From: Acidobacteriota bacterium
GTDB lineage: Bacteria > Acidobacteriota > UBA6911
DNA length: 64,000 nucleotides
Direction: 5' to 3'
NCBI GenBank assembly: GCA_031271905.1
Contig: JAISUT010000004.1
Span: 1 to 64,000 of the forward strand
Positions 1-64,000 of this stretch are shown here, piece after piece (the stretch's first letter is position 1; each line of letters starts with the position of its first letter). Made by a program: the position numbers and the translations under genes. The notes beneath the pieces are model-generated. The model saw only the letters and a program-made list of their open reading frames with translations, was not told the origin of the DNA and ran no database searches.

Positions 1-443
1 GCCGCACGGCGAGCGAGATCGTGTTCGACCGCGCCAACGCCGAACTGCCGTTCATGGGGTTGACGGTGTTCAAGGGCAAGCGCCCCGTCAAAAGCGAGGT
101 GGCCGTCGCCAAGAACTACATGACGGAGAAGGAGCTGTTCGCGCTCCGGCGGCTGGTGAGCGCCTTTTTCGACATGGCGGAGCTGAAAGCGGAACGGCGC
201 GAGCCGATGCGCATGAAGGACTGGCTGGAGACGTTGGACAAGTTCTCGCGCGATTTCGGCGTGGGCGTCTTGGAAGACGCGGGAAGCGTCAGCCACGACG
301 ACGCCGTGAAAAAAGCCCATCGCGAATATGACACGTACAGGGCGCAGTTGCCCGACGACCTGACCGGTGTGGAGAAAGCGTATCTGGACGCCCTGAAGCA
401 GATGCGCAAGAAACTCAAAGGCGAGGTGCCATCCGGCAAGTGA
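1..443 (+). CDS. RhuM family protein, C-terminal part (cut by window edge)
   Basis: This is the 3' part of a gene whose start lies before the window; the reading frame is open from base 3. The visible residues match the C-terminal half of RhuM family proteins. The stretch HTAxEI-like (here RTASEIVFDRA) is followed by PFMGLTVFKGKRP and SEVxVAKNY, then an EKELFALRRLVSAFFDMAEL helix, the MRMKDWLETLDKF block and a helical Lys-rich end. RhuM proteins were named from Salmonella pathogenicity island 3 and are common in mobile regions, sometimes linked to Fic-type proteins; their biochemical role is not established. A dispersed repeat follows about 100 bases downstream. The family call is firm; any function would be a guess. 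Confidence 0.85.
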   Translation, partial: RTASEIVFDRANAELPFMGLTVFKGKRPVKSEVAVAKNYMTEKELFALRRLVSAFFDMAELKAERREPMRMKDWLETLDKFSRDFGVGVLEDAGSVSHDDAVKKAHREYDTYRAQLPDDLTGVEKAYLDALKQMRKKLKGEVPSGK

Positions 444-545
444 GCGGAACCCGCCATAGATCGTTCTGAATTCCTTGCGCGGGAGATGCCGTCAACCGTT
501 CCGTCTGACAGCGTCCACGGAAAGCCAAGAAATCTTGGACATGGA

Positions 546-653
546 GACGTTAACGAAACGCTGAACAATTCGCAGATGCCTTCAGCATCCATGAGAAACC
601 ATTTCAAAATTTTGGATTCGCCCCCTGCCGGGATGAAATTTCTGTCAGAACCG
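546..653 (+). repeat. dispersed ~100-bp repeat, copy 1
   Basis: This stretch matches the reverse complement of 59904-60004 at roughly four bases in five by eye, including a shared core AAAATTTTGGATTCGCCCCC. Both copies lie just past the 3' end of a gene and in that gene's orientation (RhuM here, a glycosyltransferase there). An open frame runs through both, but the differences fall often at second codon positions, so conserved coding is not shown. The rest of the 444-771 gap holds only the hairpin listed next. Confidence 0.75.
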
Positions 654-713
654 CATGGGACACCCCCCTTGGCGGGGTTTGATGGGGCGTTTCCGCCCCT
701 TGATATGTAACGC

Positions 714-752
714 AGGGTGGCGGCGGGCGCGGGTGCGCCCCGCCGCCACCCT
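714..752. terminator. GC-rich hairpin, likely bidirectional terminator
   Basis: The left arm AGGGTGGCGGCGGGCGC and right arm GCGCCCCGCCGCCACCCT pair almost fully, with one bulged base and a 4-base loop. It lies between the convergent ends of the RhuM-like gene (plus) and the DUF1667 gene (minus). There is no long T-tract, so Rho-independent activity is only likely. Confidence 0.5.
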
Positions 753-771
753 CGGTTTGCCTCTCGGCTAG

Positions 772-1167
772 CTAGCTGGCTTTCGCCACGTTTCTAGTGG
801 CGATGATGTCGGTGTCCGTCCCCGCGGGGTTCGCTATGATGACGTCGCCGATCGCCACCGGCGCCGTCACCGTCCTGCCGCGCACCTCCGCCATCACCGC
901 CATCACCTTCCCCAGCGGGATCGGGCGGTTCGTGCGCACGCTCGCCATCAGCGAGTCGCCGCCGGACACGGGGACGCTCGACGCTATCGTCCGCATCGGG
1001 TTCTCCACCTCCTGCTTCGCCCATTCGTCGCCCCGCTTGCAGACGCTCCCCTTGATGGCGGGCTTGCCTTCCGCGTCCACCAGGATCTTGCCGTCCGCTC
1101 CCAGCTCCACCGCGATCGTGCAGCCGTTCGGGCACACCACGCATGTCAGTTCTTTCGTCGTGCTCAT
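772..1167 (-). CDS. DUF1667 family protein, likely accessory subunit of the glycerol-3-phosphate oxidoreductase
   Basis: This 131-residue protein opens with a Cys-rich motif (CVVCPNGC, then VCKRGDEWAKQE) and ends with a block around GKVMAVMAEVRGRTVTAPVAIGDVI. That matches the DUF1667 family of small putative metal- or cluster-binding proteins. The start ATG overlaps the stop of the upstream FAD oxidoreductase by four bases (ATGA), so the two are translationally coupled. In other bacteria, DUF1667 proteins occur as the third gene after a GlpA-like dehydrogenase and an NAD/FAD oxidoreductase, exactly the order seen here. The role as an electron-transfer or assembly partner is inferred from that gene order and from the four conserved cysteines. 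Confidence 0.85.
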   Translation of the reverse strand: MSTTKELTCVVCPNGCTIAVELGADGKILVDAEGKPAIKGSVCKRGDEWAKQEVENPMRTIASSVPVSGGDSLMASVRTNRPIPLGKVMAVMAEVRGRTVTAPVAIGDVIIANPAGTDTDIIATRNVAKAS

Positions 1168-2429
1168 TCTACAGACACCTCCATCGCATTGCCGCCAGAG
1201 GCGACTTCCTTGCCCACCTTGACGCGGATCATCTCCGCGGGGTGCAGCCGCACCATCTTCTTGCGGATCGACTTCTCCCCGTTGCGCACCACGACCGTGC
1301 GGTCGCGCCACGGCGCCGTCACGCGCATCGAGAGGATGAAGTCCTGCCCGCCCGACACGCTCTGCGGCAGCGTGTAGCGTATGCCATCGCCCGGCTTGAT
1401 CGACACCTTGGCCGCCCCCGCCGCCGCGGGCTTCGCGCCCGCCTTCACGTATGCCGCCGCATGCTGCCCCGCCTGCTCCGACTCCATCGACACCCAGTCC
1501 ACGAGGTCGTGCACGTGCAGGACGTTCCCGCAGGAGAATATCCCCGGGACGCTCGTCATGAACGTGTCGTCCACCACCGCGCCGCCCGTTATCGGATCCA
1601 TCTCCACGCCAGCCTCGCGCGTCAGCTCGTTCTCCGGGATCAGCCCGACCGACAGCAGCAGCGTGTCGCACGGGACGAACCGCTCCGTCGAGGCTATCGG
1701 CGCGCGGTCCTCTCCGACTTGCGCCACCTTGACCCCTTCGAGCCGCCCCTTCCCCACGATGTCCGTCACCGTCGTCGAGAGGAACAGAGGGATGTCGTAG
1801 TCGTTCAGGCACTGCTGGATGTTGCGCGGCAGCCCGCTCGAATACGGCAGGAGCTCGAACACCGACTCCACCTTCGCCCCCTCCAACGTCATGCGCCGCG
1901 CCATGATCAGCCCGATGTCGCCCGAGCCGAGGATCGCCACGCGCTTGCCGACCATGATGTTCTCCAGGTTCATCAGGTTCTGCGCCGCCCCCGCCGTGTA
2001 GACGCCGGACGGGCGCGAACCGGGGATCGATATCGCCCCGCGCGTCCGCTCCCGGCAGCCCATCGCGAGGATCACCGCCTTCGCCTGGATGTATTGGAGC
2101 TTGCCCCGCGTGCTGACCTCGACCACGCGGTCGCCGGTCAGCGAGAGCACGATGGCGTTTTCCATCACGTCTATCTTCTTCTCGCGGAAGCTCTGGATGT
2201 AGCGCGCCGCGTACTCAGGGCCCGACAGCGCCTCCTTGAAGCGGTGCAGCCCGAAACCGTCGTGGATGCACTGGTTCAGTATGCCCCCCAGGACGCGGTC
2301 GCGCTCCACCAAGAGCACGTCGTCCACGCCCGCCTCTTTCACCGCGATGGCCGCCGCCAGCCCCGCAGGGCCCCCGCCGATCACCACAACGTCACGCTGC
2401 ACCGTCTGTATGCCTTTCTTCTCGCTCAT
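1164..2429 (-). CDS. NAD(P)/FAD-dependent oxidoreductase (middle gene of glp-like operon)
   Basis: This 421-residue flavoprotein carries an N-terminal FAD dinucleotide fold (VVVIGGGPAGLAAAI), a second nucleotide fold for NAD (VAILGSGDIGLIMARR), and the late FAD motif (TSVPGIFSCGNVLHVHDL). It resembles the small pyridine-nucleotide oxidoreductases that partner GlpA-like dehydrogenases, and the LGGILNQCIHDGFG segment is typical of that group. It likely passes electrons between the glycerol-3-phosphate dehydrogenase and a nicotinamide carrier or quinone. It starts one base inside the stop codon of the upstream gene (TAATG) and overlaps the DUF1667 gene by four bases, so all three form one operon. 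The family is clear; the acceptor is unknown. Confidence 0.88.
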   Translation of the reverse strand: MSEKKGIQTVQRDVVVIGGGPAGLAAAIAVKEAGVDDVLLVERDRVLGGILNQCIHDGFGLHRFKEALSGPEYAARYIQSFREKKIDVMENAIVLSLTGDRVVEVSTRGKLQYIQAKAVILAMGCRERTRGAISIPGSRPSGVYTAGAAQNLMNLENIMVGKRVAILGSGDIGLIMARRMTLEGAKVESVFELLPYSSGLPRNIQQCLNDYDIPLFLSTTVTDIVGKGRLEGVKVAQVGEDRAPIASTERFVPCDTLLLSVGLIPENELTREAGVEMDPITGGAVVDDTFMTSVPGIFSCGNVLHVHDLVDWVSMESEQAGQHAAAYVKAGAKPAAAGAAKVSIKPGDGIRYTLPQSVSGGQDFILSMRVTAPWRDRTVVVRNGEKSIRKKMVRLHPAEMIRVKVGKEVASGGNAMEVSVE

Positions 2430-3919
2430 TAGGCTGCTCCCCCTTTCGGCCTGACATTGCCCACGAACATCGGGGAGGTCTTGCCCCGCTCCAGGAAATC
2501 CTCCGGCTTCCACCCGAACTCGTCGCGCAGCAGCCGCACGATGCGCGGCACGCAGAAGCCGCCCTGGCAACGCCCCATCGACGCGCGCCCGCGGTACTTT
2601 ATGCTGACCAGCGTCCGCGCCCCCAGCGGGTTCCGGATGGCGTCCAGCACCTCGCGCTTGGTGATCTTCTCGCAACGGCAGATGATCTCGCCGTAGTCAG
2701 GGTCTTCGGCCACCAGGTCGGCCTTCTCTTCCGCGGAGAGCTCCTCGAAGAAATCGACCCTGCCGGGGCGCACCGGGTTGAACGCCGGGTCGGGGTTGAG
2801 CGCGACGTGGTTTTTCACCATGCCGGCCACCATCTCCGCGATGGCGGGCGAGGAGGTCAGGCCGGGGCTCTCTATCCCCATCAGGTTGATGAACCCCTTG
2901 ACGTCCTTGCGGTCTTCGATGATGAAGTCGGCGTTGCCCCCCACCTCGGGCGGCGTCTGCTTCGCGCGGCTCCCGGCGAAGTTACGGATGAAGTCCGTGC
3001 CCCGCATCGCCGGCAGTATCGCCTGCCCCTCGCGCCGGAGCTGCGCCATCACGTCCGCCGTGCAGGCGTAGTCCTCCGGGTCGTCCAGGTACTGCGCCGT
3101 GGGGCCGATGAGGATGTTGCCGTCCACGGTCGGCGTCAGGTGCGCGCCGCCGCCGCCCGAATGCTCCGCGCTCTTGGACTGCGCCGGGTAGATGAGGCAT
3201 TTGACCGTCCCGTTCAGCCGCTTGTCGAGGATGTAATACTCGCCGCGCGCGGGGTAGATCTTGAACCCGGAGATGCCGAGCATGTCCGTGATGTGCGCCG
3301 CGTACAGCCCGGCGGAGTTGATGAGCACCTTCGTCTCGAAGGCGTCCCCCGACTTGCACCGCACGACGAAGCCGCCTTCGGGCTTCTTCTCGATGGCGAC
3401 GACCTCCTGCCCCAGATGGAAGTTCACGCCGTTGGCCAGAGCGTTCTCCGCCAAGCCGATCGTCAGGTTGTAGGGCGAGACGATGGCGCTGGAGGGGGAG
3501 TGGAGCGCGGCGACGCCGTTCACCCCCGGCTGGATCTTCTGCATCTCTTCCCTGTTGAGGACCTTGAGCCCCGGCACGCCATTGGCGTCCCCCCGCTCCT
3601 TCAACTTGTGCAGCCCCGGCTCGTCCTCGGGGTTGAGCGCCACCGTCAGCTTGCCGATGCGCTTCATCTTGACTTTCAGGTCGCGGCAAAGGTCGTCCAT
3701 CATGGCGTTGCCTTTGACATCGACGATCGCGCGCAGGGAGCCCGGCGCGTATTTGAAACCGGCATGGCAGACGCCGCTGTTGCGGCAGCTCGCGCCCATG
3801 CTCACGTCCGCTTCCTTTTCTACCAGAGCGGCCTTGACGTCGTATTTCGAGAGCTCGCGAGCAATCGCGCACCCGACCACGCCTCCGCCGATGATGAGAA
3901 CATCATAGTTTGAATTCAC
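2429..3919 (-). CDS. GlpA-like FAD-dependent dehydrogenase with BFD-type [2Fe-2S] domain
   Basis: This protein of 496 residues starts at GTG, with GAGAGG eight bases upstream. It begins with a FAD fold (VLIIGGGVVGCAIARELSKY), continues as a DAO-type oxidoreductase domain, and ends with a BFD-like cluster domain (ICRCEKIT, then MGRCQGGFC). That architecture is shared by GlpA of the anaerobic glycerol-3-phosphate dehydrogenase and by the L-2-hydroxyglutarate oxidase family. The downstream oxidoreductase and DUF1667 genes favour glycerol-3-phosphate oxidation to dihydroxyacetone phosphate. No glycerol kinase or facilitator is in the window. A FadR-type regulator is divergently placed upstream and probably controls this operon. 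The exact substrate should be treated as likely, not shown. Confidence 0.85.
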   Translation of the reverse strand: MNSNYDVLIIGGGVVGCAIARELSKYDVKAALVEKEADVSMGASCRNSGVCHAGFKYAPGSLRAIVDVKGNAMMDDLCRDLKVKMKRIGKLTVALNPEDEPGLHKLKERGDANGVPGLKVLNREEMQKIQPGVNGVAALHSPSSAIVSPYNLTIGLAENALANGVNFHLGQEVVAIEKKPEGGFVVRCKSGDAFETKVLINSAGLYAAHITDMLGISGFKIYPARGEYYILDKRLNGTVKCLIYPAQSKSAEHSGGGGAHLTPTVDGNILIGPTAQYLDDPEDYACTADVMAQLRREGQAILPAMRGTDFIRNFAGSRAKQTPPEVGGNADFIIEDRKDVKGFINLMGIESPGLTSSPAIAEMVAGMVKNHVALNPDPAFNPVRPGRVDFFEELSAEEKADLVAEDPDYGEIICRCEKITKREVLDAIRNPLGARTLVSIKYRGRASMGRCQGGFCVPRIVRLLRDEFGWKPEDFLERGKTSPMFVGNVRPKGGAA

Positions 3920-4048
3920 GTTCTGTGCCTCTCGCTGTATCCACGGTTCCGGCGGCCCGAAGGCGCGCCGGTCGGCGAAACCCCCGCTTCCCGCGGGCGG
4001 CGTCGCGCTTACAATGTCTTTTTTCCGGGGCGGCTCCGGGTCTGCCCG

Positions 4049-4077
4049 AAAATCTGGTAGACCAAGGTTGCCCAACG
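4049..4077. promoter_or_regulatory. GntR/FadR-type operator-like repeat, copy 1
   Basis: A 29-base sequence is repeated without change at 4400-4428. It contains the palindrome TGGTAGACCA (4055-4064), which fits the TGGT-N2/3-ACCA pattern bound by FadR-subfamily GntR repressors. It lies 130 bases upstream of the GlpA-like start, so it is placed to control that operon. The remaining 3920-4530 gap holds the second copy, a relB relic and one promoter; nothing else is convincing. Confidence 0.65.
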
Positions 4078-4280
4078 GTGATTATGATGCCACAGCCGCG
4101 CGGAAACACAAGCGGTTTTTGTCCGGGATTCGCGGGATTCGCGGGGGCGGCTGGCCGGGAACGGGGGAAGGACGCGCTGTCGCGAACGGTTTCGGGCGAC
4201 GGTTCCGGGCGACGCCCGTATTGATGGTATGCGCACGATTTGATACAACAAGGGCGTGAAGATGGCCAGGAGGTGCCGCG

Positions 4281-4355
4281 ATGGCTTCGGCGACTATAAA
4301 CCTCCGCACGGACAGCGAGTTAAAAGCACGGGCGCAAAGCGTGTTGATTTGGTAG
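4281..4355 (+). pseudogene. RelB/DinJ antitoxin relic, 24 codons
   Basis: A strong ribosome site (CAGGAGGT) seven bases before an ATG leads a short frame that reads MASATINLRTDSELKARAQSVLIW and then stops. The pattern of an N-terminal beta strand (ATINLRTD) followed by ELKARAQ-VL is the typical start of RelB/DinJ antitoxins, which run on for another 60 or so residues. The rest of the gene and any RelE/YafQ-type toxin are missing. It lies between the two operator repeats and is probably a leftover of a lost toxin-antitoxin module. It could still be translated as a micro-peptide, but a function is doubtful. Confidence 0.6.
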
Positions 4356-4399
4356 AAACTATCAGCCACTTCCCGCGTTTTCCTCGCGCGCCGTCCCAT

Positions 4400-4428
4400 A
4401 AAATCTGGTAGACCAAGGTTGCCCAACG
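4400..4428. promoter_or_regulatory. GntR/FadR-type operator-like repeat, copy 2
   Basis: This is identical to 4049-4077, with the palindrome TGGTAGACCA at 4406-4415. It overlaps the -35 region of the promoter proposed for the GntR gene, the usual place for autorepression. Confidence 0.65.
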
Positions 4429-4448
4429 ATGGCGGGGGATGGTATGAT
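4419..4448 (+). promoter_or_regulatory. promoter of the GntR regulator
   Basis: A TTGCCC -35 box and a TATGAT -10 box are separated by 18 bases. The -35 box lies within operator copy 2. The start codon is about 80 bases downstream. Confidence 0.5.
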
Positions 4449-4529
4449 GCCGCCGTCAATTTGGACCGGCATTGGGGCCGGATTTGGGCCGGGGGGCGTC
4501 CGTTCCGGCATGGCGGGAAGAAAGCGCAG

Positions 4530-5285
4530 ATGAACCCGACGAGGAAAGAACTGATTCAGAAGCTGTCCGGCGCCATCGAGCAGGGGGGGATCGTCAAGAA
4601 CGGGAAACTCCCCTCGGAGCGGGAGCTGGCCGCGCTGATGGGCACCAGCCGCCCGCTCCTGCGCGAGGCGCTGATTTCGCTGGAGGCGCTCGGCCGCCTC
4701 GACATCCGCGACCGGCAGGGGATCTTCCTCGCGGGGGAGGGGGAGTCGCAGTTCATCAAGGGCATCGACCAGGCGCACATCTGGCCGATGGACATCTTGG
4801 CGCAGGTGATGGAGCTGCGGCAGATCATGGATCCGGGGGCGACGGCGCTGGCCGCGTTGCGCCGCAAGGACGAAGACCTCGGAAAACTGCGGGAATGCCT
4901 CTCGGTGCTGGAGAAGATACACGACGACAAGAGCCCGGACGCGGCGGAGCGGGGGGCGTACTGGAACACGGTGTTCCACTCCACGATCTTCAAGGCGACG
5001 GGAAACACGCTGCTGGCGCGCCTGTACGAGAGCCTGTTGGAGCTTTCCGAGCGGGGCATCTCCGCCATGCGCTCGGACGCGCTCGACTCCCACGCCGCCG
5101 ACCGCACGGAGCGGGCGTTGCGCCAGCACCAGGAGCTGTTCGCCGCCATCCGGGACAAGGACATGAAGCGCGCGCGCAAGGCGTCGCAGGCGCATCTGCG
5201 CGCGTCGATCTCCTCGATGGTCGCCCTGAGCCAGGTGACCCCGCTCTCCGACTTCTTCGCCCAGCGCCTGGACGCGCTGGTGTAG
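4530..5285 (+). CDS. GntR-family transcriptional regulator, FadR (FCD) subfamily
   Basis: This 251-residue protein has an N-terminal winged helix of GntR type (KLPSERELAALMGTSRPLLREALISLEALGRLDIRDRQGIFL) followed by an all-helical FCD ligand domain of about 170 residues. The ligand domain holds D and H positions typical of metal-assisted binding of small acids (HSTIFKATGN; ERALRQHQELFAAIRDKDMKRA). The start is the ATG preceded by GGGAAGAAAG. The gene faces the GlpA-like operon across a gap with two copies of a TGGTAGACCA palindrome, so it probably represses itself and that operon, with release by a metabolite. The ligand cannot be told from the sequence. Confidence 0.9.
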   Translation: MNPTRKELIQKLSGAIEQGGIVKNGKLPSERELAALMGTSRPLLREALISLEALGRLDIRDRQGIFLAGEGESQFIKGIDQAHIWPMDILAQVMELRQIMDPGATALAALRRKDEDLGKLRECLSVLEKIHDDKSPDAAERGAYWNTVFHSTIFKATGNTLLARLYESLLELSERGISAMRSDALDSHAADRTERALRQHQELFAAIRDKDMKRARKASQAHLRASISSMVALSQVTPLSDFFAQRLDALV

Positions 5286-5333
5286 CCGTGCGGCCATGGC
5301 GCGACGCCGCCCCGCGTCCCGCCCAACGGCGGG

Positions 5334-6125
5334 TCAGCGGATGGCGCGGGCGACGGTCAACACCGACACCCTCTCCGCACCGGCGTCCAGCAACGCCTGT
5401 GCGGCGCATGACACCGTGGCGCCTGTAGTCATGACGTCATCGACCAGCAGGAGCCGTTTGCCCGCGACCGCCTCCGGGCGCGCGCAACGGAATGCCTTGC
5501 GGACGTTTTCTTGGCGTTGCGCATCGGTCAGCCCCACCTGCGGGCGGGTGGCGGTCACGCGCTTCAACGCCTCCACCTCGGGAATCGCCACCTTTCGCGC
5601 CAGCTCCCGCGCCAACAGCTTCGACTGGTTGTAGCCCCGCTCCCGCCGCCGCGACGGATGCAAAGGCACCGCCGTCACAGCGTCGAAATCCTCGCGCCGC
5701 CAGGAGTCGAAGAACGCCCGCGCCAAGAGCGGCGCCGCCAGCTCCGCCAACGACCGGCGGCCTTCGAACTTCAACTCGTGAACCAACCGCCGCATCTCCA
5801 TGGAATAATAGCCGAACGAGCGCGCTCCGGAATAAGGTGGCGCCTGCCGGACGCATTCGAGGCAGAGGCTGGTCGAGCCGAGCGCGAAGCCGGGGAGCGG
5901 CGTCCCGCAGGAAGGGCAGATGGGGCCTTCGAGGTGCAGGCCTAGGATCTTCCCCCAGCAGTCGTCGCAGACGCCGCAGTCCTGCCGCCGATCCGTCGGT
6001 GTGGCGCAGACAAAACATGCCTCGGGGTAGACCAGGTTCAAGAAGCCGTCCAGGACGTTGCGCCATGCGGAGGCTTGCGCGTCCCTGACCGTCGGGAAAT
6101 AAGGATTGAGAATGCCGCCGTCCAT
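5334..6125 (-). CDS. comF: ComF family phosphoribosyltransferase-like protein
   Basis: This 263-residue protein has an N-terminal zinc-ribbon region with several Cys pairs (CFVC, CGVCDDC, CPSC, CLEC) and a C-terminal PRTase fold. The PRPP-binding loop is clear (LLLVDDVMTTGATVS), as is the RGYNQSKLLARELA segment typical of ComF. ComF proteins are needed for DNA uptake in naturally competent bacteria, although they are widespread outside them and the reaction is not known. GGAGG lies seven bases before the ATG. It stands alone, convergent with the GntR gene, 48 bases apart. No other competence gene is in the window. Confidence 0.9.
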   Translation of the reverse strand: MDGGILNPYFPTVRDAQASAWRNVLDGFLNLVYPEACFVCATPTDRRQDCGVCDDCWGKILGLHLEGPICPSCGTPLPGFALGSTSLCLECVRQAPPYSGARSFGYYSMEMRRLVHELKFEGRRSLAELAAPLLARAFFDSWRREDFDAVTAVPLHPSRRRERGYNQSKLLARELARKVAIPEVEALKRVTATRPQVGLTDAQRQENVRKAFRCARPEAVAGKRLLLVDDVMTTGATVSCAAQALLDAGAERVSVLTVARAIR

Positions 6126-6203
6126 AGCAGACCTCCGAAAGGAACATCGATGAATACGTGGGGGGTGCGGTGAATTCCCGTCGCGGACGACCGCCTCGGG
6201 CGG

Positions 6204-6560
6204 TCACCGTTCCAACAACCCCTTTTCAAGCAATCCTTGGCACTTGACGCACATCTCCGCCCAAGGGACTGCATCGAGGCGCTTGGGGTTGATCTCGTCT
6301 TCGCAATTTGAGCAGACGCCGTAGGTGTCGTCGTCGATGCGGTCGAGGGCGTTTTGGATCTGTTGCAGGATCTGCCGGTCTCCCGCGCTCTTGCCCAGCA
6401 GGAAATCTTTCGTGTAGGACTCGACCGCCATGTCCACGACGTCTTGGGCGTTCTGATCCTTCTCCCGGCTCTGGTCTTCGGTCTTATGCACGATGATCGA
6501 GAGGGATGCCCGCTTCTGCAACAACTTGTCCTTGAAGTAACTCAGTCTATCAGCGTCCAT
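6204..6560 (-). CDS. DksA/TraR-type C4 zinc-finger protein
   Basis: A protein of about 118 residues has an N-terminal helical coiled-coil region (YFKDKLLQKRASLSIIV) and a C-terminal zinc finger (YGVCSNCEDEINPKRLDAVPWAEMCVKCQ) that holds the four cysteines of the DksA/TraR family. Members bind in the secondary channel of RNA polymerase and adjust promoter choice, often with ppGpp. The coiled-coil tip here is short and carries acidic residues (TEDQSREKDQNAQDVVD), as in the DksA-like proteins of Gram-negative bacteria. The chosen ATG begins MDADRLSYF; an in-frame start 63 bases upstream cannot be ruled out. Confidence 0.85.
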   Translation of the reverse strand: MDADRLSYFKDKLLQKRASLSIIVHKTEDQSREKDQNAQDVVDMAVESYTKDFLLGKSAGDRQILQQIQNALDRIDDDTYGVCSNCEDEINPKRLDAVPWAEMCVKCQGLLEKGLLER

Positions 6561-6629
6561 GTGGTTCCCGCGCCCTTCATCTTCCGCCCGACGCGAGTCC
6601 ACCCCCCGCCAGGCCCCCGACAACCGCCC

Positions 6630-7118
6630 TTATGATGCGGCGCCCTTATGATACGGGATTTTATGAAGGATGCACAAGGCGCGATATATCTGTTCCAATA
6701 AAAGCGCGCGGCACATCTCGTGCGTCCATGTCATCTCGCCCAGCGACAGCACCAGGTGCGCCTTGGTGGAGATCGAGCGGCTCAAGCCTTCCGCGCCGCC
6801 GATGACGAAGGCGATTTCGCGGGCGCCGGAATCCCGCTCGCGCCCCAGCCAACGGGCGAAGCCTTCCGAGGGGAACTGCCGTCCGCCCTCGTCCAGCGCG
6901 ACGAGGCGGCTGGCGGGGGATTTCTGGAGATGGCGGGAGATCTCTTCGCCTTCGGCGGCGACCAGGTCCGCGGGACGGAGCGATTGCGCCTTGGCAAGGT
7001 CGCGGACTTCCTGCGTGTCGCAGGGCGTGAAGCGGCGGATGCGCGCCAGGTACTCCTCGGTGAGCGCCTTTATCGGCGCGCTTTTCGTCTTGCCGACCCA
7101 GAGGATTTTCAGTTTCAT
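6630..7118 (-). CDS. rlmH: 23S rRNA (pseudouridine-1915-N3)-methyltransferase RlmH
   Basis: This 162-residue protein is of usual length for RlmH, a small SPOUT-fold enzyme that methylates pseudouridine 1915 in helix 69 of 23S rRNA. The family marks are the start (MKLKILWVGKTK), the SAM-binding knot segment (IAFVIGGAEGLS), and the C-terminal block HEMCRALLLEQIYRALCILHKIPYHK, with its conserved YH pair. It follows rsfS by 31 bases and is probably co-transcribed with nadD and rsfS, an arrangement common in bacteria. Confidence 0.95.
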   Translation of the reverse strand: MKLKILWVGKTKSAPIKALTEEYLARIRRFTPCDTQEVRDLAKAQSLRPADLVAAEGEEISRHLQKSPASRLVALDEGGRQFPSEGFARWLGRERDSGAREIAFVIGGAEGLSRSISTKAHLVLSLGEMTWTHEMCRALLLEQIYRALCILHKIPYHKGAAS

Positions 7119-7149
7119 GTCGGACGGTCCATGACGGACGGGCTGAAGC

Positions 7150-7488
7150 TTAAAGCTCGATCTTCTTCGCGTCGCGCCAGAGGCGCTCCAGGTCGTAATA
7201 GACGCGGGCGTTCTTCGAGAAGACGTGGACCACGAGGTCGGAGTAGTCCAACAGCACCCACTCTGCGTTCCGATACCCTTCGATGTGATCCGGCCGGACG
7301 CCGGCCTCCTCCTTGAGCCGCGCCTCGACTTCGTCGGCGATGGCCTGCACCTGCCGCGATGAGTCGCCGGTGCAGATCAGGAACTGGCTCGCGAAAGAGG
7401 CGATCCCTGAAACGTCCAACGCCACCAAGTCGTGCGCTTTCTTGTCGTCTGCCGCCGCATAGGCGATTTTGAGAGTCTCCGTTGCCAT
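7150..7488 (-). CDS. rsfS: ribosomal silencing factor RsfS
   Basis: This 112-residue protein matches RsfS (Iojap family), which binds L14 and blocks joining of ribosomal subunits when nutrients are short. Recognisable parts are LDVSGIASFASQFLICTGDSSRQVQAIADEVE, the GYRNAEWVLLDYSDLVVHVF strand pair and the final YYDLERLWRDA helix. Its ATG overlaps the nadD stop codon by one base (TAATG), so it is coupled to nadD. The gene order nadD-rsfS-rlmH is widely conserved. Confidence 0.95.
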   Translation of the reverse strand: MATETLKIAYAAADDKKAHDLVALDVSGIASFASQFLICTGDSSRQVQAIADEVEARLKEEAGVRPDHIEGYRNAEWVLLDYSDLVVHVFSKNARVYYDLERLWRDAKKIEL

Positions 7489-8213
7489 TATCCCCCACCG
7501 TATAAGTTTGTCTTTCGGATGTAGTCGCGCACCGCCGGGGACAGCATCTTGCGCATCGCCCGGTCACCGCCCTTCGCCGCAGCCAGTTCGCGGATCTTCG
7601 TGGCGGAGATGTCCGGCGCCTGCGCGTCCACGAGGTATATCCGGCTCTCCCCCGCAGGCTCTGCCGCAATCTTGCTCCGCGCCCGTTTCCGGTCAAGCCC
7701 CGTCAAATCGCGCACGCGCCCGAGGACGCCGGCGGGCAGGCATTTCTCAAACGCCATCGGCGTCGCCCCGGGGCGGGCCACGAATACGAAATTATATCCA
7801 TCTAGCAACCGCCCCCCTTCGCGCCAGGAGGAGACCTCCAGGAGCGAGTCGCCCCCCGCGATGAAGAAAAGCCTCGATGCCGCAGGCGCGTCCGCCCCCC
7901 CCGCGCCTTTCCCTGCGGGGACGAGGCGCTCCATCTTTTTCATCGTGTCGATGGTATAGGGGCTGGGCTCCGGCTCCAGCTCCGCCAGCGACGGGACGAA
8001 GGAGACCTCCCTCGCGGTGGCGAGGCACACCATGGCGTAGCGGTGCGCGAGGGGCGTCACTTCGTCAGGCCGCTTATGCGGCGGTGTGGCGGCGACCACG
8101 AAATAGACGCGCGACAGCCCGAACAGCGACTGGACGCCTTGGGCGACGTGCAGGTGCCCGCGATGGACGGGATTGAACGTCCCGCCGAACACCCCGACCT
8201 TGATGCCGTCCAA
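7488..8213 (-). CDS. nadD: nicotinate-nucleotide adenylyltransferase NadD
   Basis: NadD adenylates nicotinate mononucleotide in NAD synthesis. The 241-residue protein has the nucleotidyltransferase start GVFGGTFNPVHRGHLHVA with the HxGH signature, the TPPHK segment, a substrate strand SPYTIDTM, and the C-terminal ISATKIRE motif. No ATG fits; the frame opens at a TTG that follows a strong AGGAGG site with ideal spacing, and this start gives the expected N-terminus. A central low-complexity loop (GKGAGGADAPAAS) is an insertion relative to shorter homologues. The whole gap to obg upstream is filled by an inverted-repeat element that may act as the leader of this gene. Confidence 0.93.
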   Translation of the reverse strand: MDGIKVGVFGGTFNPVHRGHLHVAQGVQSLFGLSRVYFVVAATPPHKRPDEVTPLAHRYAMVCLATAREVSFVPSLAELEPEPSPYTIDTMKKMERLVPAGKGAGGADAPAASRLFFIAGGDSLLEVSSWREGGRLLDGYNFVFVARPGATPMAFEKCLPAGVLGRVRDLTGLDRKRARSKIAAEPAGESRIYLVDAQAPDISATKIRELAAAKGGDRAMRKMLSPAVRDYIRKTNLYGGG

Positions 8214-8238
8214 TCCCCCTCCTCCCGATGCGGCTTCA

Positions 8239-8300
8239 GGGAACCTCTAAAAACCCCGGACGCTGCGTTGCGCCTTGCCTGCGAGGTTTCTAGTTGCCCC
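8239..8300 (-). repeat. inverted-repeat leader element, copy A
   Basis: On the minus strand this 62-base element runs from a degenerate left end to CGGGGTTTTTAGAGGTTCCC, and copy B at 10704 matches it base for base over most of its length, including CGCAG and AAGGCG blocks. It fills the gap between the obg stop and the nadD ribosome site and points in the direction of nadD. The ends can pair to form a hairpin. Confidence 0.7.
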
Positions 8301-8302
8301 CT

Positions 8303-9292
8303 TCAGCGCAACAGTTCGTCCAGCTTGCCTATCAACGCGCGCACGCCCGCGCCGGTCACCGCCGATACGCCCAGGAACGTCAGGCCGCGTTCGGCGCACA
8401 TCGATTCCAACCGCCTTAGACGCCCCTCGTCCTCCATCACGTCCAGCTTGGTCGCCACGACCAACTGCTTCCGCTCCAGCAGGTCGGGGTTGAACAGCGC
8501 CAGCTCCTTCATGATCGCGTCGTAGGCATCGACCGGATCGCGCTCCGTGCAGGAGACGTCGATCACGTGCGCGAGGACGCGCGTGCGCTCCACATGCTTC
8601 AGGAACTGGTCGCCGAGGCCGTGCCCCTCGTGCGCCCCTTCGATCAGGCCGGGGATGTCCGCCACCACGAAGGTGCGGAAGTCGTCCAGCTTCACCACCC
8701 CCAGGTGCGGCACCAGCGTCGTGAAGGGGTAGTCGGCGATCTTGGGCTTGGCGGAGCTGATGCGGGAGATGAGCGTCGATTTCCCCGCGTTCGGGTAGCC
8801 GACCAGCCCCACGTCGGCGATCAGCTTCAAACTCAGCGACAGCTCGAACTCCTCGCCCGGCGCGCCCGGCTCCACGCGACGCGGCGCCTGGTTCACAGAG
8901 GTGGCGAAATGCGCATTGCCGCGGCCGCCCCGCCCGCCGGCGGCGACTTTCAGGACTTCGCCCGGCTTGGCGAAGTCGTGGAGCAGCTCATGCCCCGGCT
9001 CGCGGTAGACCTGCGTCCCCGGCGGCACCAGGATGGTGACGTCCTCGCCGTCCTTGCCGGAGCGGTTGTCCCCCTCGCCGTGTCGCCCGCGTTGCGCCTT
9101 GAAGACGCGCTTGTACTGGAAATGCAGGAGCGTGTTGACGCGCTCGGAGCATTCCATGTACACGTCGCCGCCCCGGCCGCCGTCTCCGCCGCTCGGACCG
9201 CCGCGCGGGACGAATTTCTCCCTGCGGAAGGCGAGGCAGCCGTTACCCCCGCCTCCGGCGACGACCTGGATTTTCGCGCGATCGATGAACAA
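8303..9292 (-). CDS. obg: ribosome-assembly GTPase Obg (CgtA)
   Basis: Obg is an essential GTPase of large-subunit assembly and stress response. The protein starts at TTG with AGGATAGG just upstream, giving the standard [18 protein letters not shown] start. The Gly-rich Obg fold covers about residues 1-155, then a G domain with P-loop GYPNAGKST, switch region [22 protein letters not shown], and a KLD-type specificity motif (ATKLDV). It ends near residue 329 without the C-terminal OCT extension found in some homologues. It lies downstream of the rplU-rpmA terminator, so it likely has its own promoter in the 9293-9444 gap, though I saw no clear boxes. Confidence 0.95.
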
Positions 9293-9444
9293 GTGCCTAT
9301 CCTCTTCGACTATGTCGCAGGTGACGCCAAGCCGCGCCCGGGACGCGGTGCCGTCGCGAAGCTTGGCCTTGCGACGCGCCCCCCCCCGCAGCGGCGTCCA
9401 AACGGACAAGGGATGGGACGGATGCGGCAAGCCGCCGCACTCCC

Positions 9445-9473
9445 AAAAAAAAAGGACCCCGATGGCGGGGTCC
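9445..9473 (-). terminator. Rho-independent terminator of rplU-rpmA
   Basis: Read on the minus strand, GGACCCC and GGGGTCC pair around a six-base loop and are followed directly by about ten T residues (the A-run at 9445-9453 on the plus strand). This is the clearest intrinsic terminator in the window. Confidence 0.9.
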
Positions 9474-9498
9474 CCATCTGGCAGGCTCCGGGGTGGGA

Positions 9499-9786
9499 TC
9501 AGGCTTGCCCGGCAGGCGCGGCCTGTTCCGCCGCCGGGACCTGCACATGGACGAACCGCCCCTTGCGCCCCTTGTCCTGGAACTGCACCACGCCCGCCTT
9601 CATGGCGAACAACGTGTCGTCGCTGCCGATGCCGACGTTCAGCCCGGGCCTGAGCTTGGTGCCGCGCTGGCGCACGAGGATCGTGCCGCCGTTCACGGTC
9701 TCGCCGGCGAACCGCTTCACGCCCAGCCGCTTGGACTGGCTGTCTCTTCCGTTCCTGGAGCTTCCAACTCCTTTTTTGTGTGCCAT
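9499..9786 (-). CDS. rpmA: 50S ribosomal protein L27
   Basis: This 95-residue protein begins [26 protein letters not shown] and carries the [12 protein letters not shown] and GSDDTLFA segments of L27, which sits near the peptidyl-transferase centre. There is no cleaved N-terminal extension of the Firmicutes type. A short Ala/Gln-rich tail ([12 protein letters not shown]) extends past the conserved core. It follows rplU by 10 bases and ends just before an intrinsic terminator, so rplU-rpmA form a two-gene operon. Confidence 0.97.
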
Positions 9787-9796
9787 GACTCCCTCG

Positions 9797-10111
9797 CTAC
9801 CCTACGTTGATTTTTTCGATCCGGACTTCCGAATACGGCTGGCGGTGTCCGCGCGTCCGACGATACTGCTTCTTCTTCTTGTACTTGAACACGATGACCT
9901 TGTCGGCCTTCTCCTGCGCCTTGAGCACGCCTTCCACCGACGCGCCTTCGACCAAGGGGCTGCCGATGAGCGTCTTCTCGTCGGTTTTCACGAGGAGCAC
10001 GTCTTTGAACTCCACAGGCGCGTCCACCTCGCTGGGGAGCTTCTCGACGCGGACGACGTCGCCTTCCGCCACACAATATTGTTTACCACCGCTTTTGATT
10101 ACTGCGTACAC
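9797..10111 (-). CDS. rplU: 50S ribosomal protein L21
   Basis: This 104-residue protein starts at GTG, seven bases after GGAGG, and reads [12 protein letters not shown] as expected for L21. Conserved parts include [20 protein letters not shown], the [21 protein letters not shown] basic loop that contacts 23S rRNA, and the terminal VRIEKI. Other in-frame starts upstream would add a nonstandard N-terminus. It is the first gene of the rplU-rpmA operon, with a promoter some 30-60 bases upstream. Confidence 0.97.
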
Positions 10112-10141
10112 GGTCACACCTCCTCGAACCGAAAAGGGGAG

Positions 10142-10170
10142 ATTAAACCAGCAAACCGAGGAAAAAGCAA
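10142..10170 (-). promoter_or_regulatory. rplU-rpmA promoter
   Basis: On the minus strand a TTGCTT -35 box and a TTTAAT -10 box are spaced by 17 bases. The region around them is AT-rich compared with its neighbours, and the GTG start of rplU lies about 30 bases past the -10 box. Confidence 0.6.
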
Positions 10171-10286
10171 CAGGAAATCTTTTCTTTTCTATGGTTCGAT
10201 GGTTCCGATTGCGCGCGACGGGCGGCCCGCCGGACGATTCGCGCCCCGGCATGTCCGCCTGCGGCGCGGCGCCTCCCCCGGACCCC

Positions 10287-10622
10287 CTACGTTCGCGACA
10301 GGGATTGGAACTCCGGCAGCACCTCCGCCGTCGCCTGCAACAAGGCTTCCAACGCCTCTCCCGCCTCTTGCGCGCCGACGCCCGTCCGCCACCCCAGCTC
10401 CTCCACCGCCGCCGCCTGCCGCCGGATGGGCTCAACCCCGAAAAACGCCATCCGTCCCTTCAAGGTGTGGGCGGAGCGCGACAGCGCCTCCATGTCGTTC
10501 TGGGCGACGGCGGCGCGCGCCTCGCCGGCGATGCGGGGGAAGTCCTCCACGAACATCGCCGCCAGCTCCGCCAGCAATGCCTTGTCATCCCCGGTGTTTT
10601 TCAGCGCCGCCGCCCAGTCCAT
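10287..10622 (-). CDS. stand-alone Hpt (histidine phosphotransfer) domain protein
   Basis: This small helical protein of about 111 residues carries the Hpt phosphoacceptor motif SAHTLKGRMAFFG, with the likely phosphorylated histidine at residue 52. Hpt domains relay phosphate between histidine kinases and response regulators. Nothing else is fused to it and no kinase or regulator gene is near, so its partners must be encoded elsewhere. The ATG reading MDWAAALKNTG is chosen because MRGRDAE upstream would need an unsupported GTG start. It is divergent from truA. Confidence 0.8.
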   Translation of the reverse strand: MDWAAALKNTGDDKALLAELAAMFVEDFPRIAGEARAAVAQNDMEALSRSAHTLKGRMAFFGVEPIRRQAAAVEELGWRTGVGAQEAGEALEALLQATAEVLPEFQSLSRT

Positions 10623-10703
10623 CTCCGCATCCCGCCCGCGCACATTTTAGACGACCGCCGCCGCAGGCGCAACCGTTTCGCCCGTGCAGGGTCGGCGGTT
10701 TGT

Positions 10704-10768
10704 GGGAACCTCTGACAAAGCTCGCAGACAAGGCGTCGCCGCAGCATCCGGGGTTTTTAGAGGTCTCC
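10704..10768 (+). repeat. inverted-repeat leader element, copy B
   Basis: This copy runs from GGGAACCTCTGACAAAG through CGCAGACAAGGCGTCGCCGC to CGGGGTTTTTAGAGGT. Its ends pair (GGGAACCTCT with AGAGGT-TCC-like sequence). It lies upstream of truA and in the same direction, with about 55 bases between the element and the ATG. Confidence 0.7.
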
Positions 10769-10822
10769 TTATATGCTATCGTTCGCCGGTTCAAACACGG
10801 GGTTCGGGCACGGAGGGGCGCG

Positions 10823-11611
10823 ATGGAAAGACGGAAATGGCGGCTGGTCGTCGAATACGAGGGGACGCGCTATCGCGGCTGGCAGGAGCAGCGCAACGCC
10901 CGCACGGTGCAGGGGGAGTTGCGTCGCGCCGCCGAGGATCTGCTCGACGCGCGGGTCTTGCTTGCGGGCGCAGGTCGGACTGACGCCGGCGTCCACGCGC
11001 TCTTCCAAATCGCGCACCTGGAGCCCTTGCGCCCCGTCCCCCCGTTCTCGGAGGTCGAGTTGCGGCACGGCCTGAACGACCGCCTGCCCGCAGACATCAA
11101 CGTCCGCCGGGTTGACGAGGCCGACTGGCGCTTCCACGCGCGCCATGACGCCGTGGAGCGCTTCTACCTCTACCAACTCGCCACGCGGCGCACCGCCTTC
11201 GGCAAGCCGTTCGTCTGGTGGGTCAAAGACCGGCTGGACGCCGAGGAGATGCGCCGCGCCGCACGGCGCGTCGTCGGGATGCACGATTTCTCCAACTTCC
11301 AGGAGGTGGACGCGGACGGGCGCGGCGACGACGGCAGGGTGAAGGTCACCTCCTGCGAGTTGCGCGCCGACGGGGACTTGCTCCTGTTGCGCATCGGCGC
11401 GTCCCATTTCCTGTGGAAGATGGTGCGCCGCCTGGTCGGCGGGCTGGTGGAGGTCGGGCGGGGGAACCTCGCGCCGGACGGGCTCCTGCGGCTGCGGCAC
11501 TCCGAGGCGGCGCGCGTCACCGCGCCCCCGGCGGGCTTGTTCCTCGAGTATGTCCGCTACCGGGGCGACCCGCCGCCTTTGCCGTTGCGCCCCGCCTACC
11601 ACTGGTTCTAA
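10823..11611 (+). CDS. truA: tRNA pseudouridine(38-40) synthase TruA
   Basis: TruA makes pseudouridine at positions 38-40 of the tRNA anticodon stem. The 262-residue protein has the family start (LVVEYEGTRYRGWQEQ), the catalytic loop AGRTDAGVHA with the nucleophile Asp54, the RFYLYQL strand, and the late block SHFLWKMVRRLVGGLVEVGRG. GGAGG lies eight bases before the ATG. It is a single gene, led by repeat element B and followed by a hairpin at 11665. Confidence 0.95.
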   Translation: MERRKWRLVVEYEGTRYRGWQEQRNARTVQGELRRAAEDLLDARVLLAGAGRTDAGVHALFQIAHLEPLRPVPPFSEVELRHGLNDRLPADINVRRVDEADWRFHARHDAVERFYLYQLATRRTAFGKPFVWWVKDRLDAEEMRRAARRVVGMHDFSNFQEVDADGRGDDGRVKVTSCELRADGDLLLLRIGASHFLWKMVRRLVGGLVEVGRGNLAPDGLLRLRHSEAARVTAPPAGLFLEYVRYRGDPPPLPLRPAYHWF

Positions 11612-11664
11612 CCGCCGCAGCGGGCGTCCATGGACGCCCACCGCCCGAAGTGCGAAGTCAATAG

Positions 11665-11687
11665 GCCGTCGGCTTTAAGCCGATGGC
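11665..11687 (+). terminator. hairpin after truA
   Basis: GCCGTCGGC and GCCGATGGC pair with one mismatch around TTTAA, 54 bases past the truA stop. There is no long T-run. Termination is plausible, not certain. Confidence 0.4.
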
Positions 11688-11747
11688 TTGTTGCGACAGC
11701 GAAAGCCGGTTGTTGCGGCTGACGCCGCCGTGGCGCCTCGGTCGGCT

Positions 11748-11781
11748 CCCGAAGGGATTTCCGCCCCGAAGGGATTTCCGC
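11748..11781 (+). repeat. two abutting copies of a 17-bp sequence
   Basis: CCCGAAGGGATTTCCGC occurs twice in direct tandem, then the shorter repeat CAACCAAT follows twice. It lies in the long truA-ymdB gap, just before the promoter proposed at 11804. It could bind a regulator, but no known operator is recognised. Confidence 0.5.
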
Positions 11782-11803
11782 AACCAATCCGCAACCAATT
11801 TGT

Positions 11804-11833
11804 TTGACTCTGGCGCATGGAAACGCTTATTAT
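11804..11833 (+). promoter_or_regulatory. promoter upstream of ymdB
   Basis: TTGACT and TATTAT boxes are spaced by 18 bases. Transcription from here would give a leader of over 300 bases before ymdB that includes repeat element C. Confidence 0.5.
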
Positions 11834-12035
11834 GTCCGAGCCCCTGCTACGTGCGTGATGGCAACCCTTATTTGAGCCGATATTCTATTTGTCGGGCGTC
11901 CGGGTCGGTCGGCGGTGTGCGAGCTTTTCCTTCGGGAACTTGTTTGCCTGAAGTCGGTCGCAGGGGGTCCACCTTGGCAACAAGGTTCAAATAGATCAGC
12001 CACACGGCGGTGCGGGGGTATCAGGTCTCACTTGT

Positions 12036-12157
12036 GGGAGCCTTTAAAAACCTCGCAGACAAGGCGTCGCCGCAGGTCGAAAAGCGGAGTTTGCCAAGAT
12101 GAACGGGCATTTTCGACTAAGGCGCCGGCGCTGTCATCCGGGGTTTTCAGAGGTTCC
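12036..12157 (+). repeat. inverted-repeat leader element, copy C with internal insertion
   Basis: This is the longest copy. It opens GGGAGCCTTTAAAAACCTCGC, shares the CGCAGACAAGGCGTCGCCGC block with copy B, then carries an extra stretch of about 57 bases flanked by its own inverted repeat (GTCGAAAAGC and GCATTTTCGAC), and closes with CGGGGTTTTCAGAGGTTCC. Its GAGG lies just before the ymdB ATG and may serve as the ribosome site. Confidence 0.7.
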
Positions 12158-12160
12158 TTT

Positions 12161-12946
12161 ATGCGGATATTCATCATCGGAGACGTTTTCGGGCGACCGG
12201 GGCGGCGGCTGGTCGAGGAAAAGCTCGCAGGGATCGTCCGCGAGCGGGAGATCGACTTCTGCGTCGCCAACGTGGAGAACGCCGCCGCCGGCTTCGGCAT
12301 CACGCCGAAGATCGCGGACGAGTTGCTAGCGACCGGCATCGACGTGTTCACTTCCGGGAACCACATCTGGGACAAAAAGCCGATCATCCCCTACCTGGCG
12401 GGGCAACCGCGCCTCCTGCGGCCGCACAACTACCCGAAGGGCGTCCCAGGGACGGGCGTCTACATCGGCGAGACGAAAAAAGGCGAGCGTGTGGGGGTGT
12501 TGAACCTGCAGGGGCGCACCTTCATGGCATCCATCGACTGCCCGTTCACGGTCGGCATGGAGGCCGTGGAAGCTCTACGCAAGGAGACGCCGGTGATCGT
12601 CGTGGACTTCCACGCAGAGGCGACTTCGGAGAAGCAGGGGCTGGGCTGGCACTTGGACGGGCGGGCCAGCGCCGTCGTGGGGACGCACACACACGTACTG
12701 ACCGCCGACGAGCGGCTCCTGCCGCGCGGCACGGCGTACATCACCGACATCGGCATGACGGGCGCGCACGACTCCATCATCGGCTCGGACACGCGCATCG
12801 CCCTGGATCGCATGATCCTGCAAATCCCCAACCGGCTGGAGCCCGCCGCCGCCAACCTGCGTTTCAACGGCGTGATCGTGGACATCGACGCCGGCACCGG
12901 TCGCGCGCGCGGCATCGAGCGCATCGACATCCCCTTCGACCTGTGA
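12161..12946 (+). CDS. ymdB: YmdB-family (TIGR00282) metallophosphoesterase
   Basis: This 261-residue protein matches the YmdB family of dimetal phosphodiesterases; Bacillus YmdB cleaves cyclic nucleotides and affects biofilm choice. Metal ligands are visible in IIGDVFGRPGR, NVENAA, SGNHIWDKK, VDFHAEATSEKQ and the GTHTHV motif. The start is an ATG directly after the right end of repeat element C, whose AGAGG is at ribosome-site distance. A longer frame runs upstream through the repeat but gives no recognisable sequence. The substrate in this organism is unknown. Confidence 0.9.
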   Translation: MRIFIIGDVFGRPGRRLVEEKLAGIVREREIDFCVANVENAAAGFGITPKIADELLATGIDVFTSGNHIWDKKPIIPYLAGQPRLLRPHNYPKGVPGTGVYIGETKKGERVGVLNLQGRTFMASIDCPFTVGMEAVEALRKETPVIVVDFHAEATSEKQGLGWHLDGRASAVVGTHTHVLTADERLLPRGTAYITDIGMTGAHDSIIGSDTRIALDRMILQIPNRLEPAAANLRFNGVIVDIDAGTGRARGIERIDIPFDL

Positions 12947-12973
12947 GCGCGCGCCGCGCCTAGGGCGCGCCGG

Positions 12974-13687
12974 TCATTTCGCGCCGAAGAAGTGGGCGCA
13001 CAGGTCGCGAACCTCCAGCGTCTCCCGGTAATGGAACGCCTCCCCCTTGCGCTTGCCGATCATCGTGCCGTAAAAAGAATGGACGCCTTCGACGTGCGAG
13101 AGGAAGTCGGGGCGGCTCACGACCGTCTCCAACCCCCCGCCCCCGGGGTCGTACAGTTGCGAACGGTGCGCCGCGATGGCGGCGTCGCGCACGTCGCCGT
13201 AGTCGGACACGTCCACCACGAAGCTCGGCGCCATGCCGAGGGGGAGCCTGAAATAAAGCACGACCGGTGGACGGTGCCGCTCCCGGCCGGTGACGATCTT
13301 CGCCAGTCCCGCATGATGCACCGCCTCCGTGACCAAGCGGCTGGTGTGGACATGGTCGGGGTGCGCATCCTCCCAGTAGTGCGTCATGACGATCCGGGGG
13401 CGGTACCGGCGCAGGACTTTGATCAGCTTGAGCCGCGCGGCGGGGGTCACGGCGACGCCGCCGTCGGGGAGGCGCAGGTTCCCACGGACCTTCGCCTTCA
13501 AGATCGCGGCGGCGGCGGCGGCCTCTTTGGCGCGGACGGCGGGCGTCCCCCTCGTGCCAAGCTCCCCGCGCGTCGCGTCCACGATGCCGGTCGCGTAACC
13601 CAGCGCCGCCATCTTCGCCAGCGTCCCGCCCGCGAAAAGCTCCACGTCGTCCGGATGCGCGCCGACGGCAAGGATGTCAAGTAGCAT
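12974..13687 (-). CDS. bshB1: BshB1-type bacillithiol deacetylase (PIG-L/LmbE family)
   Basis: BshB1 removes the acetyl group from GlcNAc-malate, the second step of bacillithiol synthesis. The 237-residue protein has the zinc-binding start LAVGAHPDDVEL, the ARGELGTRGTPAVRAKEAAAAAAIL-like segment with the conserved RGExGTRGT pattern, and the later metal histidine in HYWEDAHPDHVHTSRLV. This fits the BshB1 branch of the LmbE family. It is the last gene of a minus-strand run and begins within a few bases of the stop of the BshC-like gene. The glycosyltransferase BshA is not in the window; a canonical BshC is at 52926. Confidence 0.88.
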   Translation of the reverse strand: MLLDILAVGAHPDDVELFAGGTLAKMAALGYATGIVDATRGELGTRGTPAVRAKEAAAAAAILKAKVRGNLRLPDGGVAVTPAARLKLIKVLRRYRPRIVMTHYWEDAHPDHVHTSRLVTEAVHHAGLAKIVTGRERHRPPVVLYFRLPLGMAPSFVVDVSDYGDVRDAAIAAHRSQLYDPGGGGLETVVSRPDFLSHVEGVHSFYGTMIGKRKGEAFHYRETLEVRDLCAHFFGAK

Positions 13688-13689
13688 GG

Positions 13690-14949
13690 TCAATCCATCC
13701 TGATCAGTTGATGCCCGAACGTCCCGACGTCCAGGCCTTCATAGAGCGTCTGGACGCCGGACGCGCCATGACGCAAAGGAACTTGCAAAGAACCCAGCAC
13801 CTCGTCCTGCCACCGCCCCTGCGGCGCCAGGAAATCGCACGCCTTGCGCAACCGCGCCTCCGCGACCCGCTCCCTCCGCGCCAGCGCACCGTCCACATGC
13901 CGCCGCAACTTCCCGAGCTGGTAGAGGATCCTCTCGCCACGCGACCGGCGCGCTTTGGCAAAGCGCCGGTCGCGCGCATCCAGCGCCACAAGCCCGGCAA
14001 GCGCGTCGCCGACGTCCTCCTCCAGCCCTCGCAACCTGGCGGGGACGTCGCCGCGCAACTCCCCCCGAACCCGCCCCATGACGGCGTCCAGCCCTTCGCG
14101 CAGGTGGCCGGGGTCGAGCGCATAGCGGCGCAACGTGGCTTCCACCCTGGCGCTCGACATCGTCACCCGCGCACGCGGCCAAGGGATCGGCACCAGGATG
14201 CCGTCGTGCGCCCGATGGCGGGGGGCATCCTGCGGCTCGGTGACAACGACTGCGACCGGGAGCGCGCGCCTTCGCTCCAAGGCTCGTCCCAAAGGCGAGG
14301 GCGGGGGGGCTTCCCCGCCTCGTCCGCCATCCCGCGCGCCCCCCGCCTCGGCGGCGTCCCCGACGTCGAACCCTTCGACGACCACCCCCCACGGACGCAA
14401 CAGGCGCCCCAGCCAGCGGACGTTGGCGTCGACGAAGGCCGTCCCCGGGGAGAATGCTTCTTTGAGGGAGGCTAGGGCATCGTCCCCGCCGGCGGCGTCG
14501 GGAGGGAAAAGCCCCTCGATCTCGGCAAGGAGGGCATCCGTCCACCCACCGCAGACCCCCTCCCCCAGGGCGTCGCCCGGCGCGAGCCGGTGCAAGCCGT
14601 AACGCCGATCCACCAGATGCGTCTCAAGCGGGGACTGGGCGTCGGCGGGGCGCACCCGGCAGACGGGGGTTGCGTCCACTCCGCGCTCCCTGAGCTCGGC
14701 GCAGACCTTGGCTGCGGTGAGGCAACGCAACAGTTGGGCGAGCGCCCCTCCGAACAGGCCGGCGCGACACTCGGCGAGCACCGCGACGCTCCCTTGCGGC
14801 AACGCCTGCGGCGTCGCGGGCGGCGGCCAGCGCCGGAGCGCGTCCGCCAAAGCCGCCAAGGTCGGCGCAACCGGTGCGGCTTGCCGCCCAAGCGCCGCGC
14901 CGTCGCCGTCAAAGAACTGGTTCGCCCCCGTCATGTCGTCCATCGGCAT
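13690..14949 (-). CDS. divergent BshC-like protein, possibly inactive or of new function
   Basis: This 419-residue protein is visibly a remote relative of BshC, the cysteine-adding enzyme of bacillithiol synthesis. Residues 54-97 (VAVLAECRAGLFGGALAQLL and following) align with the canonical VLTGQQTGIFGGPLYTVYKALTA region, and the end (LYQLGKLRRHVDGALARRE, then FLAPQGRWQDEVLG and RHGASGVQTLYE) aligns with the BshC coiled-coil and C-terminus. But TGQQ is replaced by AECR, and the EDHD motif after the Rossmann strand by PADA. The protein is about 150 residues shorter than usual, and it is Ala/Arg/Pro-rich. It sits between tsaE and bshB1. It may be a structural partner, or act on another amine. 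Confidence 0.7.
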   Translation of the reverse strand: MPMDDMTGANQFFDGDGAALGRQAAPVAPTLAALADALRRWPPPATPQALPQGSVAVLAECRAGLFGGALAQLLRCLTAAKVCAELRERGVDATPVCRVRPADAQSPLETHLVDRRYGLHRLAPGDALGEGVCGGWTDALLAEIEGLFPPDAAGGDDALASLKEAFSPGTAFVDANVRWLGRLLRPWGVVVEGFDVGDAAEAGGARDGGRGGEAPPPSPLGRALERRRALPVAVVVTEPQDAPRHRAHDGILVPIPWPRARVTMSSARVEATLRRYALDPGHLREGLDAVMGRVRGELRGDVPARLRGLEEDVGDALAGLVALDARDRRFAKARRSRGERILYQLGKLRRHVDGALARRERVAEARLRKACDFLAPQGRWQDEVLGSLQVPLRHGASGVQTLYEGLDVGTFGHQLIRMD

Positions 14950-15027
14950 CTTTGCGCCTCTCCGCCCGCATGGCGACGCTGGCGGAACGTCCGCGCCGCG
15001 ACCGCCGCGAAGCCCACCCCCAAAAGC

Positions 15028-15501
15028 TCATCCAAGGATGCGCAGCGTCCGCGACTCCCCCCCGGCGTCTTCGATCTCCACCTCCACCGCGTCGGGGAAG
15101 GCGTCCCCCAGCCGCTCGCTCCATTCCACGACGGTCACCCCTTCCCTGCCGATGAAATCGTCGATGCCGATGGAATAGAGGTCGCGCGCCCCTTCGAGCC
15201 GGTACAGATCCACATGGTAGATGGGGCAACGCCCCCGGTAGACGTTGACCAAGGTGAACGAAGGGCTGCACACGCGCCCCGCGTCCTCAAGCCCCAACCC
15301 CTCGGCGATGCCCCGCGCGAGGGTCGTCTTCCCCATGCCGAGGGAGCCGCGCAACAGGACGACGCCGGGGACGGGCAAAGTCCGGGCGATCTCGATCCCT
15401 ATGCGGCGCGTCTCCTCCGGCGAGGAGGAGCGCAACTCCCGCAACGTCTTTTCATTTTGACGCACTGTTTTTTTATGCGACATCGCGCCGCCCACTTTCA
15501 T
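15028..15501 (-). CDS. tsaE: tRNA t6A biosynthesis ATPase TsaE
   Basis: TsaE is the ATPase that drives the TsaBD complex in making N6-threonylcarbamoyladenosine at tRNA position 37. This 157-residue protein has the P-loop LRGSLGMGKTTLARGIAEGLG, the PSFTLVNVY segment, the YHVDLYRLEGARDLYSIGIDDF block and VVEWSERLGDAFP. The first ATG (MKVGGAMSHKK) is used; GGGAGTCGGGG lies upstream. It follows kamA by 55 bases within the minus-strand run, an odd place for it, though tsaE is often mixed into other operons. Confidence 0.95.
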   Translation of the reverse strand: MKVGGAMSHKKTVRQNEKTLRELRSSSPEETRRIGIEIARTLPVPGVVLLRGSLGMGKTTLARGIAEGLGLEDAGRVCSPSFTLVNVYRGRCPIYHVDLYRLEGARDLYSIGIDDFIGREGVTVVEWSERLGDAFPDAVEVEIEDAGGESRTLRILG

Positions 15502-15556
15502 CCACCCCGACTCCCGAGCCCGGGCGAACGGCGCGGTGACGGCCGCCCGCCAGGCG

Positions 15557-16777
15557 TCAGAAGTTTATCAGTTCGACGTCCTCGGCGTCCCCCTCGTCCT
15601 TCACGTAGCGGTGATCCGCCTGCGGATAGACGTATTCCTTCCCCTCGAAGTTGCGAAGGATGATCTCCTTGTCGTCGAACCGGACCACGTAGTCGGGCAT
15701 CAGCGGGATCTTCCCCCCCCCGCCCGGCGCGTCGATGACGAACTGCGGCACGGCGAAGCCGGTCGTATGCCCGCGCAACGCCTGCATGATCTCGATCCCC
15801 TTCTCCACCCGCGTCCTGAAATGGTTGGTGCCGCGCGTCAGGTCGGCCTGGTAGAGGTAGTAGGGGCGCACCCGGGCCAAGACCAGCTTGTGCATCAGCT
15901 CCTTCAACACCTTGGGGTCGTCGTTGACCCCTTTGAGCAAGACCGTCTGGCAACCGACCGGGATGCCCGCGTCGGCGAGCCTGCCGCACGCCTCAACCGC
16001 CTGCGCCGTCAATTCGCAAGGGTGGTTGAAGTGCGTGTTCACGTAGATCGGATGGTATTTTTTCAGCATCGCGCACAGGGAGTCGGTGATGCGGCTCGGC
16101 AGGACGCAGGGGAAGCGCGTGCCGATGCGGATGACCTCCACATGCGGGATCTCGCGCAGGCGGGCGATGATCCCCTCCAGCTTGCGGTCGCTGACCATGA
16201 GCGGGTCGCCGCCGGAGATGAGCACGTCGCGGATCTCCGGATGGCTGCGGATGTAGCCTATGCCCATCGTGACCGTCTTCTCGGTGATCGTGCTCGTGCG
16301 CCCCACCAGGCGTTTGCGCGTGCAGTAGCGGCAATACATCGGGCACCGGTCGGTGACCAGCAGCAGCACACGGTCGGGATAGCGGTGCGTCAGGCGCGGC
16401 ACGGGGCTGTCCGCCTCCTCGCGCAACGGATCCTCCGGGGCGCACTCGTCCATCAGCTCCTCGACCGACGGGACGGACTGCCTCCAGATCGGGTCGCCCA
16501 CCTCCCGGATCAGGTTGTAGTAGTAGCGGGGGATGCGCATCGGGTAGTTCCGGCACACCTCGTCGATGACCTCCGCCATCCCGGCGTCTCCGCCGAAGTC
16601 GGCGGCGAGCTTCTCGCCGGAGGTGACGCTGTTGCGCAGGTCTATCGTCCACTGCTCCATCTTCGTGGTCGGGGGGGGCTGTGTCGAACCCCCTTCCGCC
16701 TGCGCCTCGGTTTGCAACTCCGCCCGTGGTCCCACCCGTTCCACCTGTTCCGCCAGTTGCCCTGTTAGCTGTTCCAT
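15557..16777 (-). CDS. kamA: lysine 2,3-aminomutase (radical SAM, PLP)
   Basis: This 406-residue enzyme carries the radical-SAM cluster motif CPMYCRYC (C145, C149, C152), the GGDPLM SAM-binding motif, the two lysine-binding aspartates (D312 in YQADLTRG, D349 in VIDAPGGGGK) and the PLP lysine K356. All of these agree with L-lysine 2,3-aminomutase, which makes beta-lysine. The Cys-rich C-terminal zinc segment of the clostridial enzyme is missing, as in many shorter forms. The GNAT gene ends 19 bases upstream and two ATP-grasp genes precede that. In methanogens and some bacteria an aminomutase plus acetyltransferase makes the osmolyte N-epsilon-acetyl-beta-lysine; the ATP-grasp genes here suggest further coupling to another amino acid. 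Confidence 0.9.
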   Translation of the reverse strand: MEQLTGQLAEQVERVGPRAELQTEAQAEGGSTQPPPTTKMEQWTIDLRNSVTSGEKLAADFGGDAGMAEVIDEVCRNYPMRIPRYYYNLIREVGDPIWRQSVPSVEELMDECAPEDPLREEADSPVPRLTHRYPDRVLLLVTDRCPMYCRYCTRKRLVGRTSTITEKTVTMGIGYIRSHPEIRDVLISGGDPLMVSDRKLEGIIARLREIPHVEVIRIGTRFPCVLPSRITDSLCAMLKKYHPIYVNTHFNHPCELTAQAVEACGRLADAGIPVGCQTVLLKGVNDDPKVLKELMHKLVLARVRPYYLYQADLTRGTNHFRTRVEKGIEIMQALRGHTTGFAVPQFVIDAPGGGGKIPLMPDYVVRFDDKEIILRNFEGKEYVYPQADHRYVKDEGDAEDVELINF

Positions 16778-16796
16778 GCGCGAATCCGTCTCCCTG

Positions 16797-17354
16797 TCAG
16801 GTCAGCCGTCTGATGAATATCAACCTGTCGTCCCCGACATCGTAGAAATCCCGTATGTGCGACACCTCTTGAAAACCCAGCCGTTGATAGAATGCGATCG
16901 TCCCCCGGTAAGATTCCTTGGCGGAGGTCTCGGCGACTAAAATCCGCCCCCCCTCCAGCCGCGCCCGCCCTTGGACATGCTCCATCAGCAGACGCCCCAG
17001 GCCGCGTCGGCGCGCCGCCGGGTGCGCCGCTATCCAGTAGAGGTCGAACGTCCCCCTGGTCAACGGCACCGGCCCCCAGCAGGCGTAGGCGGCGACGGTC
17101 GCCGCACCGTCGCCCGCCGCCCCGTCCACGACCGCGAAGCGGTAGTCCCGTTGCGCCTCGTCGCCAAGATAGATGTCCACCAGCTCCATGGCGCATTCCC
17201 GCTCCGCCGCGTTGAAATTCTCCACCGCCGCGACCAGCGCGGCGAGGGCGGGGCGATCCTCGCGACGCAACGCCCTCACCGGACGCCCCAGGCCGGCCAA
17301 GCCATCCGCCCCCGCATCACGCGCGGGGATTCCGCCCCTGTCCTCAGAACGCAT
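16797..17354 (-). CDS. GNAT-family N-acetyltransferase linked to aminomutase and ATP-grasp genes
   Basis: A protein of 185 residues has the GNAT fold: beta strand 4 FDLYWIAAHPAARRRGLGRLLMEHV contains the acetyl-CoA-binding R/Q-x-x-G-x-G/A loop (RRRGLG), and the end FYQRLGFQEVSHIRDFYDVGDDRLIFIRRL is typical of the family. It overlaps the end of the upstream ATP-grasp gene by 11 bases, so it belongs to the operon. By position it may acetylate beta-lysine or its conjugate, in the way AblB does, but it is shorter than AblB and not obviously of that subfamily. The start MRSEDRGG is taken because upstream in-frame codons overlap the ligase. Confidence 0.85.
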   Translation of the reverse strand: MRSEDRGGIPARDAGADGLAGLGRPVRALRREDRPALAALVAAVENFNAAERECAMELVDIYLGDEAQRDYRFAVVDGAAGDGAATVAAYACWGPVPLTRGTFDLYWIAAHPAARRRGLGRLLMEHVQGRARLEGGRILVAETSAKESYRGTIAFYQRLGFQEVSHIRDFYDVGDDRLIFIRRLT

Positions 17355-18435
17355 ACAAGACGTCTTCCCCCGACAGGCGTCCGCGCGCCATCGCGGCGCG
17401 GCAGATGCCCAAGACGACATCCTGGTAGGTGCGCCCCGAGGCGCGCACCGCCCGGGCGAAACCCGCCTCCGGCGCAAGGTCCGGGTTCGGGTTCACCTCC
17501 AAGACGTAGGGGGAGCCCTCCGCATCCATGCGCATGTCGACGCGCCCGTAGTCGCGGCAACCGATCACCTGGTAGCTTTGAATTGCAATCTCCTTTATCA
17601 ACCCCTCCTGCCTCCGGGACAGCGGCGCGGGGCAGACCGGCGTCGTCGAGCGGTACATGGGGCTCCCTTCATCCCATTTGGCGCGATAGCTCACGATCTT
17701 GGGCTCCTCCTCCGGCATTCCCGAAAAGTCGATCTCCGCTATCGCCAACACCTCCGGCGCCTCGTCCCCGGGGCCCGTGCCGCCGATGACCGATACGTTG
17801 AACTCCCTGCCGTCGATGTACTCCTCCACCAGAGCCTCTTGCCGGTAGACCTCGTGGACGTAGCCCACCTGCCTCCGCACCTCCTCGGGACGGCGGCAGA
17901 CGGAGTCGCTGTTGACCCCCAGGCTCGCGTCCTCGCGCACCGGCTTCACGATCAGGGGGAGGCGCAACGCCCCCCCTGAAGAAGAGAGGGCGTCCTCGTC
18001 GCCCGGCGCGCACAGGACTCCGCGCGGCACGGGCACCCCCGCCGCGTCCAGCGCCAGTTTCGCGTGGTATTTTCGCAAGGCGAGGCCGAGGGAGAAGGAG
18101 TCCGACCCGGTGAACGGGATCTGCATCAATTCCAAAAGCCCCGCCGCAGCCATCTCCATCCCGCAGTCGCCGTCGATCTCCTCCAAGAGGTTGAACACGA
18201 ACTTCGGCGCCAGCCCCTTCAACTCACCGATCAAATCCCCCAAGACGCCCCCTTTGGCGGGGGCTTCCGAGGCGCCCACGGCGATGACGCACGGCGAATA
18301 ACCGGCATGACGCAAGCTCTCTGCGATCGCGCCGACCTCGGTGCGGGCGTTGCAGGAGGCGTAGATGACCTCGCGGCTGCCCGCCTTCTCCGTCTCCGTC
18401 GCCGCATTGTGCAAGATGGCGCAGTCGCAAGTCAT
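17344..18435 (-). CDS. D-Ala-D-Ala-ligase-like ATP-grasp enzyme, second of a pair
   Basis: This 363-residue protein has an N-terminal preATP-grasp domain (ARTEVGAIAESLRHAGY) and a D-Ala-D-Ala-ligase-type ATP-grasp core: LPLIVKPVREDASLGV for the phosphate loop, ALVEEYIDGREFNVSVIGG, and the metal-binding RVDMRMDAEGSPYVLEVNPNPDLAP. Such enzymes join a carboxylate to an amine with ATP. It is not a standard Ddl, since it lies away from cell-wall genes and has a partner of the same family just upstream, with a four-base overlap (ATGA). It probably makes an amide bond in the same small molecule as the aminomutase product. Substrates are unknown. Confidence 0.85.
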   Translation of the reverse strand: MTCDCAILHNAATETEKAGSREVIYASCNARTEVGAIAESLRHAGYSPCVIAVGASEAPAKGGVLGDLIGELKGLAPKFVFNLLEEIDGDCGMEMAAAGLLELMQIPFTGSDSFSLGLALRKYHAKLALDAAGVPVPRGVLCAPGDEDALSSSGGALRLPLIVKPVREDASLGVNSDSVCRRPEEVRRQVGYVHEVYRQEALVEEYIDGREFNVSVIGGTGPGDEAPEVLAIAEIDFSGMPEEEPKIVSYRAKWDEGSPMYRSTTPVCPAPLSRRQEGLIKEIAIQSYQVIGCRDYGRVDMRMDAEGSPYVLEVNPNPDLAPEAGFARAVRASGRTYQDVVLGICRAAMARGRLSGEDVLYAF

Positions 18436-19481
18436 GGCAACACCCCGCAACGCGCGCAGGCGATGTCCAGGACCTCGTTGATCAACTGGTCGTAGCCCAT
18501 CCCCGCCGCGCGCGCCGCCTTCGGGAAGCAGGAGTTGTCCTCGGGCTTGGGCAGGACGCCCGGCAACGGGTTGAGCTCCAGGATGTGCGGCCGCCCCCCG
18601 GCGTCCAGGCGCACGTCGATGCGGCACCAGTCCCGGCATCGCAGGACGCGATAGGCGTCCAGGCACAGCTTCTCGATCTCCGCCTGCAACCGCGCGTCCA
18701 GACGGGCGGGGCAATCGAAGATGCGCAACGGGTCGGAGCTTTGATCCCAGACCCATTTCGCCTCGAAGGAATAGATCGGGTTGACATCCCCGGGCAGGGC
18801 GTCGAAAAGGATCTCCACGACTGGAAGCGCCCGCGCCCCGGCGCCGTTGCCGAGGATGGCGACTGTGAACTCCCGCCCCGGCAGGAACTCCTCCACCAGC
18901 GCCGGCTCGCCGTAGCTCTCCTGCAACCACGCCACCCGCTGCACCAACTCCCCATGCGTCCGCACCAGCGAGTCGTTGTAGATGCCCTTGCTCGACCCCT
19001 CGTGCAACGGCTTGACGACGAGCGGGTAGCGCAACCCCGCAACGCCGTCCGCCGGCGATTCGCAGGGGCGATCTGGGTCGGAGATGACGCAAAAACGCGC
19101 CGTGGGCAGACCGTGGTAGGCGAGGATTTCCTTGGTTCGGGACTTGTCCAGGCAGATGTTCAAGGTCAAAGGGTCGCTGGCGGAGTAAGGGATGCCGAAA
19201 TGTTCCAGCATGGAGGGGATGTACCCTTCCCGGCATGGCCCCGCGGAACCTTCGGCGATGTTGAATACGATGTCCGGGCGGGTCTCCCGCAACAGGTTCC
19301 AAGCGTCCCCCGCAGCATCGATCAAGACGACATCATGCCGTTTTTCGAGGGCGGACTGGATGGCGGCGATGGTCTCGGGCGTGTCCCATTCCGCCTGGGC
19401 GTCACCCCTGAAACCACCCGGAGGCTCCAACACCTCCCCCGGATTTTCCCGCCTCATATTGTAAGTTAGACCAACTTTCAT
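18432..19481 (-). CDS. D-Ala-D-Ala-ligase-like ATP-grasp enzyme, first of a pair
   Basis: A protein of 349 residues, first in the operon. It has an N-terminal domain with a long acidic loop (GDAQAEWDTPETIAAIQSALE), then the ATP-grasp core YPLVVKPLHEGSSKGI, PALVEEFLPGREFTVAIL and the metal site IDVRLDAGGRPHILELNPLPGVLP. The DIVFNIAEGSAGPCREGYIPSMLE segment matches the second domain of Ddl-like ligases. The two ligases share the same plan but differ a good deal, so they probably act on different acceptors. A strong promoter lies just upstream. Confidence 0.87.
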   Translation of the reverse strand: MKVGLTYNMRRENPGEVLEPPGGFRGDAQAEWDTPETIAAIQSALEKRHDVVLIDAAGDAWNLLRETRPDIVFNIAEGSAGPCREGYIPSMLEHFGIPYSASDPLTLNICLDKSRTKEILAYHGLPTARFCVISDPDRPCESPADGVAGLRYPLVVKPLHEGSSKGIYNDSLVRTHGELVQRVAWLQESYGEPALVEEFLPGREFTVAILGNGAGARALPVVEILFDALPGDVNPIYSFEAKWVWDQSSDPLRIFDCPARLDARLQAEIEKLCLDAYRVLRCRDWCRIDVRLDAGGRPHILELNPLPGVLPKPEDNSCFPKAARAAGMGYDQLINEVLDIACARCGVLP

Positions 19482-19504
19482 GTAACTTGCCTTTTCTCTG
19501 AGAG

Positions 19505-19533
19505 ATATAAAAGGATTAGACGTTTATTGTCAA
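19505..19533 (-). promoter_or_regulatory. strong promoter of the ATP-grasp/aminomutase operon
   Basis: On the minus strand a perfect TTGACA -35 box and a TTATAT -10 box lie 17 bases apart, with A/T tracts upstream that could act as an UP element. The ATG of the first ligase begins some 24 bases past the -10 box, so the leader is short. Confidence 0.8.
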
Positions 19534-20106
19534 GAAAAATCTGTTTTTTTATTAAAATTTTATTAAAAAAAACCACAAAATACGGGGGGATGACTTCAGA
19601 AAATCACAAAATCTTGGGAACGGGCGGGAAGCCCGGTTGACGACGCCGACCGAAAAATAGGGAAATATTTGTCACATTGAATATGAAATGATTTTTCAAG
19701 ACAGGGCGCGAAACTGTGCGGCGCCAACCAGCGGGATGCAATCCGCCGAATGTATACCAATTCGATATGGTTTCATGTGGAAAACAAGGGAACCGCCGTT
19801 TGACGCAGGGGCGTTTTGCAAGGTGCGGTGCGAATCGCTTCAGGTCTCCCTTTAGCGCACGGCAAATTCGCCAACCTGTGCTTGCGCCCCGCACACCCGC
19901 TTCGCCCCGCATGCGGTTTTGAAATCAGCGTCGATGGCGCAACGCCCCGGGATGGGCGACAAACCCATCCCGACACGCAGTCGAGCCGCGCCCATCCCGC
20001 GCACCAAACGGTCGAGCGGGAACATCGGCAGGATCCCCCTTCCCCATCCGCGACCGGGCGCGGCGCGGCACCCCCTCTGCGGCAAACGCCGGAGGGGGCG
20101 CGGGCG
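19534..20106. other. intergenic region without recognised gene
   Basis: The first 200 bases are AT-rich and likely belong to the promoter region of the ligase operon. The rest is GC-rich, with only short open frames that lack ribosome sites and family features. I see no RNA gene or repeat here. Confidence 0.5.
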
Positions 20107-20448
20107 CTACCAGCCGCTTTCGTCGCCGGAAGCGCAACCGCCCCCTTCCAGCTCTTCAATGATGTTGCCCACGATGCGGCAAAAACGGCGGGCGTCCCCC
20201 TCAAGCGACGTATCGCCGAGGATCCGCTTGACCAGCCAGTTCCCTTTCGGACTCAGCGACCTCGGCACCCCCCTCTTGTATTTCTGCACGCATTGCCGCA
20301 TCCGATCCGCAGTCTCCAGATAGCCCCGCCGCTGTCCGGGGGGCGTCCTCTGGCTATCCGCCGCGATGGCGATCGCCAAACGCGAACGCACCGCCTCCAA
20401 TTCCGACAGACTCCCGGCCATTTCACCCACCGCTCGCTTTTTTTCCAC
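20107..20448 (-). CDS. hypothetical protein, divergent from ECF sigma gene
   Basis: An open frame of 113 residues begins with GTG after a GAGGGG site. The product is helical and basic in the middle (RMRQCVQKYKRGVPRSLSPKGNWLVKRILG) and acidic near the end (FCRIVGNIIEELEGGG), with no recognised family. It is divergent from the sigma factor gene with about 100 bases between, so a role as its regulator can be imagined, but there is no transmembrane segment or zinc motif as in common anti-sigma factors. It might also be an artefact of the GC-rich sequence. Confidence 0.45.
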   Translation of the reverse strand: MEKKRAVGEMAGSLSELEAVRSRLAIAIAADSQRTPPGQRRGYLETADRMRQCVQKYKRGVPRSLSPKGNWLVKRILGDTSLEGDARRFCRIVGNIIEELEGGGCASGDESGW

Positions 20449-20554
20449 TTTCCCCTCACTTTCCTGAAATATCCAGGCACCTCGCGAAACTTTAAAGATG
20501 TTTGACGCTGTACACCCTTACTAACTGTCCACGGGTCATTTTGAGCAAGAAAAA

Positions 20555-21217
20555 ATGCAAGAAACTAAGAATTCAGTTGCAGAAGAAGTGGAAAAGGAGC
20601 TGCTGACGGTGTTCCGCCGCAACACGGAGAAATGGATGCGAATCAGCATATCCATACTCCGGAACCGCGAGGATGCCGAAGACGCGCTACACGAAGCCTT
20701 TCGCCGGGTGTTGCGCCGCGCCCCCCGGTTCGCGTCGTCGGAGGACTTGCGCCTGTACCTTGGACGCGCCATCGGCAACACCGCGTTCGAACTGTACAAA
20801 ATGCGCAAACGCGAGCGGAAGCAGTACGCGCCGGTGCTGGAACGGCTGCTCACCAGGTCGGCGCTGGAACACCAAGACCCGTTCCGACCCGACCTCCTCA
20901 TGGAGGAGGCGGAAGACCGCGCCGAACTCGAAGGGAAGCTGCGGCTGTTGCGACAGGCGGTGGACAACCTCCCCCAAAAGCAACAGGAGGCGGTGCGGCT
21001 GACGATGCTCGGCGAGGACGAGGCGTCCTACCGGTCGCTGGAAGCCACCAGCGGGATACCCCGCTCCACCATACGCCACCGCAGCCAGCAAGGGATCGAC
21101 GCCCTGCGCAGATACATGGCCCAGGAGATGCAGATGCGGGAGATGCAGGTGGCGCGGGGCGATCAAAAAAAACGCCAAGGCGGGGGCGCGCCGACGAAGG
21201 TCGAACAGGCCGGATGA
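20555..21217 (+). CDS. ECF-type RNA polymerase sigma factor
   Basis: This 220-residue protein has sigma region 2 (ISISILRNREDAEDALHEAFRRVLRR, with the -10 recognition helix) and region 4 (LPQKQQEAVRLTMLGEDEASYRSLEATSGIPRSTIRHRSQQGIDALRRYM, a helix-turn-helix). Regions 1.1 and 3 are missing, which fits the ECF group. The C-terminal tail of some 35 residues is Gln/Lys/Arg-rich and not part of the core. No anti-sigma gene is next to it on the same strand; the large FecR protein is convergent. The regulon cannot be told. Confidence 0.88.
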   Translation: MQETKNSVAEEVEKELLTVFRRNTEKWMRISISILRNREDAEDALHEAFRRVLRRAPRFASSEDLRLYLGRAIGNTAFELYKMRKRERKQYAPVLERLLTRSALEHQDPFRPDLLMEEAEDRAELEGKLRLLRQAVDNLPQKQQEAVRLTMLGEDEASYRSLEATSGIPRSTIRHRSQQGIDALRRYMAQEMQMREMQVARGDQKKRQGGGAPTKVEQAG

Positions 21218-21392
21218 CCCCGCAAGGGTCGCGGGCGGCTTTGACAGGACGCCAACGGGGATGCAGATCAAAATCCCCGTCCGAGGGATGGGATCAGAAA
21301 AACGGCCGTGGGGATGGGCGGAGGCGTTCCCCGACCGACGGTCGGACCCGCGTCGAACCGCAGCCGGGGGGACACCCCGCCTTCGTCCCGCC

Positions 21393-23795
21393 CTAGCGCC
21401 CACTCCTTCCAGAACGCGCGCCGGAACCGGAGGACGAAGCCCCGGACGCGGGTGAAGAGGAGCGGGCGCGCACCCCCTGCTCCCTCTGCCCGCCGGAAGA
21501 CGAGGGGTTGGGGGAGGATGGGGATGTGGAACGGTTGCCGGACGCGCTGGGGCGGGTGGCGGGACGGCTCGCAGGACCTGCCGACGCCTCCCCCGTGGAA
21601 TTCCGCGAAGACGAACCTTCCCCGACGGCTGGCGCCGACGGTCGCGCCGGCGCGGTGGAGGGGCGGGATGCCGTCCGAGGAGACGTCCTGGGGGAGGTTG
21701 CAGTCCCAGTCGCCGTCCGCCCTGTGCGCGGAGTCCGACTCCGGGATGCGTCGCCTGCGGCAGGCGCGCTCCCGCCCGTCCTCGCCCCCGACACGCTTCT
21801 TTCGCCAGTCCGGTTCGACCGTCCGGTGTCCGTGGGGCGCGTCGCAGTCCGCTGCCGGGTCGAGGGGGCGGTGCTTTCGCGCCGCGTCGAACTCCGGTCG
21901 GGAGTCCGCGACGGCGTCCGGGTCGCCGCAGGAGGCGTAGGCCGGCTGTCGCCGCCGATAAACCCTCCGCCTGCGCCCCCGTCCCGGTTGCGGGACTCAC
22001 CCGCCTCGCCCGGCGACGGGCGCGTCCCCCGGTCGCCGCCTTGCCGGTCGCCGCCCCGCGCGGAGTTCCCGTCGGGGTTCCGCACGGCACCCCCCGCGTT
22101 GTTCCTGGCATCGTTCCGCGCGGGGCTCGCGGGACGGTTGCTCCCGGATTCTCCGACGCGCCCCCTGTAGGACGCACCGGGGGCGTTGGACGCGGGGGGC
22201 GCCCCCACCCTGCCCGCGGGGTTCGTAGAACCGCTGAAGCTGTTCCCGGCGAAACTGTTCCCGCGCAAGCCGTTGCCCATCCTGTCCGCATTCGCACCGC
22301 CGACGGGGCGGGCGGCGCCCATGCGCCCAGACCGGTCGCCGGCGACCGCCCCTCCCCCCACGCCTTGCCCTTGGCGCGCCTGTCGCGAAGGTTCCTGGCC
22401 GAGGCCCGGATTGGAGACGGGACGGAAGCGGTCGCGACCTCCCGCGACCTGCGTCGGCTCGCGCCTCACCACCACCTCACGGGCACCCCCGTAGGTGGGT
22501 CGCGCCGCCTGCCGCTCCGGCGCGGGCCGGAAGCTATCCCGCGTGGGGGTGACGTCCAGCCGGCCCCGCACCAGCTCCCCCTGCCGCCAAGGCTGGGCGA
22601 TGTCGCGCTGGACGCCCACGCTCCGCTCGTTGAAGCTGGCGCGGCGGAAATGATCCAGATCGACGGTCCGGAAGGCGTCGCGCACGTTCCGGTTGATGAA
22701 GTCGCCGGGGCGGCGCACCGACAGCGCCCGCATCCGATCCAGGTACTGGGCGTAGCCGCGACGGTAGTGGTAGCGCCCGACATCGTAATAGTCGCCGGGG
22801 CCGAGCGCACCCCAAGAGACCCATCCCGCACCCCGGTAGAAGGCGACCAGCCCCGGCGACCAGAAGCGGAAGGAGAAGCCTTCGCCGGGGAACCAGCACC
22901 AGCCGATGGACGCATCCCGGTACCAGCGCCCGTAGTGGTACGGCAGCCATCCCCACGCCTCGTAGGAGACCCAAGTCCAGCCGAAGCGCGGCCTGTAGAC
23001 CCATCGGCCGACCGAATAGGGGGACCAGTAGCTCCCGACGGAATGGGGCACCCAGCCCCAGCCGTAGGAGGAGACGTGAACCCATCGGCCATGGCGATCC
23101 AGCTCGCCGACACCCATGTAGACGTCACCGGCGATGTGGCGGCGGCTGGCGGCGTTGCGGTCTGCCGCGCGCCTGTCGTTCCACTCGTCCCAGGCGTCGC
23201 GCCCGGCCGCCGCCATGACTTCCGGCCCCACAGCCTCTGGATGGACGCGGATGAGGTCGCCGCTTTTCACGGTGCGGACAAAGGCGTCGGCGGCGGCTTC
23301 CAGCTCCCCTTTGCGGACGATGGCGTCGCTACGCCCGTCCGGGGCGACCTCGAATCGGTAGATGCCGTTCTTCCCGGTGGTGAACGCGGCGGCCGGGGTG
23401 GCGACCTCGAACTCGACCCCTTTCTCGACGGTCAGCGAGGCGGTGCCCAAAAGCATGCGCATCTGGACGAACTCCTCGTCCAGGGCCAGCATCTCGACGT
23501 CGGTGTTTTCCGCAAGCCGCAGGACGGAGCCTTCCTCGAACTCGACCTCGATCCTGCCGCCCGGCCCGGTGTAGATGCGGTCGCCCGGCTCCAAGGGCAT
23601 GTTGACGCTCACCGCGGCCCATTCCTCGTCCGGGACGCGCTGGTAGCCGACCTTCCCTTCGACGAAGGAGATGCGCGTCAACTGGACATAGGAGCCGTCC
23701 GCCGCAGGCGCGGCGAAGCCGTTTTGCAGAAAACCCCATGCGGCCGCGAAAACCGCCGCCGCCAGGGCGGAAAGGAACAGACGACGCTTTGCCAT
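21393..23795 (-). CDS. secreted FecR-domain protein with Trp-rich DUF6600-like region and long disordered tail
   Basis: An 800-residue protein with a signal peptide (KRRLFLSALAAAVFAAAWGF, cut near FAAPA), followed by a FecR domain (about residues 35-180; VEVEFEEGSVLRLAENT type). Next comes a Trp/Tyr-rich repeat region (WVHVSSYGWGWVPH, GRWVYRPRFGWTWVSYEAWGWLPYHYGRWY) of the DUF6600 type common in Acidobacteria. The last 350 residues are low in complexity, rich in Ser, Arg, Thr, Pro and Gly, and probably disordered. GGAGG precedes the chosen ATG by eight bases. There is no membrane anchor as in true FecR anti-sigma factors, so this is likely a periplasmic or surface protein. The basic tail could bind polyanions. 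Confidence 0.8.
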   Translation of the reverse strand: MAKRRLFLSALAAAVFAAAWGFLQNGFAAPAADGSYVQLTRISFVEGKVGYQRVPDEEWAAVSVNMPLEPGDRIYTGPGGRIEVEFEEGSVLRLAENTDVEMLALDEEFVQMRMLLGTASLTVEKGVEFEVATPAAAFTTGKNGIYRFEVAPDGRSDAIVRKGELEAAADAFVRTVKSGDLIRVHPEAVGPEVMAAAGRDAWDEWNDRRAADRNAASRRHIAGDVYMGVGELDRHGRWVHVSSYGWGWVPHSVGSYWSPYSVGRWVYRPRFGWTWVSYEAWGWLPYHYGRWYRDASIGWCWFPGEGFSFRFWSPGLVAFYRGAGWVSWGALGPGDYYDVGRYHYRRGYAQYLDRMRALSVRRPGDFINRNVRDAFRTVDLDHFRRASFNERSVGVQRDIAQPWRQGELVRGRLDVTPTRDSFRPAPERQAARPTYGGAREVVVRREPTQVAGGRDRFRPVSNPGLGQEPSRQARQGQGVGGGAVAGDRSGRMGAARPVGGANADRMGNGLRGNSFAGNSFSGSTNPAGRVGAPPASNAPGASYRGRVGESGSNRPASPARNDARNNAGGAVRNPDGNSARGGDRQGGDRGTRPSPGEAGESRNRDGGAGGGFIGGDSRPTPPAATRTPSRTPDRSSTRRESTAPSTRQRTATRPTDTGRSNRTGERSVSGARTGGSAPAAGDASRSRTPRTGRTATGTATSPRTSPRTASRPSTAPARPSAPAVGEGSSSRNSTGEASAGPASRPATRPSASGNRSTSPSSPNPSSSGGQREQGVRARSSSPASGASSSGSGARSGRSGR

Positions 23796-23944
23796 GGCAA
23801 ACCTCCCTGCGGGTCGTGGATCCAACCCCGCAACTTAACAGACGCGGGAATATCGGCAAAAGGTCAAAATCGCAGAAAAATCTTCCGGGATGCCGGGGCG
23901 GCCAGGAGTCCGGACGCCCCCGCCCCGGCAGACGCGCCTGCACC

Positions 23945-24157
23945 CCCTCGCCCCTAGGCGAGGGGGTGGTGCCGCGCCACAATCGAGTGTGGCGCGTTTG
24001 GCGGGAGCCCTCGCCCCTAGGCGAGGGGGTGGTGCGATTGGGAAGCTGGGAGGCGTGAGCCTCCCCAGCCCTCGCCCCTAGGCGCGGGGGTGGTGCTGCG
24101 GCGTGGCTGGGTTTGGTGTGGCAGTTAAGCCCTCGCCCCTAGGCGCGGGGGTGGTGC
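23945..24157. repeat. array of four palindromic 28-bp repeats, ~61-bp period, the last inside the xer gene end
   Basis: Four copies of a repeat with core CCCTCGCCCCTAGGCG and end GGGGGTGGTGC lie at 23945, 24008, 24069 and 24130, each 28 bases, with gaps of 35, 33 and 33 bases. CCCTCGCC and GGCGAGGG pair around CCTA in the first two copies; the last two have one mismatch. Gap 1 is itself a hairpin (CGCGCCACA, TGTGGCGCG) and gap 2 contains CTGGGAGGC/GCCTCCCCAG. Read on the minus strand, the fourth copy encodes the last residues and the TAG stop of the recombinase gene. No cas gene is present. This holds most of the long gap between the FecR gene and the recombinase. Confidence 0.85.
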
Positions 24158-25026
24158 CGGTCGTACACCTGCCTCAAACGCTCGCGGGTGACGTGGGTGT
24201 ATATCTGCGTGGTGGAGATGCAGGCGTGGCCGAGCATGACCTGCACGGCGCGCAGGTCGGCGCCGTTTTCCAGCAGGTGCGTGGCGAAGCTGTGGCGCAA
24301 CATGTGCGGAGACAGGGGCTTTTCGACGCCCGCCTTGACGCCGTACGCCCTGAGCGCCTTCCAGAACCCCTGGCGGGTCATCGGCCCGCCCCAACCGGTC
24401 ACGAAGAGGTGGTTGCTCCGCCGCCTGCCCAGTATCCGGGCCCGCCAACGGGCCAGGTAGCCGTCCAGGTGCAGCCGCGCGACCTCCCCGAGCGGCACCA
24501 CGCGCTCCCTGCTCCCCTTGCCGACGCAGGTGACGACGCCCCTGTCCAAATCGACCTGCGTCACCAGGAGCCCGACCAGCTCGCTGACCCGCAGGCCCGT
24601 GGCGTACAGGACTTCGATCATCGCCTTGTCGCGCGCCCCCCGCGCGCAACCGGCGTCCGGCGCGGCGAGCAACGCCTCCACCTCGTCGCGGTCGAGGTAG
24701 CGCGGCAGGGGGCGCAGGAAAGACGGCGAGGACATCAGCTCCATCGGATCCTCCGCGATGAGGCGCGAGACCGCGAGGAAACGGTAGAATCCCCGCACGG
24801 CGTCCATCATCCGGACGCAGGAGCGCGGGGAGAGGCCGTCGTCGGACAAGGAGCGCAGCCATCCCGATATGTCCTCGGGGCGAAGCCCCTCGACCGGCTT
24901 CCCCAGCCCGAGCGCGTATTCCAAGAGGTTGCGGACGTCACGGCGATAGGCGAGGACGGTGTTCCGGGAGGAACCTTTCTCCACGCGCAGGTAGTCGGTG
25001 AACTCGGCCAGGAAGTCGCGGCTCAT
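24139..25026 (-). CDS. tyrosine recombinase of XerC/XerD type
   Basis: This 295-residue protein has a SAM-like N-terminal DNA-binding domain (residues 1-95; VEKGSSRNTVLAYRRDVRNLLEY) and a catalytic domain with all six key residues: R146 (ATGLRVSEL), K170 (GKGSRERVV), H241 and R244 (SPHMLRHSFATHLLENG), H267 (MLGHACISTTQIYTH) and Y276. XerC/D proteins resolve chromosome dimers at dif. Its start overlaps the stop of murJ by four bases. Its stop codon falls within the last unit of a palindromic repeat array. The assignment to XerC or XerD is not possible by eye; XerD is somewhat favoured by the usual C-terminal YDRHHPRA. Confidence 0.93.
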   Translation of the reverse strand: MSRDFLAEFTDYLRVEKGSSRNTVLAYRRDVRNLLEYALGLGKPVEGLRPEDISGWLRSLSDDGLSPRSCVRMMDAVRGFYRFLAVSRLIAEDPMELMSSPSFLRPLPRYLDRDEVEALLAAPDAGCARGARDKAMIEVLYATGLRVSELVGLLVTQVDLDRGVVTCVGKGSRERVVPLGEVARLHLDGYLARWRARILGRRRSNHLFVTGWGGPMTRQGFWKALRAYGVKAGVEKPLSPHMLRHSFATHLLENGADLRAVQVMLGHACISTTQIYTHVTRERLRQVYDRHHPRA

Positions 25027-26669
25027 CGACCCCTCCCCGCCAGCTTGGCCGCCATGCCCAGCACCGCGTCGGCCTCCCGCACCCGGAAGAGGCGGAGCAG
25101 GGGGACCAGCGCGACGAGGGCGGCGGCGATCGCAAACCCCAGCCGCAGTCCGAGCGCGGGCGCGCCGGAGGCGGGGACGGCCATGCCTCCGCAAACGAAC
25201 ACCAGGCGGGCGAATGCCCCCATGAGGACGGACGCCGCCGCGATGCGCAGGTAGACGCCGACGCCTTCGCCGGGGACGACGCGCCGCCCGCCGCCGAAGC
25301 CGCGCCCCAGGCGGCGGCGCAGCAGCGCGTAGTTGAGCCACGCGGCGACGGTGGTCGAGACCGCGAGCCCGTAAAAGCCGAGCGGCTTGAGCAGGAGCAG
25401 GTTCAGCGCGACCTTGACCGCCACCGTCAGCATGCTCGTGCGCACGGGGGTGCGGCTGTCCCCGAGCGCGTAGAACGCCGGGACGACGATCTTGACCGCC
25501 GAGTAGGCGAACAGGGCGAAGGCGTAATACAACAGCACCCCGGCGGTCCTCTCCGTGTCGTCGGACAGGAACTCCCCCCGCTCGAACAGCAGTTGCACGA
25601 TCTCCCGCCGGAAGGCGACGAGCCCCGCCGTGGCGGGGAAGGTCAGGCAGGCGGCGAGGCGCAGGCCGGCGGCGAGCGTCCCCCCGACGCCCGCCACGTC
25701 CTCGCGCGCGGCGTGGCGCGACGCGTCCACCGTCGCCACCGTGGCGATGGCGACGCCGAAGACGCCGATGGGCAGGTGCATCAGCCGGAACGCGTAGCCG
25801 AGCCATGAGACGGGGCCGTCGCCGTACATGGAGGCGATCTGGCTGTCGACGATGACGTTGACCTGCGTCGCCGAAAGCCCCAGGACGGCGGGGAGCATCA
25901 ACTTCCCTATGCGGCGCAGGTCGGGGTCGGAGAGATCGAGCGTCAGGCGGTAGCGGAAGCCTTGCGCGCGCGCGGAAGGAACCATGACGGCGAACTGGCA
26001 GAAGCCCCCGGCGAGCGCCCCGACCGCCATGGCGACCACCGGATCCAGCCCCCAGCGCGGCATGAACGGGGAGAGGAACACCCCCGCCAGGATGCAGCAG
26101 ACGTTGAAGGCCGAGGACGACAGCGCCGGGAGGAAGAACGAGCCGCAGGCGTTGAGCATCCCCATGAACACGGCGGCCAGCGACACGCACAGCAGGAAGG
26201 GGGACATGATGCGCGTCATCTGCTCCGCCAGCTCCACCTTGCCGGGGACGGCGGCGAAACCCGCGGCTTGGACGTAGACGAGAAGCCTCGCGCCGAAAAA
26301 GACCAGCAGCGTCACCGCGCCCAGCAGGATCAGGAGCGCGTTGACCATCCGGTTGGCGAGCGACCACGCCGACGCCCTGCCGCCGTCCGAGGCGAGCCGC
26401 CGGGCGAACGCGGGGAGGAATGCGGCGCTCATGGCGCCTTCGGCGAAAAGGTCGCGCAGCAGGTTCGGGATGCGGTAGGCGACGCCGAAGGCGTCGGTGG
26501 CCAGGCCCGCCCCGAAATACTTCGCCTGGACGACCTCGCGCACGAGCCCCAGGACGCGGCTGATGGCGATGGCGACGCCGACCTTGCCCGCCGCGACGGC
26601 TGAGCGGGCGGAGCCGCCCCCGTGCGCCGTCGCGCGGGGGGGGGCATCGGGTTCGGTTTGATTTTCCAT
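25023..26669 (-). CDS. murJ: lipid II flippase MurJ (MviN)
   Basis: MurJ moves lipid II across the inner membrane for peptidoglycan assembly. The 548-residue protein has about 14 hydrophobic segments, starts its core with VGVAIAISRVLGLVREVVQAKYFG, and has the GLATDAFGVAYRIPNLLRDLFAEGAMSAAFLP segment that is diagnostic for the MOP exporter MurJ branch. The N-terminal 25 residues are polar and variable. The C-terminal two helices are less conserved. It ends in a four-base overlap with the recombinase gene and begins 21 bases after larE, so the three may be one transcript, although their roles are unrelated. Confidence 0.94.
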   Translation of the reverse strand: MENQTEPDAPPRATAHGGGSARSAVAAGKVGVAIAISRVLGLVREVVQAKYFGAGLATDAFGVAYRIPNLLRDLFAEGAMSAAFLPAFARRLASDGGRASAWSLANRMVNALLILLGAVTLLVFFGARLLVYVQAAGFAAVPGKVELAEQMTRIMSPFLLCVSLAAVFMGMLNACGSFFLPALSSSAFNVCCILAGVFLSPFMPRWGLDPVVAMAVGALAGGFCQFAVMVPSARAQGFRYRLTLDLSDPDLRRIGKLMLPAVLGLSATQVNVIVDSQIASMYGDGPVSWLGYAFRLMHLPIGVFGVAIATVATVDASRHAAREDVAGVGGTLAAGLRLAACLTFPATAGLVAFRREIVQLLFERGEFLSDDTERTAGVLLYYAFALFAYSAVKIVVPAFYALGDSRTPVRTSMLTVAVKVALNLLLLKPLGFYGLAVSTTVAAWLNYALLRRRLGRGFGGGRRVVPGEGVGVYLRIAAASVLMGAFARLVFVCGGMAVPASGAPALGLRLGFAIAAALVALVPLLRLFRVREADAVLGMAAKLAGRGR

Positions 26670-26690
26670 GTGGGGGCGGCCGTCTGCGGC

Positions 26691-27557
26691 CTACACGCTG
26701 AACTTCTGCTTTTCCAAGTCGCTCAGGACCTCGTTGGCCGAACCTGTGCGGTAGCCTTCCAGGTCGAGCGTCACGAACCGGTAGCCGAAGCCCTTGAACG
26801 CGGCGGCGATTTTCGCGGCGGCCTCCGGGTTGAGCGCCTTGGGAAGGTCCTCCGACCCCAGCTCGATGCGCACCAGCGTCTCGTGGTGCCGCACCCGGAA
26901 GACGCGGAAGCCCATCTCGCGCAGGAATTCCTCGCCCCGGTCCACTTGGCGCAGGTTCTCCTCGGTGATCTTCACCCCGTAGGGCATGCGCGAGGCGAGG
27001 CAGGCCGAGGCAGGCTCGTCCGCCGTGGGGAGCCCGGCGCGGCGGGAAAGCTCCCTGATGTCGTCCTTGGAGAGCCCCGCCTCCATCAGCGGGCTGCGGA
27101 CGCCGTGCTTGAGCGCCGCCCTCCTGCCGGGCCGGTAGTCGCCCAGGTCGTCGGCGTTCAGCCCGTCCAAGACCACCGCCGCGCCCGTCGCCGCCGCGAT
27201 CGCCCGCAGTTTGGCGTAGACCTCGTCCTTGCAATGGAAGCAGCGGTTGGCGTCGTTCCGGCTGTACTCCTCGCGTCCGATCTCCTCGGACTGGACGACC
27301 TGGTGCGGTATGCCGAAATCACCGATGACCCGCGCAGCCAGCCGCCGCTGGTGCGAGGGGACGGAGGCGCTCTCCGCCGTCACCGCCTTCATCCGGTCGC
27401 CCAAGACCGCGTGGGCCTTCCACGCGAGGTAGGAGCTGTCCACCCCGCCGCTGAACGCCACCACGGCAGGCGCGGACTCGGAAAGGATGGCTTCGAGCAG
27501 CCGTTCTTTTTCATCCAAGGATTTTGTCAATGGTGTTTCCAGCTCCATCAGCTCCAT
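26691..27557 (-). CDS. larE: LarE-type ATP-dependent sacrificial sulfur transferase
   Basis: LarE gives its own cysteine sulfur to a pyridinium dicarboxylate mononucleotide in making the nickel-pincer cofactor of lactate racemase and related enzymes. This 288-residue protein has the PP-loop FSGGVDSS (residues 35-42), NRCFHCKDEVY, and the sacrificial cysteine C186 in SACLASRMPYG, so it is of the cysteine-donating class. No larB, larC or larA gene is present, so the client is encoded elsewhere. The ATG was chosen because GGAGG lies seven bases upstream; that site is formed by the right end of repeat element D. Confidence 0.88.
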   Translation of the reverse strand: MELMELETPLTKSLDEKERLLEAILSESAPAVVAFSGGVDSSYLAWKAHAVLGDRMKAVTAESASVPSHQRRLAARVIGDFGIPHQVVQSEEIGREEYSRNDANRCFHCKDEVYAKLRAIAAATGAAVVLDGLNADDLGDYRPGRRAALKHGVRSPLMEAGLSKDDIRELSRRAGLPTADEPASACLASRMPYGVKITEENLRQVDRGEEFLREMGFRVFRVRHHETLVRIELGSEDLPKALNPEAAAKIAAAFKGFGYRFVTLDLEGYRTGSANEVLSDLEKQKFSV

Positions 27558-27560
27558 GTC

Positions 27561-27595
27561 GGGAACCTCCACAAACCCCGGACTTAGAGGTTCCC
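27561..27595 (-). repeat. inverted-repeat leader element, copy D (short form)
   Basis: A 35-base form with both ends (GGGAACCTC and GAGGTTCCC) but lacking the CGCAG-AAGGCG middle part. On the minus strand its right end, GTGGAGGTTCCC, is directly before the larE ATG and supplies the ribosome site. Confidence 0.7.
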
Positions 27596-27678
27596 TGTCC
27601 TGAGACCGGGATGCGGGCGGCATCCGTCGGAACGGGGCGCCGCCCACGCTTGCAGGGAGGGGGGACGGTCAATGGCGG

Positions 27679-27930
27679 TCAGTCGTCATCTTCGTCGTCA
27701 TCTTCGTAATCGTCGTCGTCCCAGTCGTCGTCTTCTTCGTCCCAGTCTCCGTCCCCATCCTCCTCCCAGTCGCCGTCTTCTTCTTCGTCGTCGTCAGGGG
27801 CGAGGTCGAACTCCACAGGGTCGAGGGAAATCACCTCCAAGTCCACTCCGCACTCGGGACAGGTGGTGATGTCGCCCACGTCCTCGAATTCCTCATCAAT
27901 CTCGGCTTCGCATTCAGGACAGTATCCCAT
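27679..27930 (-). CDS. LysW-like zinc-ribbon protein with long acidic tail
   Basis: This 83-residue protein starts with a C4 zinc ribbon (C4, C7, C24, C27; CPEC twice) followed by VDLEVISLDPVEFDLAP, a segment that strongly resembles LysW, the amino-group carrier protein of lysine and arginine synthesis in Thermus and archaea. In LysW the chain ends shortly after with EDWGE, whose C-terminal Glu carries the substrate. Here the tail is instead about 35 residues of Asp/Glu with aromatic residues at W55, W63, W70 and Y75, and the last residue is Asp. AAGGAG precedes the ATG. No LysX-like gene is adjacent. It is probably an acidic carrier or chaperone-type protein; a LysW role is not shown. Confidence 0.7.
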   Translation of the reverse strand: MGYCPECEAEIDEEFEDVGDITTCPECGVDLEVISLDPVEFDLAPDDDEEEDGDWEEDGDGDWDEEDDDWDDDDYEDDDEDDD

Positions 27931-28062
27931 GGCATGTATCTCCTTATGCAATTCACTCCATTGTGCTACCATGTTGCCGGGTGAATCGTCAAGCGGGTTT
28001 GCAATCTTTTATGCGCCGACCGCGCCTTCACCCTTTAATCCCGCGCCTTCTGGGGGAGTGCA

Positions 28063-29160
28063 ATGACTCGAACCGGCGTCTTGAGAACCACCTTGGCCAC
28101 CATCCTCGCCTTTTGCGCCTGTGTCGCCTGCGCGCCGCTCTGGACGCCGTTGCTCCAGCGCGCCCTCCCGTCGTCCCTCCCGACGACGGTGGAGGCGCAA
28201 CGCCCCTCCTCCGCAGGCACACCCCCCGACGACCCGGACGCCGCCGACCCGGGCGCCGTGCGGCTGCCGCAGGCCAGCATCTCCGTGAGCGTGGACATGG
28301 TGTCGCTGCAGGCGCTGGTCACCGACGACAAGGGCAACGTCATCACGGGCCTCGGCCCCGACAACTTTACCATCTACGAAGATGGTGTCAAACAGGAGAT
28401 TAAGCAATTCGCGCCGGTGGAAGCCAACACCACCGTGGTGATGCTCGTGGAGTTCAGCAAGCGCATCGAACTTTTCCTCGACGACGTGTACAACGCCATG
28501 TACGCCTTCGTCCAGACGCTGCGTCCGGGGGACTGGACGGCGGTCGTCGGCTACGACATGCACACCACCATCTTCAACGACTTCACGCAGGACAAGCAGG
28601 AGGTCTACAAGGCGCTGCGCCAGTTCACCTACCCCGCCTGGGACGAAAGCAACATCTCCGACGCGGTCATGGACACCATCGACCGGACGCAGGAGCTGGA
28701 CGGGAAGGTGGCCATCCTGCTCATCGGCTCGGGCTTGGACACCTTCAGCCGCCACACCTACGACCAGGCGCTCAAAGCCTGCAAGGACTCCAACGCCTCC
28801 ATCTACGCCATCGGCGTGGGGCGCTGGGTGCGCGACTACCTCGACGCGCGCGGCTACATCAGCGCCTCGACCAACATCGACTTCCTCATGGGGGAGAACC
28901 GGTTGAAGTCCTTCGCCGACTACACCGGCGGGGCGGCGTGGTTCCCGCGCTACGCCACGGAGCTGCCCGCCATCTTCAGCCAGATCTCCACGCAGTTGCG
29001 CAGCCAGTACAGCATCGGCTACGTCTCCTCCAACACCAAGCGGGACGGGAAGTACCGCAAGATCAAGGTGGAAGTCCAGACCGACCTCAAGGACAAGAAG
29101 GGCAAGCCGCTGAAGCCCAAGGTCGTCGCCCGCAAGGGTTACACCGCCAAAAGCATCTAG
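28063..29160 (+). CDS. secreted VWFA-related (acidobacterial type) protein
   Basis: A 365-residue protein with an N-terminal signal peptide (TTLATILAFCACVACAPLW), a short Pro-rich linker and a von Willebrand factor A-like domain. The sequence VSVDMVSLQALVTDDKGNVITGLGPDNFTIYEDGVKQEIKQF is the characteristic start of the VWFA-related domain first described in Acidobacteria. The metal site is altered (VEFSKR in place of DxSxS), as in many members. The C-terminal third (SQISTQLRSQYSIGYVSSNTKRDGKYRKIKVEV) also follows the family. The function is not known; a role in envelope or adhesion is a guess. It is divergent from the LysW-like gene. Confidence 0.9.
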   Translation: MTRTGVLRTTLATILAFCACVACAPLWTPLLQRALPSSLPTTVEAQRPSSAGTPPDDPDAADPGAVRLPQASISVSVDMVSLQALVTDDKGNVITGLGPDNFTIYEDGVKQEIKQFAPVEANTTVVMLVEFSKRIELFLDDVYNAMYAFVQTLRPGDWTAVVGYDMHTTIFNDFTQDKQEVYKALRQFTYPAWDESNISDAVMDTIDRTQELDGKVAILLIGSGLDTFSRHTYDQALKACKDSNASIYAIGVGRWVRDYLDARGYISASTNIDFLMGENRLKSFADYTGGAAWFPRYATELPAIFSQISTQLRSQYSIGYVSSNTKRDGKYRKIKVEVQTDLKDKKGKPLKPKVVARKGYTAKSI

Positions 29161-29277
29161 CGCGCCCAGCCGGGGGCTGCGCGACGGGGGGGCGGGACGC
29201 CGACGTTGCAGACGGGGGCGCCGTGCCGTATGATGTTTGGTTTTCGCCGGGATGCGGCACGTCCCCGGGGGGATGCG

Positions 29278-29886
29278 ATGAGACTTACCGAATCGGGGAT
29301 CGAGCGGATGGCGGCGGACCGCCTCCACGCAGACCGCCCGCACTTGTCGGGCGAGCAGTTGGCGAAGTTCTGCCCGCTGTGCGGCGCGCCCCTCGCGGAC
29401 AGGCTCATCGAGGAGGAGCAGCAGGTGCGCAAGGTCTGCTCCGGGTGCGGTTTCATCTTCTACCTCAACCCCAAGGTGGTGGCGGGCGCCGTGCCTCGCC
29501 AGGGACGGGACGGCAGGATATGGTTGTTGCGCCGGAACATCTCGCCCGGGATGGGGCTTTGGACGTTCCCCGGCGGCTACGTGGACTTGGGGGAGAGCGT
29601 CCCGGACGCCGCCGTGCGCGAGACCTTCGAGGAGACGCGGCTGCAGGTGCGGATAGACGGCATCCTGAACGTCTACTCCTATGCGCACGTCGGCATCGTG
29701 CTGGTCGTCTACCGCGCGACGGTCACGGGGGGCGAGGCGGCGCCGACGCCGGAGAGCCAGGAGGCGCGCCTGTTCCGGCTGGACGAGATACCATGGGGGG
29801 AGCTGGCGTTCACCTCCACGCGCGACGCGATGCGCGACTATGTGGAGCATGAGAGAAAGGAACCGGGAAGTGGACACGACAAATGA
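29278..29886 (+). CDS. Nudix hydrolase with N-terminal zinc ribbon
   Basis: This 202-residue protein has a zinc ribbon (CPLCGAPL, then CSGCGFIFYLNPK) and a Nudix domain with the box GGYVDLGESVPDAAVRETFEET. The layout is like that of NudC-type or ADP-ribose pyrophosphatase-like proteins, but it is shorter than NADH pyrophosphatase and lacks its SQPWPFPxS motif. It probably hydrolyses a nucleoside diphosphate derivative. Its 3' end overlaps the start of metG by 17 bases, so the genes are coupled. The start is uncertain; an ATG at MRLTESG is used. Confidence 0.85.
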   Translation: MRLTESGIERMAADRLHADRPHLSGEQLAKFCPLCGAPLADRLIEEEQQVRKVCSGCGFIFYLNPKVVAGAVPRQGRDGRIWLLRRNISPGMGLWTFPGGYVDLGESVPDAAVRETFEETRLQVRIDGILNVYSYAHVGIVLVVYRATVTGGEAAPTPESQEARLFRLDEIPWGELAFTSTRDAMRDYVEHERKEPGSGHDK

Positions 29887-31552
29887 GAAGATTCTGGTGA
29901 CGGCGGCGCTGCCCTACGCCAACGGGCCGTTGCATCTGGGGCACCTGGCGGGCGCCTACATCCCCGCCGACGTCTACGTCCGCTACCAGCGGCTGAAGGG
30001 GGCGGACGTCCTCTTCATCGGCGGCTCGGACGAGCACGGCGTGCCGATCACCATCCGCGCCGACCGCGAGAAGACGACGCCCCAGGCCGTCGTGGACCGC
30101 TACCACGCCGCCATGTCGCGGACTTTCGAACGCCTCGGCGTGAAGTTCGACAACTACTCGCGCACCTCCCTGCCCCTGCACCACAAGATCTCGCAGGACT
30201 TCTTCCTGCGCCTGGACGAGAAGGGGTTCATCCGCGAGGAGGAGGTGCGCCAATACTACTGCGCCCCCTGCCGCCGCTTCCTCCCCGACCGCTACATCGA
30301 GGGCGAGTGCCCGCACTGCCACTCGCTCGGCGCGCGCGGCGACCAGTGCGAGGCCTGCGGCCGCTGGCTGGAGCCCGAGCAGCTCCTAGGGCCCAAGTGC
30401 AAGGTCTGCGGCGCGGCGCCGGAGTTGCGCAACACGCGGCATTGGTATTTCAAGCTGTCGGCCTTCCAGAAGCGGCTCGAGGACTGGCAGGCGTCCAAGC
30501 CCGAGTGGAAGAACAACGTGCGCGAGTTCTCCTCCGGCTGGTTCAAGGAGGGGCTGACCGACCGCCCCATCACGCGCGACATCGACTGGGGCATCCCGGT
30601 GCCGCTGCCCGACGCGGAGGGGAAGGTGCTCTACGTCTGGTTCGACGCCCCCATCGGCTACGTCTCCTCCTCGGTCGAGTGGGCGCGCAAGCGCGGCACC
30701 CCCGACGCCTGGCGCGACTACTGGTGCGACGAGGCGACGAAGCTGGTGCATTTCATCGGCAAGGACAACATCGTGTTCCACGCCATCGTCTGGCCCGCCA
30801 TGCTGATGGCGCACGAGGGGTTCATCCTCCCCTCGGAGATCCCCGCCAACGAGTTCCTGAACATCGAGGGACAGAAGATCTCCACCAGCCGCAACTGGGC
30901 GGTCTGGGCCGACGACTACCTCGACGTGTTCCCCCCCGACCCGCTGCGCTATTACCTGGAGGCCAACGCGCCGGAGAACAAGGACGCCGACTTCACCTGG
31001 AAGGACTTCCAGGCGAAGAACAACGGCGACCTGGCGGACGTTTTAGGTAATTTGATCAACCGCTGCCTCTCGTTCGTGGAGAAGAACTTCGAGAACAAGG
31101 TGCCCCCGGCGGGCGAGCCGACCGGCGCGGAGGCGGCGGTGCTGGACGCCGCGAGGCGGGCTGTCGCATCCATCGGCGGCGCGCTCGACGCATTCCAGGT
31201 GCGCCGCGCCGTCGCGGAGCTGATGGATCTGGCGCGCGCGGGCAACAAGTATTTCAACGACGCCGCCCCTTGGAGCGCGATGAAGGTCGACAGGGCGCGC
31301 GCGGCGACCATATTGAACACGACCATCCAGCTCCAGGCGGCGCTCTCGCTCCTGATGGAGCCGTTCCTCCCCCACTCCGCGCCGAGGCTCCGGGCGATGC
31401 TCGGCGTCCCTGCGGAGCAGGCGGCGCGCCCCTGGGGCGAAATCGCCGAGGTGCGCCTCCCCGACGGGCGTCCGCTGGGGAAGCGGGAGATACTGTTCGG
31501 CAAGATCGAGGACGCGGTCATCGAGGAGCAGATCGCCAAGTTGGGCAAATGA
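29870..31552 (+). CDS. metG: methionine--tRNA ligase
   Basis: This class I synthetase of about 560 residues has the HIGH-type motif (ANGPLHLGHLAGAY), a double zinc knuckle (CAPC, CPHC, CEAC, CKVC) as in MetRS type 1, and the KMSKS-equivalent KISTSRNW. The anticodon-binding helical domain follows, and there is no C-terminal tRNA-binding (EMAP/Trbp111) domain. The GTG at 29870 is taken because of AAGGA upstream; an in-frame ATG at 29849 would add seven residues. The gene overlaps plsC by four bases. Confidence 0.94.
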   Translation: MDTTNEKILVTAALPYANGPLHLGHLAGAYIPADVYVRYQRLKGADVLFIGGSDEHGVPITIRADREKTTPQAVVDRYHAAMSRTFERLGVKFDNYSRTSLPLHHKISQDFFLRLDEKGFIREEEVRQYYCAPCRRFLPDRYIEGECPHCHSLGARGDQCEACGRWLEPEQLLGPKCKVCGAAPELRNTRHWYFKLSAFQKRLEDWQASKPEWKNNVREFSSGWFKEGLTDRPITRDIDWGIPVPLPDAEGKVLYVWFDAPIGYVSSSVEWARKRGTPDAWRDYWCDEATKLVHFIGKDNIVFHAIVWPAMLMAHEGFILPSEIPANEFLNIEGQKISTSRNWAVWADDYLDVFPPDPLRYYLEANAPENKDADFTWKDFQAKNNGDLADVLGNLINRCLSFVEKNFENKVPPAGEPTGAEAAVLDAARRAVASIGGALDAFQVRRAVAELMDLARAGNKYFNDAAPWSAMKVDRARAATILNTTIQLQAALSLLMEPFLPHSAPRLRAMLGVPAEQAARPWGEIAEVRLPDGRPLGKREILFGKIEDAVIEEQIAKLGK

Positions 31553-32244
31553 TAAGAGCGACCTTGGTCTACTGCTTCATCGGCGTCTACGTCACCCTGC
31601 TCGCGCCGGTCGGATGCCTCTGGAAAGCCGCCACCGGCAGCGCGCACCTGCTGTTCGGCATGACGCGCCTCTGCATCCGCGTGGCGGGGTGGCTCGGCGG
31701 GGTGCGCGTGGACGTCGAGGGGCGCGAACGGCTCGCGACGGTGAGGAACTGCGTGATCCTGTCCAACCACCAGGGGAACTTCGACGGCCCGGTGCTGCTC
31801 CACGTCACGGGTTGGGACTTGCGCGCCCTGATCAAAAAGGAGCTGTTGCGGGTGCCGGTCTTGTCGTGGGTCTTCAAAGGCACGGATTACGTCCCCCTGG
31901 ATCGGCGCGACCCCAAGCAGGCGCGCGCGGGCATAGAACAGGCTGTGGGGATGCTCCGGTCGGGGATGTCGTTCTTCGCCTTCCCGGAGGGGACGCGCAG
32001 CCGCGACGGTGCCCTCGGCCGCTTCAAGAAAGGGGCGTTCATCATGGCCATCCAGGCCGGGGTTCCGGTCGTGCCGGTCACCATCTGCGGCAGCGCCGCA
32101 ATACAGCCGCCGGGCGGCTACGGCATCCGTCCGGGGCGCATCCGCCTCGCCATCCACGCCCCGATCGAGACGCGCGGCATGACGGTCGAAGACCGCGACC
32201 GGCTGATGCGGGAGACGCGCGACGCCATCGCCTCCAAGCTGTGA
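31549..32244 (+). CDS. plsC: 1-acyl-sn-glycerol-3-phosphate acyltransferase
   Basis: This 231-residue membrane-associated protein has the acyltransferase block I NHQGNFD (H74, D79), block III FPEGTRS (E147), and an N-terminal hydrophobic helix. It acylates lysophosphatidate in phospholipid synthesis. The segment LIKKELLRVPVLSWVFKGTDYVPLDRRD is typical of PlsC. The start ATG overlaps the metG stop by four bases (ATGA). Confidence 0.92.
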   Translation: MIRATLVYCFIGVYVTLLAPVGCLWKAATGSAHLLFGMTRLCIRVAGWLGGVRVDVEGRERLATVRNCVILSNHQGNFDGPVLLHVTGWDLRALIKKELLRVPVLSWVFKGTDYVPLDRRDPKQARAGIEQAVGMLRSGMSFFAFPEGTRSRDGALGRFKKGAFIMAIQAGVPVVPVTICGSAAIQPPGGYGIRPGRIRLAIHAPIETRGMTVEDRDRLMRETRDAIASKL

Positions 32245-32287
32245 GCCCCGGCCGGCCTCGTCCGGCACCCCTTGGCGGCGCCGTCCA

Positions 32288-33166
32288 TCATAGCGTCTCA
32301 GGCCAAAGCTCCGCCTCATAGACGACCAGCGCGTCCCCTTCGAGGCAGACTTCGCTGAAGGGCGGCGGGGGGGGCGCATCCCCCTTCCCCGCCCTGCCCC
32401 CCCTGGCGGCGCCGTCCATCTTGAAATGGACGGTCAAGACCTCGCCGCTGCGGACATGCACCTCGACCGGGGACTCCACCCCGCCCCGGAGCGCCGCCAG
32501 CAACGCGGCGGCGATGCTCCCCGTGCCGCATGCCAGCGTCTCGCCCTCCACCCCGCGCTCGTAGGTGCGCACCCACAGGGTGTGCGGCGCCTCCACATGC
32601 GCGAAATCGACGTTCGCCCCCTCGGGCTTGAACCGGGAGTGGTTGCGCAGGGCGCACCCCCAACGCTCGACGTCGATCTCCTCCAGATCCTTCGCGCCCT
32701 CCAGGAAGCAGACCGCGTGGGGGACGCCGCTGTCGATGAAGTCCAGCGCGAACGGGCGCCTCCTCACCGTGGCGGAAACGCCTTGGCGCAGGCTGTGCGG
32801 GGCGGGCACCTGCACCTTGACCCTCTTGTCCCAAAGCTCCGCCGTGACGACGCCCGCCCCGGTGCGGAACGCCATGCGGGGCTTTTCGGCGATGCCGGTC
32901 AGGAACGCGAAGCGGGCGGCGCAACGCGCGCCGTTGCCGCACATCGCCGGCTCGCTCCCGTCCGCGTTGAAAAACCGCCAGCGGAAATCGACCTCCGGAT
33001 CCCCTTCGATCAATATGACCCCGTCCGCGCCCACGGAAACCCTCGGGCGGCAGACGCCGCGCACGAATTCGAGGCAGTTGTCGGGATCGATGACCCGCTT
33101 GCGGTTGTCGATCAGGATGAAGTCGTTGCCAGTTCCGGTCATTTTGAAAAAAGGGATTCGCTGCAT
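32288..33166 (-). CDS. dapF: diaminopimelate epimerase
   Basis: DapF converts LL- to meso-diaminopimelate for peptidoglycan and lysine. The 292-residue protein contains the two catalytic cysteines, C76 in AMCGNGARC and C213 in LACGTGS, and the start FFKMTGTGNDFILIDN. A Gly/Pro-rich loop (GGRAGKGDAPPPPP) near the end is an unusual insertion relative to the standard fold. It is convergent with plsC and has a TATAAT box upstream. Presence of DapF agrees with a Gram-negative diaminopimelate cell wall. Confidence 0.95.
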   Translation of the reverse strand: MQRIPFFKMTGTGNDFILIDNRKRVIDPDNCLEFVRGVCRPRVSVGADGVILIEGDPEVDFRWRFFNADGSEPAMCGNGARCAARFAFLTGIAEKPRMAFRTGAGVVTAELWDKRVKVQVPAPHSLRQGVSATVRRRPFALDFIDSGVPHAVCFLEGAKDLEEIDVERWGCALRNHSRFKPEGANVDFAHVEAPHTLWVRTYERGVEGETLACGTGSIAAALLAALRGGVESPVEVHVRSGEVLTVHFKMDGAARGGRAGKGDAPPPPPFSEVCLEGDALVVYEAELWPETL

Positions 33167-33197
33167 GGCAGTTCGGTCGCGTCCTCGAAAAAGAAGG

Positions 33198-33226
33198 ATT
33201 ATATATGGCGTCCTTCCGATGTAACA
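33198..33226 (-). promoter_or_regulatory. dapF promoter
   Basis: On the minus strand, a perfect TATAAT -10 box is 17 bases from a weak TGTTAC -35 box, and 31 bases from the dapF start. A sequence near the dapF start (GCAGTTCGGTCGCGTCC, 33168-33184) recurs with small changes near 33283, in the gap before the GGDEF gene. Confidence 0.55.
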
Positions 33227-33400
33227 GGGGGGCGGGTGGCAATTTCCCGAGAAAACCAATCTATTCTTTTCTTTCTCATGTAGCAGTTCGGTTGCGCCGA
33301 AAAGTAAACCGAGAGGTCCGAACGGGGCGCAAACGACGAATCGCAATCGGATCAACGACAGGATTGACAACGGTTTGAACGAAGTTGGGAGAGAGCGTAG

Positions 33401-34510
33401 ATGAACGGCCTTGCAAAGGCTTGCACACTGGCTGCCTGGTCCGCCTGGGTTTTCCTGGCCGGAGGGGCGTCCATCTATGCCGCAAACAAGGGCGTCCGCC
33501 CCCTGCCGATCGAGACGGGGGGGCTGGGCGAGGAAGCCTCCCCCGTGGCGGTGTCGTTCCCGGTCAACTGGCTGATAGACTACAGCAACCAGATCATAGG
33601 GGTGTTGATGATCACCTTGTCGGTGTTGCTGCTCCTGTACATGCGCCAGCAATTCCTGTACATGCGCCAGCAAAAGCTGCACGACCAGCGCACCCACCAA
33701 CTGGAGAACCTGGTGGCGGCGCGCACGCAGGAGCTCGAACGCGCCAACGCCGACCTGAAGCGGCTGAGCATCACCGACCCGCTGACGGGGGCGAAGAACC
33801 GGCGGTTCGTGGAATTCTCCATCTCCGAGGATCTGGCGCGGATACGCCGTTCGGCGCAAGAGGCGACCAGCGAGTGGGGGGCGGTGCAGGACGAGTCCTC
33901 CAGCATCAGCTTCCTGATGGTTGACATCGACTTCTTCAAACTCGTCAACGACCGCTACGGCCATGCCGCCGGCGACCAGGTGCTGCGGCAGATGTCCGCG
34001 CTTTTCGCCTCCATGGTGCGCGAGTCCGACACCATCGTGCGCTGGGGCGGCGAAGAGTTCCTGATCATCGCCCGCAACCCGAAAGCGAACGACACGACGA
34101 TCTTGGCGGAACGGCTGCGCAAGCGGGTCGCCTCCTACCCGTTCGTCATCAGCGAGCAGCAGGCCATCCGGGTGACGTGCAGCATCGGCTTCGCCTCCTG
34201 GCCCTTCTTCCTCGGCGAGCCGGACCTGCTGGGCTGGGAGGCCGTAGTCTCCCTCGCGGATCGCAGCCTGTACAAGGCGAAGGACAACGGGCGCAACGCC
34301 TGGTGCGGCATCGTCGCGCACCCGGGCTACAAGGCGCCGGTCACGCCCGAGGTCATGAACGACCCGGACGCCGCCGAGAAAAAAGGCATCGTCGCCTACC
34401 AGGCGTCCTACGACGCCGCGGTTGACACCACCCCGCCCGCGCAGGCGGAGAAGCCCCTCGACCTCCCGCCCCGGAGCGACCTCGTCCAGGACGCGGTCAA
34501 CCACGCATGA
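33401..34510 (+). CDS. membrane diguanylate cyclase (GGDEF protein)
   Basis: This 369-residue protein makes cyclic di-GMP by its features: an N-terminal membrane helix, a second helix at about residues 64-80 (IIGVLMITLSVLLLLYM), a coiled coil (HQLENLVAARTQELERANADLKRLS) and a GGDEF domain. The active site is GGEEF (216-220), the domain start is DPLTGAKNRR, and the product-binding I-site RESD lies five residues before GGEEF, so it can be feedback-inhibited. GGGAGAG lies before the ATG. The short periplasmic segment has no known sensor fold. A C-terminal tail of some 60 residues follows the domain. Confidence 0.92.
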   Translation: MNGLAKACTLAAWSAWVFLAGGASIYAANKGVRPLPIETGGLGEEASPVAVSFPVNWLIDYSNQIIGVLMITLSVLLLLYMRQQFLYMRQQKLHDQRTHQLENLVAARTQELERANADLKRLSITDPLTGAKNRRFVEFSISEDLARIRRSAQEATSEWGAVQDESSSISFLMVDIDFFKLVNDRYGHAAGDQVLRQMSALFASMVRESDTIVRWGGEEFLIIARNPKANDTTILAERLRKRVASYPFVISEQQAIRVTCSIGFASWPFFLGEPDLLGWEAVVSLADRSLYKAKDNGRNAWCGIVAHPGYKAPVTPEVMNDPDAAEKKGIVAYQASYDAAVDTTPPAQAEKPLDLPPRSDLVQDAVNHA

Positions 34511-34583
34511 CCCCCGTGCGCCGTGCGCACAACCCGGAGACTCTGCGCGCCAAAACCTTGAACGCCGAACGCCGGACGTTATA

Positions 34584-35639
34584 ATGACGTGCATGATGAA
34601 AACGGACGGAACGGACGAAGACCTCTTGGAAAACGAAACCGCCCCCCCCGCGGCGCACGCCGACGGCGAGGCGCCCGACGCCTATGACGCCTATGGCGAC
34701 GATGACGACGGCGGTTCCGGCAACCTCGACGACGCCGAAGGGGGCGTCGGGGGCGGGGAGGCGCCGGAGCCGGGGGCCGTCACCCGTTACGATCCGTTGC
34801 ACGCCTATTTGGCGGAGATCAGGAAATACGCAGTCCTCGAACGCGAGGAGGAGCACGAGCTGGCGGAGCGCTACCGCCGCACCGGCGACAAGGAAGCCGC
34901 CTTCCGCTTGGTGACCGCCAACCTGAAGCTGGTGGTCAAGGTCGCGATGATCTACCAGAAGGTCTACCGCAACATCCTCGACCTGATCCAGGAGGGCAAC
35001 CTGGGGTTGTTGCAGGCGGTGAAACGCTTCGACCCGGAACGCGGCACGCGCCTGCAGACCTACGCCGCATGGTGGATAAAAGCCTACATACTGAAGTTCC
35101 TGCTCGACAACGCCCGCATGGTCAAGATCGGCACCACCAACGACCGCCGCAAGATACTGCTGAAACTCAACCGCGAGAAGCGGGCGCTGGAAGCCCAAGG
35201 CATCGTCCCCACCTCGAAGCAACTGGCGGAGAAGCTGGGGGTGGACGAGCAAGACCTCGTGGAGGTCGAGCGGGGGATGTCGGGCGGGGACGTCTCCTTG
35301 GACGCGCCGGTGAGCCCGGACGGGGACGCGCACTACATCGACACCTTGCGCCAGATGGAACAGGGCGTCGATGAGAAGATCGCGCAGGGGGAGTTCCGAG
35401 ACCTGTTGGAAAAGAAGTTCACGGACTTCTCGGAGACGCTCGGGGAGCGCGACCGGGACATCCTGCACCGGCGCCTGCTCGCCGACGATCCGGAGACGTT
35501 GCAGGAGATCGCCGACCGCTACGGCGTCACGCGCGAGGCGGTGCGCGTCGCGGAGAAGAAGCTGGTCGCCCGGCTGAAGGAATACATGATCAAGGCGTTC
35601 GGCGGCGTGAGGGAGATCGAGTTCCAACTGTCCCGGTAA
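34584..35639 (+). CDS. RpoH-like (sigma-70 family group 3) sigma factor
   Basis: This 351-residue protein has an acidic, low-complexity N-terminus of about 65 residues (AYGDDDDGGSGNLDDAEGG), then sigma region 1.2/2 (DLIQEGNLGLLQAVKRFDPERGTRLQTYAAWWIKAYI), region 3 and region 4 (ILHRRLLADDPETLQEIADRYGVTREAVRVAEKKLVARL). The layout and the AAWWIKAYI motif match the sigma-32 group. Members control heat shock or development. The acidic extension is not seen in typical RpoH and may modulate core binding. It follows the GGDEF gene by 73 bases. An internal ATG at MMKTDG is an equally good start. Confidence 0.85.
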   Translation: MTCMMKTDGTDEDLLENETAPPAAHADGEAPDAYDAYGDDDDGGSGNLDDAEGGVGGGEAPEPGAVTRYDPLHAYLAEIRKYAVLEREEEHELAERYRRTGDKEAAFRLVTANLKLVVKVAMIYQKVYRNILDLIQEGNLGLLQAVKRFDPERGTRLQTYAAWWIKAYILKFLLDNARMVKIGTTNDRRKILLKLNREKRALEAQGIVPTSKQLAEKLGVDEQDLVEVERGMSGGDVSLDAPVSPDGDAHYIDTLRQMEQGVDEKIAQGEFRDLLEKKFTDFSETLGERDRDILHRRLLADDPETLQEIADRYGVTREAVRVAEKKLVARLKEYMIKAFGGVREIEFQLSR

Positions 35640-35652
35640 GCCGCCATCGCCG

Positions 35653-36318
35653 TCAGGGCCGCAACCGGGCGCCCTTGATCCAGCGGAGCGTGTCCGGCTG
35701 GTCGGTGGTGACGGAGGCGAGCGTCTGGCGGTGGTGGCGCGTCTCGTAACGGACCATGAGCGGGTTCGCCGGGTCGTCCAGGAAGCACCACTCCCCCGTC
35801 CTGTCATCCGCAGCCTTGACGACGGGGAGCTCGACCGCCGCGCGGTTCACCTCGACCGGGACGCCCTCCTTGCCGAGCCGGCGCAACTTAGCGGCCACGC
35901 CGTCGAGGTTGAGCTTCGCCCCCCCCTTCTCCGCCAGTTCCGCAAAGACGCGGCGGCTCAACCAGAGGGTCGTCGCGTCGCGTCCGGCCTTGTCCATGCC
36001 GCCGACGAACAACGAGGAGCTTTCATACCCCTTGGCGCCTTGCAGGTCGCGTTCCCGCAAGAAGACCGTGCCTTGCCCGCCGGCCCCGTCCTCCCACTCC
36101 AGGAGGCGGTCGGGGGCGAACGACCCTAGGCGCGCGACGAAGCCCTTTTCATAGGCGTCGCCTTCGATCCTCCAGACCAGCACCGTGTCGCGCCCGAACG
36201 CGGGCAGCGGGACGCCGCCCGTCGCCTCCCCACGCAGGCGTCCCGCCCAGCCGCCCGACATGCCGAGGGCGACCGGCGCGAATGCCGCGAGGAAGGCGCG
36301 GCGCCCGATGCCGCACAC
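35653..36318 (-). CDS. hypothetical secreted protein
   Basis: This 221-residue protein begins with an RR-containing signal (GRRAFLAAFAPVALGMSGGWAG) that looks like a Tat or Sec leader. The mature part has an alternating hydrophobic pattern (TVLVWRIEGDAYEKGFVARLG) and a C-terminal sequence LMVRYETRHHRQTLASVTTDQ, with no catalytic motif I recognise. It may be a periplasmic ligand or assembly protein. It starts at GTG one base after the ribE stop, so it is co-transcribed with ribE. I have no functional family for it. Confidence 0.65.
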   Translation of the reverse strand: MCGIGRRAFLAAFAPVALGMSGGWAGRLRGEATGGVPLPAFGRDTVLVWRIEGDAYEKGFVARLGSFAPDRLLEWEDGAGGQGTVFLRERDLQGAKGYESSSLFVGGMDKAGRDATTLWLSRRVFAELAEKGGAKLNLDGVAAKLRRLGKEGVPVEVNRAAVELPVVKAADDRTGEWCFLDDPANPLMVRYETRHHRQTLASVTTDQPDTLRWIKGARLRP

Positions 36319-36319
36319 G

Positions 36320-36997
36320 CTAAAACCCCTGCCCTTTCAGGTAATCGACGGTGAGCTTCGACGACGCCCCGCCCCCGCCGTCCTGCGCCCGGAGCGGCGC
36401 GTCCAACAGCCCCAACTGGAGATAGCGCTCGAAATACCTGCCCAGGACGTCCACCTCGAGGTTCACCGGGTCGCCGGGGCGCAGTTCGCCCAGGTTGGTG
36501 ACGGAGAGCGTGTGCGGGATGACCGCCACGGAAAAGGCGTCCTCGCCGAGCGTGGCGATGGTCAGGCTGATGCCGTTGACCGCCACCGAGCCCTTGCGGA
36601 CCAGGTAGCGCGCGAGCGCGCGCGGGAAGCCGAACGAGATTTCGAATCCGCCGCCGCTGGGGGTGCGGACGAGCATCCGCCCCACGTCGTCCACATGCCC
36701 CTGCATGATGTGGCCGCCCAACCGCCCCCCCGCCGGCAACGCCCGCTCCAGGTTCACCCGCGCCCCCGGCTTGACCTGCCGGAAGGCGCTCCGCCGCAAC
36801 GTCTCCTCGGAGATGTCGCAGACGAAGGCGTCGGCGAGGATGCGCGTCGCCGTCAGGCAGACGCCGTTGACCGCCACCGAGTCGCCGACGGCGACGCCCG
36901 GCAGGATGGCTTTCGCAGCGACGGCGACCGCCGCCCCCCCGGCGTGGAAGCGGAGTTCGCGGATAGAGCCCACCTCCTCGACAATCCCCGTAAACAT
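36320..36997 (-). CDS. ribE: riboflavin synthase, alpha subunit
   Basis: This 225-residue enzyme joins two lumazines to form riboflavin. It has the two repeated lumazine-binding barrels: MFTGIVEEVGSIREL and DSVAVNGVCLTAT in the first, GHIMQGHVDDVG and KGSVAVNGISLTI in the second, with the conserved LRRSAF and SVAVIPHTL segments. GGAGG lies five bases before the ATG. It is not next to other rib genes; no FMN riboswitch was seen upstream, only 38 bases separate it from the pseudouridine synthase gene. Confidence 0.95.
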   Translation of the reverse strand: MFTGIVEEVGSIRELRFHAGGAAVAVAAKAILPGVAVGDSVAVNGVCLTATRILADAFVCDISEETLRRSAFRQVKPGARVNLERALPAGGRLGGHIMQGHVDDVGRMLVRTPSGGGFEISFGFPRALARYLVRKGSVAVNGISLTIATLGEDAFSVAVIPHTLSVTNLGELRPGDPVNLEVDVLGRYFERYLQLGLLDAPLRAQDGGGGASSKLTVDYLKGQGF

Positions 36998-37035
36998 GCT
37001 GTCCTCCATGGCGTTCGCCGCCCCCCCGGGGGGCG

Positions 37036-37764
37036 TCAGCCTTCGCGCAGGATGCGCTCCACCTCCGCCTGCGTCAGCGACCGGTAGCGCCCCACCGGCA
37101 ACCCCTTGTCGGTCAAGAAGCCGATGCGCACGCGCCGCAACTTCTGCACCGGGTGGCCGACCGCATCGAACATCGACCGTATCTGCCTGTTCCGCCCTTG
37201 CACCAAGGTCACCTCGTACCAACTGTTGGCAGCCTCCTTGAGCGGCTCGACCTTGCAAGGGGCGAGCTTCTCGCCGTCCAGCCGGATGCCGTCGCGCAGG
37301 CGGGCGAGCGTCGGCGCGTCCGGCGTCGCCCGGACCTTGACGTGGTAGACCTTGGGGAGGCGCCGCCCCGCCGAGGCGACGGCATTGGCGAACGCCCCGT
37401 CGTTGGTCAGCAGGATCAGCCCCTCGGTGTTGTAGTCCAAACGCCCCACCGGGAACAGGTGCCGGTGCGCCGGGACCAGGTCGGTGACCTTGGTGCGCCC
37501 CTGCGGGTCATCGACGGTGGACATGACGAGCCGGGGCTTGTTCAGCAGCAGGTAGACCCGCTTCGCCCCCTCGGCGCGGATGCGCCTGCCGTCCACCCGG
37601 ATGGCGTCGCCCTCCGGGTCGGCCTTGGCGCCTAGTTCCGTGACCGTCCGCCCGTTGACGGTCACCCGCCCCTCCCGGATGAGCTCCTCCGCCTTGCGCC
37701 GGGACGTCACCCCCGCCGCCGCGATGATCTTCTGCAACCGCTCCCCCCCCTGCCTCGTGGCCAT
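37036..37764 (-). CDS. rluB: 23S rRNA pseudouridine synthase, RluB/RsuA family
   Basis: This 242-residue protein has an S4 RNA-binding domain (residues 8-60; LQKIIAAAGVTSRRKAEELIREGRVTVNG) and a pseudouridine synthase domain with the catalytic loop GRLDYNTEGLILLTNDG, and ends in the RRVRIGFLTDKGLPVGRYRSLT segment of RluB. In many bacteria rluB follows scpA and scpB, and the same is true here: scpA, scpB, then rluB on the minus strand. It most likely modifies helix 89 of 23S rRNA. Confidence 0.93.
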   Translation of the reverse strand: MATRQGGERLQKIIAAAGVTSRRKAEELIREGRVTVNGRTVTELGAKADPEGDAIRVDGRRIRAEGAKRVYLLLNKPRLVMSTVDDPQGRTKVTDLVPAHRHLFPVGRLDYNTEGLILLTNDGAFANAVASAGRRLPKVYHVKVRATPDAPTLARLRDGIRLDGEKLAPCKVEPLKEAANSWYEVTLVQGRNRQIRSMFDAVGHPVQKLRRVRIGFLTDKGLPVGRYRSLTQAEVERILREG

Positions 37765-37776
37765 GCGCCCCCCCGC

Positions 37777-38436
37777 CTAGGACTGCTCGTTGACGAGCTG
37801 GGCGAACTCCTCCAGCGTGGGGAGGTCGGCCAGGCTGTTGAGCCCGAAGTGGATGAGGAACTCCTTGGAGGTGCCGTACAGGCGGGGCTTGCCGACCACC
37901 TGCTTGCACCCCAGCATGGCGACCAGGTGCTTGTCCATCAAGGTGCGGATGACGGCGTCGCTGGACTTCTTGCCGCGTATGGCGGATATCTCCGCCAGCG
38001 TCACCGGCTGCTTGTAGGCGATGACCGCCAAGGTCTCCAGCGCCGCCAGGGACAGCTTCGCGTTCGGGCGCGTCTTGAGGTAGGCGCGGATGTGCTCGTG
38101 GTGCTCGGGCCTGGTCGTCATGCGCCAGCCGCCGGCGACCTCGCGGATCTGCATCCCCCCGGGGCGCCGGTTGAAATCCTCCACCATTTCCCGCAACATC
38201 CGCTCCAGCGCCTTGGGATCCTCGCCGGGGAACACGTCCCGGAATTGGGACGTCCGCACCGGCTCGTCCGCGACGTAGATGACGGCCTGCATGATGGCCT
38301 GGACGTCGCCGGCCGCCATGTCGCGCGGGGCGCCCCCGCCCGCGTCCTGAACCGCGTCCCCGGCGTCCTGCGCCGCAGGGGTGTCCGGCGCGGCTTGCGC
38401 GGCTTGCGCGGCGTCCTGATTCTCGCTGTTTTCCAT
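37777..38436 (-). CDS. scpB: segregation and condensation protein B
   Basis: ScpB bridges the SMC head domains with ScpA in the condensin-like complex. This 219-residue protein starts with a low-complexity Ala/Asp stretch of 40 residues, then has the paired winged-helix domains (LERMLREMVEDFNRRPGGMQIREVAGGWRMTT; LSLAALETLAVIAYKQPVTLAEISAIRGKKS and LVAMLGCKQVVGKPRLYGTSKEFLIHFGLNS). It follows scpA by one base. No smc gene is in the window. Confidence 0.94.
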   Translation of the reverse strand: MENSENQDAAQAAQAAPDTPAAQDAGDAVQDAGGGAPRDMAAGDVQAIMQAVIYVADEPVRTSQFRDVFPGEDPKALERMLREMVEDFNRRPGGMQIREVAGGWRMTTRPEHHEHIRAYLKTRPNAKLSLAALETLAVIAYKQPVTLAEISAIRGKKSSDAVIRTLMDKHLVAMLGCKQVVGKPRLYGTSKEFLIHFGLNSLADLPTLEEFAQLVNEQS

Positions 38437-38437
38437 G

Positions 38438-39256
38438 TCAGTCGGCTTCCTTTGCTCCTGTCGCGTCCTTGGTCCACTTCGCTTCCCGCTCGCCGCGGCG
38501 CCGCTTGGAGATCTTGATCTCCCCGAACGCCTGCTCCTGGAACACGCGCACCTCGAGGTCTTTCACCAGGTCGAGCAACGCCATGAAGGTGGCGATCAGG
38601 TGCCGTTTCGTCCGCGCCTCGGCGAACAGCGCGGAGAACAGGATGGTGTCGCGCACGAGGAGGAGGTGCCGGATGTAGGCGATCTTCTGCTCGACGGTGA
38701 CCTCCTCCTGGTCGATCTCCATGGTGCGCTGCGCCTCGAAGCGCTTCACCACTTCGTTGAAGGCGCGCAACAAGTCGAAGAGCGTCACCGTGACCACCTC
38801 TTCGGCGTCTTCCACGACCTCCGCCGGGGGCTTGTTCCAAACGGCGTTCTCCACCTCTTCGCGGGTGTAGAGCATCTCGGCGGCGTTCTTGAACTTCTGG
38901 TGCTCCAAGAGGTCGTAGACCAGCTCCTTGAGCGGATCCCCCCCTTCGTCGTCCTCCTCCGTCGCGGGCTCCGGGGGCAACAGCGCCCGCGACTTGATGT
39001 AGACCAGCCGCGACGCCATCACCACCCACTCCCCCGCCACGTTGATGTTCAAGTCCTTCATCACCTCCAGGTATTCGAGGTATTGCTCGGTGATGCGCAC
39101 GATGGGGATGGTGAAGATGTCGAACTCCTTCTTCCCGATCAGCTCCAACAGCAGGTCGAGCGGCCCCTCGAAGTCGTCCAGGCGGATGGTGGGCTTGCCG
39201 CCGTCCGCAGGCGGGGCGGGGGGGACTCGACCGGTCGTGTTCTCAGTGCTTTCCAT
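38438..39256 (-). CDS. scpA: segregation and condensation protein A
   Basis: ScpA is the kleisin of the bacterial SMC complex. The 272-residue protein has the N-terminal SMC-neck-binding motif LDDFEGPLDLLLELIGKKEFDIFTIPI, a long helical middle and a C-terminal winged helix. The segment VVMASRLVYIKSRALLPPE is diagnostic. It is the first of three genes (scpA-scpB-rluB) read from the minus strand; the site-2 protease gene ends six bases upstream and may be part of the same transcript, a common arrangement. Confidence 0.94.
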   Translation of the reverse strand: MESTENTTGRVPPAPPADGGKPTIRLDDFEGPLDLLLELIGKKEFDIFTIPIVRITEQYLEYLEVMKDLNINVAGEWVVMASRLVYIKSRALLPPEPATEEDDEGGDPLKELVYDLLEHQKFKNAAEMLYTREEVENAVWNKPPAEVVEDAEEVVTVTLFDLLRAFNEVVKRFEAQRTMEIDQEEVTVEQKIAYIRHLLLVRDTILFSALFAEARTKRHLIATFMALLDLVKDLEVRVFQEQAFGEIKISKRRRGEREAKWTKDATGAKEAD

Positions 39257-39262
39257 GCGCGC

Positions 39263-39958
39263 CTACCAGACCCCCAAGAACGCCACCAACCACCAGACCG
39301 GGATCGTGAGCACCCGTAACACGCCCAAAACCATCAGGGCGTACAGCAGGAATATGCCATAGGTGCCGAAGCGCCGGAAGGACTCGGCGGCGCGGGGCGG
39401 CAGGAGCCCGGCGACGATCCAGTGCCCGTCCAGGGGCGGTATCGGGATGAGGTTGAAGATCGCCAGCATCAGGTTGATGACCATCAGGTAGAAGAGCATC
39501 CCCATCACCGGCGTGACGACCGACGGTTCGCCGACGAAATAGCGCGGCGCCATCCAGTAGAGCATGTGGTTCCATGCGCCCGGGACGGCGTGCTTGGCAA
39601 GGAGCAGCAGGACGAACGCCCCGCCGCCCGCGACGAGGTTCGCCGCCGGCCCCGCGAAGGAGATGCCCATCTGGTCCCGCGCCGGGTCTTTCAGATGCAG
39701 GGGGTTGGTCGGCACCGGCTTGGCCCACCCGATGAGCGGGATGCCGGTGAACAACATGATGAGCGGGAACAGCACCGTGCCCACCGGGTCGATGTGCGCC
39801 AAGGGGTTGAGCGTCACCCGCCCCATGTAACGCGCCGTGTAGTCCCCGCGCCGGTCGGCCATCCAGGCGTGCGCAGCCTCGTGGATGCTCAGGGAGAACA
39901 GCAACACCGCGAACTGAACGGCTATCGTCCCCAGATCGATGTTTTGAAGGAAGCCCAC
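39263..39958 (-). CDS. site-2 protease-like M50 metallopeptidase
   Basis: This protein of about 231 residues has the zinc-protease motif HEAAH (SLSIHEAAHAWMADRRGD) and the distal metal ligand motif NLIPIPPLDGHW, with five to six membrane segments. It lacks a PDZ domain, which places it in the small M50B group often next to scpA and scpB. Such proteases cut substrates inside the membrane, but targets are not known for this subgroup. A GTG start is used as no ATG is available upstream of the first helix. Confidence 0.88.
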   Translation of the reverse strand: MGFLQNIDLGTIAVQFAVLLFSLSIHEAAHAWMADRRGDYTARYMGRVTLNPLAHIDPVGTVLFPLIMLFTGIPLIGWAKPVPTNPLHLKDPARDQMGISFAGPAANLVAGGGAFVLLLLAKHAVPGAWNHMLYWMAPRYFVGEPSVVTPVMGMLFYLMVINLMLAIFNLIPIPPLDGHWIVAGLLPPRAAESFRRFGTYGIFLLYALMVLGVLRVLTIPVWWLVAFLGVW

Positions 39959-40156
39959 TATCGCCCGCCCGCCCCATGGAACGCCAGATTCGCGAAAAAC
40001 AGTAACTATAGCACAAAGGAGCCCTCCCCACGAACACCCATTGCACGCCGGCCGGGCGCGGCGGCAAACAATCGCCCCTCCCTGCGCAGGTGTGTGTTTC
40101 ATGGAAATTAAATATGTAGTAAAGTACCCCTTCTGAACGACGAAGGGAGAAGCGTC

Positions 40157-40918
40157 ATGCGCGAACTTGCATCGAGATGGTCTTGTTGGGCCGCCGTCGC
40201 GGCGATCCTGGCAGTTGGTTGCGTCCAAGCATACCCCCAGGGGGCGCCCGGGGGCGCACCCGGCAATACCGGCCAGGGGGCGCCCGCGGCGGGCGGCGCA
40301 CCCGGCAGCAAAGTCACCGTCACCACGGAGCCCTACAACCCCAGCGCCGCGAAACCGCAGCAGGCGCCCCCCGCCCCCCTCGTACAGATGGGCGACAAGG
40401 AGGTCATGCTGAGCGGCAACCTGAACATCGGCGTGGGGGACAGCGTCGGCACCGCCACCGGGGCGGGGAACTTCCTGATCGGGTATTTCGTCTCGGACCG
40501 GCTGGAGGTCGGGGCGGGGTTGTTCTACCAGATCGACAGCGAGATCACGAGCACTTTGACCTTGGCGGGGGAGGTGGATTCGCAGAAAAACACCTCCGGG
40601 GTCATCGGCCCCGAGGTGTTGGTCCGCTACAACATGTCCAAGCCCTCCGGAGGCAGCGGCCTCACCTACGTCGGGGCGGAGTTCGGGGTGCAGGCGTTCC
40701 ACGCCAGCGACGGGGAAGGGTCCAGCGACAAGTTCGTGCGCCCGCACTTCGGCTACAAGCATTTCCTCGGCAAGCACCGGAACGTGGCGTTCGACATCAA
40801 TTTAGGATACAAGGCGATCATCAACTCCGCGCCCGACGGGCGCAAATCGGTGCGTTGGTCGAACGCGGTGGACTTCCGGCTGGGCCTGTCCTATTTCTTC
40901 AACAAGAGGCGGATGTAG
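40157..40918 (+). CDS. outer-membrane beta-barrel protein with Gly/Pro-rich N-terminus
   Basis: A 253-residue protein with a signal peptide (WAAVAAILAVGCVQA) and then about 55 residues rich in Gly, Ala and Pro (GAPGGAPGNTGQGAPAAGG). From residue 80, amphipathic strands alternate (GNFLIGYFVSDRLEVGAGLFYQID, LVRYNMSK, GLTYVGAEFGVQAF), ending with the aromatic terminal strand FRLGLSYFFNKRRM. This looks like a small barrel of the OmpW/OmpA-like type. The cysteine near the end of the signal is a possible but imperfect lipobox. It is convergent with the ABC transporter gene and probably carries no enzymatic function. Confidence 0.7.
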   Translation: MRELASRWSCWAAVAAILAVGCVQAYPQGAPGGAPGNTGQGAPAAGGAPGSKVTVTTEPYNPSAAKPQQAPPAPLVQMGDKEVMLSGNLNIGVGDSVGTATGAGNFLIGYFVSDRLEVGAGLFYQIDSEITSTLTLAGEVDSQKNTSGVIGPEVLVRYNMSKPSGGSGLTYVGAEFGVQAFHASDGEGSSDKFVRPHFGYKHFLGKHRNVAFDINLGYKAIINSAPDGRKSVRWSNAVDFRLGLSYFFNKRRM

Positions 40919-40972
40919 CCGCCGCAACCGCCGCGAAGCCGACCGCTCGGCTGGGCCGAGAAATGGACTGCG

Positions 40973-40998
40973 GGTGACTTCGCCTAGGCGAAGTCACC
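40973..40998. terminator. perfect 26-bp palindrome between convergent genes
   Basis: GGTGACTTCGCCT is followed directly by its reverse complement, with CCTAGG at the centre. It lies 54 bases past the stop of the outer-membrane gene and overlaps the stop codon of the ABC transporter. It is likely a bidirectional terminator, though it has no T-run. Its centre is like that of the repeats at 23945. Confidence 0.5.
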
Positions 40999-42817
40999 GG
41001 GAGGCGGGTTCGGACTGGAGGTCGAAGAAGCGGCGGTAGTGGCCGCCCCGCGCCATCAGCTCCCCGTGCCCCCCCCGCTCGACGACGCGCCCGCGCTCCA
41101 GCACGAGGATCAGGTCGGCGTTGCGGATGGTGGAGAGGCGGTGGGCGATCACGAACGTCGTGCGATCCTTGATGAGGTTCGCCAGCGCCGCCTGGACCAG
41201 TTGCTCCGACTCCGAGTCCAGCGCCGAGGTCGCCTCGTCCAAGATCAGCACCGGCGCGTCCTTCAGCAGCGCGCGGGCGATGGATATCCGTTGACGCTCC
41301 CCGCCGCTCAACCGCTGCCCGCGTTCGCCGATGACGGTCTCGTACCCTTCCGGGAAGCGTCGGATGAAATCGTCGGCGAGCGCCGCCTTCGCCGCCGCCT
41401 CGACCCGCGCACGCGAGGCACCGACATCCCCGTAGGCGATGTTGTTGTAGACGGTGTCGTTGAAAAGGAAGGTCTCCTGGGTCACCATCGCCATCTGCCG
41501 CCGCAACGACGCCTGCGTGAACTCGCGGATGTCCACGCCGTCGATGAGGACCGCCCCCTCGGTCGGGTCGTAGAAGCGCGGCAGGAGCCCCGCCAGCGTC
41601 GTCTTGCCCGAACCGCTCGAACCCACCAGCGCGACGACCTGGTTGCGCCCCACCTCCAGGTCGATGCCGTCCAACACCGGCGCCTCGCCCCCCGCGCCGG
41701 GGTAGGAGAACCCGACGCCTTTGAAGGAGACGGAATCCCGGACGCCCTCGAGGCGGCGCGCCCCCGGCCTGTCGCGCACCTCCAGGTCGGCGTCCAGCAA
41801 CTCCATGATGCGCGCCCAGGACGCCATCGCCCGCTGGTACTGGACATGGATGCGGCTCAGCTTGCGGATGGGGTCGTACATGCGGAAGAGCGTGAACAGC
41901 ACCCCCCCGAAAAGCCCCAGGGTGACGGTGCGGTCGGCGATGTGCCGGTGCGCGTAATAGAGGAGCGGGATGAACGCCACCACGCCGAGCAGCTCCATCG
42001 CCGGGGAGTTCAGGAACAGGATCGACATCGCCTTCAGGTTGCTGCGCAGCAGGCGGAGCGACTTTCGCGCGAACGCCCCCTCCTCGTGCGCCTCCATGCC
42101 GAACGCCTTGATGATGCGCATCCCCGTGATCGACTGTTGCAGATGGTCGTTCAGGACGGCGGCGTCCTCGCGCCACTTCAGGCTGACGGCGCGGATGCGC
42201 CGCCCCATCGTCATCGTCAGCAGTCCCGCCAGCGGCGCGACCAAGACCGCCAAGAGCGCCAGCCTCCAGTCCAGGATCAGGACGTAGCAGACCAGCGCCG
42301 CCAGCATGACGGCCTCGCGGAAGAACTCCCCCAAGGTCGTGGAGACCGCCTCCTGCAACTGCTCCACGTCGCTGCTGACGCGGGACATCAGCTTGCCGGT
42401 GGAGTTGAGCGAGAAAAACGACATCGACTGGCGCAGGACGTGGGCGAACAGGCGCGTCCGCAGCTCCATCAGGATGCGCTGGCCGACGTAGCCCATCGCG
42501 TAGTTGGAGTAGTAGAGGCAGGCGCCCTTGAGGAACGTCAACCCGACCAGCGCCAGCGCGAGCTGCGTCACCAGCGTCCCGGGCAGCATCGACAAACCCG
42601 ATTGCACGGCGTCGAGGAACTTGCGCGCCCACGCCGACTCCGCCATGACGGCGGTGGTCGCCGTCGGGGTCGCCGTCAGGACTTTGTCAAACAGCGGGAT
42701 GACCAGCGAGGTGACCAAGATCTCGAAGCATCCGGTGCCGAGCAGCAGGGCGAAGGCGAGCGCGAGGACGCCCAGGTGCGGTTTGAGAAGCTGATAGAGC
42801 CGTCGCGACTGTTTCAT
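40994..42817 (-). CDS. MsbA-like lipid/multidrug ABC exporter
   Basis: This 607-residue protein fuses six membrane helices with an ATPase domain. The ATPase has Walker A LVGSSGSGKTTLAGLL, signature LSGGERQRISIARALL, and Walker B VLILDEATSALD. The transmembrane part (QSMSFFSLNSTGKLMSRVSSDVEQLQEAVS; ALLVAPLAGLLTMTMGRRIRAVS) resembles MsbA, which flips lipid A-core in Gram-negative bacteria. No lipid A genes are adjacent. It could also be a general exporter. The gene is monocistronic. Confidence 0.88.
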   Translation of the reverse strand: MKQSRRLYQLLKPHLGVLALAFALLLGTGCFEILVTSLVIPLFDKVLTATPTATTAVMAESAWARKFLDAVQSGLSMLPGTLVTQLALALVGLTFLKGACLYYSNYAMGYVGQRILMELRTRLFAHVLRQSMSFFSLNSTGKLMSRVSSDVEQLQEAVSTTLGEFFREAVMLAALVCYVLILDWRLALLAVLVAPLAGLLTMTMGRRIRAVSLKWREDAAVLNDHLQQSITGMRIIKAFGMEAHEEGAFARKSLRLLRSNLKAMSILFLNSPAMELLGVVAFIPLLYYAHRHIADRTVTLGLFGGVLFTLFRMYDPIRKLSRIHVQYQRAMASWARIMELLDADLEVRDRPGARRLEGVRDSVSFKGVGFSYPGAGGEAPVLDGIDLEVGRNQVVALVGSSGSGKTTLAGLLPRFYDPTEGAVLIDGVDIREFTQASLRRQMAMVTQETFLFNDTVYNNIAYGDVGASRARVEAAAKAALADDFIRRFPEGYETVIGERGQRLSGGERQRISIARALLKDAPVLILDEATSALDSESEQLVQAALANLIKDRTTFVIAHRLSTIRNADLILVLERGRVVERGGHGELMARGGHYRRFFDLQSEPASR

Positions 42818-42918
42818 GGCGGCGACAGGGTATCACGAATGCCGCCGCATTGGAATCGCCGGGAAGGGGCGAGGGGGGCGAGGGGGGCGAGGCGCCGGCC
42901 ATCCTCCAGGACGCGCCT

Positions 42919-45900
42919 TTAAAACACGAACTTGACGCCGAACCGGGCGGAGAAGCCGGGATTCCACATGTCGGCGCGCCCATAGGTGGGGTTGACCGCG
43001 TAATTCTCCAAGGGGTCCAGCGAGCTCGGGTCGGAGGACAGCTCCGCATCCTGGGCGTAATACGTCTCGGCAAGCTTCTGCCGCCAGTCGAACCCCTCCA
43101 GCAGGTTCACGCCGTTCAAGTCTATCCCGGCGCCCGCGCGGTCTTGCGAACCGGTGCGGTTCACCAAGGTGTCGATGTGCCGGACGGTCTTCTGGTTGAA
43201 CAGGTTCGTGACGTTGAACTCGATGCGCAGCTTCTTGCCCCCGCCGAGCCCGACCTCATGGGCGAGCAGGAGGTCGGTCTGCGTGAGCACCGGGGTGCGC
43301 CCCGCGTCCCCGCGCCCGTTGACCATCATCTCCAGGCTTCCGGACGAGGGGGCGTAGGCGGCGACCGTCGTCGTCAGCGGCGTGCCGCTGCCTGCATAGA
43401 AGCTGGCGCTGACCGAGGTGCCCCATTTGAATTCGTAGCTGCCGTAAGCCTTGAACACGTGCGGCCGGTCGGTCGCCAGGCGCCCCTCCACCCGCCGCCC
43501 CTCCGCGTCCAGGTAGTACAGCTCCGAATCGTAGTTGCGCGTGGCGCTGGAGCCTGGGCGCGCCCCGACCCCGGAATCGCCCTGCGCCATGGCCCAACCG
43601 CCGGCGGAGACCTCGTCCGTGTTAGACAGCCCCGCGTAGTTCCCCTGCAACCTGCTCCAGGTGTAGTTGGCGCCGAGGAACCACCCCTGGGAGAAGCGGC
43701 GGGTCAACGCCACCGTCACGGCGTCGTATTGCCGCTTGGGCTTGGGCATCGCGAAATCGGGGGTCGCGGCGGGGAGTTCCACATAATAGCCGTCCTCGTC
43801 GTAGCTGTAGTGGGGGAAGTGGCTGGTCACCTGCGTGGACGCCCCTTCGCCGGGATTGCCCAAGCGGAACCCCTCCCCCTCGCCCGGCACGAAATAGCCG
43901 ATGTCCTCGACAGTCCGGCGCAGCAGGGAGCGGGTGTAGCGCACATCCAGCGTCGTCTGCGGGTCGAGCCGGTATTCCGACCCGACGGCCCAGGTCTGCT
44001 GGCGCATCGGCTTGATGCCGGGATCGATGGCGTCGTCCCCGAAATCGGGGATGCGGTAGTCCACGTAGTCGAGCAGGGCGCCGGGGCGGTTGCCGAGGTC
44101 GATGGACGGGACGTCGCCGGGATCCTCCAGTTTGACGTACCACTCCCGCCAGACGTCGCCGCCCGAGAACCCGCGCGACAGGTCGTACTTGGTCCAGTCG
44201 TAGAACAGCCCCCAACTGCCGAACAGCTTCCATTTGCCGTCGCCGAGGACGTCGAGGCTGGCGCCCAGGCGCGGGGCGAGCTTGTCCCCCCACCCGAACT
44301 TCAAGAAGTAGTCCTTGATGTCGCGGCGGAAGGAGGGGACGGTCTCCTTTTCGGCGCGCAACCCCAGGCTCAGGGTCAGGCGCGGATGGACGCGCCACTG
44401 GTCTTGGACGTACATGTTGTCGATGGTCGAGCCCGCAGACCCTTTCGTCTCGTACTGTTCGAGCAGGTAGAAGCCGTAGGGGGCGATGTCCCCCTCCTCG
44501 AAAAAGCTGTCGTAGCCCCAGTAGACCCCGAGCCAGTACCCGCCGTTGTCGCCGAGCGACACCTTGTTGACGTTCTTCTGCACCCCCGCCCCCACTTTGA
44601 GCGTATGCCGCCCCAGGAAATCGAACATCCGGGTGAAATCCGCCTGGAAATAGGCGCGGCTGGCCGTGTCGTAGTCGGTGGCGTCCACCTGGTTCGGCAC
44701 GTTGAACCAGCCCGCCGGGTGCAGCAGCCCCTCCGGGACGTCCGGCGTGGACTCGGGGTCGCCATAGTAGTAGACCGAGGCGGCGGCGGGGACGCCGGTG
44801 TCCCTGTACTCGTCCCGGAAATAGCCGCCGCGCAGGCTCACCAGCGAGGCGGCGGACGGGACGACGTCCACCGAGCCGCTGTAATTGTCCTTGGATGCGC
44901 GCCATCCTTGCGCGCGGTAGTGGTCGTAATACGAGGCGGGGCGGTCCACGACCGCATTGGGCGCCAGCCCCCTGTAGTCGGGCAGCAACCCGGTGCTCCC
45001 GGTCGATTGATGCAGCCAGCCGAGGTTCGCCCTGACGCGGTCGGCGGCGTCCCAGGTGAGCTTGCCGAACAAGTCGTGCGCGACCTGGTCGTTCTCGAAC
45101 ACGCCGGGGCCGTCGGCGAACTCGACGGTCGAGGCGCGGCGGGTGAACCGGGGCGAGTACGCCGTGAAAAAGAACAGCTTGCCCTTCACGACCGGACCGC
45201 CCACCGAGAACCCCGCCTCGTCGGTGTGGTCGGCGACCCCGTCGTCCTGGACATACCCGTAATCGTTGGCGTATGCGCCGGACGGGTCCGCCGTCCCCAA
45301 GCGCGGCGAAGGCTTGGCGTCATAGGGCGAGCCGCTGTTGTACCAGTGGACCTCCCCGTGGAAGGCGTCGCCGCCCGTCTTGGTCACGGCGCTGATGACG
45401 CCGCCCAAGGCGCCGCCGAATTCGGCGTCCAGCCCGGAAGTCTTCACCTGCACCTCCTGGAGGTACTCGAACGCCGCGTTCCCGCGGGAGACGCCGTTGA
45501 TCACGCTGGTGGTCGAGATGCCGTCCACCGTGAACTGGTTTTCCGCCGCGCTGGCGCCGTTGACCTGGAAGCCCCCCTCGAGGGCGCCGGCGTTCACCGA
45601 GGGCGCGGTCAGGGCGACGCTCTGGAAGGAGCGCCCCTTGGGCAGGCGGTCGAACTCCTCCGCAGTGACGTTGTGCGCCACCGTCGCGGAGACCAAGTCC
45701 ATGGCGACGGTGGCGGCGGAGACCTCCACGGCGTCCGACACCGCGCCCACCATGAGCGTGAAGTCCAACTCGACGGCCCGCCCCAGGAGCAGGACGACGT
45801 CCGAATACCCGGCGGCGGAAAACCCTTGCTTCCGCGCGACGGCCGAGTACCGCCCCGGCTCCAGCGCCGGCGCGGCGTATCTGCCGTCGCCCGCCGTCCA

Positions 45901-46110
45901 GGCGACGACGGCCCTGCGGGTCCCCTGGTTCACGACGGTCACCTCCGCATCGGGGACGACGGCGCCGGATGCGTCGTAGACCACGCCGCCCAGGGCGCTG
46001 AAACGCTCTTGGGCGAGTCCCGCGCAAAGCGACAGCAGCGCGACGGCAAGCGCCGTCAGTGTTCGCCGCAAGACCCGCGGCTTGGCAGAGCGTGAACGAT
46101 CACCGGACAT
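42919..46110 (-). CDS. Oar-like TonB-dependent receptor
   Basis: This 1063-residue outer-membrane protein has a signal peptide (TLTALAVALLSLCAGLAQ), an N-terminal carboxypeptidase-regulatory-like domain (LGGVVYDASGAVVPDAEVTVVNQGTRRAVVAWTAGDGRYAAPALEPGRYSA), a plug domain (VNGASAAENQFTVDGISTTSVINGVSRGNAAFEYLQEVQVKT) and a large beta barrel that ends in an aromatic strand (RFGVKFVF). The combination is that of Oar-type receptors, numerous in Acidobacteria. The substrate may be a polymer or siderophore-like compound. It is divergent from the molybdopterin subunit, with a 382-base gap that could hold a shared control region. Confidence 0.92.
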   Translation of the reverse strand: MSGDRSRSAKPRVLRRTLTALAVALLSLCAGLAQERFSALGGVVYDASGAVVPDAEVTVVNQGTRRAVVAWTAGDGRYAAPALEPGRYSAVARKQGFSAAGYSDVVLLLGRAVELDFTLMVGAVSDAVEVSAATVAMDLVSATVAHNVTAEEFDRLPKGRSFQSVALTAPSVNAGALEGGFQVNGASAAENQFTVDGISTTSVINGVSRGNAAFEYLQEVQVKTSGLDAEFGGALGGVISAVTKTGGDAFHGEVHWYNSGSPYDAKPSPRLGTADPSGAYANDYGYVQDDGVADHTDEAGFSVGGPVVKGKLFFFTAYSPRFTRRASTVEFADGPGVFENDQVAHDLFGKLTWDAADRVRANLGWLHQSTGSTGLLPDYRGLAPNAVVDRPASYYDHYRAQGWRASKDNYSGSVDVVPSAASLVSLRGGYFRDEYRDTGVPAAASVYYYGDPESTPDVPEGLLHPAGWFNVPNQVDATDYDTASRAYFQADFTRMFDFLGRHTLKVGAGVQKNVNKVSLGDNGGYWLGVYWGYDSFFEEGDIAPYGFYLLEQYETKGSAGSTIDNMYVQDQWRVHPRLTLSLGLRAEKETVPSFRRDIKDYFLKFGWGDKLAPRLGASLDVLGDGKWKLFGSWGLFYDWTKYDLSRGFSGGDVWREWYVKLEDPGDVPSIDLGNRPGALLDYVDYRIPDFGDDAIDPGIKPMRQQTWAVGSEYRLDPQTTLDVRYTRSLLRRTVEDIGYFVPGEGEGFRLGNPGEGASTQVTSHFPHYSYDEDGYYVELPAATPDFAMPKPKRQYDAVTVALTRRFSQGWFLGANYTWSRLQGNYAGLSNTDEVSAGGWAMAQGDSGVGARPGSSATRNYDSELYYLDAEGRRVEGRLATDRPHVFKAYGSYEFKWGTSVSASFYAGSGTPLTTTVAAYAPSSGSLEMMVNGRGDAGRTPVLTQTDLLLAHEVGLGGGKKLRIEFNVTNLFNQKTVRHIDTLVNRTGSQDRAGAGIDLNGVNLLEGFDWRQKLAETYYAQDAELSSDPSSLDPLENYAVNPTYGRADMWNPGFSARFGVKFVF

Positions 46111-46492
46111 TTGGCTTCCCCCAGGCGCAATCCCCAAAAAACGCACTTCCCCTAAAAAACCACCTGCCTGATCGGCAAGCCCCGCCATCCGTTTCAATTA
46201 TTTCTATAAAATCCATAAAACTATGGAAGGCGCGTCGCCGGGCCGGTGCGGGGAACCGGCAGCCTCGCGCGTTTCGGCAAATGGCGTTTCGACAAATAGT
46301 GCGATACGCGCAAGGGCGGTTCGTAGTAGAATGCAAGGGCGTTTCGACGGTTTGCGCCCCCGGGCGGGACGATGGCGCGGGACGGACGGTTTCCCGGCGC
46401 CGCCCCCGAGGCGCAGGGGCATTCAAAGCAGGCAGACGCATTTTTAAGGACGCATTTCAAGGGACAAGGGGATTTAACGAGGAGGCGCACAC
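46111..46492. other. divergent gap between TonB receptor and molybdopterin subunit
   Basis: Direct repeats of GCGTTTCGAC and similar sequences occur here (near 46283 and 46341), the gap is less GC-rich at its left end, and TAGAAT near 46327 could be a -10 box. I could not pair a convincing -35 box with it. No gene is visible. Confidence 0.4.
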
Positions 46493-48766
46493 ATGGCAGA
46501 TCTCGCAGGTGCAAACGGGCAACGCACCGAATTCAAAGTCGTCGGGAGGCGCAACCTTCCCGGCAAGCTATCCTATAACCTGGCGACCGGCAAGGCGCGC
46601 TTCGGGATGGACGCCACGGCGCCCGACATGCTGTTCGCCAAGTTCCTGCGCAGCCCCTACGCCAACGCCGTGGTCGAGAGCGTGGACACGACCAAGGCGA
46701 AGGCGTTGCCGGGCGTGGTGGAGGTCCTCAAGTGGGACGACCCCGCCATGAAGTCGCTGGTCGTCGACGGCGGCCTTTTCAGCAGCGGGCCGTCGCCGTT
46801 CCTCGACAACATCGCCGACCAGGAGGACGCCGAGGTGGCGGTCATCGTGGTCGCCGAAAGCGAGGACGTCTGCGACGAGGCGTTGAAGCTGCTCGACGTG
46901 AAATGGGACGTCAAGCCGCACGTCGTCGATCCGCGCGACGGCGCCCGGCCCGACGCCCCGGTCGTGCGCACCCCCCCGGGCGGCAAGGGGAACACGGCGA
47001 CCACCGAGAAGATCGACGGCGACGTGGAGGCGGGCTTCAAGCAGGCGGACCAGATCATCGAGTTCGACTTCATGCTCCCGGCATACGCCTCGCACATCCC
47101 GAACCCCTCCGGCAGCATGGCGTACTGGTATGACGACCAGTGGGCGTCCGAGGGGCAGGATCTCATGATCGAGGGGGCGGCGCAAGGGGGCGACCAGTTG
47201 GCGATCCTGTACAAGACGCCGCTGGACAAGGTCCACCAGGTGACGCTCTACCAAGGCGGGAAATACTGCGACTGGGGGCTGCGCAAGAGCCAGCTCGTCA
47301 CGCCGCTCCTGGCGAAGCTGACGGGACGCCCGGTGCGCTGCGTCAACAAGCGCGAGAACATGTACGACTTCGACATCAACCAGATATACTTCCACATCAA
47401 GGTCGGATTCAAGAACGACGGGTTGATCACCGCCGTGCGGCTCGACTCGGTGGCGGACAACGGCACGCGCACCAGCTCCCCGTTCGGCACCACGTCGGAC
47501 ATGGGCTACGGCCCGTGGTACACCACCCGTTGCGAGAACATCCACCAGTCGATGGTGACCGTCTCGACCAACCGGGGCCAGATGTACACCAGCAGCCAGC
47601 ACTGCCCCTTCGGCTGGGACACCATGACGGTGGCGGAGCAGCTCGTGGCGGAGAAGCTGGGAATGGACGTGATCGACGTGGCGACGCGCAACCTCCACGG
47701 GCCGGAGTCGCAGCAAGACCCCGCGCCGGTGCCCAGCTACCTGGCATGCATCGAGGCGGGGAAGAAGCTGATGCAATGGCGGCCGCACAAGGCGGGGGAG
47801 GGGAAGCTGCCCGACGGAAGGCTGCACGGCGCGGCGTTCCGCTACCAGATGTGCCCGCGCCACAGCTTCTCCGACTACACGGCGACGGTCTACCTGCACG
47901 CGGGGAAGATCTTCATGCCGACCCAGGGCGCCTGCACCGGCATGTTCGCCACCGACGCCATGGCGATGGTGGTGGCCGAGGAGCTGGGGGCGAAGTGGGA
48001 GGACGTCGTCATCCAGCACGACATGAAGGCGCCGTTCCAGCCCGTGGGCGGCGGCAGCGACGGCACCACGGCGGCGGCGTGGGTGATCAAGGAGGCGGCG
48101 GCCAAGCTGAAGGGCCTCATATTGGAGGAGGCGGCGCCCCGGCTCAAGGCGAAGGTGGAGGACTTGGACACGAAGGACTCGGCGGTCTACCTGAAGTCCG
48201 ACCCGTCCAAGACCGTGCCTTTCGACCAGCTCCGCGCCCCCTCGACGGGCAACATCCAGTCGTACCTGAGCGCGACGGCGAACGGCAGGCCGCCGACGGC
48301 GCTCTGGGCGGTCGGCATGGGGAAGATGCTGGACACGATGAACGTCCAGTTCGTCGAGGTCGCCGTGGACGCGGAGACGGGCGCGGTGGAGGTGTTGCGG
48401 CACGTCGTGGCGGCAGACACCGGCAAGGTGTTGCGCCCGACCTCGCTGGAGGGGCAGATACAGCAGACGATGATGTTCAGCTCCGGCTGCCAGCTCAGCG
48501 AGGAGCTGCTCTGGGACAAGGCGAGCGGCGTACACCTGAACAACAACATGTTCGAGTACAAGAAGCCGACCATCCTGGACATCGGGCCGACGGACATCGA
48601 CCTGCTGGAGACGCGCGCGGGCAACGCCGCCTACGGCGGCAACGGCATCAGCCACTCGCTGGCGAACACGCACATCCTGATCTGCGCCATCCAGAACGCC
48701 ATCGGCGCGTGGGTGGATCCGCCGGCGACCCCGGATCGGGTGCTGAAGGCGCTGGGCAAGGCGTAA
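46493..48766 (+). CDS. orphan xanthine-dehydrogenase-type molybdopterin-binding subunit, with altered active-site motifs
   Basis: This 757-residue protein follows the fold of the large subunit of xanthine dehydrogenases and aldehyde oxidoreductases: an N-terminal a/b-hammerhead (GKARFGMDATAPDMLFAKFLRSPYANAVVESVD) and the cofactor-binding domain (LHGPESQQD; QPVGGGSDGTTAAAWVIKEAA; VAADTGKVLRPTSLEGQIQQ). Yet the motif corresponding to GGGFGxK is QGGKYCDWG, and the usual GxGE catalytic glutamate region near the end reads YGGNGISHS with no Glu. The iron-sulfur and FAD subunits are not adjacent. It may be a divergent enzyme with another chemistry or one that recruits distant partners. GAGGAGG lies before the ATG. 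Confidence 0.75.
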   Translation: MADLAGANGQRTEFKVVGRRNLPGKLSYNLATGKARFGMDATAPDMLFAKFLRSPYANAVVESVDTTKAKALPGVVEVLKWDDPAMKSLVVDGGLFSSGPSPFLDNIADQEDAEVAVIVVAESEDVCDEALKLLDVKWDVKPHVVDPRDGARPDAPVVRTPPGGKGNTATTEKIDGDVEAGFKQADQIIEFDFMLPAYASHIPNPSGSMAYWYDDQWASEGQDLMIEGAAQGGDQLAILYKTPLDKVHQVTLYQGGKYCDWGLRKSQLVTPLLAKLTGRPVRCVNKRENMYDFDINQIYFHIKVGFKNDGLITAVRLDSVADNGTRTSSPFGTTSDMGYGPWYTTRCENIHQSMVTVSTNRGQMYTSSQHCPFGWDTMTVAEQLVAEKLGMDVIDVATRNLHGPESQQDPAPVPSYLACIEAGKKLMQWRPHKAGEGKLPDGRLHGAAFRYQMCPRHSFSDYTATVYLHAGKIFMPTQGACTGMFATDAMAMVVAEELGAKWEDVVIQHDMKAPFQPVGGGSDGTTAAAWVIKEAAAKLKGLILEEAAPRLKAKVEDLDTKDSAVYLKSDPSKTVPFDQLRAPSTGNIQSYLSATANGRPPTALWAVGMGKMLDTMNVQFVEVAVDAETGAVEVLRHVVAADTGKVLRPTSLEGQIQQTMMFSSGCQLSEELLWDKASGVHLNNNMFEYKKPTILDIGPTDIDLLETRAGNAAYGGNGISHSLANTHILICAIQNAIGAWVDPPATPDRVLKALGKA

Positions 48767-48804
48767 CCCGGCGGGGGGCTGCGCCTCCGGGGGGACGGCG
48801 GCAA

Positions 48805-48830
48805 GCGGCGGCGCGACGCCGTGCCGCCGC
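48805..48830 (+). terminator. GC-rich hairpin after the molybdopterin subunit
   Basis: GCGGCGGC and GCCGCCGC pair around a ten-base loop, 39 bases past the stop. No T-run follows, so this is a weak candidate. Confidence 0.3.
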
Positions 48831-48970
48831 ACCCCGAGGCGCGGCTTGCCCGCCGGCGGTTCCCCGCCTGCGGCAGGACGGGCGGCGCGCAGGGCGCCGA
48901 CGCCCTCTCGGAATGCTCCGATCGCGCAAATGGCGCGGGCGAACCGTGAACGAATGACGAGCTGCCACCG

Positions 48971-50110
48971 ATGATATTCCTACACCTGTCCGACCTGCAT
49001 CTGGGGAAGTCCGTCCACGAGTTCCCGATGCTGGAAGACCAAGAGCACATCTTGAAGGCCATCTTGGGCGTAGCCGACGCGGAGAGGCCGCAGGCGGTTT
49101 TGGTCGCAGGCGACGTCTTCGACCGCACCGTCGCGCCCACGGAGGCGTTGCGGCTCTTCGACGACTTCCTGGACGGGTTGGTGCGCCGCAACGTCGAGGT
49201 GTTCGTCATCAGCGGCAACCATGACTCGGCGGACCGCCTGGCGTTCGGCGCCCGCTTCATGGACCGGAGCGGCGTCCACATCGCCCGCGCCTACGACGGG
49301 GGCGCGACCCCCTTCCGCCTCGCAGACGAGCACGGCGAGGTGCGCCTGCACCTGCTGCCGTTTTTGAAACCCGCCCAGGTCAGGCAGCGTTTCCCCGCGC
49401 CGGAGGGGGCGACGTGGACGGACGCCGTGAAGACGGTCATCGGGCGCATGGGCGTCGACGAGGGCGAACGCAACATCCTTCTGGCGCACCAGTTCGTGAC
49501 GGGCGCGAAAACCTGCGAATCCGAGGAGGCGAGCGTCGGCGGCGCCGACAACGTGGACGTCGAGGCGTTCGCCCCCTTCGACTACGTGGCGCTGGGGCAC
49601 CTGCACGGGGCGCAGTGCGTCGGCAGGGAGACCGTGCGCTATTGCGGGTCGCCGCTCAAATACTCGTTTTCGGAGACCGGGCACAAGAAGTCCGTCACGG
49701 TCGTCAACCTCGCCGAGAAAGGCAGGGTGGAGATCAAGGAGGCGCCGCTCGCCCCGAGGCGGGACATGCGCGAGATACGCGGGACGTACCTCGAGGTGAC
49801 CGCGCGCGAGTCCTACCGGGGCCAGTCCACCGACGACTACATCCGCGTCACGTTGACGGACGAGGACGACCAGCCGGACGCCGTCGGGAAGCTGCGCGTC
49901 ATCTACCCCAACCTGATGCGCCTGGACTATGACAACACGCGCACGCGGTCTGGCGGCGCCCCGGCCAGCGCCGCCCCGGACGCCGGCAGGCACACGCCGC
50001 TCCAGTTGTTCGACAGGTTCTTCGAGGAGCAGAACGGGCGGCCGCTGTCGGACGCCCAACGCAGCTATCTGCAAGACTTGATCGGGCAGGTATGGGAGGA
50101 GGCGCAATGA
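48971..50110 (+). CDS. sbcD: exonuclease subunit SbcD (Mre11-like)
   Basis: SbcD is the nuclease half of the SbcCD complex, which cuts DNA hairpins and protein-blocked ends. The 379-residue protein has all phosphoesterase motifs: HLSDLHLGKSV, GDVFDR, GNHDS, HQFVTG and GHLHG. A C-terminal part (FDRFFEEQNGRPLSDAQ) matches the SbcD capping and SbcC-binding region. Its stop overlaps the sbcC start by four bases (ATGA). Confidence 0.95.
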   Translation: MIFLHLSDLHLGKSVHEFPMLEDQEHILKAILGVADAERPQAVLVAGDVFDRTVAPTEALRLFDDFLDGLVRRNVEVFVISGNHDSADRLAFGARFMDRSGVHIARAYDGGATPFRLADEHGEVRLHLLPFLKPAQVRQRFPAPEGATWTDAVKTVIGRMGVDEGERNILLAHQFVTGAKTCESEEASVGGADNVDVEAFAPFDYVALGHLHGAQCVGRETVRYCGSPLKYSFSETGHKKSVTVVNLAEKGRVEIKEAPLAPRRDMREIRGTYLEVTARESYRGQSTDDYIRVTLTDEDDQPDAVGKLRVIYPNLMRLDYDNTRTRSGGAPASAAPDAGRHTPLQLFDRFFEEQNGRPLSDAQRSYLQDLIGQVWEEAQ

Positions 50111-52869
50111 GGCCGCTGCAACTCGTCCTCTCGGCTTTCGGCCCCTATGCGGGCGAGACGGAGCTGGACTTCTCAGCGCTCGGCACGAACGGCCTGTACC
50201 TCATCACGGGGGACACCGGCGCGGGCAAGACGACGATCTTCGACGCGATCACGTTCGCGCTTTATGGCGAACCCAGCGGAACGACGCGGGAGACTTCGAT
50301 GTTGCGCAGCAAATATGCCGCGCCCGAGACGAAAACGTTCGTCAAGATGGCGTTCGCGTATGCGGGCAAGGAGTACGTCCTCGTCAGGAACCCCGGCTAC
50401 CAACGCCCCAAGAAGCGCGGCAGCGGTTTCACGTCGGAGGTCGCGGACGCCACCCTGACGTTCCCCGACGGGCGGCTCGTCACAGGCGGCCCGCAGGTGA
50501 CCGCCGCCATCAAGGAGCTGGTCGGCATCGACCGCAAGCAGTTCACGCAGATCGCGATGATAGCCCAGGGCGACTTCCTGAGGCTCTTGCTGGCGGAGAC
50601 GAAGGATCGGCGGGAGATCTTCCGCCAGATATTCCAGACCAGGAACTACGAAGCCTTGCAGGCGCGGCTGAAAAACGAAGCCGCCGGCTTGAAAAGGCGG
50701 TACGACGAGTTGAGGGCGAGCATCGGGCAGTATGTCGGCGGCATCGCTTGCGATGAGGACGCCCCCCTTTCCATCGAGGCGCGGAAAGCCAAAGACGGTT
50801 CGTCAACGACCGCAGACGCGCTGGAGCTGCTCGCCAAGCTGATCGGAAACGACCGGGACAGGCGGGACGCCGCCACGGAGGCGCTGGAAGACGTCGGGCG
50901 GGAGGTGTCGCAAATCGACATCGCCATCGGCAAAGCCGCCAAGGACGCCAGCGCGCGGCGGGAACTGGAAAAAGCGCAGGTCGCGCTCGATCAAGCGTCG
51001 GGGCGTTTGCCCGAACTGGAGCGGCTTTTCGAGGAGGCGACGTCAAAGCAACCGGAGGTGGAGCGGCTGGCGGTCGAGATCGCCGCCCAGGCGTCACTGC
51101 TCCCCCGATACGACGAGCTCGACCGGGCGTCGCAGGTGATCGCGGACAAGAACCGGCGGCTTGCGGAACTCGACGCCAGGCAGGCGGAGCGCGCCGCCAA
51201 AGCCCGCGAGCAGAGATCCCTGTTGGCGCAGATCCAAACCGAGCTGGAGGCGTTGAAGGAATCCGGAACGACGAGGCTGCGGCTGCAAAACGACCGGGAG
51301 AAGGCGGGGGAGCGCGCCCAAAGGGTCGCCGATCTGCGCAACCTGCTCGCGGACGCCGCCAAGCTCGCAAAGGAGCGCGACGCCGCGCAAAGGATCTATC
51401 TGGCGGCGCGGGCTGCGGCGGCAAGCGCCGGCGACGCATATTCCGCGCGCAACCGCGCGTTCCTCGACGCGCAAGCCGGCATCCTGGCGGAGAAGTTGGA
51501 GGACGGGCGTCCGTGCCCCGTATGCGGTTCCCGGGAGCACCCGCTCCCCGCCAGACGCCCCGCCGAGGCGCCGACCGAAAAAGAGGTCGAGGCGGCGAAG
51601 GGGGCGGCGGCCGCGGCGCTGGACGACGCGACGGCGGCGAGCGAGAAGGCGTCCGTTACGAAAACCCGCGCCGAGGCGAAGGATGAAGCGGCCGCGAAAG
51701 CCTCCGAAGCCCTGTTCGGCGCCCGCCCGGGAGACCTCCCGACGGCGCTCGCGTCGGAAGCGGCGGAACTCGCCGGGAGGCTGAAGGCGCTGGACGGGCG
51801 GATAAAGGCGGAGGAGGCGAAGGAGCGGCGCAAGGCGGAGTTGGAGAAGGGGATGCCCGCCTTGGCGCAAGCCGTCGAAAGGCTGGCGGGCGACATCGCA
51901 AAGGGCGAGAAAGAGGCGGCGGCGCTGGAAGCGGATGCCAAAGGTCTCGCCATCGCGCGGGACAGGCTGGCGGAGGATTTGCCCTGCGCCGACAAGGACG
52001 AGGCCGAAAAGCGGATCACGGCCGCCGAGGCCAGGAAAAAAGCGCTCCAGAACGCCATCCAATGCGCGAAGGACGGCCTGGACGCCGGCAAAAAGCAGGC
52101 GCACGAACTGAAGGCGAAGATCGACGCCCTCGCCCAGCAGCTCGAAGGCATGGAGGCGACCGACCTCCGTGCGCTGGAGCGGCGGAAGGAGGGGCTGTCG
52201 AAGGCGAAGGACGGCATCGTCAAAGACCTCGCCGCCATCGCGTCGCGGCTGGACAGGAACATGGACATCTTTGAAAACGTCCGGCGGCAGGGCGAGGGCG
52301 TCGCCAAGGTCGAGGAACGGTGGGGCTGGGTCAAATCCCTTTCGGACACCGCCAACGGCCAGCTCGCCGGCAAGGACAAGGTCATGCTCGAGGCGTATGT
52401 CCAAGCCGCTTATTTCGAGAGGATCATACGCAGGGCGAACCAGCGGCTCATGGTCATGTCCGGCGGCCAGTTCGAGCTGAAACGAAGCACCGCCGCGAGC
52501 AACCAGCAGAACCAGAGCGGGCTGGAGCTGGACGTCATCGACCATTACAACGCTTCGGAAAGGAGCGTGAAGACCCTGTCGGGCGGCGAGTCGTTCATGG
52601 CGGCGCTCTCCCTCGCCCTCGGCCTGTCGGACGAGATACAGTCCATGTCAGGCGGCATCCGCCTGGACGCGATGTTCGTGGACGAGGGCTTCGGCTCCCT
52701 GGACGAGGACACGCTCGCGCAAGCGCTGAAAGTCCTGGGCGGGCTGGCGGACGGCAACCTGCTCGTCGGCATCATCTCCCACGTCGCCGAATTGAAGGAG
52801 CGCGTCGGCAGGCAGATCGTCGTCAGGAAGGGGAGGAGCGGCGGAAGCAGCGTGGAGGTGGTGGCGTGA
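50107..52869 (+). CDS. sbcC: exonuclease subunit SbcC (Rad50-like ATPase)
   Basis: This 920-residue SMC-like protein has Walker A (GDTGAGKTTIFDAITFALYG, residues 35-54), two long coiled coils broken by the zinc hook CPVC (residues 470-473), the ABC signature LSGGESFMAALSLALGLSDEIQ and Walker B DAMFVDEGFGSLD. With SbcD it forms the ATP-driven complex for DNA end processing. Its ATG overlaps the sbcD stop. The coiled coil is rich in Ala, Glu, Lys and Arg. No helicase or recombination gene is adjacent. Confidence 0.95.
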   Translation: MRPLQLVLSAFGPYAGETELDFSALGTNGLYLITGDTGAGKTTIFDAITFALYGEPSGTTRETSMLRSKYAAPETKTFVKMAFAYAGKEYVLVRNPGYQRPKKRGSGFTSEVADATLTFPDGRLVTGGPQVTAAIKELVGIDRKQFTQIAMIAQGDFLRLLLAETKDRREIFRQIFQTRNYEALQARLKNEAAGLKRRYDELRASIGQYVGGIACDEDAPLSIEARKAKDGSSTTADALELLAKLIGNDRDRRDAATEALEDVGREVSQIDIAIGKAAKDASARRELEKAQVALDQASGRLPELERLFEEATSKQPEVERLAVEIAAQASLLPRYDELDRASQVIADKNRRLAELDARQAERAAKAREQRSLLAQIQTELEALKESGTTRLRLQNDREKAGERAQRVADLRNLLADAAKLAKERDAAQRIYLAARAAAASAGDAYSARNRAFLDAQAGILAEKLEDGRPCPVCGSREHPLPARRPAEAPTEKEVEAAKGAAAAALDDATAASEKASVTKTRAEAKDEAAAKASEALFGARPGDLPTALASEAAELAGRLKALDGRIKAEEAKERRKAELEKGMPALAQAVERLAGDIAKGEKEAAALEADAKGLAIARDRLAEDLPCADKDEAEKRITAAEARKKALQNAIQCAKDGLDAGKKQAHELKAKIDALAQQLEGMEATDLRALERRKEGLSKAKDGIVKDLAAIASRLDRNMDIFENVRRQGEGVAKVEERWGWVKSLSDTANGQLAGKDKVMLEAYVQAAYFERIIRRANQRLMVMSGGQFELKRSTAASNQQNQSGLELDVIDHYNASERSVKTLSGGESFMAALSLALGLSDEIQSMSGGIRLDAMFVDEGFGSLDEDTLAQALKVLGGLADGNLLVGIISHVAELKERVGRQIVVRKGRSGGSSVEVVA

Positions 52870-52884
52870 CCCGGTCGCGGATTC

Positions 52885-52924
52885 CAGGCGACGCCCCGCA
52901 TGGCGTCATGTCTTAGAGGTTCCC
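52885..52924. repeat. inverted-repeat leader element, degenerate copy E
   Basis: The right end (TTAGAGGTTCCC) and a shortened inner part (AGGCGACGCC) are recognisable, but the left end is lost. It lies between the convergent stops of sbcC and bshC, so it is not a leader like the other copies. Confidence 0.5.
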
Positions 52925-52925
52925 T

Positions 52926-54653
52926 TCAGCGCGGGAGCGACCGCAACTCGACCAGCCTGTGGGTGAACCCCTCGACGGAGACGGCGGCGCGGAGGGCGTC
53001 CATGACGGCGGGGCCGTGTTTCGCGAGGAAGTGGAAGATCGTCAACTCCCTCTCCTGGAGGTTGCCTTCGGGGAGCAGGTGGTTGGCGATGGTCGCGGCG
53101 TCCGCCGCCGCGTCGCCCGCGCCTCCGCCCGTCTCCATGCGCACGACGCGCGCTTTCAGGTTGCGGACGTTGTGCAACGCCTTCCGGCGCACGGCGTCCA
53201 CCACGCCTTCGAGCCCGCCCTCGATTTCTCCCGCGTCCGTCTGAATCCCCCGCAGCCCCGCGTCCAAGCGTCCGTACAGGCGCTCCAGCCGCGAGGACAT
53301 GCCGCCCCCGCCCGCCCGCAGCAACGCCTTCTCCACCAGCGCCGCCTCGCCGGCGAAAACGTCCGTGAAGCCGACCCCCGTCCGCCCCATGGCGGCGGCG
53401 ACCTCCGGCTCGACCAGGGTGAAGGCGTCGCGCGGCCAGACCACGGGCATGGCGCGCCCGAATATCTTGTAGAGCGCTTCGACCTGCGCGAAGTAGGCGA
53501 CCTCCGCCGCCCCGCCCGCATAGGCGACGGTGGGCAGGAGCGCGTCCTGCGCGATGGGGCGCAACAGCACGTTAGGGCTGAACGCCTCGGGCCGCCGCTC
53601 CGCGAGTTCCAGCAGCTCCCCTTCCGAGAACTCCCCGCCGCCGTTCTTCAACCGGAACGCTGGCGCCGCGCCATCGGCGGACTCCGGCCCGGACGTCTGT
53701 TCGAGGGCGTGCCGCCTGCCGTCCACGGTCAGGAACAGGGTGGTGGCCCCATCCAACACCTTCACCTGCGAGTGGAAGCCCGCCGCACGCAACTCCCCGT
53801 CGCGACGGGTCAAGGCGGCGCGGATGCGCCCCGCTTCGGCGACGGCGCGGCGAAAGACGGGGGTCAGCAGCCGCTTGAGCCCGGGGTCGGCGGGGTCGAG
53901 GACGACCAGCCCCGTCCCCGCGAACAGCCAGTGCAACGTCCGCGCGAAGGCTTCGGCGAAGCTGGCGCCGGGCGCATAAGCCCCTTCCAGCGCCGCGACG
54001 GCCTCGGCCTTCCATGCGGCGCCCTGCGGGGAGTCGCCCCAGCATGCGGCGAACGCCCGCGTCGCCGCGCCGACGGTCTCGGTGAAACGGAGCGAGCCGA
54101 CCGCCTTGGCGGCGACCTCGGCTTCCGGGAACAGCCCCGCGCCGAAATCGACGCCGCGAGCCGCGACCATGGCGGGCGCGGAGGGCGCGGCAGGCGCAGG
54201 GGGCCGAACCTCCATGACGGCGCACTTGGTCGCCTCTTTATAGTCGTGATCCTCCGTCTCCATCCAGAAGACCGGCACCGCGCTCACGCCGCGCCGGCGG
54301 AGCTCCACCGCCAGCTCCACGGCGGTCAACGCCTTGTAGACGGTGTAGAGAGGCCCGCCGAAGATCCCCGTCTGCTGGCCGGTGAGGACGGCGACGCCGC
54401 CGGGCTTTCCAAGGTCGTCGATGCCCCGGAAGACCTTGGCGTCCGCGCCGAACGACTCGTTCTGGCGGCGCAGGGCGGCGGCGACCTCGCGGCGCGGGAA
54501 CGGCAGGGGGGCGGTCGCACGCGCCACCGTCTCGAGCGCGTCCAACGCCGGGGGCGCGGGGTAGAAGCGCATGGCGGCGGGGTCGCGTTCCAGATAGCGC
54601 AGGAAGAGCGCGGATTGGCGGGGCAGGTCTTTGAACGGGATGTCTGTCGGCAT
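52926..54653 (-). CDS. bshC: putative cysteine-adding enzyme BshC (canonical copy)
   Basis: BshC is held to join cysteine to GlcN-malate in the last step of bacillithiol synthesis. The 575-residue protein has the usual length and all main marks: VLTGQQTGIFGGPLYTVYKALTA (89-111), the AVPVFWMETEDHDYKE motif with EDHD at 134-137, a central Rossmann-type domain, and the coiled-coil C-terminal section ending in LLPEGNLQERELTIFHFLAKHGP. The second, divergent homologue at 13690 lacks these motifs. The start ATG (MPTDIPFK) has only a weak ribosome site; an upstream in-frame start would add 19 residues. It is 39 kb from bshB1 and stands with manC on the minus strand. Confidence 0.9.
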   Translation of the reverse strand: MPTDIPFKDLPRQSALFLRYLERDPAAMRFYPAPPALDALETVARATAPLPFPRREVAAALRRQNESFGADAKVFRGIDDLGKPGGVAVLTGQQTGIFGGPLYTVYKALTAVELAVELRRRGVSAVPVFWMETEDHDYKEATKCAVMEVRPPAPAAPSAPAMVAARGVDFGAGLFPEAEVAAKAVGSLRFTETVGAATRAFAACWGDSPQGAAWKAEAVAALEGAYAPGASFAEAFARTLHWLFAGTGLVVLDPADPGLKRLLTPVFRRAVAEAGRIRAALTRRDGELRAAGFHSQVKVLDGATTLFLTVDGRRHALEQTSGPESADGAAPAFRLKNGGGEFSEGELLELAERRPEAFSPNVLLRPIAQDALLPTVAYAGGAAEVAYFAQVEALYKIFGRAMPVVWPRDAFTLVEPEVAAAMGRTGVGFTDVFAGEAALVEKALLRAGGGGMSSRLERLYGRLDAGLRGIQTDAGEIEGGLEGVVDAVRRKALHNVRNLKARVVRMETGGGAGDAAADAATIANHLLPEGNLQERELTIFHFLAKHGPAVMDALRAAVSVEGFTHRLVELRSLPR

Positions 54654-54789
54654 GGGAGATGGGGCGGGTGCGCCGTCCGACCACGCCGCCCCTGCGCACC
54701 GGTCGTCCATATCGGGCGGGGGGGAGGCGGAGGCGGCCGTCGGCCCGCCAGTCCTTTTCTATGCTTTCTATCGCCTCTGTCTCTTTGCT

Positions 54790-55956
54790 TTACTTCGCCT
54801 CTTTGCTTCGCCGTGGCGGCTCTTGCCGCTCCGGCGGCCACGGTTCTTCAGGCAAGGCGGCGACCAGCTTCTTCAAATCTGCCGCCTTGTCGCGGGAGCA
54901 GACGAGCACCTTGCCGTAGGCTTGGACGATGACCAGGTCCGACACGCCGTAGGTGGCGATCATGCCGGACTGCACCCCCGCCTGCGCCGATCGCCCCGAC
55001 TGGCAGTAGATGACGCAGTCGCGGGTGTCGAGCGCCGTCACCGCCCCTTGGACGATGTTGCCTGCGGCGTCCGGCGCGAGCGCGCGTCCGAGCGACGCCC
55101 AGCTCCCGATGTCGTCCCAGCCGAAGCGCGCCGGCACGAGACGCAACCCTTCCGCCTTCTCCATGATGCCGAAGTCGATGGAGATGCGCGGCAGCGCCGA
55201 GAAGATCGCGGCGACTTCCTCCCGGACCGCAGCCAACGCCGTTCCGGCTATGAGCGGGCGCAGGCGATCCAGCCCTGCGGCCGTCTCCGGCATGAAGCGT
55301 GCGAACAAGTCCAGCAGCGTCCGGTTGCGCCAAAGGAACATGCCGCTGTTCCAATAATAGCCGCCGTCTGCCACGTAGCGCGCCGCCGTGGCGGCGTCCG
55401 GTTTCTCGACGAAGCGGGTGACGGGCCATGCCGCCGCGCCGTCTCCGGCACCGTCCGCACGGGCGACGCCGGGGGGCTTTTCGGCGAGGATGTAGCCATA
55501 GCCGGTCTCCGGGCGCGTGGGGGCGATGCCGAAGACCACGCCGCTGGCGCCTTCCAAGTTGTCCAGGCCCGTCTGGACGGTCTCGCGATACGCCGCGCCG
55601 TCGGCGATGTAATGGTCGGCGGGCAACGCCAGCATCACGGCGTCCCCGTCGCGCCGTTCCAAGTGCAACGCGCAGAAGCCCACGCAAGCCGAGGTGTCGC
55701 GCCCCACCGGCTCCACCAGGAAGTTCCCCTCCGGCAACTCCGGGAGCTGCCGCCGCGCGATGTCCAGGTGCTCCGCGCCGATGGAGACGCATATGCGCTC
55801 AGGAGGAACCAGCGGCTGGATGCGCGCCACCGTATCCTGCAACAACGAGGTGCCGCCGAGCAACGGGATGAACGGCTTGGGGAACTTGCGGGCGCTGAGC
55901 GGCCAGAAGCGCTCCCCCCGCCCTCCGGCCATGATCACGGCGTACAATGTCGGCAT
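54790..55956 (-). CDS. manC: mannose-1-phosphate guanylyltransferase
   Basis: This 388-residue enzyme makes GDP-mannose. It has the nucleotidyltransferase start AVIMAGGRGERFWPLSARKFPKPF, the sugar-binding segments PADHYIADGAAYR and GYGYILAEK, FVEKPDAATAARYVADGGYYWNSGMFLWR, and DFGIMEKAEGLRLVPARFGWDDIGSW. There is no C-terminal isomerase domain, so it is monofunctional. GDP-mannose probably supplies the surface polysaccharide encoded in the island beyond the tRNA. GGGGAAG precedes the ATG by five bases; bshC starts 137 bases further on. Confidence 0.92.
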   Translation of the reverse strand: MPTLYAVIMAGGRGERFWPLSARKFPKPFIPLLGGTSLLQDTVARIQPLVPPERICVSIGAEHLDIARRQLPELPEGNFLVEPVGRDTSACVGFCALHLERRDGDAVMLALPADHYIADGAAYRETVQTGLDNLEGASGVVFGIAPTRPETGYGYILAEKPPGVARADGAGDGAAAWPVTRFVEKPDAATAARYVADGGYYWNSGMFLWRNRTLLDLFARFMPETAAGLDRLRPLIAGTALAAVREEVAAIFSALPRISIDFGIMEKAEGLRLVPARFGWDDIGSWASLGRALAPDAAGNIVQGAVTALDTRDCVIYCQSGRSAQAGVQSGMIATYGVSDLVIVQAYGKVLVCSRDKAADLKKLVAALPEEPWPPERQEPPRRSKEAK

Positions 55957-56374
55957 CGTCTTCCCCACGGTTTCGTGCGCGTTTCAAGCGACAGAGAGAA
56001 CATCGGCGAACAAAAAGGGGATTTTAACGGAGGCGTCGGCGCTTGTCTATGGTTTCCGGGACGGCGGCTTCGCGACGGCGGCGGCGCGAAGCCCTCCCCC
56101 GACCTGGTCTCACTCGCCATCTCTTCCGTCCCGTCCGTACCGCTCCCATCGGCCTGCGCGCCACATCCTTCATCTCGCGCTCCCCGGGGGCTTGATATGA
56201 AGGATGGGCGGACGCGCCCGCCTTGCACGCCATGCGTTGCCATTTTGGGGCTGGATATTTTGGGCTGATATTTTGAAAATCCAGCTTCACAACGGAAGCG
56301 GAGCGTGCTAATCTCTTGTCCGTTGTTTTCCGGTTTGATCGCGCCACGCCGGAAGGCAACCCCTGCGACAACGT
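55957..56374 (+). other. gap before tRNA-Lys with a possible promoter
   Basis: No gene is seen in this gap. A TTCACA (56286-56291) and TAATCT (56309-56314) pair spaced by 17 bases could drive the tRNA gene, which starts 61 bases later. GATATTTTG appears twice just before it. The rest has no clear feature. Confidence 0.4.
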
Positions 56375-56450
<76 letters not shown>

Positions 56451-56774
56451 TTAAAGTCAAAATCAACGAAACCAGCAACTTGCAAAAATCCAAGTCGCTT
56501 CGGCAGGTGCACTCGCGAGCATCCACGGAAGAACGCGCATTCGCGATCTCATTCCGATTCCCTGATTCTGAGCCTGCGCCGACGACGGGGGGCTGCCAGC
56601 GGCGGCTTCGGAGAAGACTCCGCCAGTAGCGCAACCATCGCCGAGCATGTTGACCGTATATAGGCATCCTGAAATCCCTTGTCGAAATTATACCGATCGA
56701 TTATTCCGCGCTATATCAAATTTCTCGTTTTTATTTTGGACAGGTGTGCTCACGAATACAGGCAACATCTTTCT
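56451..56774. other. gap after tRNA-Lys, likely island boundary
   Basis: The left part keeps moderately GC-rich sequence and the right part becomes AT-rich as the 3' end of the ATP-grasp/HAD gene is neared. No integrase gene, no second copy of the tRNA end and no open frame with family features were found here. Confidence 0.45.
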
Positions 56775-58052
56775 TCAACTCCGCCAATCAAGCAATACTT
56801 CGATGCCATCGACATCGAACACCGGAATTCCGCAACAATCCAGCACCGCTTGCCGCTCGGCGTATGCATTATCTATAAAAACCGCGTTTTCAGGTTCGAT
56901 TACACTCGCTTTTGTTTCGCACGATGAAAGCTTTAGTATTTTGCTGAACAAACTCGCACAGATTGCATGTTTGGAGAGCGATTGTTCAACCGTATCATCG
57001 TGGTCGCATTCATGTCGTGTAAGTAGTATGACGTCTATGCCCTTGTTTCGGCATTGATATAAAAAATGCACGGCAGGTATGTGAATATCATCGTTGACAA
57101 TTATTGTATCATCATAATCTATATATACACGTGAATACTTATAATCGATCTTGTAGCGTGAAATCAGCGTCCTGTCAACAATTACGCGAAATGGGTTTTG
57201 AGCAATCTCAATCTCACGTCCCATTGCTGCATATACACTTAACAGCGGCAGGTTGATGCCTTTCGCTCGCGACATGCACATCGTCCCGGCACATCTTGTT
57301 GAAATTTCAAGTAATTTATACTCACCGTTGACATCCTGTTTAATTTGAAAATACCACAATCCAAGAAAATTTAATTTCAGATTAATAGTTTCTGCAATAT
57401 GCCGTATCTCATCAGTCAATGTTTCACTCGAAGCCGAGACTGAAACGCCGCCAAATATCCGATTGCGAGAACGAGGCAAAACGGATTTTAATTTGCGATG
57501 TCTGTCAGTCAGACAATCGACGGTCAATTCTTTACCGGGCAGGTACTCGCAGATTACATACTCGTCTGTATCAATTGTTTCAATATCCTCAATTTTTCTT
57601 GCACCAACCGCACCTTGCCCGAATCGAGGTTTAACAAAAACAGGTAATTCTGTAATATTGCTGTACATCTTAGGACAAAAGCTTTCACCTTTAAATAGAT
57701 CAAACGTTTTCTGTTTATCTCTGCATATTTCGGCGGTGTTTTTATCAGAGCCTATAATTTTCGCGTGTACCTCATCAGAATGCGTGGCAAGATACTGCAC
57801 CACAGTATCATGAGTAGGAAAAACCACATCAATACTATGCTTATCAATAATACGATTGAATTCGGTTATAAAATCATAATCACTGATCATGGGAACATTG
57901 GAGATGTAATTTTTGAAAACATATTCACCATGTCGGTCAACAGACGAAGCGCCGAACAACCTAATGTTAACACACGTCGCCAAGGCATCGTGTAATTCGA
58001 CAGAATTAATTTCTCCGGCGGGGAATACAAGGACTCCAATTTTTTCGTTCAT
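56775..58052 (-). CDS. ATP-grasp and HAD-hydrolase fusion protein
   Basis: A 425-residue protein joins an ATP-grasp domain (about residues 1-300; FVKPRFGQGAVGARKI, CEYLPGKELTVDCL, KLLEISTRCAGTMCM) and a HAD-type phosphatase domain (about 305-425; VYIDYDDTIIV with D312 and D314, LLTRHE, NAVFIDNAYAER). The ATP-grasp part resembles carbamoyl-phosphate-synthase-like ligases of sugar and peptide clusters. The fusion could form a phosphorylated or amide intermediate and then remove phosphate. Codons are AT-rich compared with the genes before the tRNA. The gene starts directly after the stop of the DegT-like gene (TAAATG) and is translated with it. Confidence 0.82.
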   Translation of the reverse strand: MNEKIGVLVFPAGEINSVELHDALATCVNIRLFGASSVDRHGEYVFKNYISNVPMISDYDFITEFNRIIDKHSIDVVFPTHDTVVQYLATHSDEVHAKIIGSDKNTAEICRDKQKTFDLFKGESFCPKMYSNITELPVFVKPRFGQGAVGARKIEDIETIDTDEYVICEYLPGKELTVDCLTDRHRKLKSVLPRSRNRIFGGVSVSASSETLTDEIRHIAETINLKLNFLGLWYFQIKQDVNGEYKLLEISTRCAGTMCMSRAKGINLPLLSVYAAMGREIEIAQNPFRVIVDRTLISRYKIDYKYSRVYIDYDDTIIVNDDIHIPAVHFLYQCRNKGIDVILLTRHECDHDDTVEQSLSKHAICASLFSKILKLSSCETKASVIEPENAVFIDNAYAERQAVLDCCGIPVFDVDGIEVLLDWRS

Positions 58053-58994
58053 TTAGTGAATGCCCCTAATAATTTTAATAATATACTGCATTTCAGGCGC
58101 GCCATATCTTTGATCAATCGGGAGCGGAATTAAATATTTCCGCAAATACTCAGCATGAGAACCTAGCGGCGCCACTTGTTGAATACCATCCCAATATTGA
58201 GCGACATAAATCTTATTATCAATCAACTTCTGACGCAAAGTTTCAGATTCCGAAAGCAATGGATATACCATTGGGCAAATTGGTTCGGCTGTTAATTCCA
58301 GTTCGTTGATATCATTTAACGAATTGGACAATAATCTATAGTTTTCAAAACGACGCTTTCTTACAAGCCCATAATTTATATTTTGCATCAAACTTATCGT
58401 TAGTCGAGACATCATCTTTATTGGCGCATCGGAAAGTGATCTATCACTAGCTTTGAAAGCCTCATACCCCGCAGAAGCGCCTAAATCGCGCCGTTTCAAC
58501 AAATGATACATTCGATCATACGATACATCTATCGCAAGCTCTGCATCTAATATTTTATTGCATAACAACAAACCGCCATCGGGAAGTCCGAAAAACTTCC
58601 GCATGCTATAGAAACTTGCAAGCCCATGCGTTTCAGCGAAGAAGCTTTGCGCATTATCCACTATGAGATTTGGATACTTCGCAGATAATTCCAAAACGTT
58701 ATCACCACACACCCCGAACCAGTCGTTGTACAAAACATATGCATCTTTGGGAAACTCATCAACTGGTCGAAAATATGAGTCTATGTCATAATAATTGACA
58801 TTGCATTTTTCCTCTTCTATTGCTTTCCACACTACAGGGCAAGTATACAATGGAGCAAATATTTCTTTTATCTCATAAGTTCGGATGACATATCTCAAAC
58901 AGCTACGACCGCTATTAAGAGCAATGGAATTTTTATGATAAGGGGTAGAGCCATATGTTTCAAGTTCAAAATAGCCGCCTATTTCATTCAACAT
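58053..58994 (-). CDS. DegT/DnrJ/EryC1/StrS-like PLP protein
   Basis: This 313-residue protein has the fold pattern of PLP-dependent sugar aminotransferases: NSGRSCLRYVI near the start, the cofactor aspartate in LIVDNAQSFF (D113), and a lysine in SFYSMRKFFGLPDGGLL (K133) where the Schiff-base lysine of the DegT family stands. It is shorter than a standard DegT protein. It may aminate a nucleotide sugar or serve in another role. It is translationally coupled to the ATP-grasp/HAD gene. The gene is AT-rich, with codon use that fits the island. Confidence 0.75.
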   Translation of the reverse strand: MLNEIGGYFELETYGSTPYHKNSIALNSGRSCLRYVIRTYEIKEIFAPLYTCPVVWKAIEEEKCNVNYYDIDSYFRPVDEFPKDAYVLYNDWFGVCGDNVLELSAKYPNLIVDNAQSFFAETHGLASFYSMRKFFGLPDGGLLLCNKILDAELAIDVSYDRMYHLLKRRDLGASAGYEAFKASDRSLSDAPIKMMSRLTISLMQNINYGLVRKRRFENYRLLSNSLNDINELELTAEPICPMVYPLLSESETLRQKLIDNKIYVAQYWDGIQQVAPLGSHAEYLRKYLIPLPIDQRYGAPEMQYIIKIIRGIH

Positions 58995-59023
58995 TAACTT
59001 TACCTACACCTTTATCCCCCTCA

Positions 59024-59298
59024 CTAAAGGTTGAACTCCCGTGCGGACGCGATTCCTTCGACGCAGATTCTTCCACAATCCCACCTTCTACGGCTTTGAC
59101 ATCGCGTCCGGCGCGACGGGCGGCTTCCCGAATCGAGACGGGTTCCGCCCCGCAAAGGACTTTGAGCAGTTCCCAACGCTTTGCCGTCAAGACGCGCCAG
59201 AACAATTCCGGGGATGCGCAGCTTATGCGAGCCGCCGCCTCGGGCTTGCCCGTTTTCCAGATCTTTCCGTAGACCGACCCGTCCAGCGGTTTCTCCAA
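59024..59298 (-). pseudogene. HVO_A0114-type putative antitoxin relic (frameshifted)
   Basis: The frame reads ASPELFWRVLTAKRWELLKVLCGAEPVSIREAARRAGRDVKAV, the winged-helix start of the HVO_A0114 family of putative DNA-binding antitoxins. After DVKAV the expected continuation appears only in another frame (ending CVEGIASAREFNL then stop), so the gene is broken by at least one frameshift. A cognate toxin would be expected just upstream on the minus strand (59300-59420), but only unrecognised short frames are there. The sequence is GC-rich against the surrounding island, so it came from elsewhere or from the host chromosome. Confidence 0.6.
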
Positions 59299-59479
59299 TC
59301 GTCACCGCACCAGTTCCGTGAAAGCCGTTTCCTTGTATGCGCTGCGTGTGGATAAGAGTCGAACGACTTTACGTCGAGCACAATACCACCGTCGATGGAA
59401 TTTGTCAAAGGAAGCGCTGAATGTCAAGCGATGATTAATCATTCCGCACTACATCAAATTTCCTATATCGCAACACACC

Positions 59480-59840
59480 CATGGAGCGTAGAGAAACAAG
59501 CATCGCGACGGGCATTCGAGCCGAGGGAAGGACGGGGCGGGCGGTGCGGGAGGGTTTTTCCGAGCTGGAATACGCGGGCAAGGGGAAGCAGGCGCGGCGG
59601 GAGCGTTTCCGGCGAGATCGAGCGTCGCGCGCCGTGAGGAGCCGGGCTGGAGGCGAACGGTTTGACGAGAGGGCTGTTCGAGCCCAATGGAGGTGCTCGC
59701 AGGCGAGGGGCTGACGTTGCGCGAGGGGACGAGGCGGCTGGAGAAGACCAAGGCGAGCCTACGCGCCAAGGTGAGGCACCAGCCAGCTTGCTGCAAGCAG
59801 GTCGTCTGCCGCGCCCCGAAGGGGGACGTGTGTCTTTAGA
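59480..59840 (+). pseudogene. degenerate IS5-type transposase remnant
   Basis: On the plus strand a frame gives EGLTLREGTRRLEKTKASLRAKVRHQP, close to the RxEKxKASIRAKVEHPFR block at the C-terminal end of IS5-family transposases. The rest is spread over shifted frames, with Arg/Gly-rich text, so the gene is no longer functional. No terminal inverted repeats or target duplications could be set. The 58995-60048 gap holds this, the antitoxin relic and the dispersed repeat, and nothing else convincing. Confidence 0.45.
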
Positions 59841-59903
59841 CGCAGGGTGCAGGGCGGAAACATCATCGCGAACCTCGCCATGGGAGGTGTTTTATTTTTA
59901 TAC

Positions 59904-60004
59904 GGATCTGACCGAAATTTCATCCCGCCAGGGGGCGAATCCAAAATTTTCGAGCTGGTTTTCATGGATGTTGAAAGCATCTGCTAATTGTTCAACGTTT
60001 CCTT
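59904..60004 (-). repeat. dispersed ~100-bp repeat, copy 2
   Basis: This is the inverse-orientation match of 546-653, sharing AAAATTTTGGATTCGCCCCC and the flanking GATGAAATTTC and TGAACAATT blocks. It begins 45 bases past the stop of the glycosyltransferase gene on the minus strand. Confidence 0.75.
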
Positions 60005-60048
60005 AGTGGTCTCCGACTGAAATTTGATGGCTTGTGGATAGGCTCGAA

Positions 60049-61191
60049 TTACAATGTTGCATACGGACGGCTGACGCTCTTTGCCAGAATGGTATCAATA
60101 TAGTTTTTGAAATTCCTTCTAAAATTATCTTCGGAAAATCGCATGGCGTTTTCCCGGCATGTTTGCGGTTTGAATAATATGCGATTTTTTTCAAAATATT
60201 CTACGGCGTCTATAATCGATTCTTTCGTCTGCGCATCGAAAAATATGCCTGTTGGGTTTTCTTTGTCGGGAGGCACTATTGTTTCTAGCGCCCCGCCACG
60301 GCCAAAGGCGATGACAGGCGTACCGCAAGCCTGGGCCTCCACGGGCGTAATGCCGAAGTCCTCTTCTGCCGCGAATATAAACGCTTTCGCCTTCTGCATA
60401 TACTGCTTCACGACATCGTTTGGTTGATAGCCCAGAAACTTAATATTTCCTTTTACGATGGATCTTATTTTGTTGAAATCAGGACCGTCGCCAATTACGA
60501 TAAGTTTGTTTGATGGCATGTTATTGAACGCTTCGACGATAATATTTATTTTTTTATATGGAACCAAGCGCGATACGGCAAGATAATAATCATCTTTATT
60601 TTCGCATAGAGTAAAATTATCCACATCGACAGGAGGATAGATGACATCGGATTCGCGTCGATATATTTTATAGATTCGCCTAGAAATGAAATGCGAATTC
60701 GCGATAAAATGATCGACGCTGTTAGCAGTTCTCAAATCCCATAGTCGCATATAATGCAAGAGGATTCTCGCCAACCATCCGCTCATTTTTTTCGCGAGTC
60801 CAGATTCGCGCAAATATTGATGTTGCAGATCCCAAGCATAGCGTATGGGGGAGTGCGTATAAGCCACATGGATCTGATCTGGCCCAGTTAGCACTCCTTT
60901 AGAAACCGCATGGGAACTTGATATTACTAGATCGTATGCAGACATATCTAATTGTTCTATCGCCAACGGCATGAGAAAAAGATATTTGCGGTATTTTGTC
61001 TTGGCGAACGGAAGATTTTGAACAAATGAAGTTTTTACCGGCTTATTCAAGAGGAATGAGCGGTTTTCGCCATCCATAAAATCGATCACACTGTACAAGT
61101 CCGCTTCTGGGAATACATGCAATATTTGTTCCAGAACTTTTTCTGCACCGGCATAGACAACAAGCCAGTCATGAACCAATGCGATTTTCAT
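60049..61191 (-). CDS. glycosyltransferase family 4, mannosyl-type
   Basis: This 380-residue enzyme of the GT-B fold begins KIALVHDWLVVYAGAEKVLEQIL and has the donor-binding motif EEDFGITPVEAQACGTPVIAFGRGGALETI of GT4 enzymes (E-x7-E type). The segment VAYTHSPIRYAWDLQHQYL is typical of mannosyltransferases such as WbaZ. It likely adds a sugar, perhaps mannose from GDP-mannose, to a surface polysaccharide. The gene follows the GT8-like gene by three bases. It is AT-rich. The exact linkage is not known. Confidence 0.88.
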   Translation of the reverse strand: MKIALVHDWLVVYAGAEKVLEQILHVFPEADLYSVIDFMDGENRSFLLNKPVKTSFVQNLPFAKTKYRKYLFLMPLAIEQLDMSAYDLVISSSHAVSKGVLTGPDQIHVAYTHSPIRYAWDLQHQYLRESGLAKKMSGWLARILLHYMRLWDLRTANSVDHFIANSHFISRRIYKIYRRESDVIYPPVDVDNFTLCENKDDYYLAVSRLVPYKKINIIVEAFNNMPSNKLIVIGDGPDFNKIRSIVKGNIKFLGYQPNDVVKQYMQKAKAFIFAAEEDFGITPVEAQACGTPVIAFGRGGALETIVPPDKENPTGIFFDAQTKESIIDAVEYFEKNRILFKPQTCRENAMRFSEDNFRRNFKNYIDTILAKSVSRPYATL

Positions 61192-61194
61192 TTG

Positions 61195-62172
61195 TTATCG
61201 TTTTGATTTGGATCGGATTTTAGCACGAATGATTCTTGGAACTAATAATAATTTCTCAAAAATGTTGAATATAAACTTATATTGATATAAAAATTTCAAC
61301 ACCCCGCAAAGCGACGAACGAAAAACTTCGTAATCATCTCCGACGGCGATGAAACTCGGATTCGGCAGGGAACCTTTCGATTGTTTCAGCCATTTCAAGT
61401 CGCTTTCGTCAAGCTCACCGATATGCTTAAGTTTCAGCGGTAGCTCTTTATCAAACACCCCATATCGGCATTTTTCACTCGCGAAATAATGCAATATCTT
61501 TGCCGAATGAAAATAACTTGCTCCATGCCATATCTGGCAATTCCATTCTCCATCCAATTCTTTGATGGGAAATCCTAGTTGATAATTTGTCAATGCCAAA
61601 GACGGTTGGTCGATATTGATTTTCTGTTCAACGGATGTCTTCCAGTTATCGTGCCAATTTGCGAAAAACTGTCGGTTGTGCGACGTATCGCGCACAAACA
61701 GCACCCCGCTGTTAAAATATTTTTCATAATTATAAAACACACTATCGTTTAATAAATTTTTCAAAAGATTTTGGGAAATGACATAATGCGTACTTTTGGG
61801 TAAAATCGTATGCTGATCAAGCACGGCTGCAAGCTCATAATCAGATTGTTCGATTCCATCCAAAGCATCGCAAACAAGCGTATCTCCATCAATAAATAAA
61901 AAATCGCCTTCCACAAGATTGCGCATGGAAGTTTTTAGCCAACGGCTACGGTTGAGATTGGACATCCTCTTATCAAAATGCTCTACCGTGATTTCGTCTG
62001 CCAGCGTTTTTATGCCACCCCTACACCCCATGAATGTTTCTACCGTTTTGTCATCGACAAGCAAGCCGATGTACGCATTGGGGTTATAAAGCCGCAATGA
62101 AGACATGGATATGAACGTCTGTTCGTAGTACAAGTCTACTGGTGTGCTTACCAGAACATAGATGTACTTCAT
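61195..62172 (-). CDS. GT8-like nucleotide-sugar glycosyltransferase
   Basis: This 325-residue protein has a GT-A-like start (YIYVLVSTPVDLYYEQTFISMSSLRLYNPNAYIGLLVDD) and the metal-binding DxD motif FIDGDTLV (D95, D97), then NSGVLFVRD and INIDQPSLALTNYQLGF, as in GT8 and related transferases that accept nucleotide sugars. The C-terminus is basic and hydrophobic, which suits membrane binding. It is flanked by two GT4 genes in one direction, so the three act in the same glycan. The donor sugar is unknown. Confidence 0.78.
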   Translation of the reverse strand: MKYIYVLVSTPVDLYYEQTFISMSSLRLYNPNAYIGLLVDDKTVETFMGCRGGIKTLADEITVEHFDKRMSNLNRSRWLKTSMRNLVEGDFLFIDGDTLVCDALDGIEQSDYELAAVLDQHTILPKSTHYVISQNLLKNLLNDSVFYNYEKYFNSGVLFVRDTSHNRQFFANWHDNWKTSVEQKINIDQPSLALTNYQLGFPIKELDGEWNCQIWHGASYFHSAKILHYFASEKCRYGVFDKELPLKLKHIGELDESDLKWLKQSKGSLPNPSFIAVGDDYEVFRSSLCGVLKFLYQYKFIFNIFEKLLLVPRIIRAKIRSKSKR

Positions 62173-62252
62173 GCGTAAGTAATCCTTAGATTATACTTCA
62201 CAACTTTACTACTGCGCAATTATAGACAACGACAACCGGATCATACATACAA

Positions 62253-63305
62253 TCACTGCGATTCATTCAGGACACCTTTTAGAACTTCGACCGAGGCTTT
62301 CCAACTATACCTTTTAAGAGCTTCCTCTGCTGGGGCAACCGATTTCGACAAGAGTTCCGATAAATCTACGTTGTAGTCATCGGGATTAATATAGTACGCC
62401 GAGCGTCCGCATACTTCCGGCAAACTCGCCGCGTCGGAAACAATCACACGAGCCCCGCAGCTTAACGCTTCCAGCGGTGGAATGCCAAACCCCTCGTAAA
62501 ATGACGGAAATAAAAAGGCCTTGCAGTTCTTCATAAGCGTCTTGGCTTCTTCGTCTTTCACATAGCCTAAATAGTGGATATTGTCCAATTTCGCCAGACG
62601 CTCGCCGAGACGCTTCGGATTTAGCGATCCGGAAACAGCAAAATGATACTGTGGATTGCGCCTCGCCACTTCGCATATCCACCGGAAATTTTTATTCTTT
62701 GCCACAGAGCCGAGTGTAAAAAAGAATTCGCCTTTGTTTAATTTTGGATATTTATCCATGACAGCATCTGCTGGTTCAATTGTCTCAAAATGCTGCCATC
62801 CGTTCGGAACGATTGCAATCCGTGATGCATTCTCTTGGCAATATTTTACAATCTCGTTTCTTGAGAATTCGGATACAGTAAGGATTCTTCTGGAAAATCT
62901 ACAAATAAACCTATATTGCAAACAATGCCAAACCCTAGACAGACGTCCATAAAAGTTAGTGAAAAATTGGGGGTTCGCCTTGTAACCTACATCATGTATA
63001 ACAGAAATGCCATCCGGCTTGAGAAGCGGAGTGACATTGCAAAGATTGACTGCCACCGCACGAAATATAATCAAATAAAATGCGAAACAAACCTGTTCCC
63101 ACAATATACCTCTAAGATTTCCATAATGCACTACATGAATATTTTTCAATTTCGGAACAGCTTGCACTTTTTTAGAAACCACCAGCACGACAGGCGTGTT
63201 CAATTCCACTTCATCCAATGCTTTGACTATTTCTTCCGCATACCGTTGAATTCCCGTTCGTCTACCAAAAAGAAACGAGCCGTTTATGGCATAATGCACC
63301 ATCAT
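62253..63305 (-). CDS. glycosyltransferase family 4
   Basis: This 350-residue protein begins MMVHYAINGSFLFGRRTGIQRYAEEIVKAL, which is typical of GT4 enzymes of the rhamnosyl/mannosyl type, has the VSEFSRNEIVKYC linker, and the donor-binding motif FPSFYEGFGIPPLEALSCGARVIVSDAASLPEVCG. It is AT-rich, as its neighbours. The gap of 80 bases to the GT8-like gene contains no obvious promoter. It is probably the first transferase gene after the methyltransferase on the minus strand. Confidence 0.88.
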   Translation of the reverse strand: MMVHYAINGSFLFGRRTGIQRYAEEIVKALDEVELNTPVVLVVSKKVQAVPKLKNIHVVHYGNLRGILWEQVCFAFYLIIFRAVAVNLCNVTPLLKPDGISVIHDVGYKANPQFFTNFYGRLSRVWHCLQYRFICRFSRRILTVSEFSRNEIVKYCQENASRIAIVPNGWQHFETIEPADAVMDKYPKLNKGEFFFTLGSVAKNKNFRWICEVARRNPQYHFAVSGSLNPKRLGERLAKLDNIHYLGYVKDEEAKTLMKNCKAFLFPSFYEGFGIPPLEALSCGARVIVSDAASLPEVCGRSAYYINPDDYNVDLSELLSKSVAPAEEALKRYSWKASVEVLKGVLNESQ

Positions 63306-63372
63306 TTTATTCCCGTGAAATAAATCAGCACTTCCCTAATCGTAGGAGGGGAGCAGATTTGCATTGTTGCCG

Positions 63373-63624
63373 TTAAAGCAGAAAATCGAAGGTGTTTCGC
63401 ACGATGATTCCGTCAATGTCCGCAGGGGCGGACACGTCCAACGTCAGCAGGGTCTTCGGATGGTTGTCCCTCAACATCTTCAGGGGGCGCAGATCCCATG
63501 CAAGCACATCGGGATCCTTCACCGTTTCGCTGACTTGGAAGTATGACGGGATGCCGCCCTGCATGGCGACAAAATCGATCTTGAACTTGGCGACTTTGCC
63601 GACGAAGACATCATAACGATTCAC
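63373..63624 (-). pseudogene. C-terminal remnant of a DUF4143-type AAA ATPase
   Basis: The 83-residue frame reads VFVGKVAKFKIDFVAMQGGIPSYFQVSETV, then LRPLKMLRDNHPKTLLTLD and GIIVRNTFDFLL. This is the C-terminal end of DUF4143-domain (AAA_14) ATPases, which are usually over 370 residues long. The ATPase part is missing; the frame's only start overlaps the end of the methyltransferase gene. It is therefore a leftover joined to foreign sequence. Its base composition is closer to the chromosome than to the island. Confidence 0.65.
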
Positions 63625-64000
63625 GGCCAGTTTTGCCCGTATCTGCGTGTTTCGTGCAATAGAAGACCGTGTCGTTCGCCCAATGGCGGCTGTTCACGAG
63701 CAACTTCATGCGCGATATATCGGAATCGCCAGCCAGATCGTCGGCTTCGAACGCATGCACCGCGAAACCAGACGATCTCAGCCTGTCGGCATAGTCCTTC
63801 CCATATTTCCGCACATGGTCGCATTGCCCAAAAGCTTTCGACCTGCCTTCGGCGGAGGTTATCGTGAAATCTTCGTATGTCCTGTCGATGTCGGCGACTG
63901 GTACCATCAATATGGCATAGCCGCCGGGTTTGAGCACGCGGTGAAATTCGCGCATTGCTTGTTGGTCGTCGGCGACGTGCTCCAAGACATGGTTGCAAAT
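63611..64000 (-). CDS. SAM-dependent methyltransferase (class I), cut by window edge
   Basis: The visible part covers about 130 residues from NHVLEHVADDQQAMREFHRVLKPGGYAILMVPV to the stop. The HVLEHV and LKPGG motifs are those of type 11 class I methyltransferases. The SAM-binding N-terminus lies past 64000. By position it may methylate a sugar of the surface glycan or act on another small molecule. The C-terminal part (YGKDYADRLRSSGFAVHAFEADD) follows the same family. The gene overlaps the DUF4143 relic by 14 bases. Confidence 0.8.
   Translation of the reverse strand: MCNHVLEHVADDQQAMREFHRVLKPGGYAILMVPVADIDRTYEDFTITSAEGRSKAFGQCDHVRKYGKDYADRLRSSGFAVHAFEADDLAGDSDISRMKLLVNSRHWANDTVFYCTKHADTGKTGRESL

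Follow-up and report, generated by a model that had tools for sequence, protein, structure and literature searches.

Introduction

What is a second BshC-like protein doing beside bshB1, when it lacks the motifs of the family and shares its genome with an intact BshC? The question is raised by the window, a stretch of 64,000 nucleotides from an Acidobacteriota bacterium (assembly GCA_031271905.1, contig JAISUT010000004.1, positions 1 to 64,000). BshC (YllA) is the cysteine-adding enzyme of bacillithiol synthesis; the intact copy in the window is called BshC1 below and the short copy BshC2. A literature search returned no title on a second or inactive BshC, most subscription journals being outside its reach. 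The copies were compared across the host family, defined here as 15 genomes of Acidobacteriota including that of the window (G000), and with BshC proteins from outside it.

The Locus and Its Genes

On the minus strand of the window, the genes follow in the order tsaE, bshC2, bshB1 (Table 1). The probable ATG of bshB1, at 13687, lies 2 nt past the bshC2 stop, as judged from the sequence; an alternative TTG start, picked by the ORF program, overlaps that stop. The canonical bshC1, an ORF of 594 aa, is found 39 kb away. BshC2 is 175 aa shorter than this ORF; most of the other frames, of BshC1 and of BshC from outside the host family, span ~540–600 aa. A manC match is also found near bshC1 in seven relatives (G004, G005, G006, G007, G008, G012, and G014). 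The profile search located a BshA gene elsewhere in the window's genome, and BshA scores above its cut-off in G000 and 13 of the 14 relatives. Even without counting BshC2, the window's genome therefore has BshA, BshB1, and an intact BshC.

Table 1. Features of the window, with the evidence for each
Feature	Position	Strand	Basis
bshC2, BshC-like presumed pseudoenzyme, 419 aa	13690..14949	minus	ORF with ATG start, profile matches
TGQQ site in bshC2, reads AECR, residues 59–62	14764..14775	minus	alignment columns
EDHD site in bshC2, reads ADAQ, residues 102–105	14635..14646	minus	alignment columns
C-terminal coiled-coil part of bshC2, residues 264–419, most constrained	13693..14160	minus	CC_BshC match 312–417, TIGR03998 251–416, rate ratio 1.23
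bshB1, PIG-L family deacetylase, directly downstream of bshC2	12974..13687	minus	PF02585, E 4.9e-28
tsaE, directly upstream of bshC2, conserved neighbor	15028..15501	minus	PF02367, E 2.3e-35; synteny
bshC1, canonical BshC with TGQQ and EDHD	52926..54710	minus	PF10079, E 1.1e-78; PF24850, E 4e-16
manC-like nucleotidyltransferase, next gene upstream of bshC1	54790..55968	minus	

Elsewhere on the minus strand of the window, at 17344–19481, there are two adjoining ATP-grasp ligase-like frames, one supported by a Dala_Dala_lig_C match (18432–19481) and the other recognized by eye. Next to them lie a gene resembling lysine-2,3-aminomutase and one of the GNAT type.

Homology and Fold

The similarity of BshC2 to BshC exceeds chance, and sequence homology extends over its whole length. 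The NCBIfam profile for BshC, TIGR03998, matches only residues 251–416 of the window BshC2 (E 9.4e-13). Its score of 47.9 bits is far below the curated cut-off of 265.8 bits, which BshC1 exceeds (383.6 over all frame pieces). The Pfam domain CC_BshC (PF24850) matches at E 1.2e-5 with 25.6 bits, for a cut-off of 27. PF10079, the N-terminal Rossmann-like BshC domain carried by BshC1, gave no match in the window BshC2 up to E 1. The N-terminal part of BshC2 is nevertheless 44% identical to the window BshC1 over query residues 52–103 (E 3.9e-6), and a profile built from 12 host-family BshC2 matches the B. subtilis BshC (PDB 4wbd) at E 1.7e-26 over columns 21–441 of 442. The sequence-only reading had described a second BshC-like protein adjoining bshB1, shorter than a canonical copy 39 kb off and altered in key residues. 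The ORF, the TIGR03998 and 4wbd profile matches, and the alignment with BshC1 bear this out and establish BshC2 as a paralogue.

The predicted fold is BshC-like, with a Rossmann core and a long coiled coil, as far as AlphaFold models built from five-row alignments, by a program that may have had 4wbd in its training, can tell. The window BshC2 was modelled at pLDDT 71.2 and pTM 0.71, with a long helix at residues 328–374, and the BshC2 of a relative (L085) at pLDDT 73.3 and pTM 0.75. For both models, 4wbd was the only Foldseek match in the PDB at E <0.001. Superposed on it by VIA-align, the window model scored Z 22.8 (378 residues, 10.3 Å; next chain 11.0) and the L085 model Z 31.1 (436 residues, 9.3 Å; next chain 12.8). 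A model without a BshC-like fold, which had been named as a refuting outcome, was thus not obtained in either case. Given the large rmsd, the placement of the core relative to the coiled coil is not settled by these models. A weak resemblance to MshC and cysteinyl-tRNA synthetases (CysRS) was seen at the level of the fold: MshC reaches Z 7.0–7.6 with the window model, and CysRS Z 7.5–8.0 with the window model and 8.0–8.3 with that of L085. These values are far below those of 4wbd and in a range common for the tool.

Residues Lost and Kept

The residue alignment comprised 12 of 14 BshC2 rows, 12 of 13 BshC1 rows, and 16 of 17 rows of BshC from outside the host family. The motif names TGQQ and EDHD were taken over from the earlier reading; their conservation was measured here. 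TGQQ is kept in all 12 BshC1 rows spanning the site, and the second motif reads [ED]DHD in BshC1; outside the host family, GQQ is kept and some proteins carry DSD instead of DHD. In the window BshC2, TGQQ has become AECR and TEDHD has become PADAQ, and neither motif is kept in any of the 14 BshC2 rows, the nearest approach being TGDP in G011. The columns considered are near-invariant across the BshC1 and outside BshC rows, apart from Gln344, and they split into lost and kept ones in BshC2. Among the 12 aligned BshC2, both Gln of TGQQ are gone from every copy and each of the two Asp of EDHD survives in one. Glu159, Gln315, Arg333, Tyr406, and Gln409 are kept in none, Phe148 in one, and the residues of RP..QD (Arg384, Pro385, Gln388, and Asp389) in one to three. 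The lost columns probably represent the active site, to judge by the motif names and their invariance. BshC2 also differs from BshC (YllA) in lacking E..Y..Q and in its inner segment (BshC1 residues ~300–380), which is absent or short in most copies.

Gly68, Pro258, Gln344, Pro376, Gln381, and His413 are found in 12/12 BshC2, and Thr263 and Glu382 in 11/12; the terminal His shared with BshC is present in all 13 filled BshC2 rows. The split is imperfect, as some C-terminal columns have changed too: Gly395 is kept in 1/12 (Ser in 10/12), Arg383 in 5/12, Lys340 in 3/12 (mostly replaced by Arg), and Asp328 in 2/12. BshC2 shares with BshC the homology along its length, the C-terminal coiled coil, the terminal His, and a modelled fold common over 378–436 aligned residues. 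Residues of its own include Cys76 (11/14) and Cys371 (10/12 filled rows), both absent from 13 BshC1, together with Arg268 and Tyr276 (12/12 each). No compact group of newly invariant polar residues was seen in the BshC2 alignment.

Retention and Gene Order in the Host Family

An open BshC2 frame beside bshB1 and/or tsaE was found in 14 of the 15 host-family genomes, that is, in the window's genome and 13 of 14 relatives; it was not found in G009, whose assembly is 81% complete. All 11 host-family genomes at least 90% complete carry BshC1 together with BshC2. The other four vary: G013 has both, G009 only BshC1, and G002 and G010 only BshC2. Ten relatives share the full order tsaE–bshC2–bshB1 with the window; a contig end removes one bshC2 neighbor in G002, G010, and G014. 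The interval between tsaE and bshC2 widens to ~1.0–1.1 kb in G011 and G012 and to 0.4 kb in G007. Of 12 relatives, seven have 3 nt between bshC2 and the first start codon of bshB1, two have a 4-nt overlap, and three have a gap of 62–175 nt. BshC2 adjoins BshC1 in none of the loci read.

Frames not cut by contig ends range from 348 to 498 aa, and the genome search reports no stop codon except in the G002 match, where it precedes the frame adopted here. Sister genomes were also inspected for the absence or decay expected of a dying copy. bshC2 is open and in place in them, with one large in-frame loss: the 348-aa BshC2 of G010 (L119:147-1193) lacks the coiled coil in frame; it retains the WPR segment and the terminal HQLI, which a few residues follow. 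This genome, 84% complete, has BshA and BshB1, and BshC1 was not found in its assembly.

In 5 of 12 genomes of the class outside the host family (G015, G018, G022, G025, and G028), an intact full-length bshC lies directly upstream of bshB1, in G015 also with tsaE upstream; in G026, bshB1 follows 1.5 kb downstream of bshC. The other six show no bshB1 in the stretch read around bshC, several of them being on short contigs. BshC2 therefore occupies the place that a real bshC holds in several relatives.

Phylogeny and Origin

The tree was built from 40 of 44 rows, omitting the truncated or short G002_C2, G010_C2, G031_o, and G013_C1; the rate comparisons and AU tests additionally omit G013_C2, which has a very long branch. 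All BshC1 group in a single clade, as do all BshC2, each with 100/100 support, and the two branch largely alike. In both, G012 goes with G014, G004, G005, and G006 group together near G000, and G011 stands apart; they differ, for example, in G003, which joins G001 in the BshC1 tree and the G000 group in the BshC2 tree. Both copies were most likely already present in the ancestor of the host family. As to what preceded this, neither a joint clade of BshC1 and BshC2 (p 0.296) nor a grouping of BshC2 with the clade containing the bshB1-adjacent BshC (p 0.198) was rejected by AU tests. A Trp (Trp257 in BshC2, Trp425 in BshC1) is common to 11/12 BshC2 and 12/12 BshC1 and is found in 0/16 outside proteins. 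It leans toward a duplication within the family or a shared constraint, and is not decisive.

Evolutionary Rate and Selection

The comparison relied on here used a fixed topology, the same 11 species, shared columns, and 30 column bootstraps. The BshC2/BshC1 tree-length ratio was 2.02 (1.69–2.73) for the Rossmann core, 4.25 (2.5–8.95; 35 columns) for the mid segment, and 1.23 (1.07–1.48) for the coiled coil. An earlier free-tree version gave median ratios of 2.98, 7.39, and 1.02, respectively. By simple counting in three close pairs (G004, G005, and G006 only; BshC2 start codons uncertain), dN/dS was 0.34–0.40 over the last 160 codons of BshC2 and 0.55–1.07 over the rest, with 1.07 in the closest pair, the latter values being affected by the overlap of the early part of these BshC2 frames with the tsaE frame. 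Whole genes gave 0.48–0.73 for BshC2, 0.40–0.46 for BshC1, 0.16–0.27 for bshB1, and 0.45–0.53 for tsaE, so that tsaE scores only a little lower than BshC2 as a whole. Taken together, the C-terminal dN/dS and the uneven rates suggest that selection acts on BshC2, mainly toward its C-terminus. The copy thus appears to be maintained by selection, with a loss that is selective by region.

A reciprocal loss in the coiled coil of BshC1, complemented by BshC2, was also considered on account of Gln344 (BshC2 numbering), which is present in 12/12 BshC2, 14/16 outside BshC, and 0/12 BshC1. It was rejected: this is one column chosen post hoc, and the region-wide comparison of coiled coil with core (1.59 in BshC1 vs 1.29 outside the host family, with overlapping ranges) shows no clear extra change.

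Function

Enzyme/pseudoenzyme paralogue pairs are known in which one copy carries the catalytic motifs and the other the oligomerization domain. BshC1 and BshC2 resemble such pairs in this split, with a partnership that in the present case we infer. The favored explanation, to which we give an even chance, is that BshC2 is a pseudoenzyme retained on account of its coiled coil, and that it most likely pairs with BshC1 as a non-catalytic subunit. The BshC copy at the bshB1-adjacent place would have lost its cysteine-ligation chemistry, which BshC1 would have kept elsewhere, and the gene would be retained since its coiled coil and what is left of its Rossmann scaffold still serve a function. BshC2 would be co-produced with BshB1, which makes the substrate of BshC1, and would most likely pair with BshC1 via the coiled coil, thereby activating, stabilizing, or regulating the cysteine-adding step. 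The loss of the motifs, a dimerization domain evolving at near the pace of the active enzyme, the presence of BshC1 in every near-complete genome, and the coupling to bshB1 in most all fit a pseudo-subunit of bacillithiol synthesis. Judging by the residues lost, BshC2 is probably catalytically inactive; that it binds BshC1 is suggested by the retention of the domain. Pairing with BshC1 is favored because the coiled coil is the constrained part and, according to the review PMC4360819, is what dimerizes B. subtilis BshC. The same review describes an exposed active site in BshC that might accommodate a protein, substrate, or cofactor yet to be found, and as of 2015 reports BshC activity as never demonstrated in vitro. 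The earlier proposal of a pseudoenzyme partner is supported by motifs gone in every family copy read and by a constrained coiled coil, BshC1 being the putative partner. The G010 copy tells against the coiled-coil reading: either the coiled coil is dispensable there, or the copy is decaying or misassembled. Further points against the favored explanation are the C-terminal columns that changed, the dN/dS of up to 1.07 ahead of the last 160 codons, the distance of BshC2 from BshC1 in every locus read, and the BshC1 coiled coil, which shows no clear sign of co-adaptation. A bolder form of the favored explanation, which we consider unlikely, is an asymmetric BshC1–BshC2 heterodimer that would add cysteine to GlcN-malate, with the active site on BshC1 and BshC2 as a pseudo-subunit, either obligate or regulatory, that might sense redox state via cysteines particular to the family (Cys76 and Cys371 of BshC2 and a Cys pair of most BshC1).

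The main rival to pairing with BshC1 is binding to BshB1. BshC2 may be a pseudoenzyme that scaffolds or stabilizes BshB1, or one that forms homodimers with a bound ligand, for instance a nucleotide, in either case independently of BshC1; we regard this as somewhat unlikely. The tight spacing of bshC2 and bshB1 (2 nt in the window, 3 nt in 7/12, and a 4-nt overlap in 2/12 relatives) and the separation of BshC2 from BshC1 in all loci read speak for it, as does, for the ligand, the ADP in a second pocket of B. subtilis BshC (PMC4360819). The gap of 62–175 nt in 3/12 relatives weakens the case, and since an intact bshC also precedes bshB1 directly in 5/12 outside genomes, the adjacency may be inherited and is a weak sign of BshB1 binding. 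Alternatively, BshC2 could be a relic decaying slowly after BshC1 took over, its frame staying open mainly for bshB1 translation. The fast core, the dN/dS of the closest pair, which reaches 1.07 when the C-terminus is set aside, the spread of frame lengths (348 to 498 aa), and the coiled coil lost in G010 agree with such a course. Retention of open frames in 14 genomes across the whole host family does not, and the C-terminal dN/dS and near-BshC1 rate there point to selection at the protein level. A dying copy was rejected as the main reading for these reasons and is kept, given G010, as an improbable rival. An enzyme with changed chemistry or substrate, using another amino donor or nucleophile, was the other possibility raised by the sequence-only reading. 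BshC2 does have conserved residues of its own (Cys76, Cys371, Arg268, and Tyr276), but its rate of evolution exceeds that of BshC1 2.0-fold in the core and 4.3-fold in the mid segment, the inner segment is absent or short in most copies, and no new polar set stands out. This proposal thus finds little support and is very improbable.

A BshC that lacks the catalytic motifs and yet appears to be kept in nature offers a concrete candidate for a partner of BshC, and a natural separation of the catalytic from the coiled-coil function. If the heterodimer were true, co-expression of BshC2 might allow the reconstitution of BshC activity. For annotation, a short BshC match beside bshB1 should not be read as a ligase.

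BshC2 Outside the Host Family and Further Observations

The BshC2 search matched 111 of 297 genomes of the phylum at E 1e-25. Among the matches listed, frames outside the host family are at least 525 aa long, except those of G031 (459) and G034 (488), both reaching a contig end. A search of 38 genomes of the class added shorter frames in G023 (345 and 424, with one TAG, on a 4.8-kb contig), G031:C710 (95), and G035:C227 (423). The last was rejected as a short BshC2: RP..QD and E..Y..Q are both intact, and the frame stops where its contig of 3252 bases ends, which makes it a truncated ordinary BshC. Among the matches listed from these 297 and 38 genomes, a short BshC2 was recognized only within the host family. 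G035, from another family of the class and with 6% contamination listed, carries this truncated second BshC (L153) in addition to a full-length one (L154, G035:C416).

Some minor matches are recorded here as well. Within the host family, G013 has a weak BshC2 N-terminal match (L053, G013:C53:4706-4888; 36%, E 1.6e-4); the frame around it is of 103 aa and contains one TAG. In G125 (C1:101563-102180) and G149 (C1:101275-102219), BshC C-terminal matches lie within frames of 2047 and 2121 aa, which may represent fusions or merely long open frames.

In BshC1 of the host family, a Cys pair occupies columns 577 and 672 of the alignment, close to the two ends of the coiled coil; in the window BshC1 these columns correspond to residues 451 and 545. 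Both Cys are present in 11 of 13 genomes and both are absent in the window's BshC1; G013 has only the first. Column 577 is Leu in 14/14 BshC2 and Cys in 0/17 outside BshC, and column 672 is Cys in 2/17 of the latter. The pair could be a disulfide or metal site.
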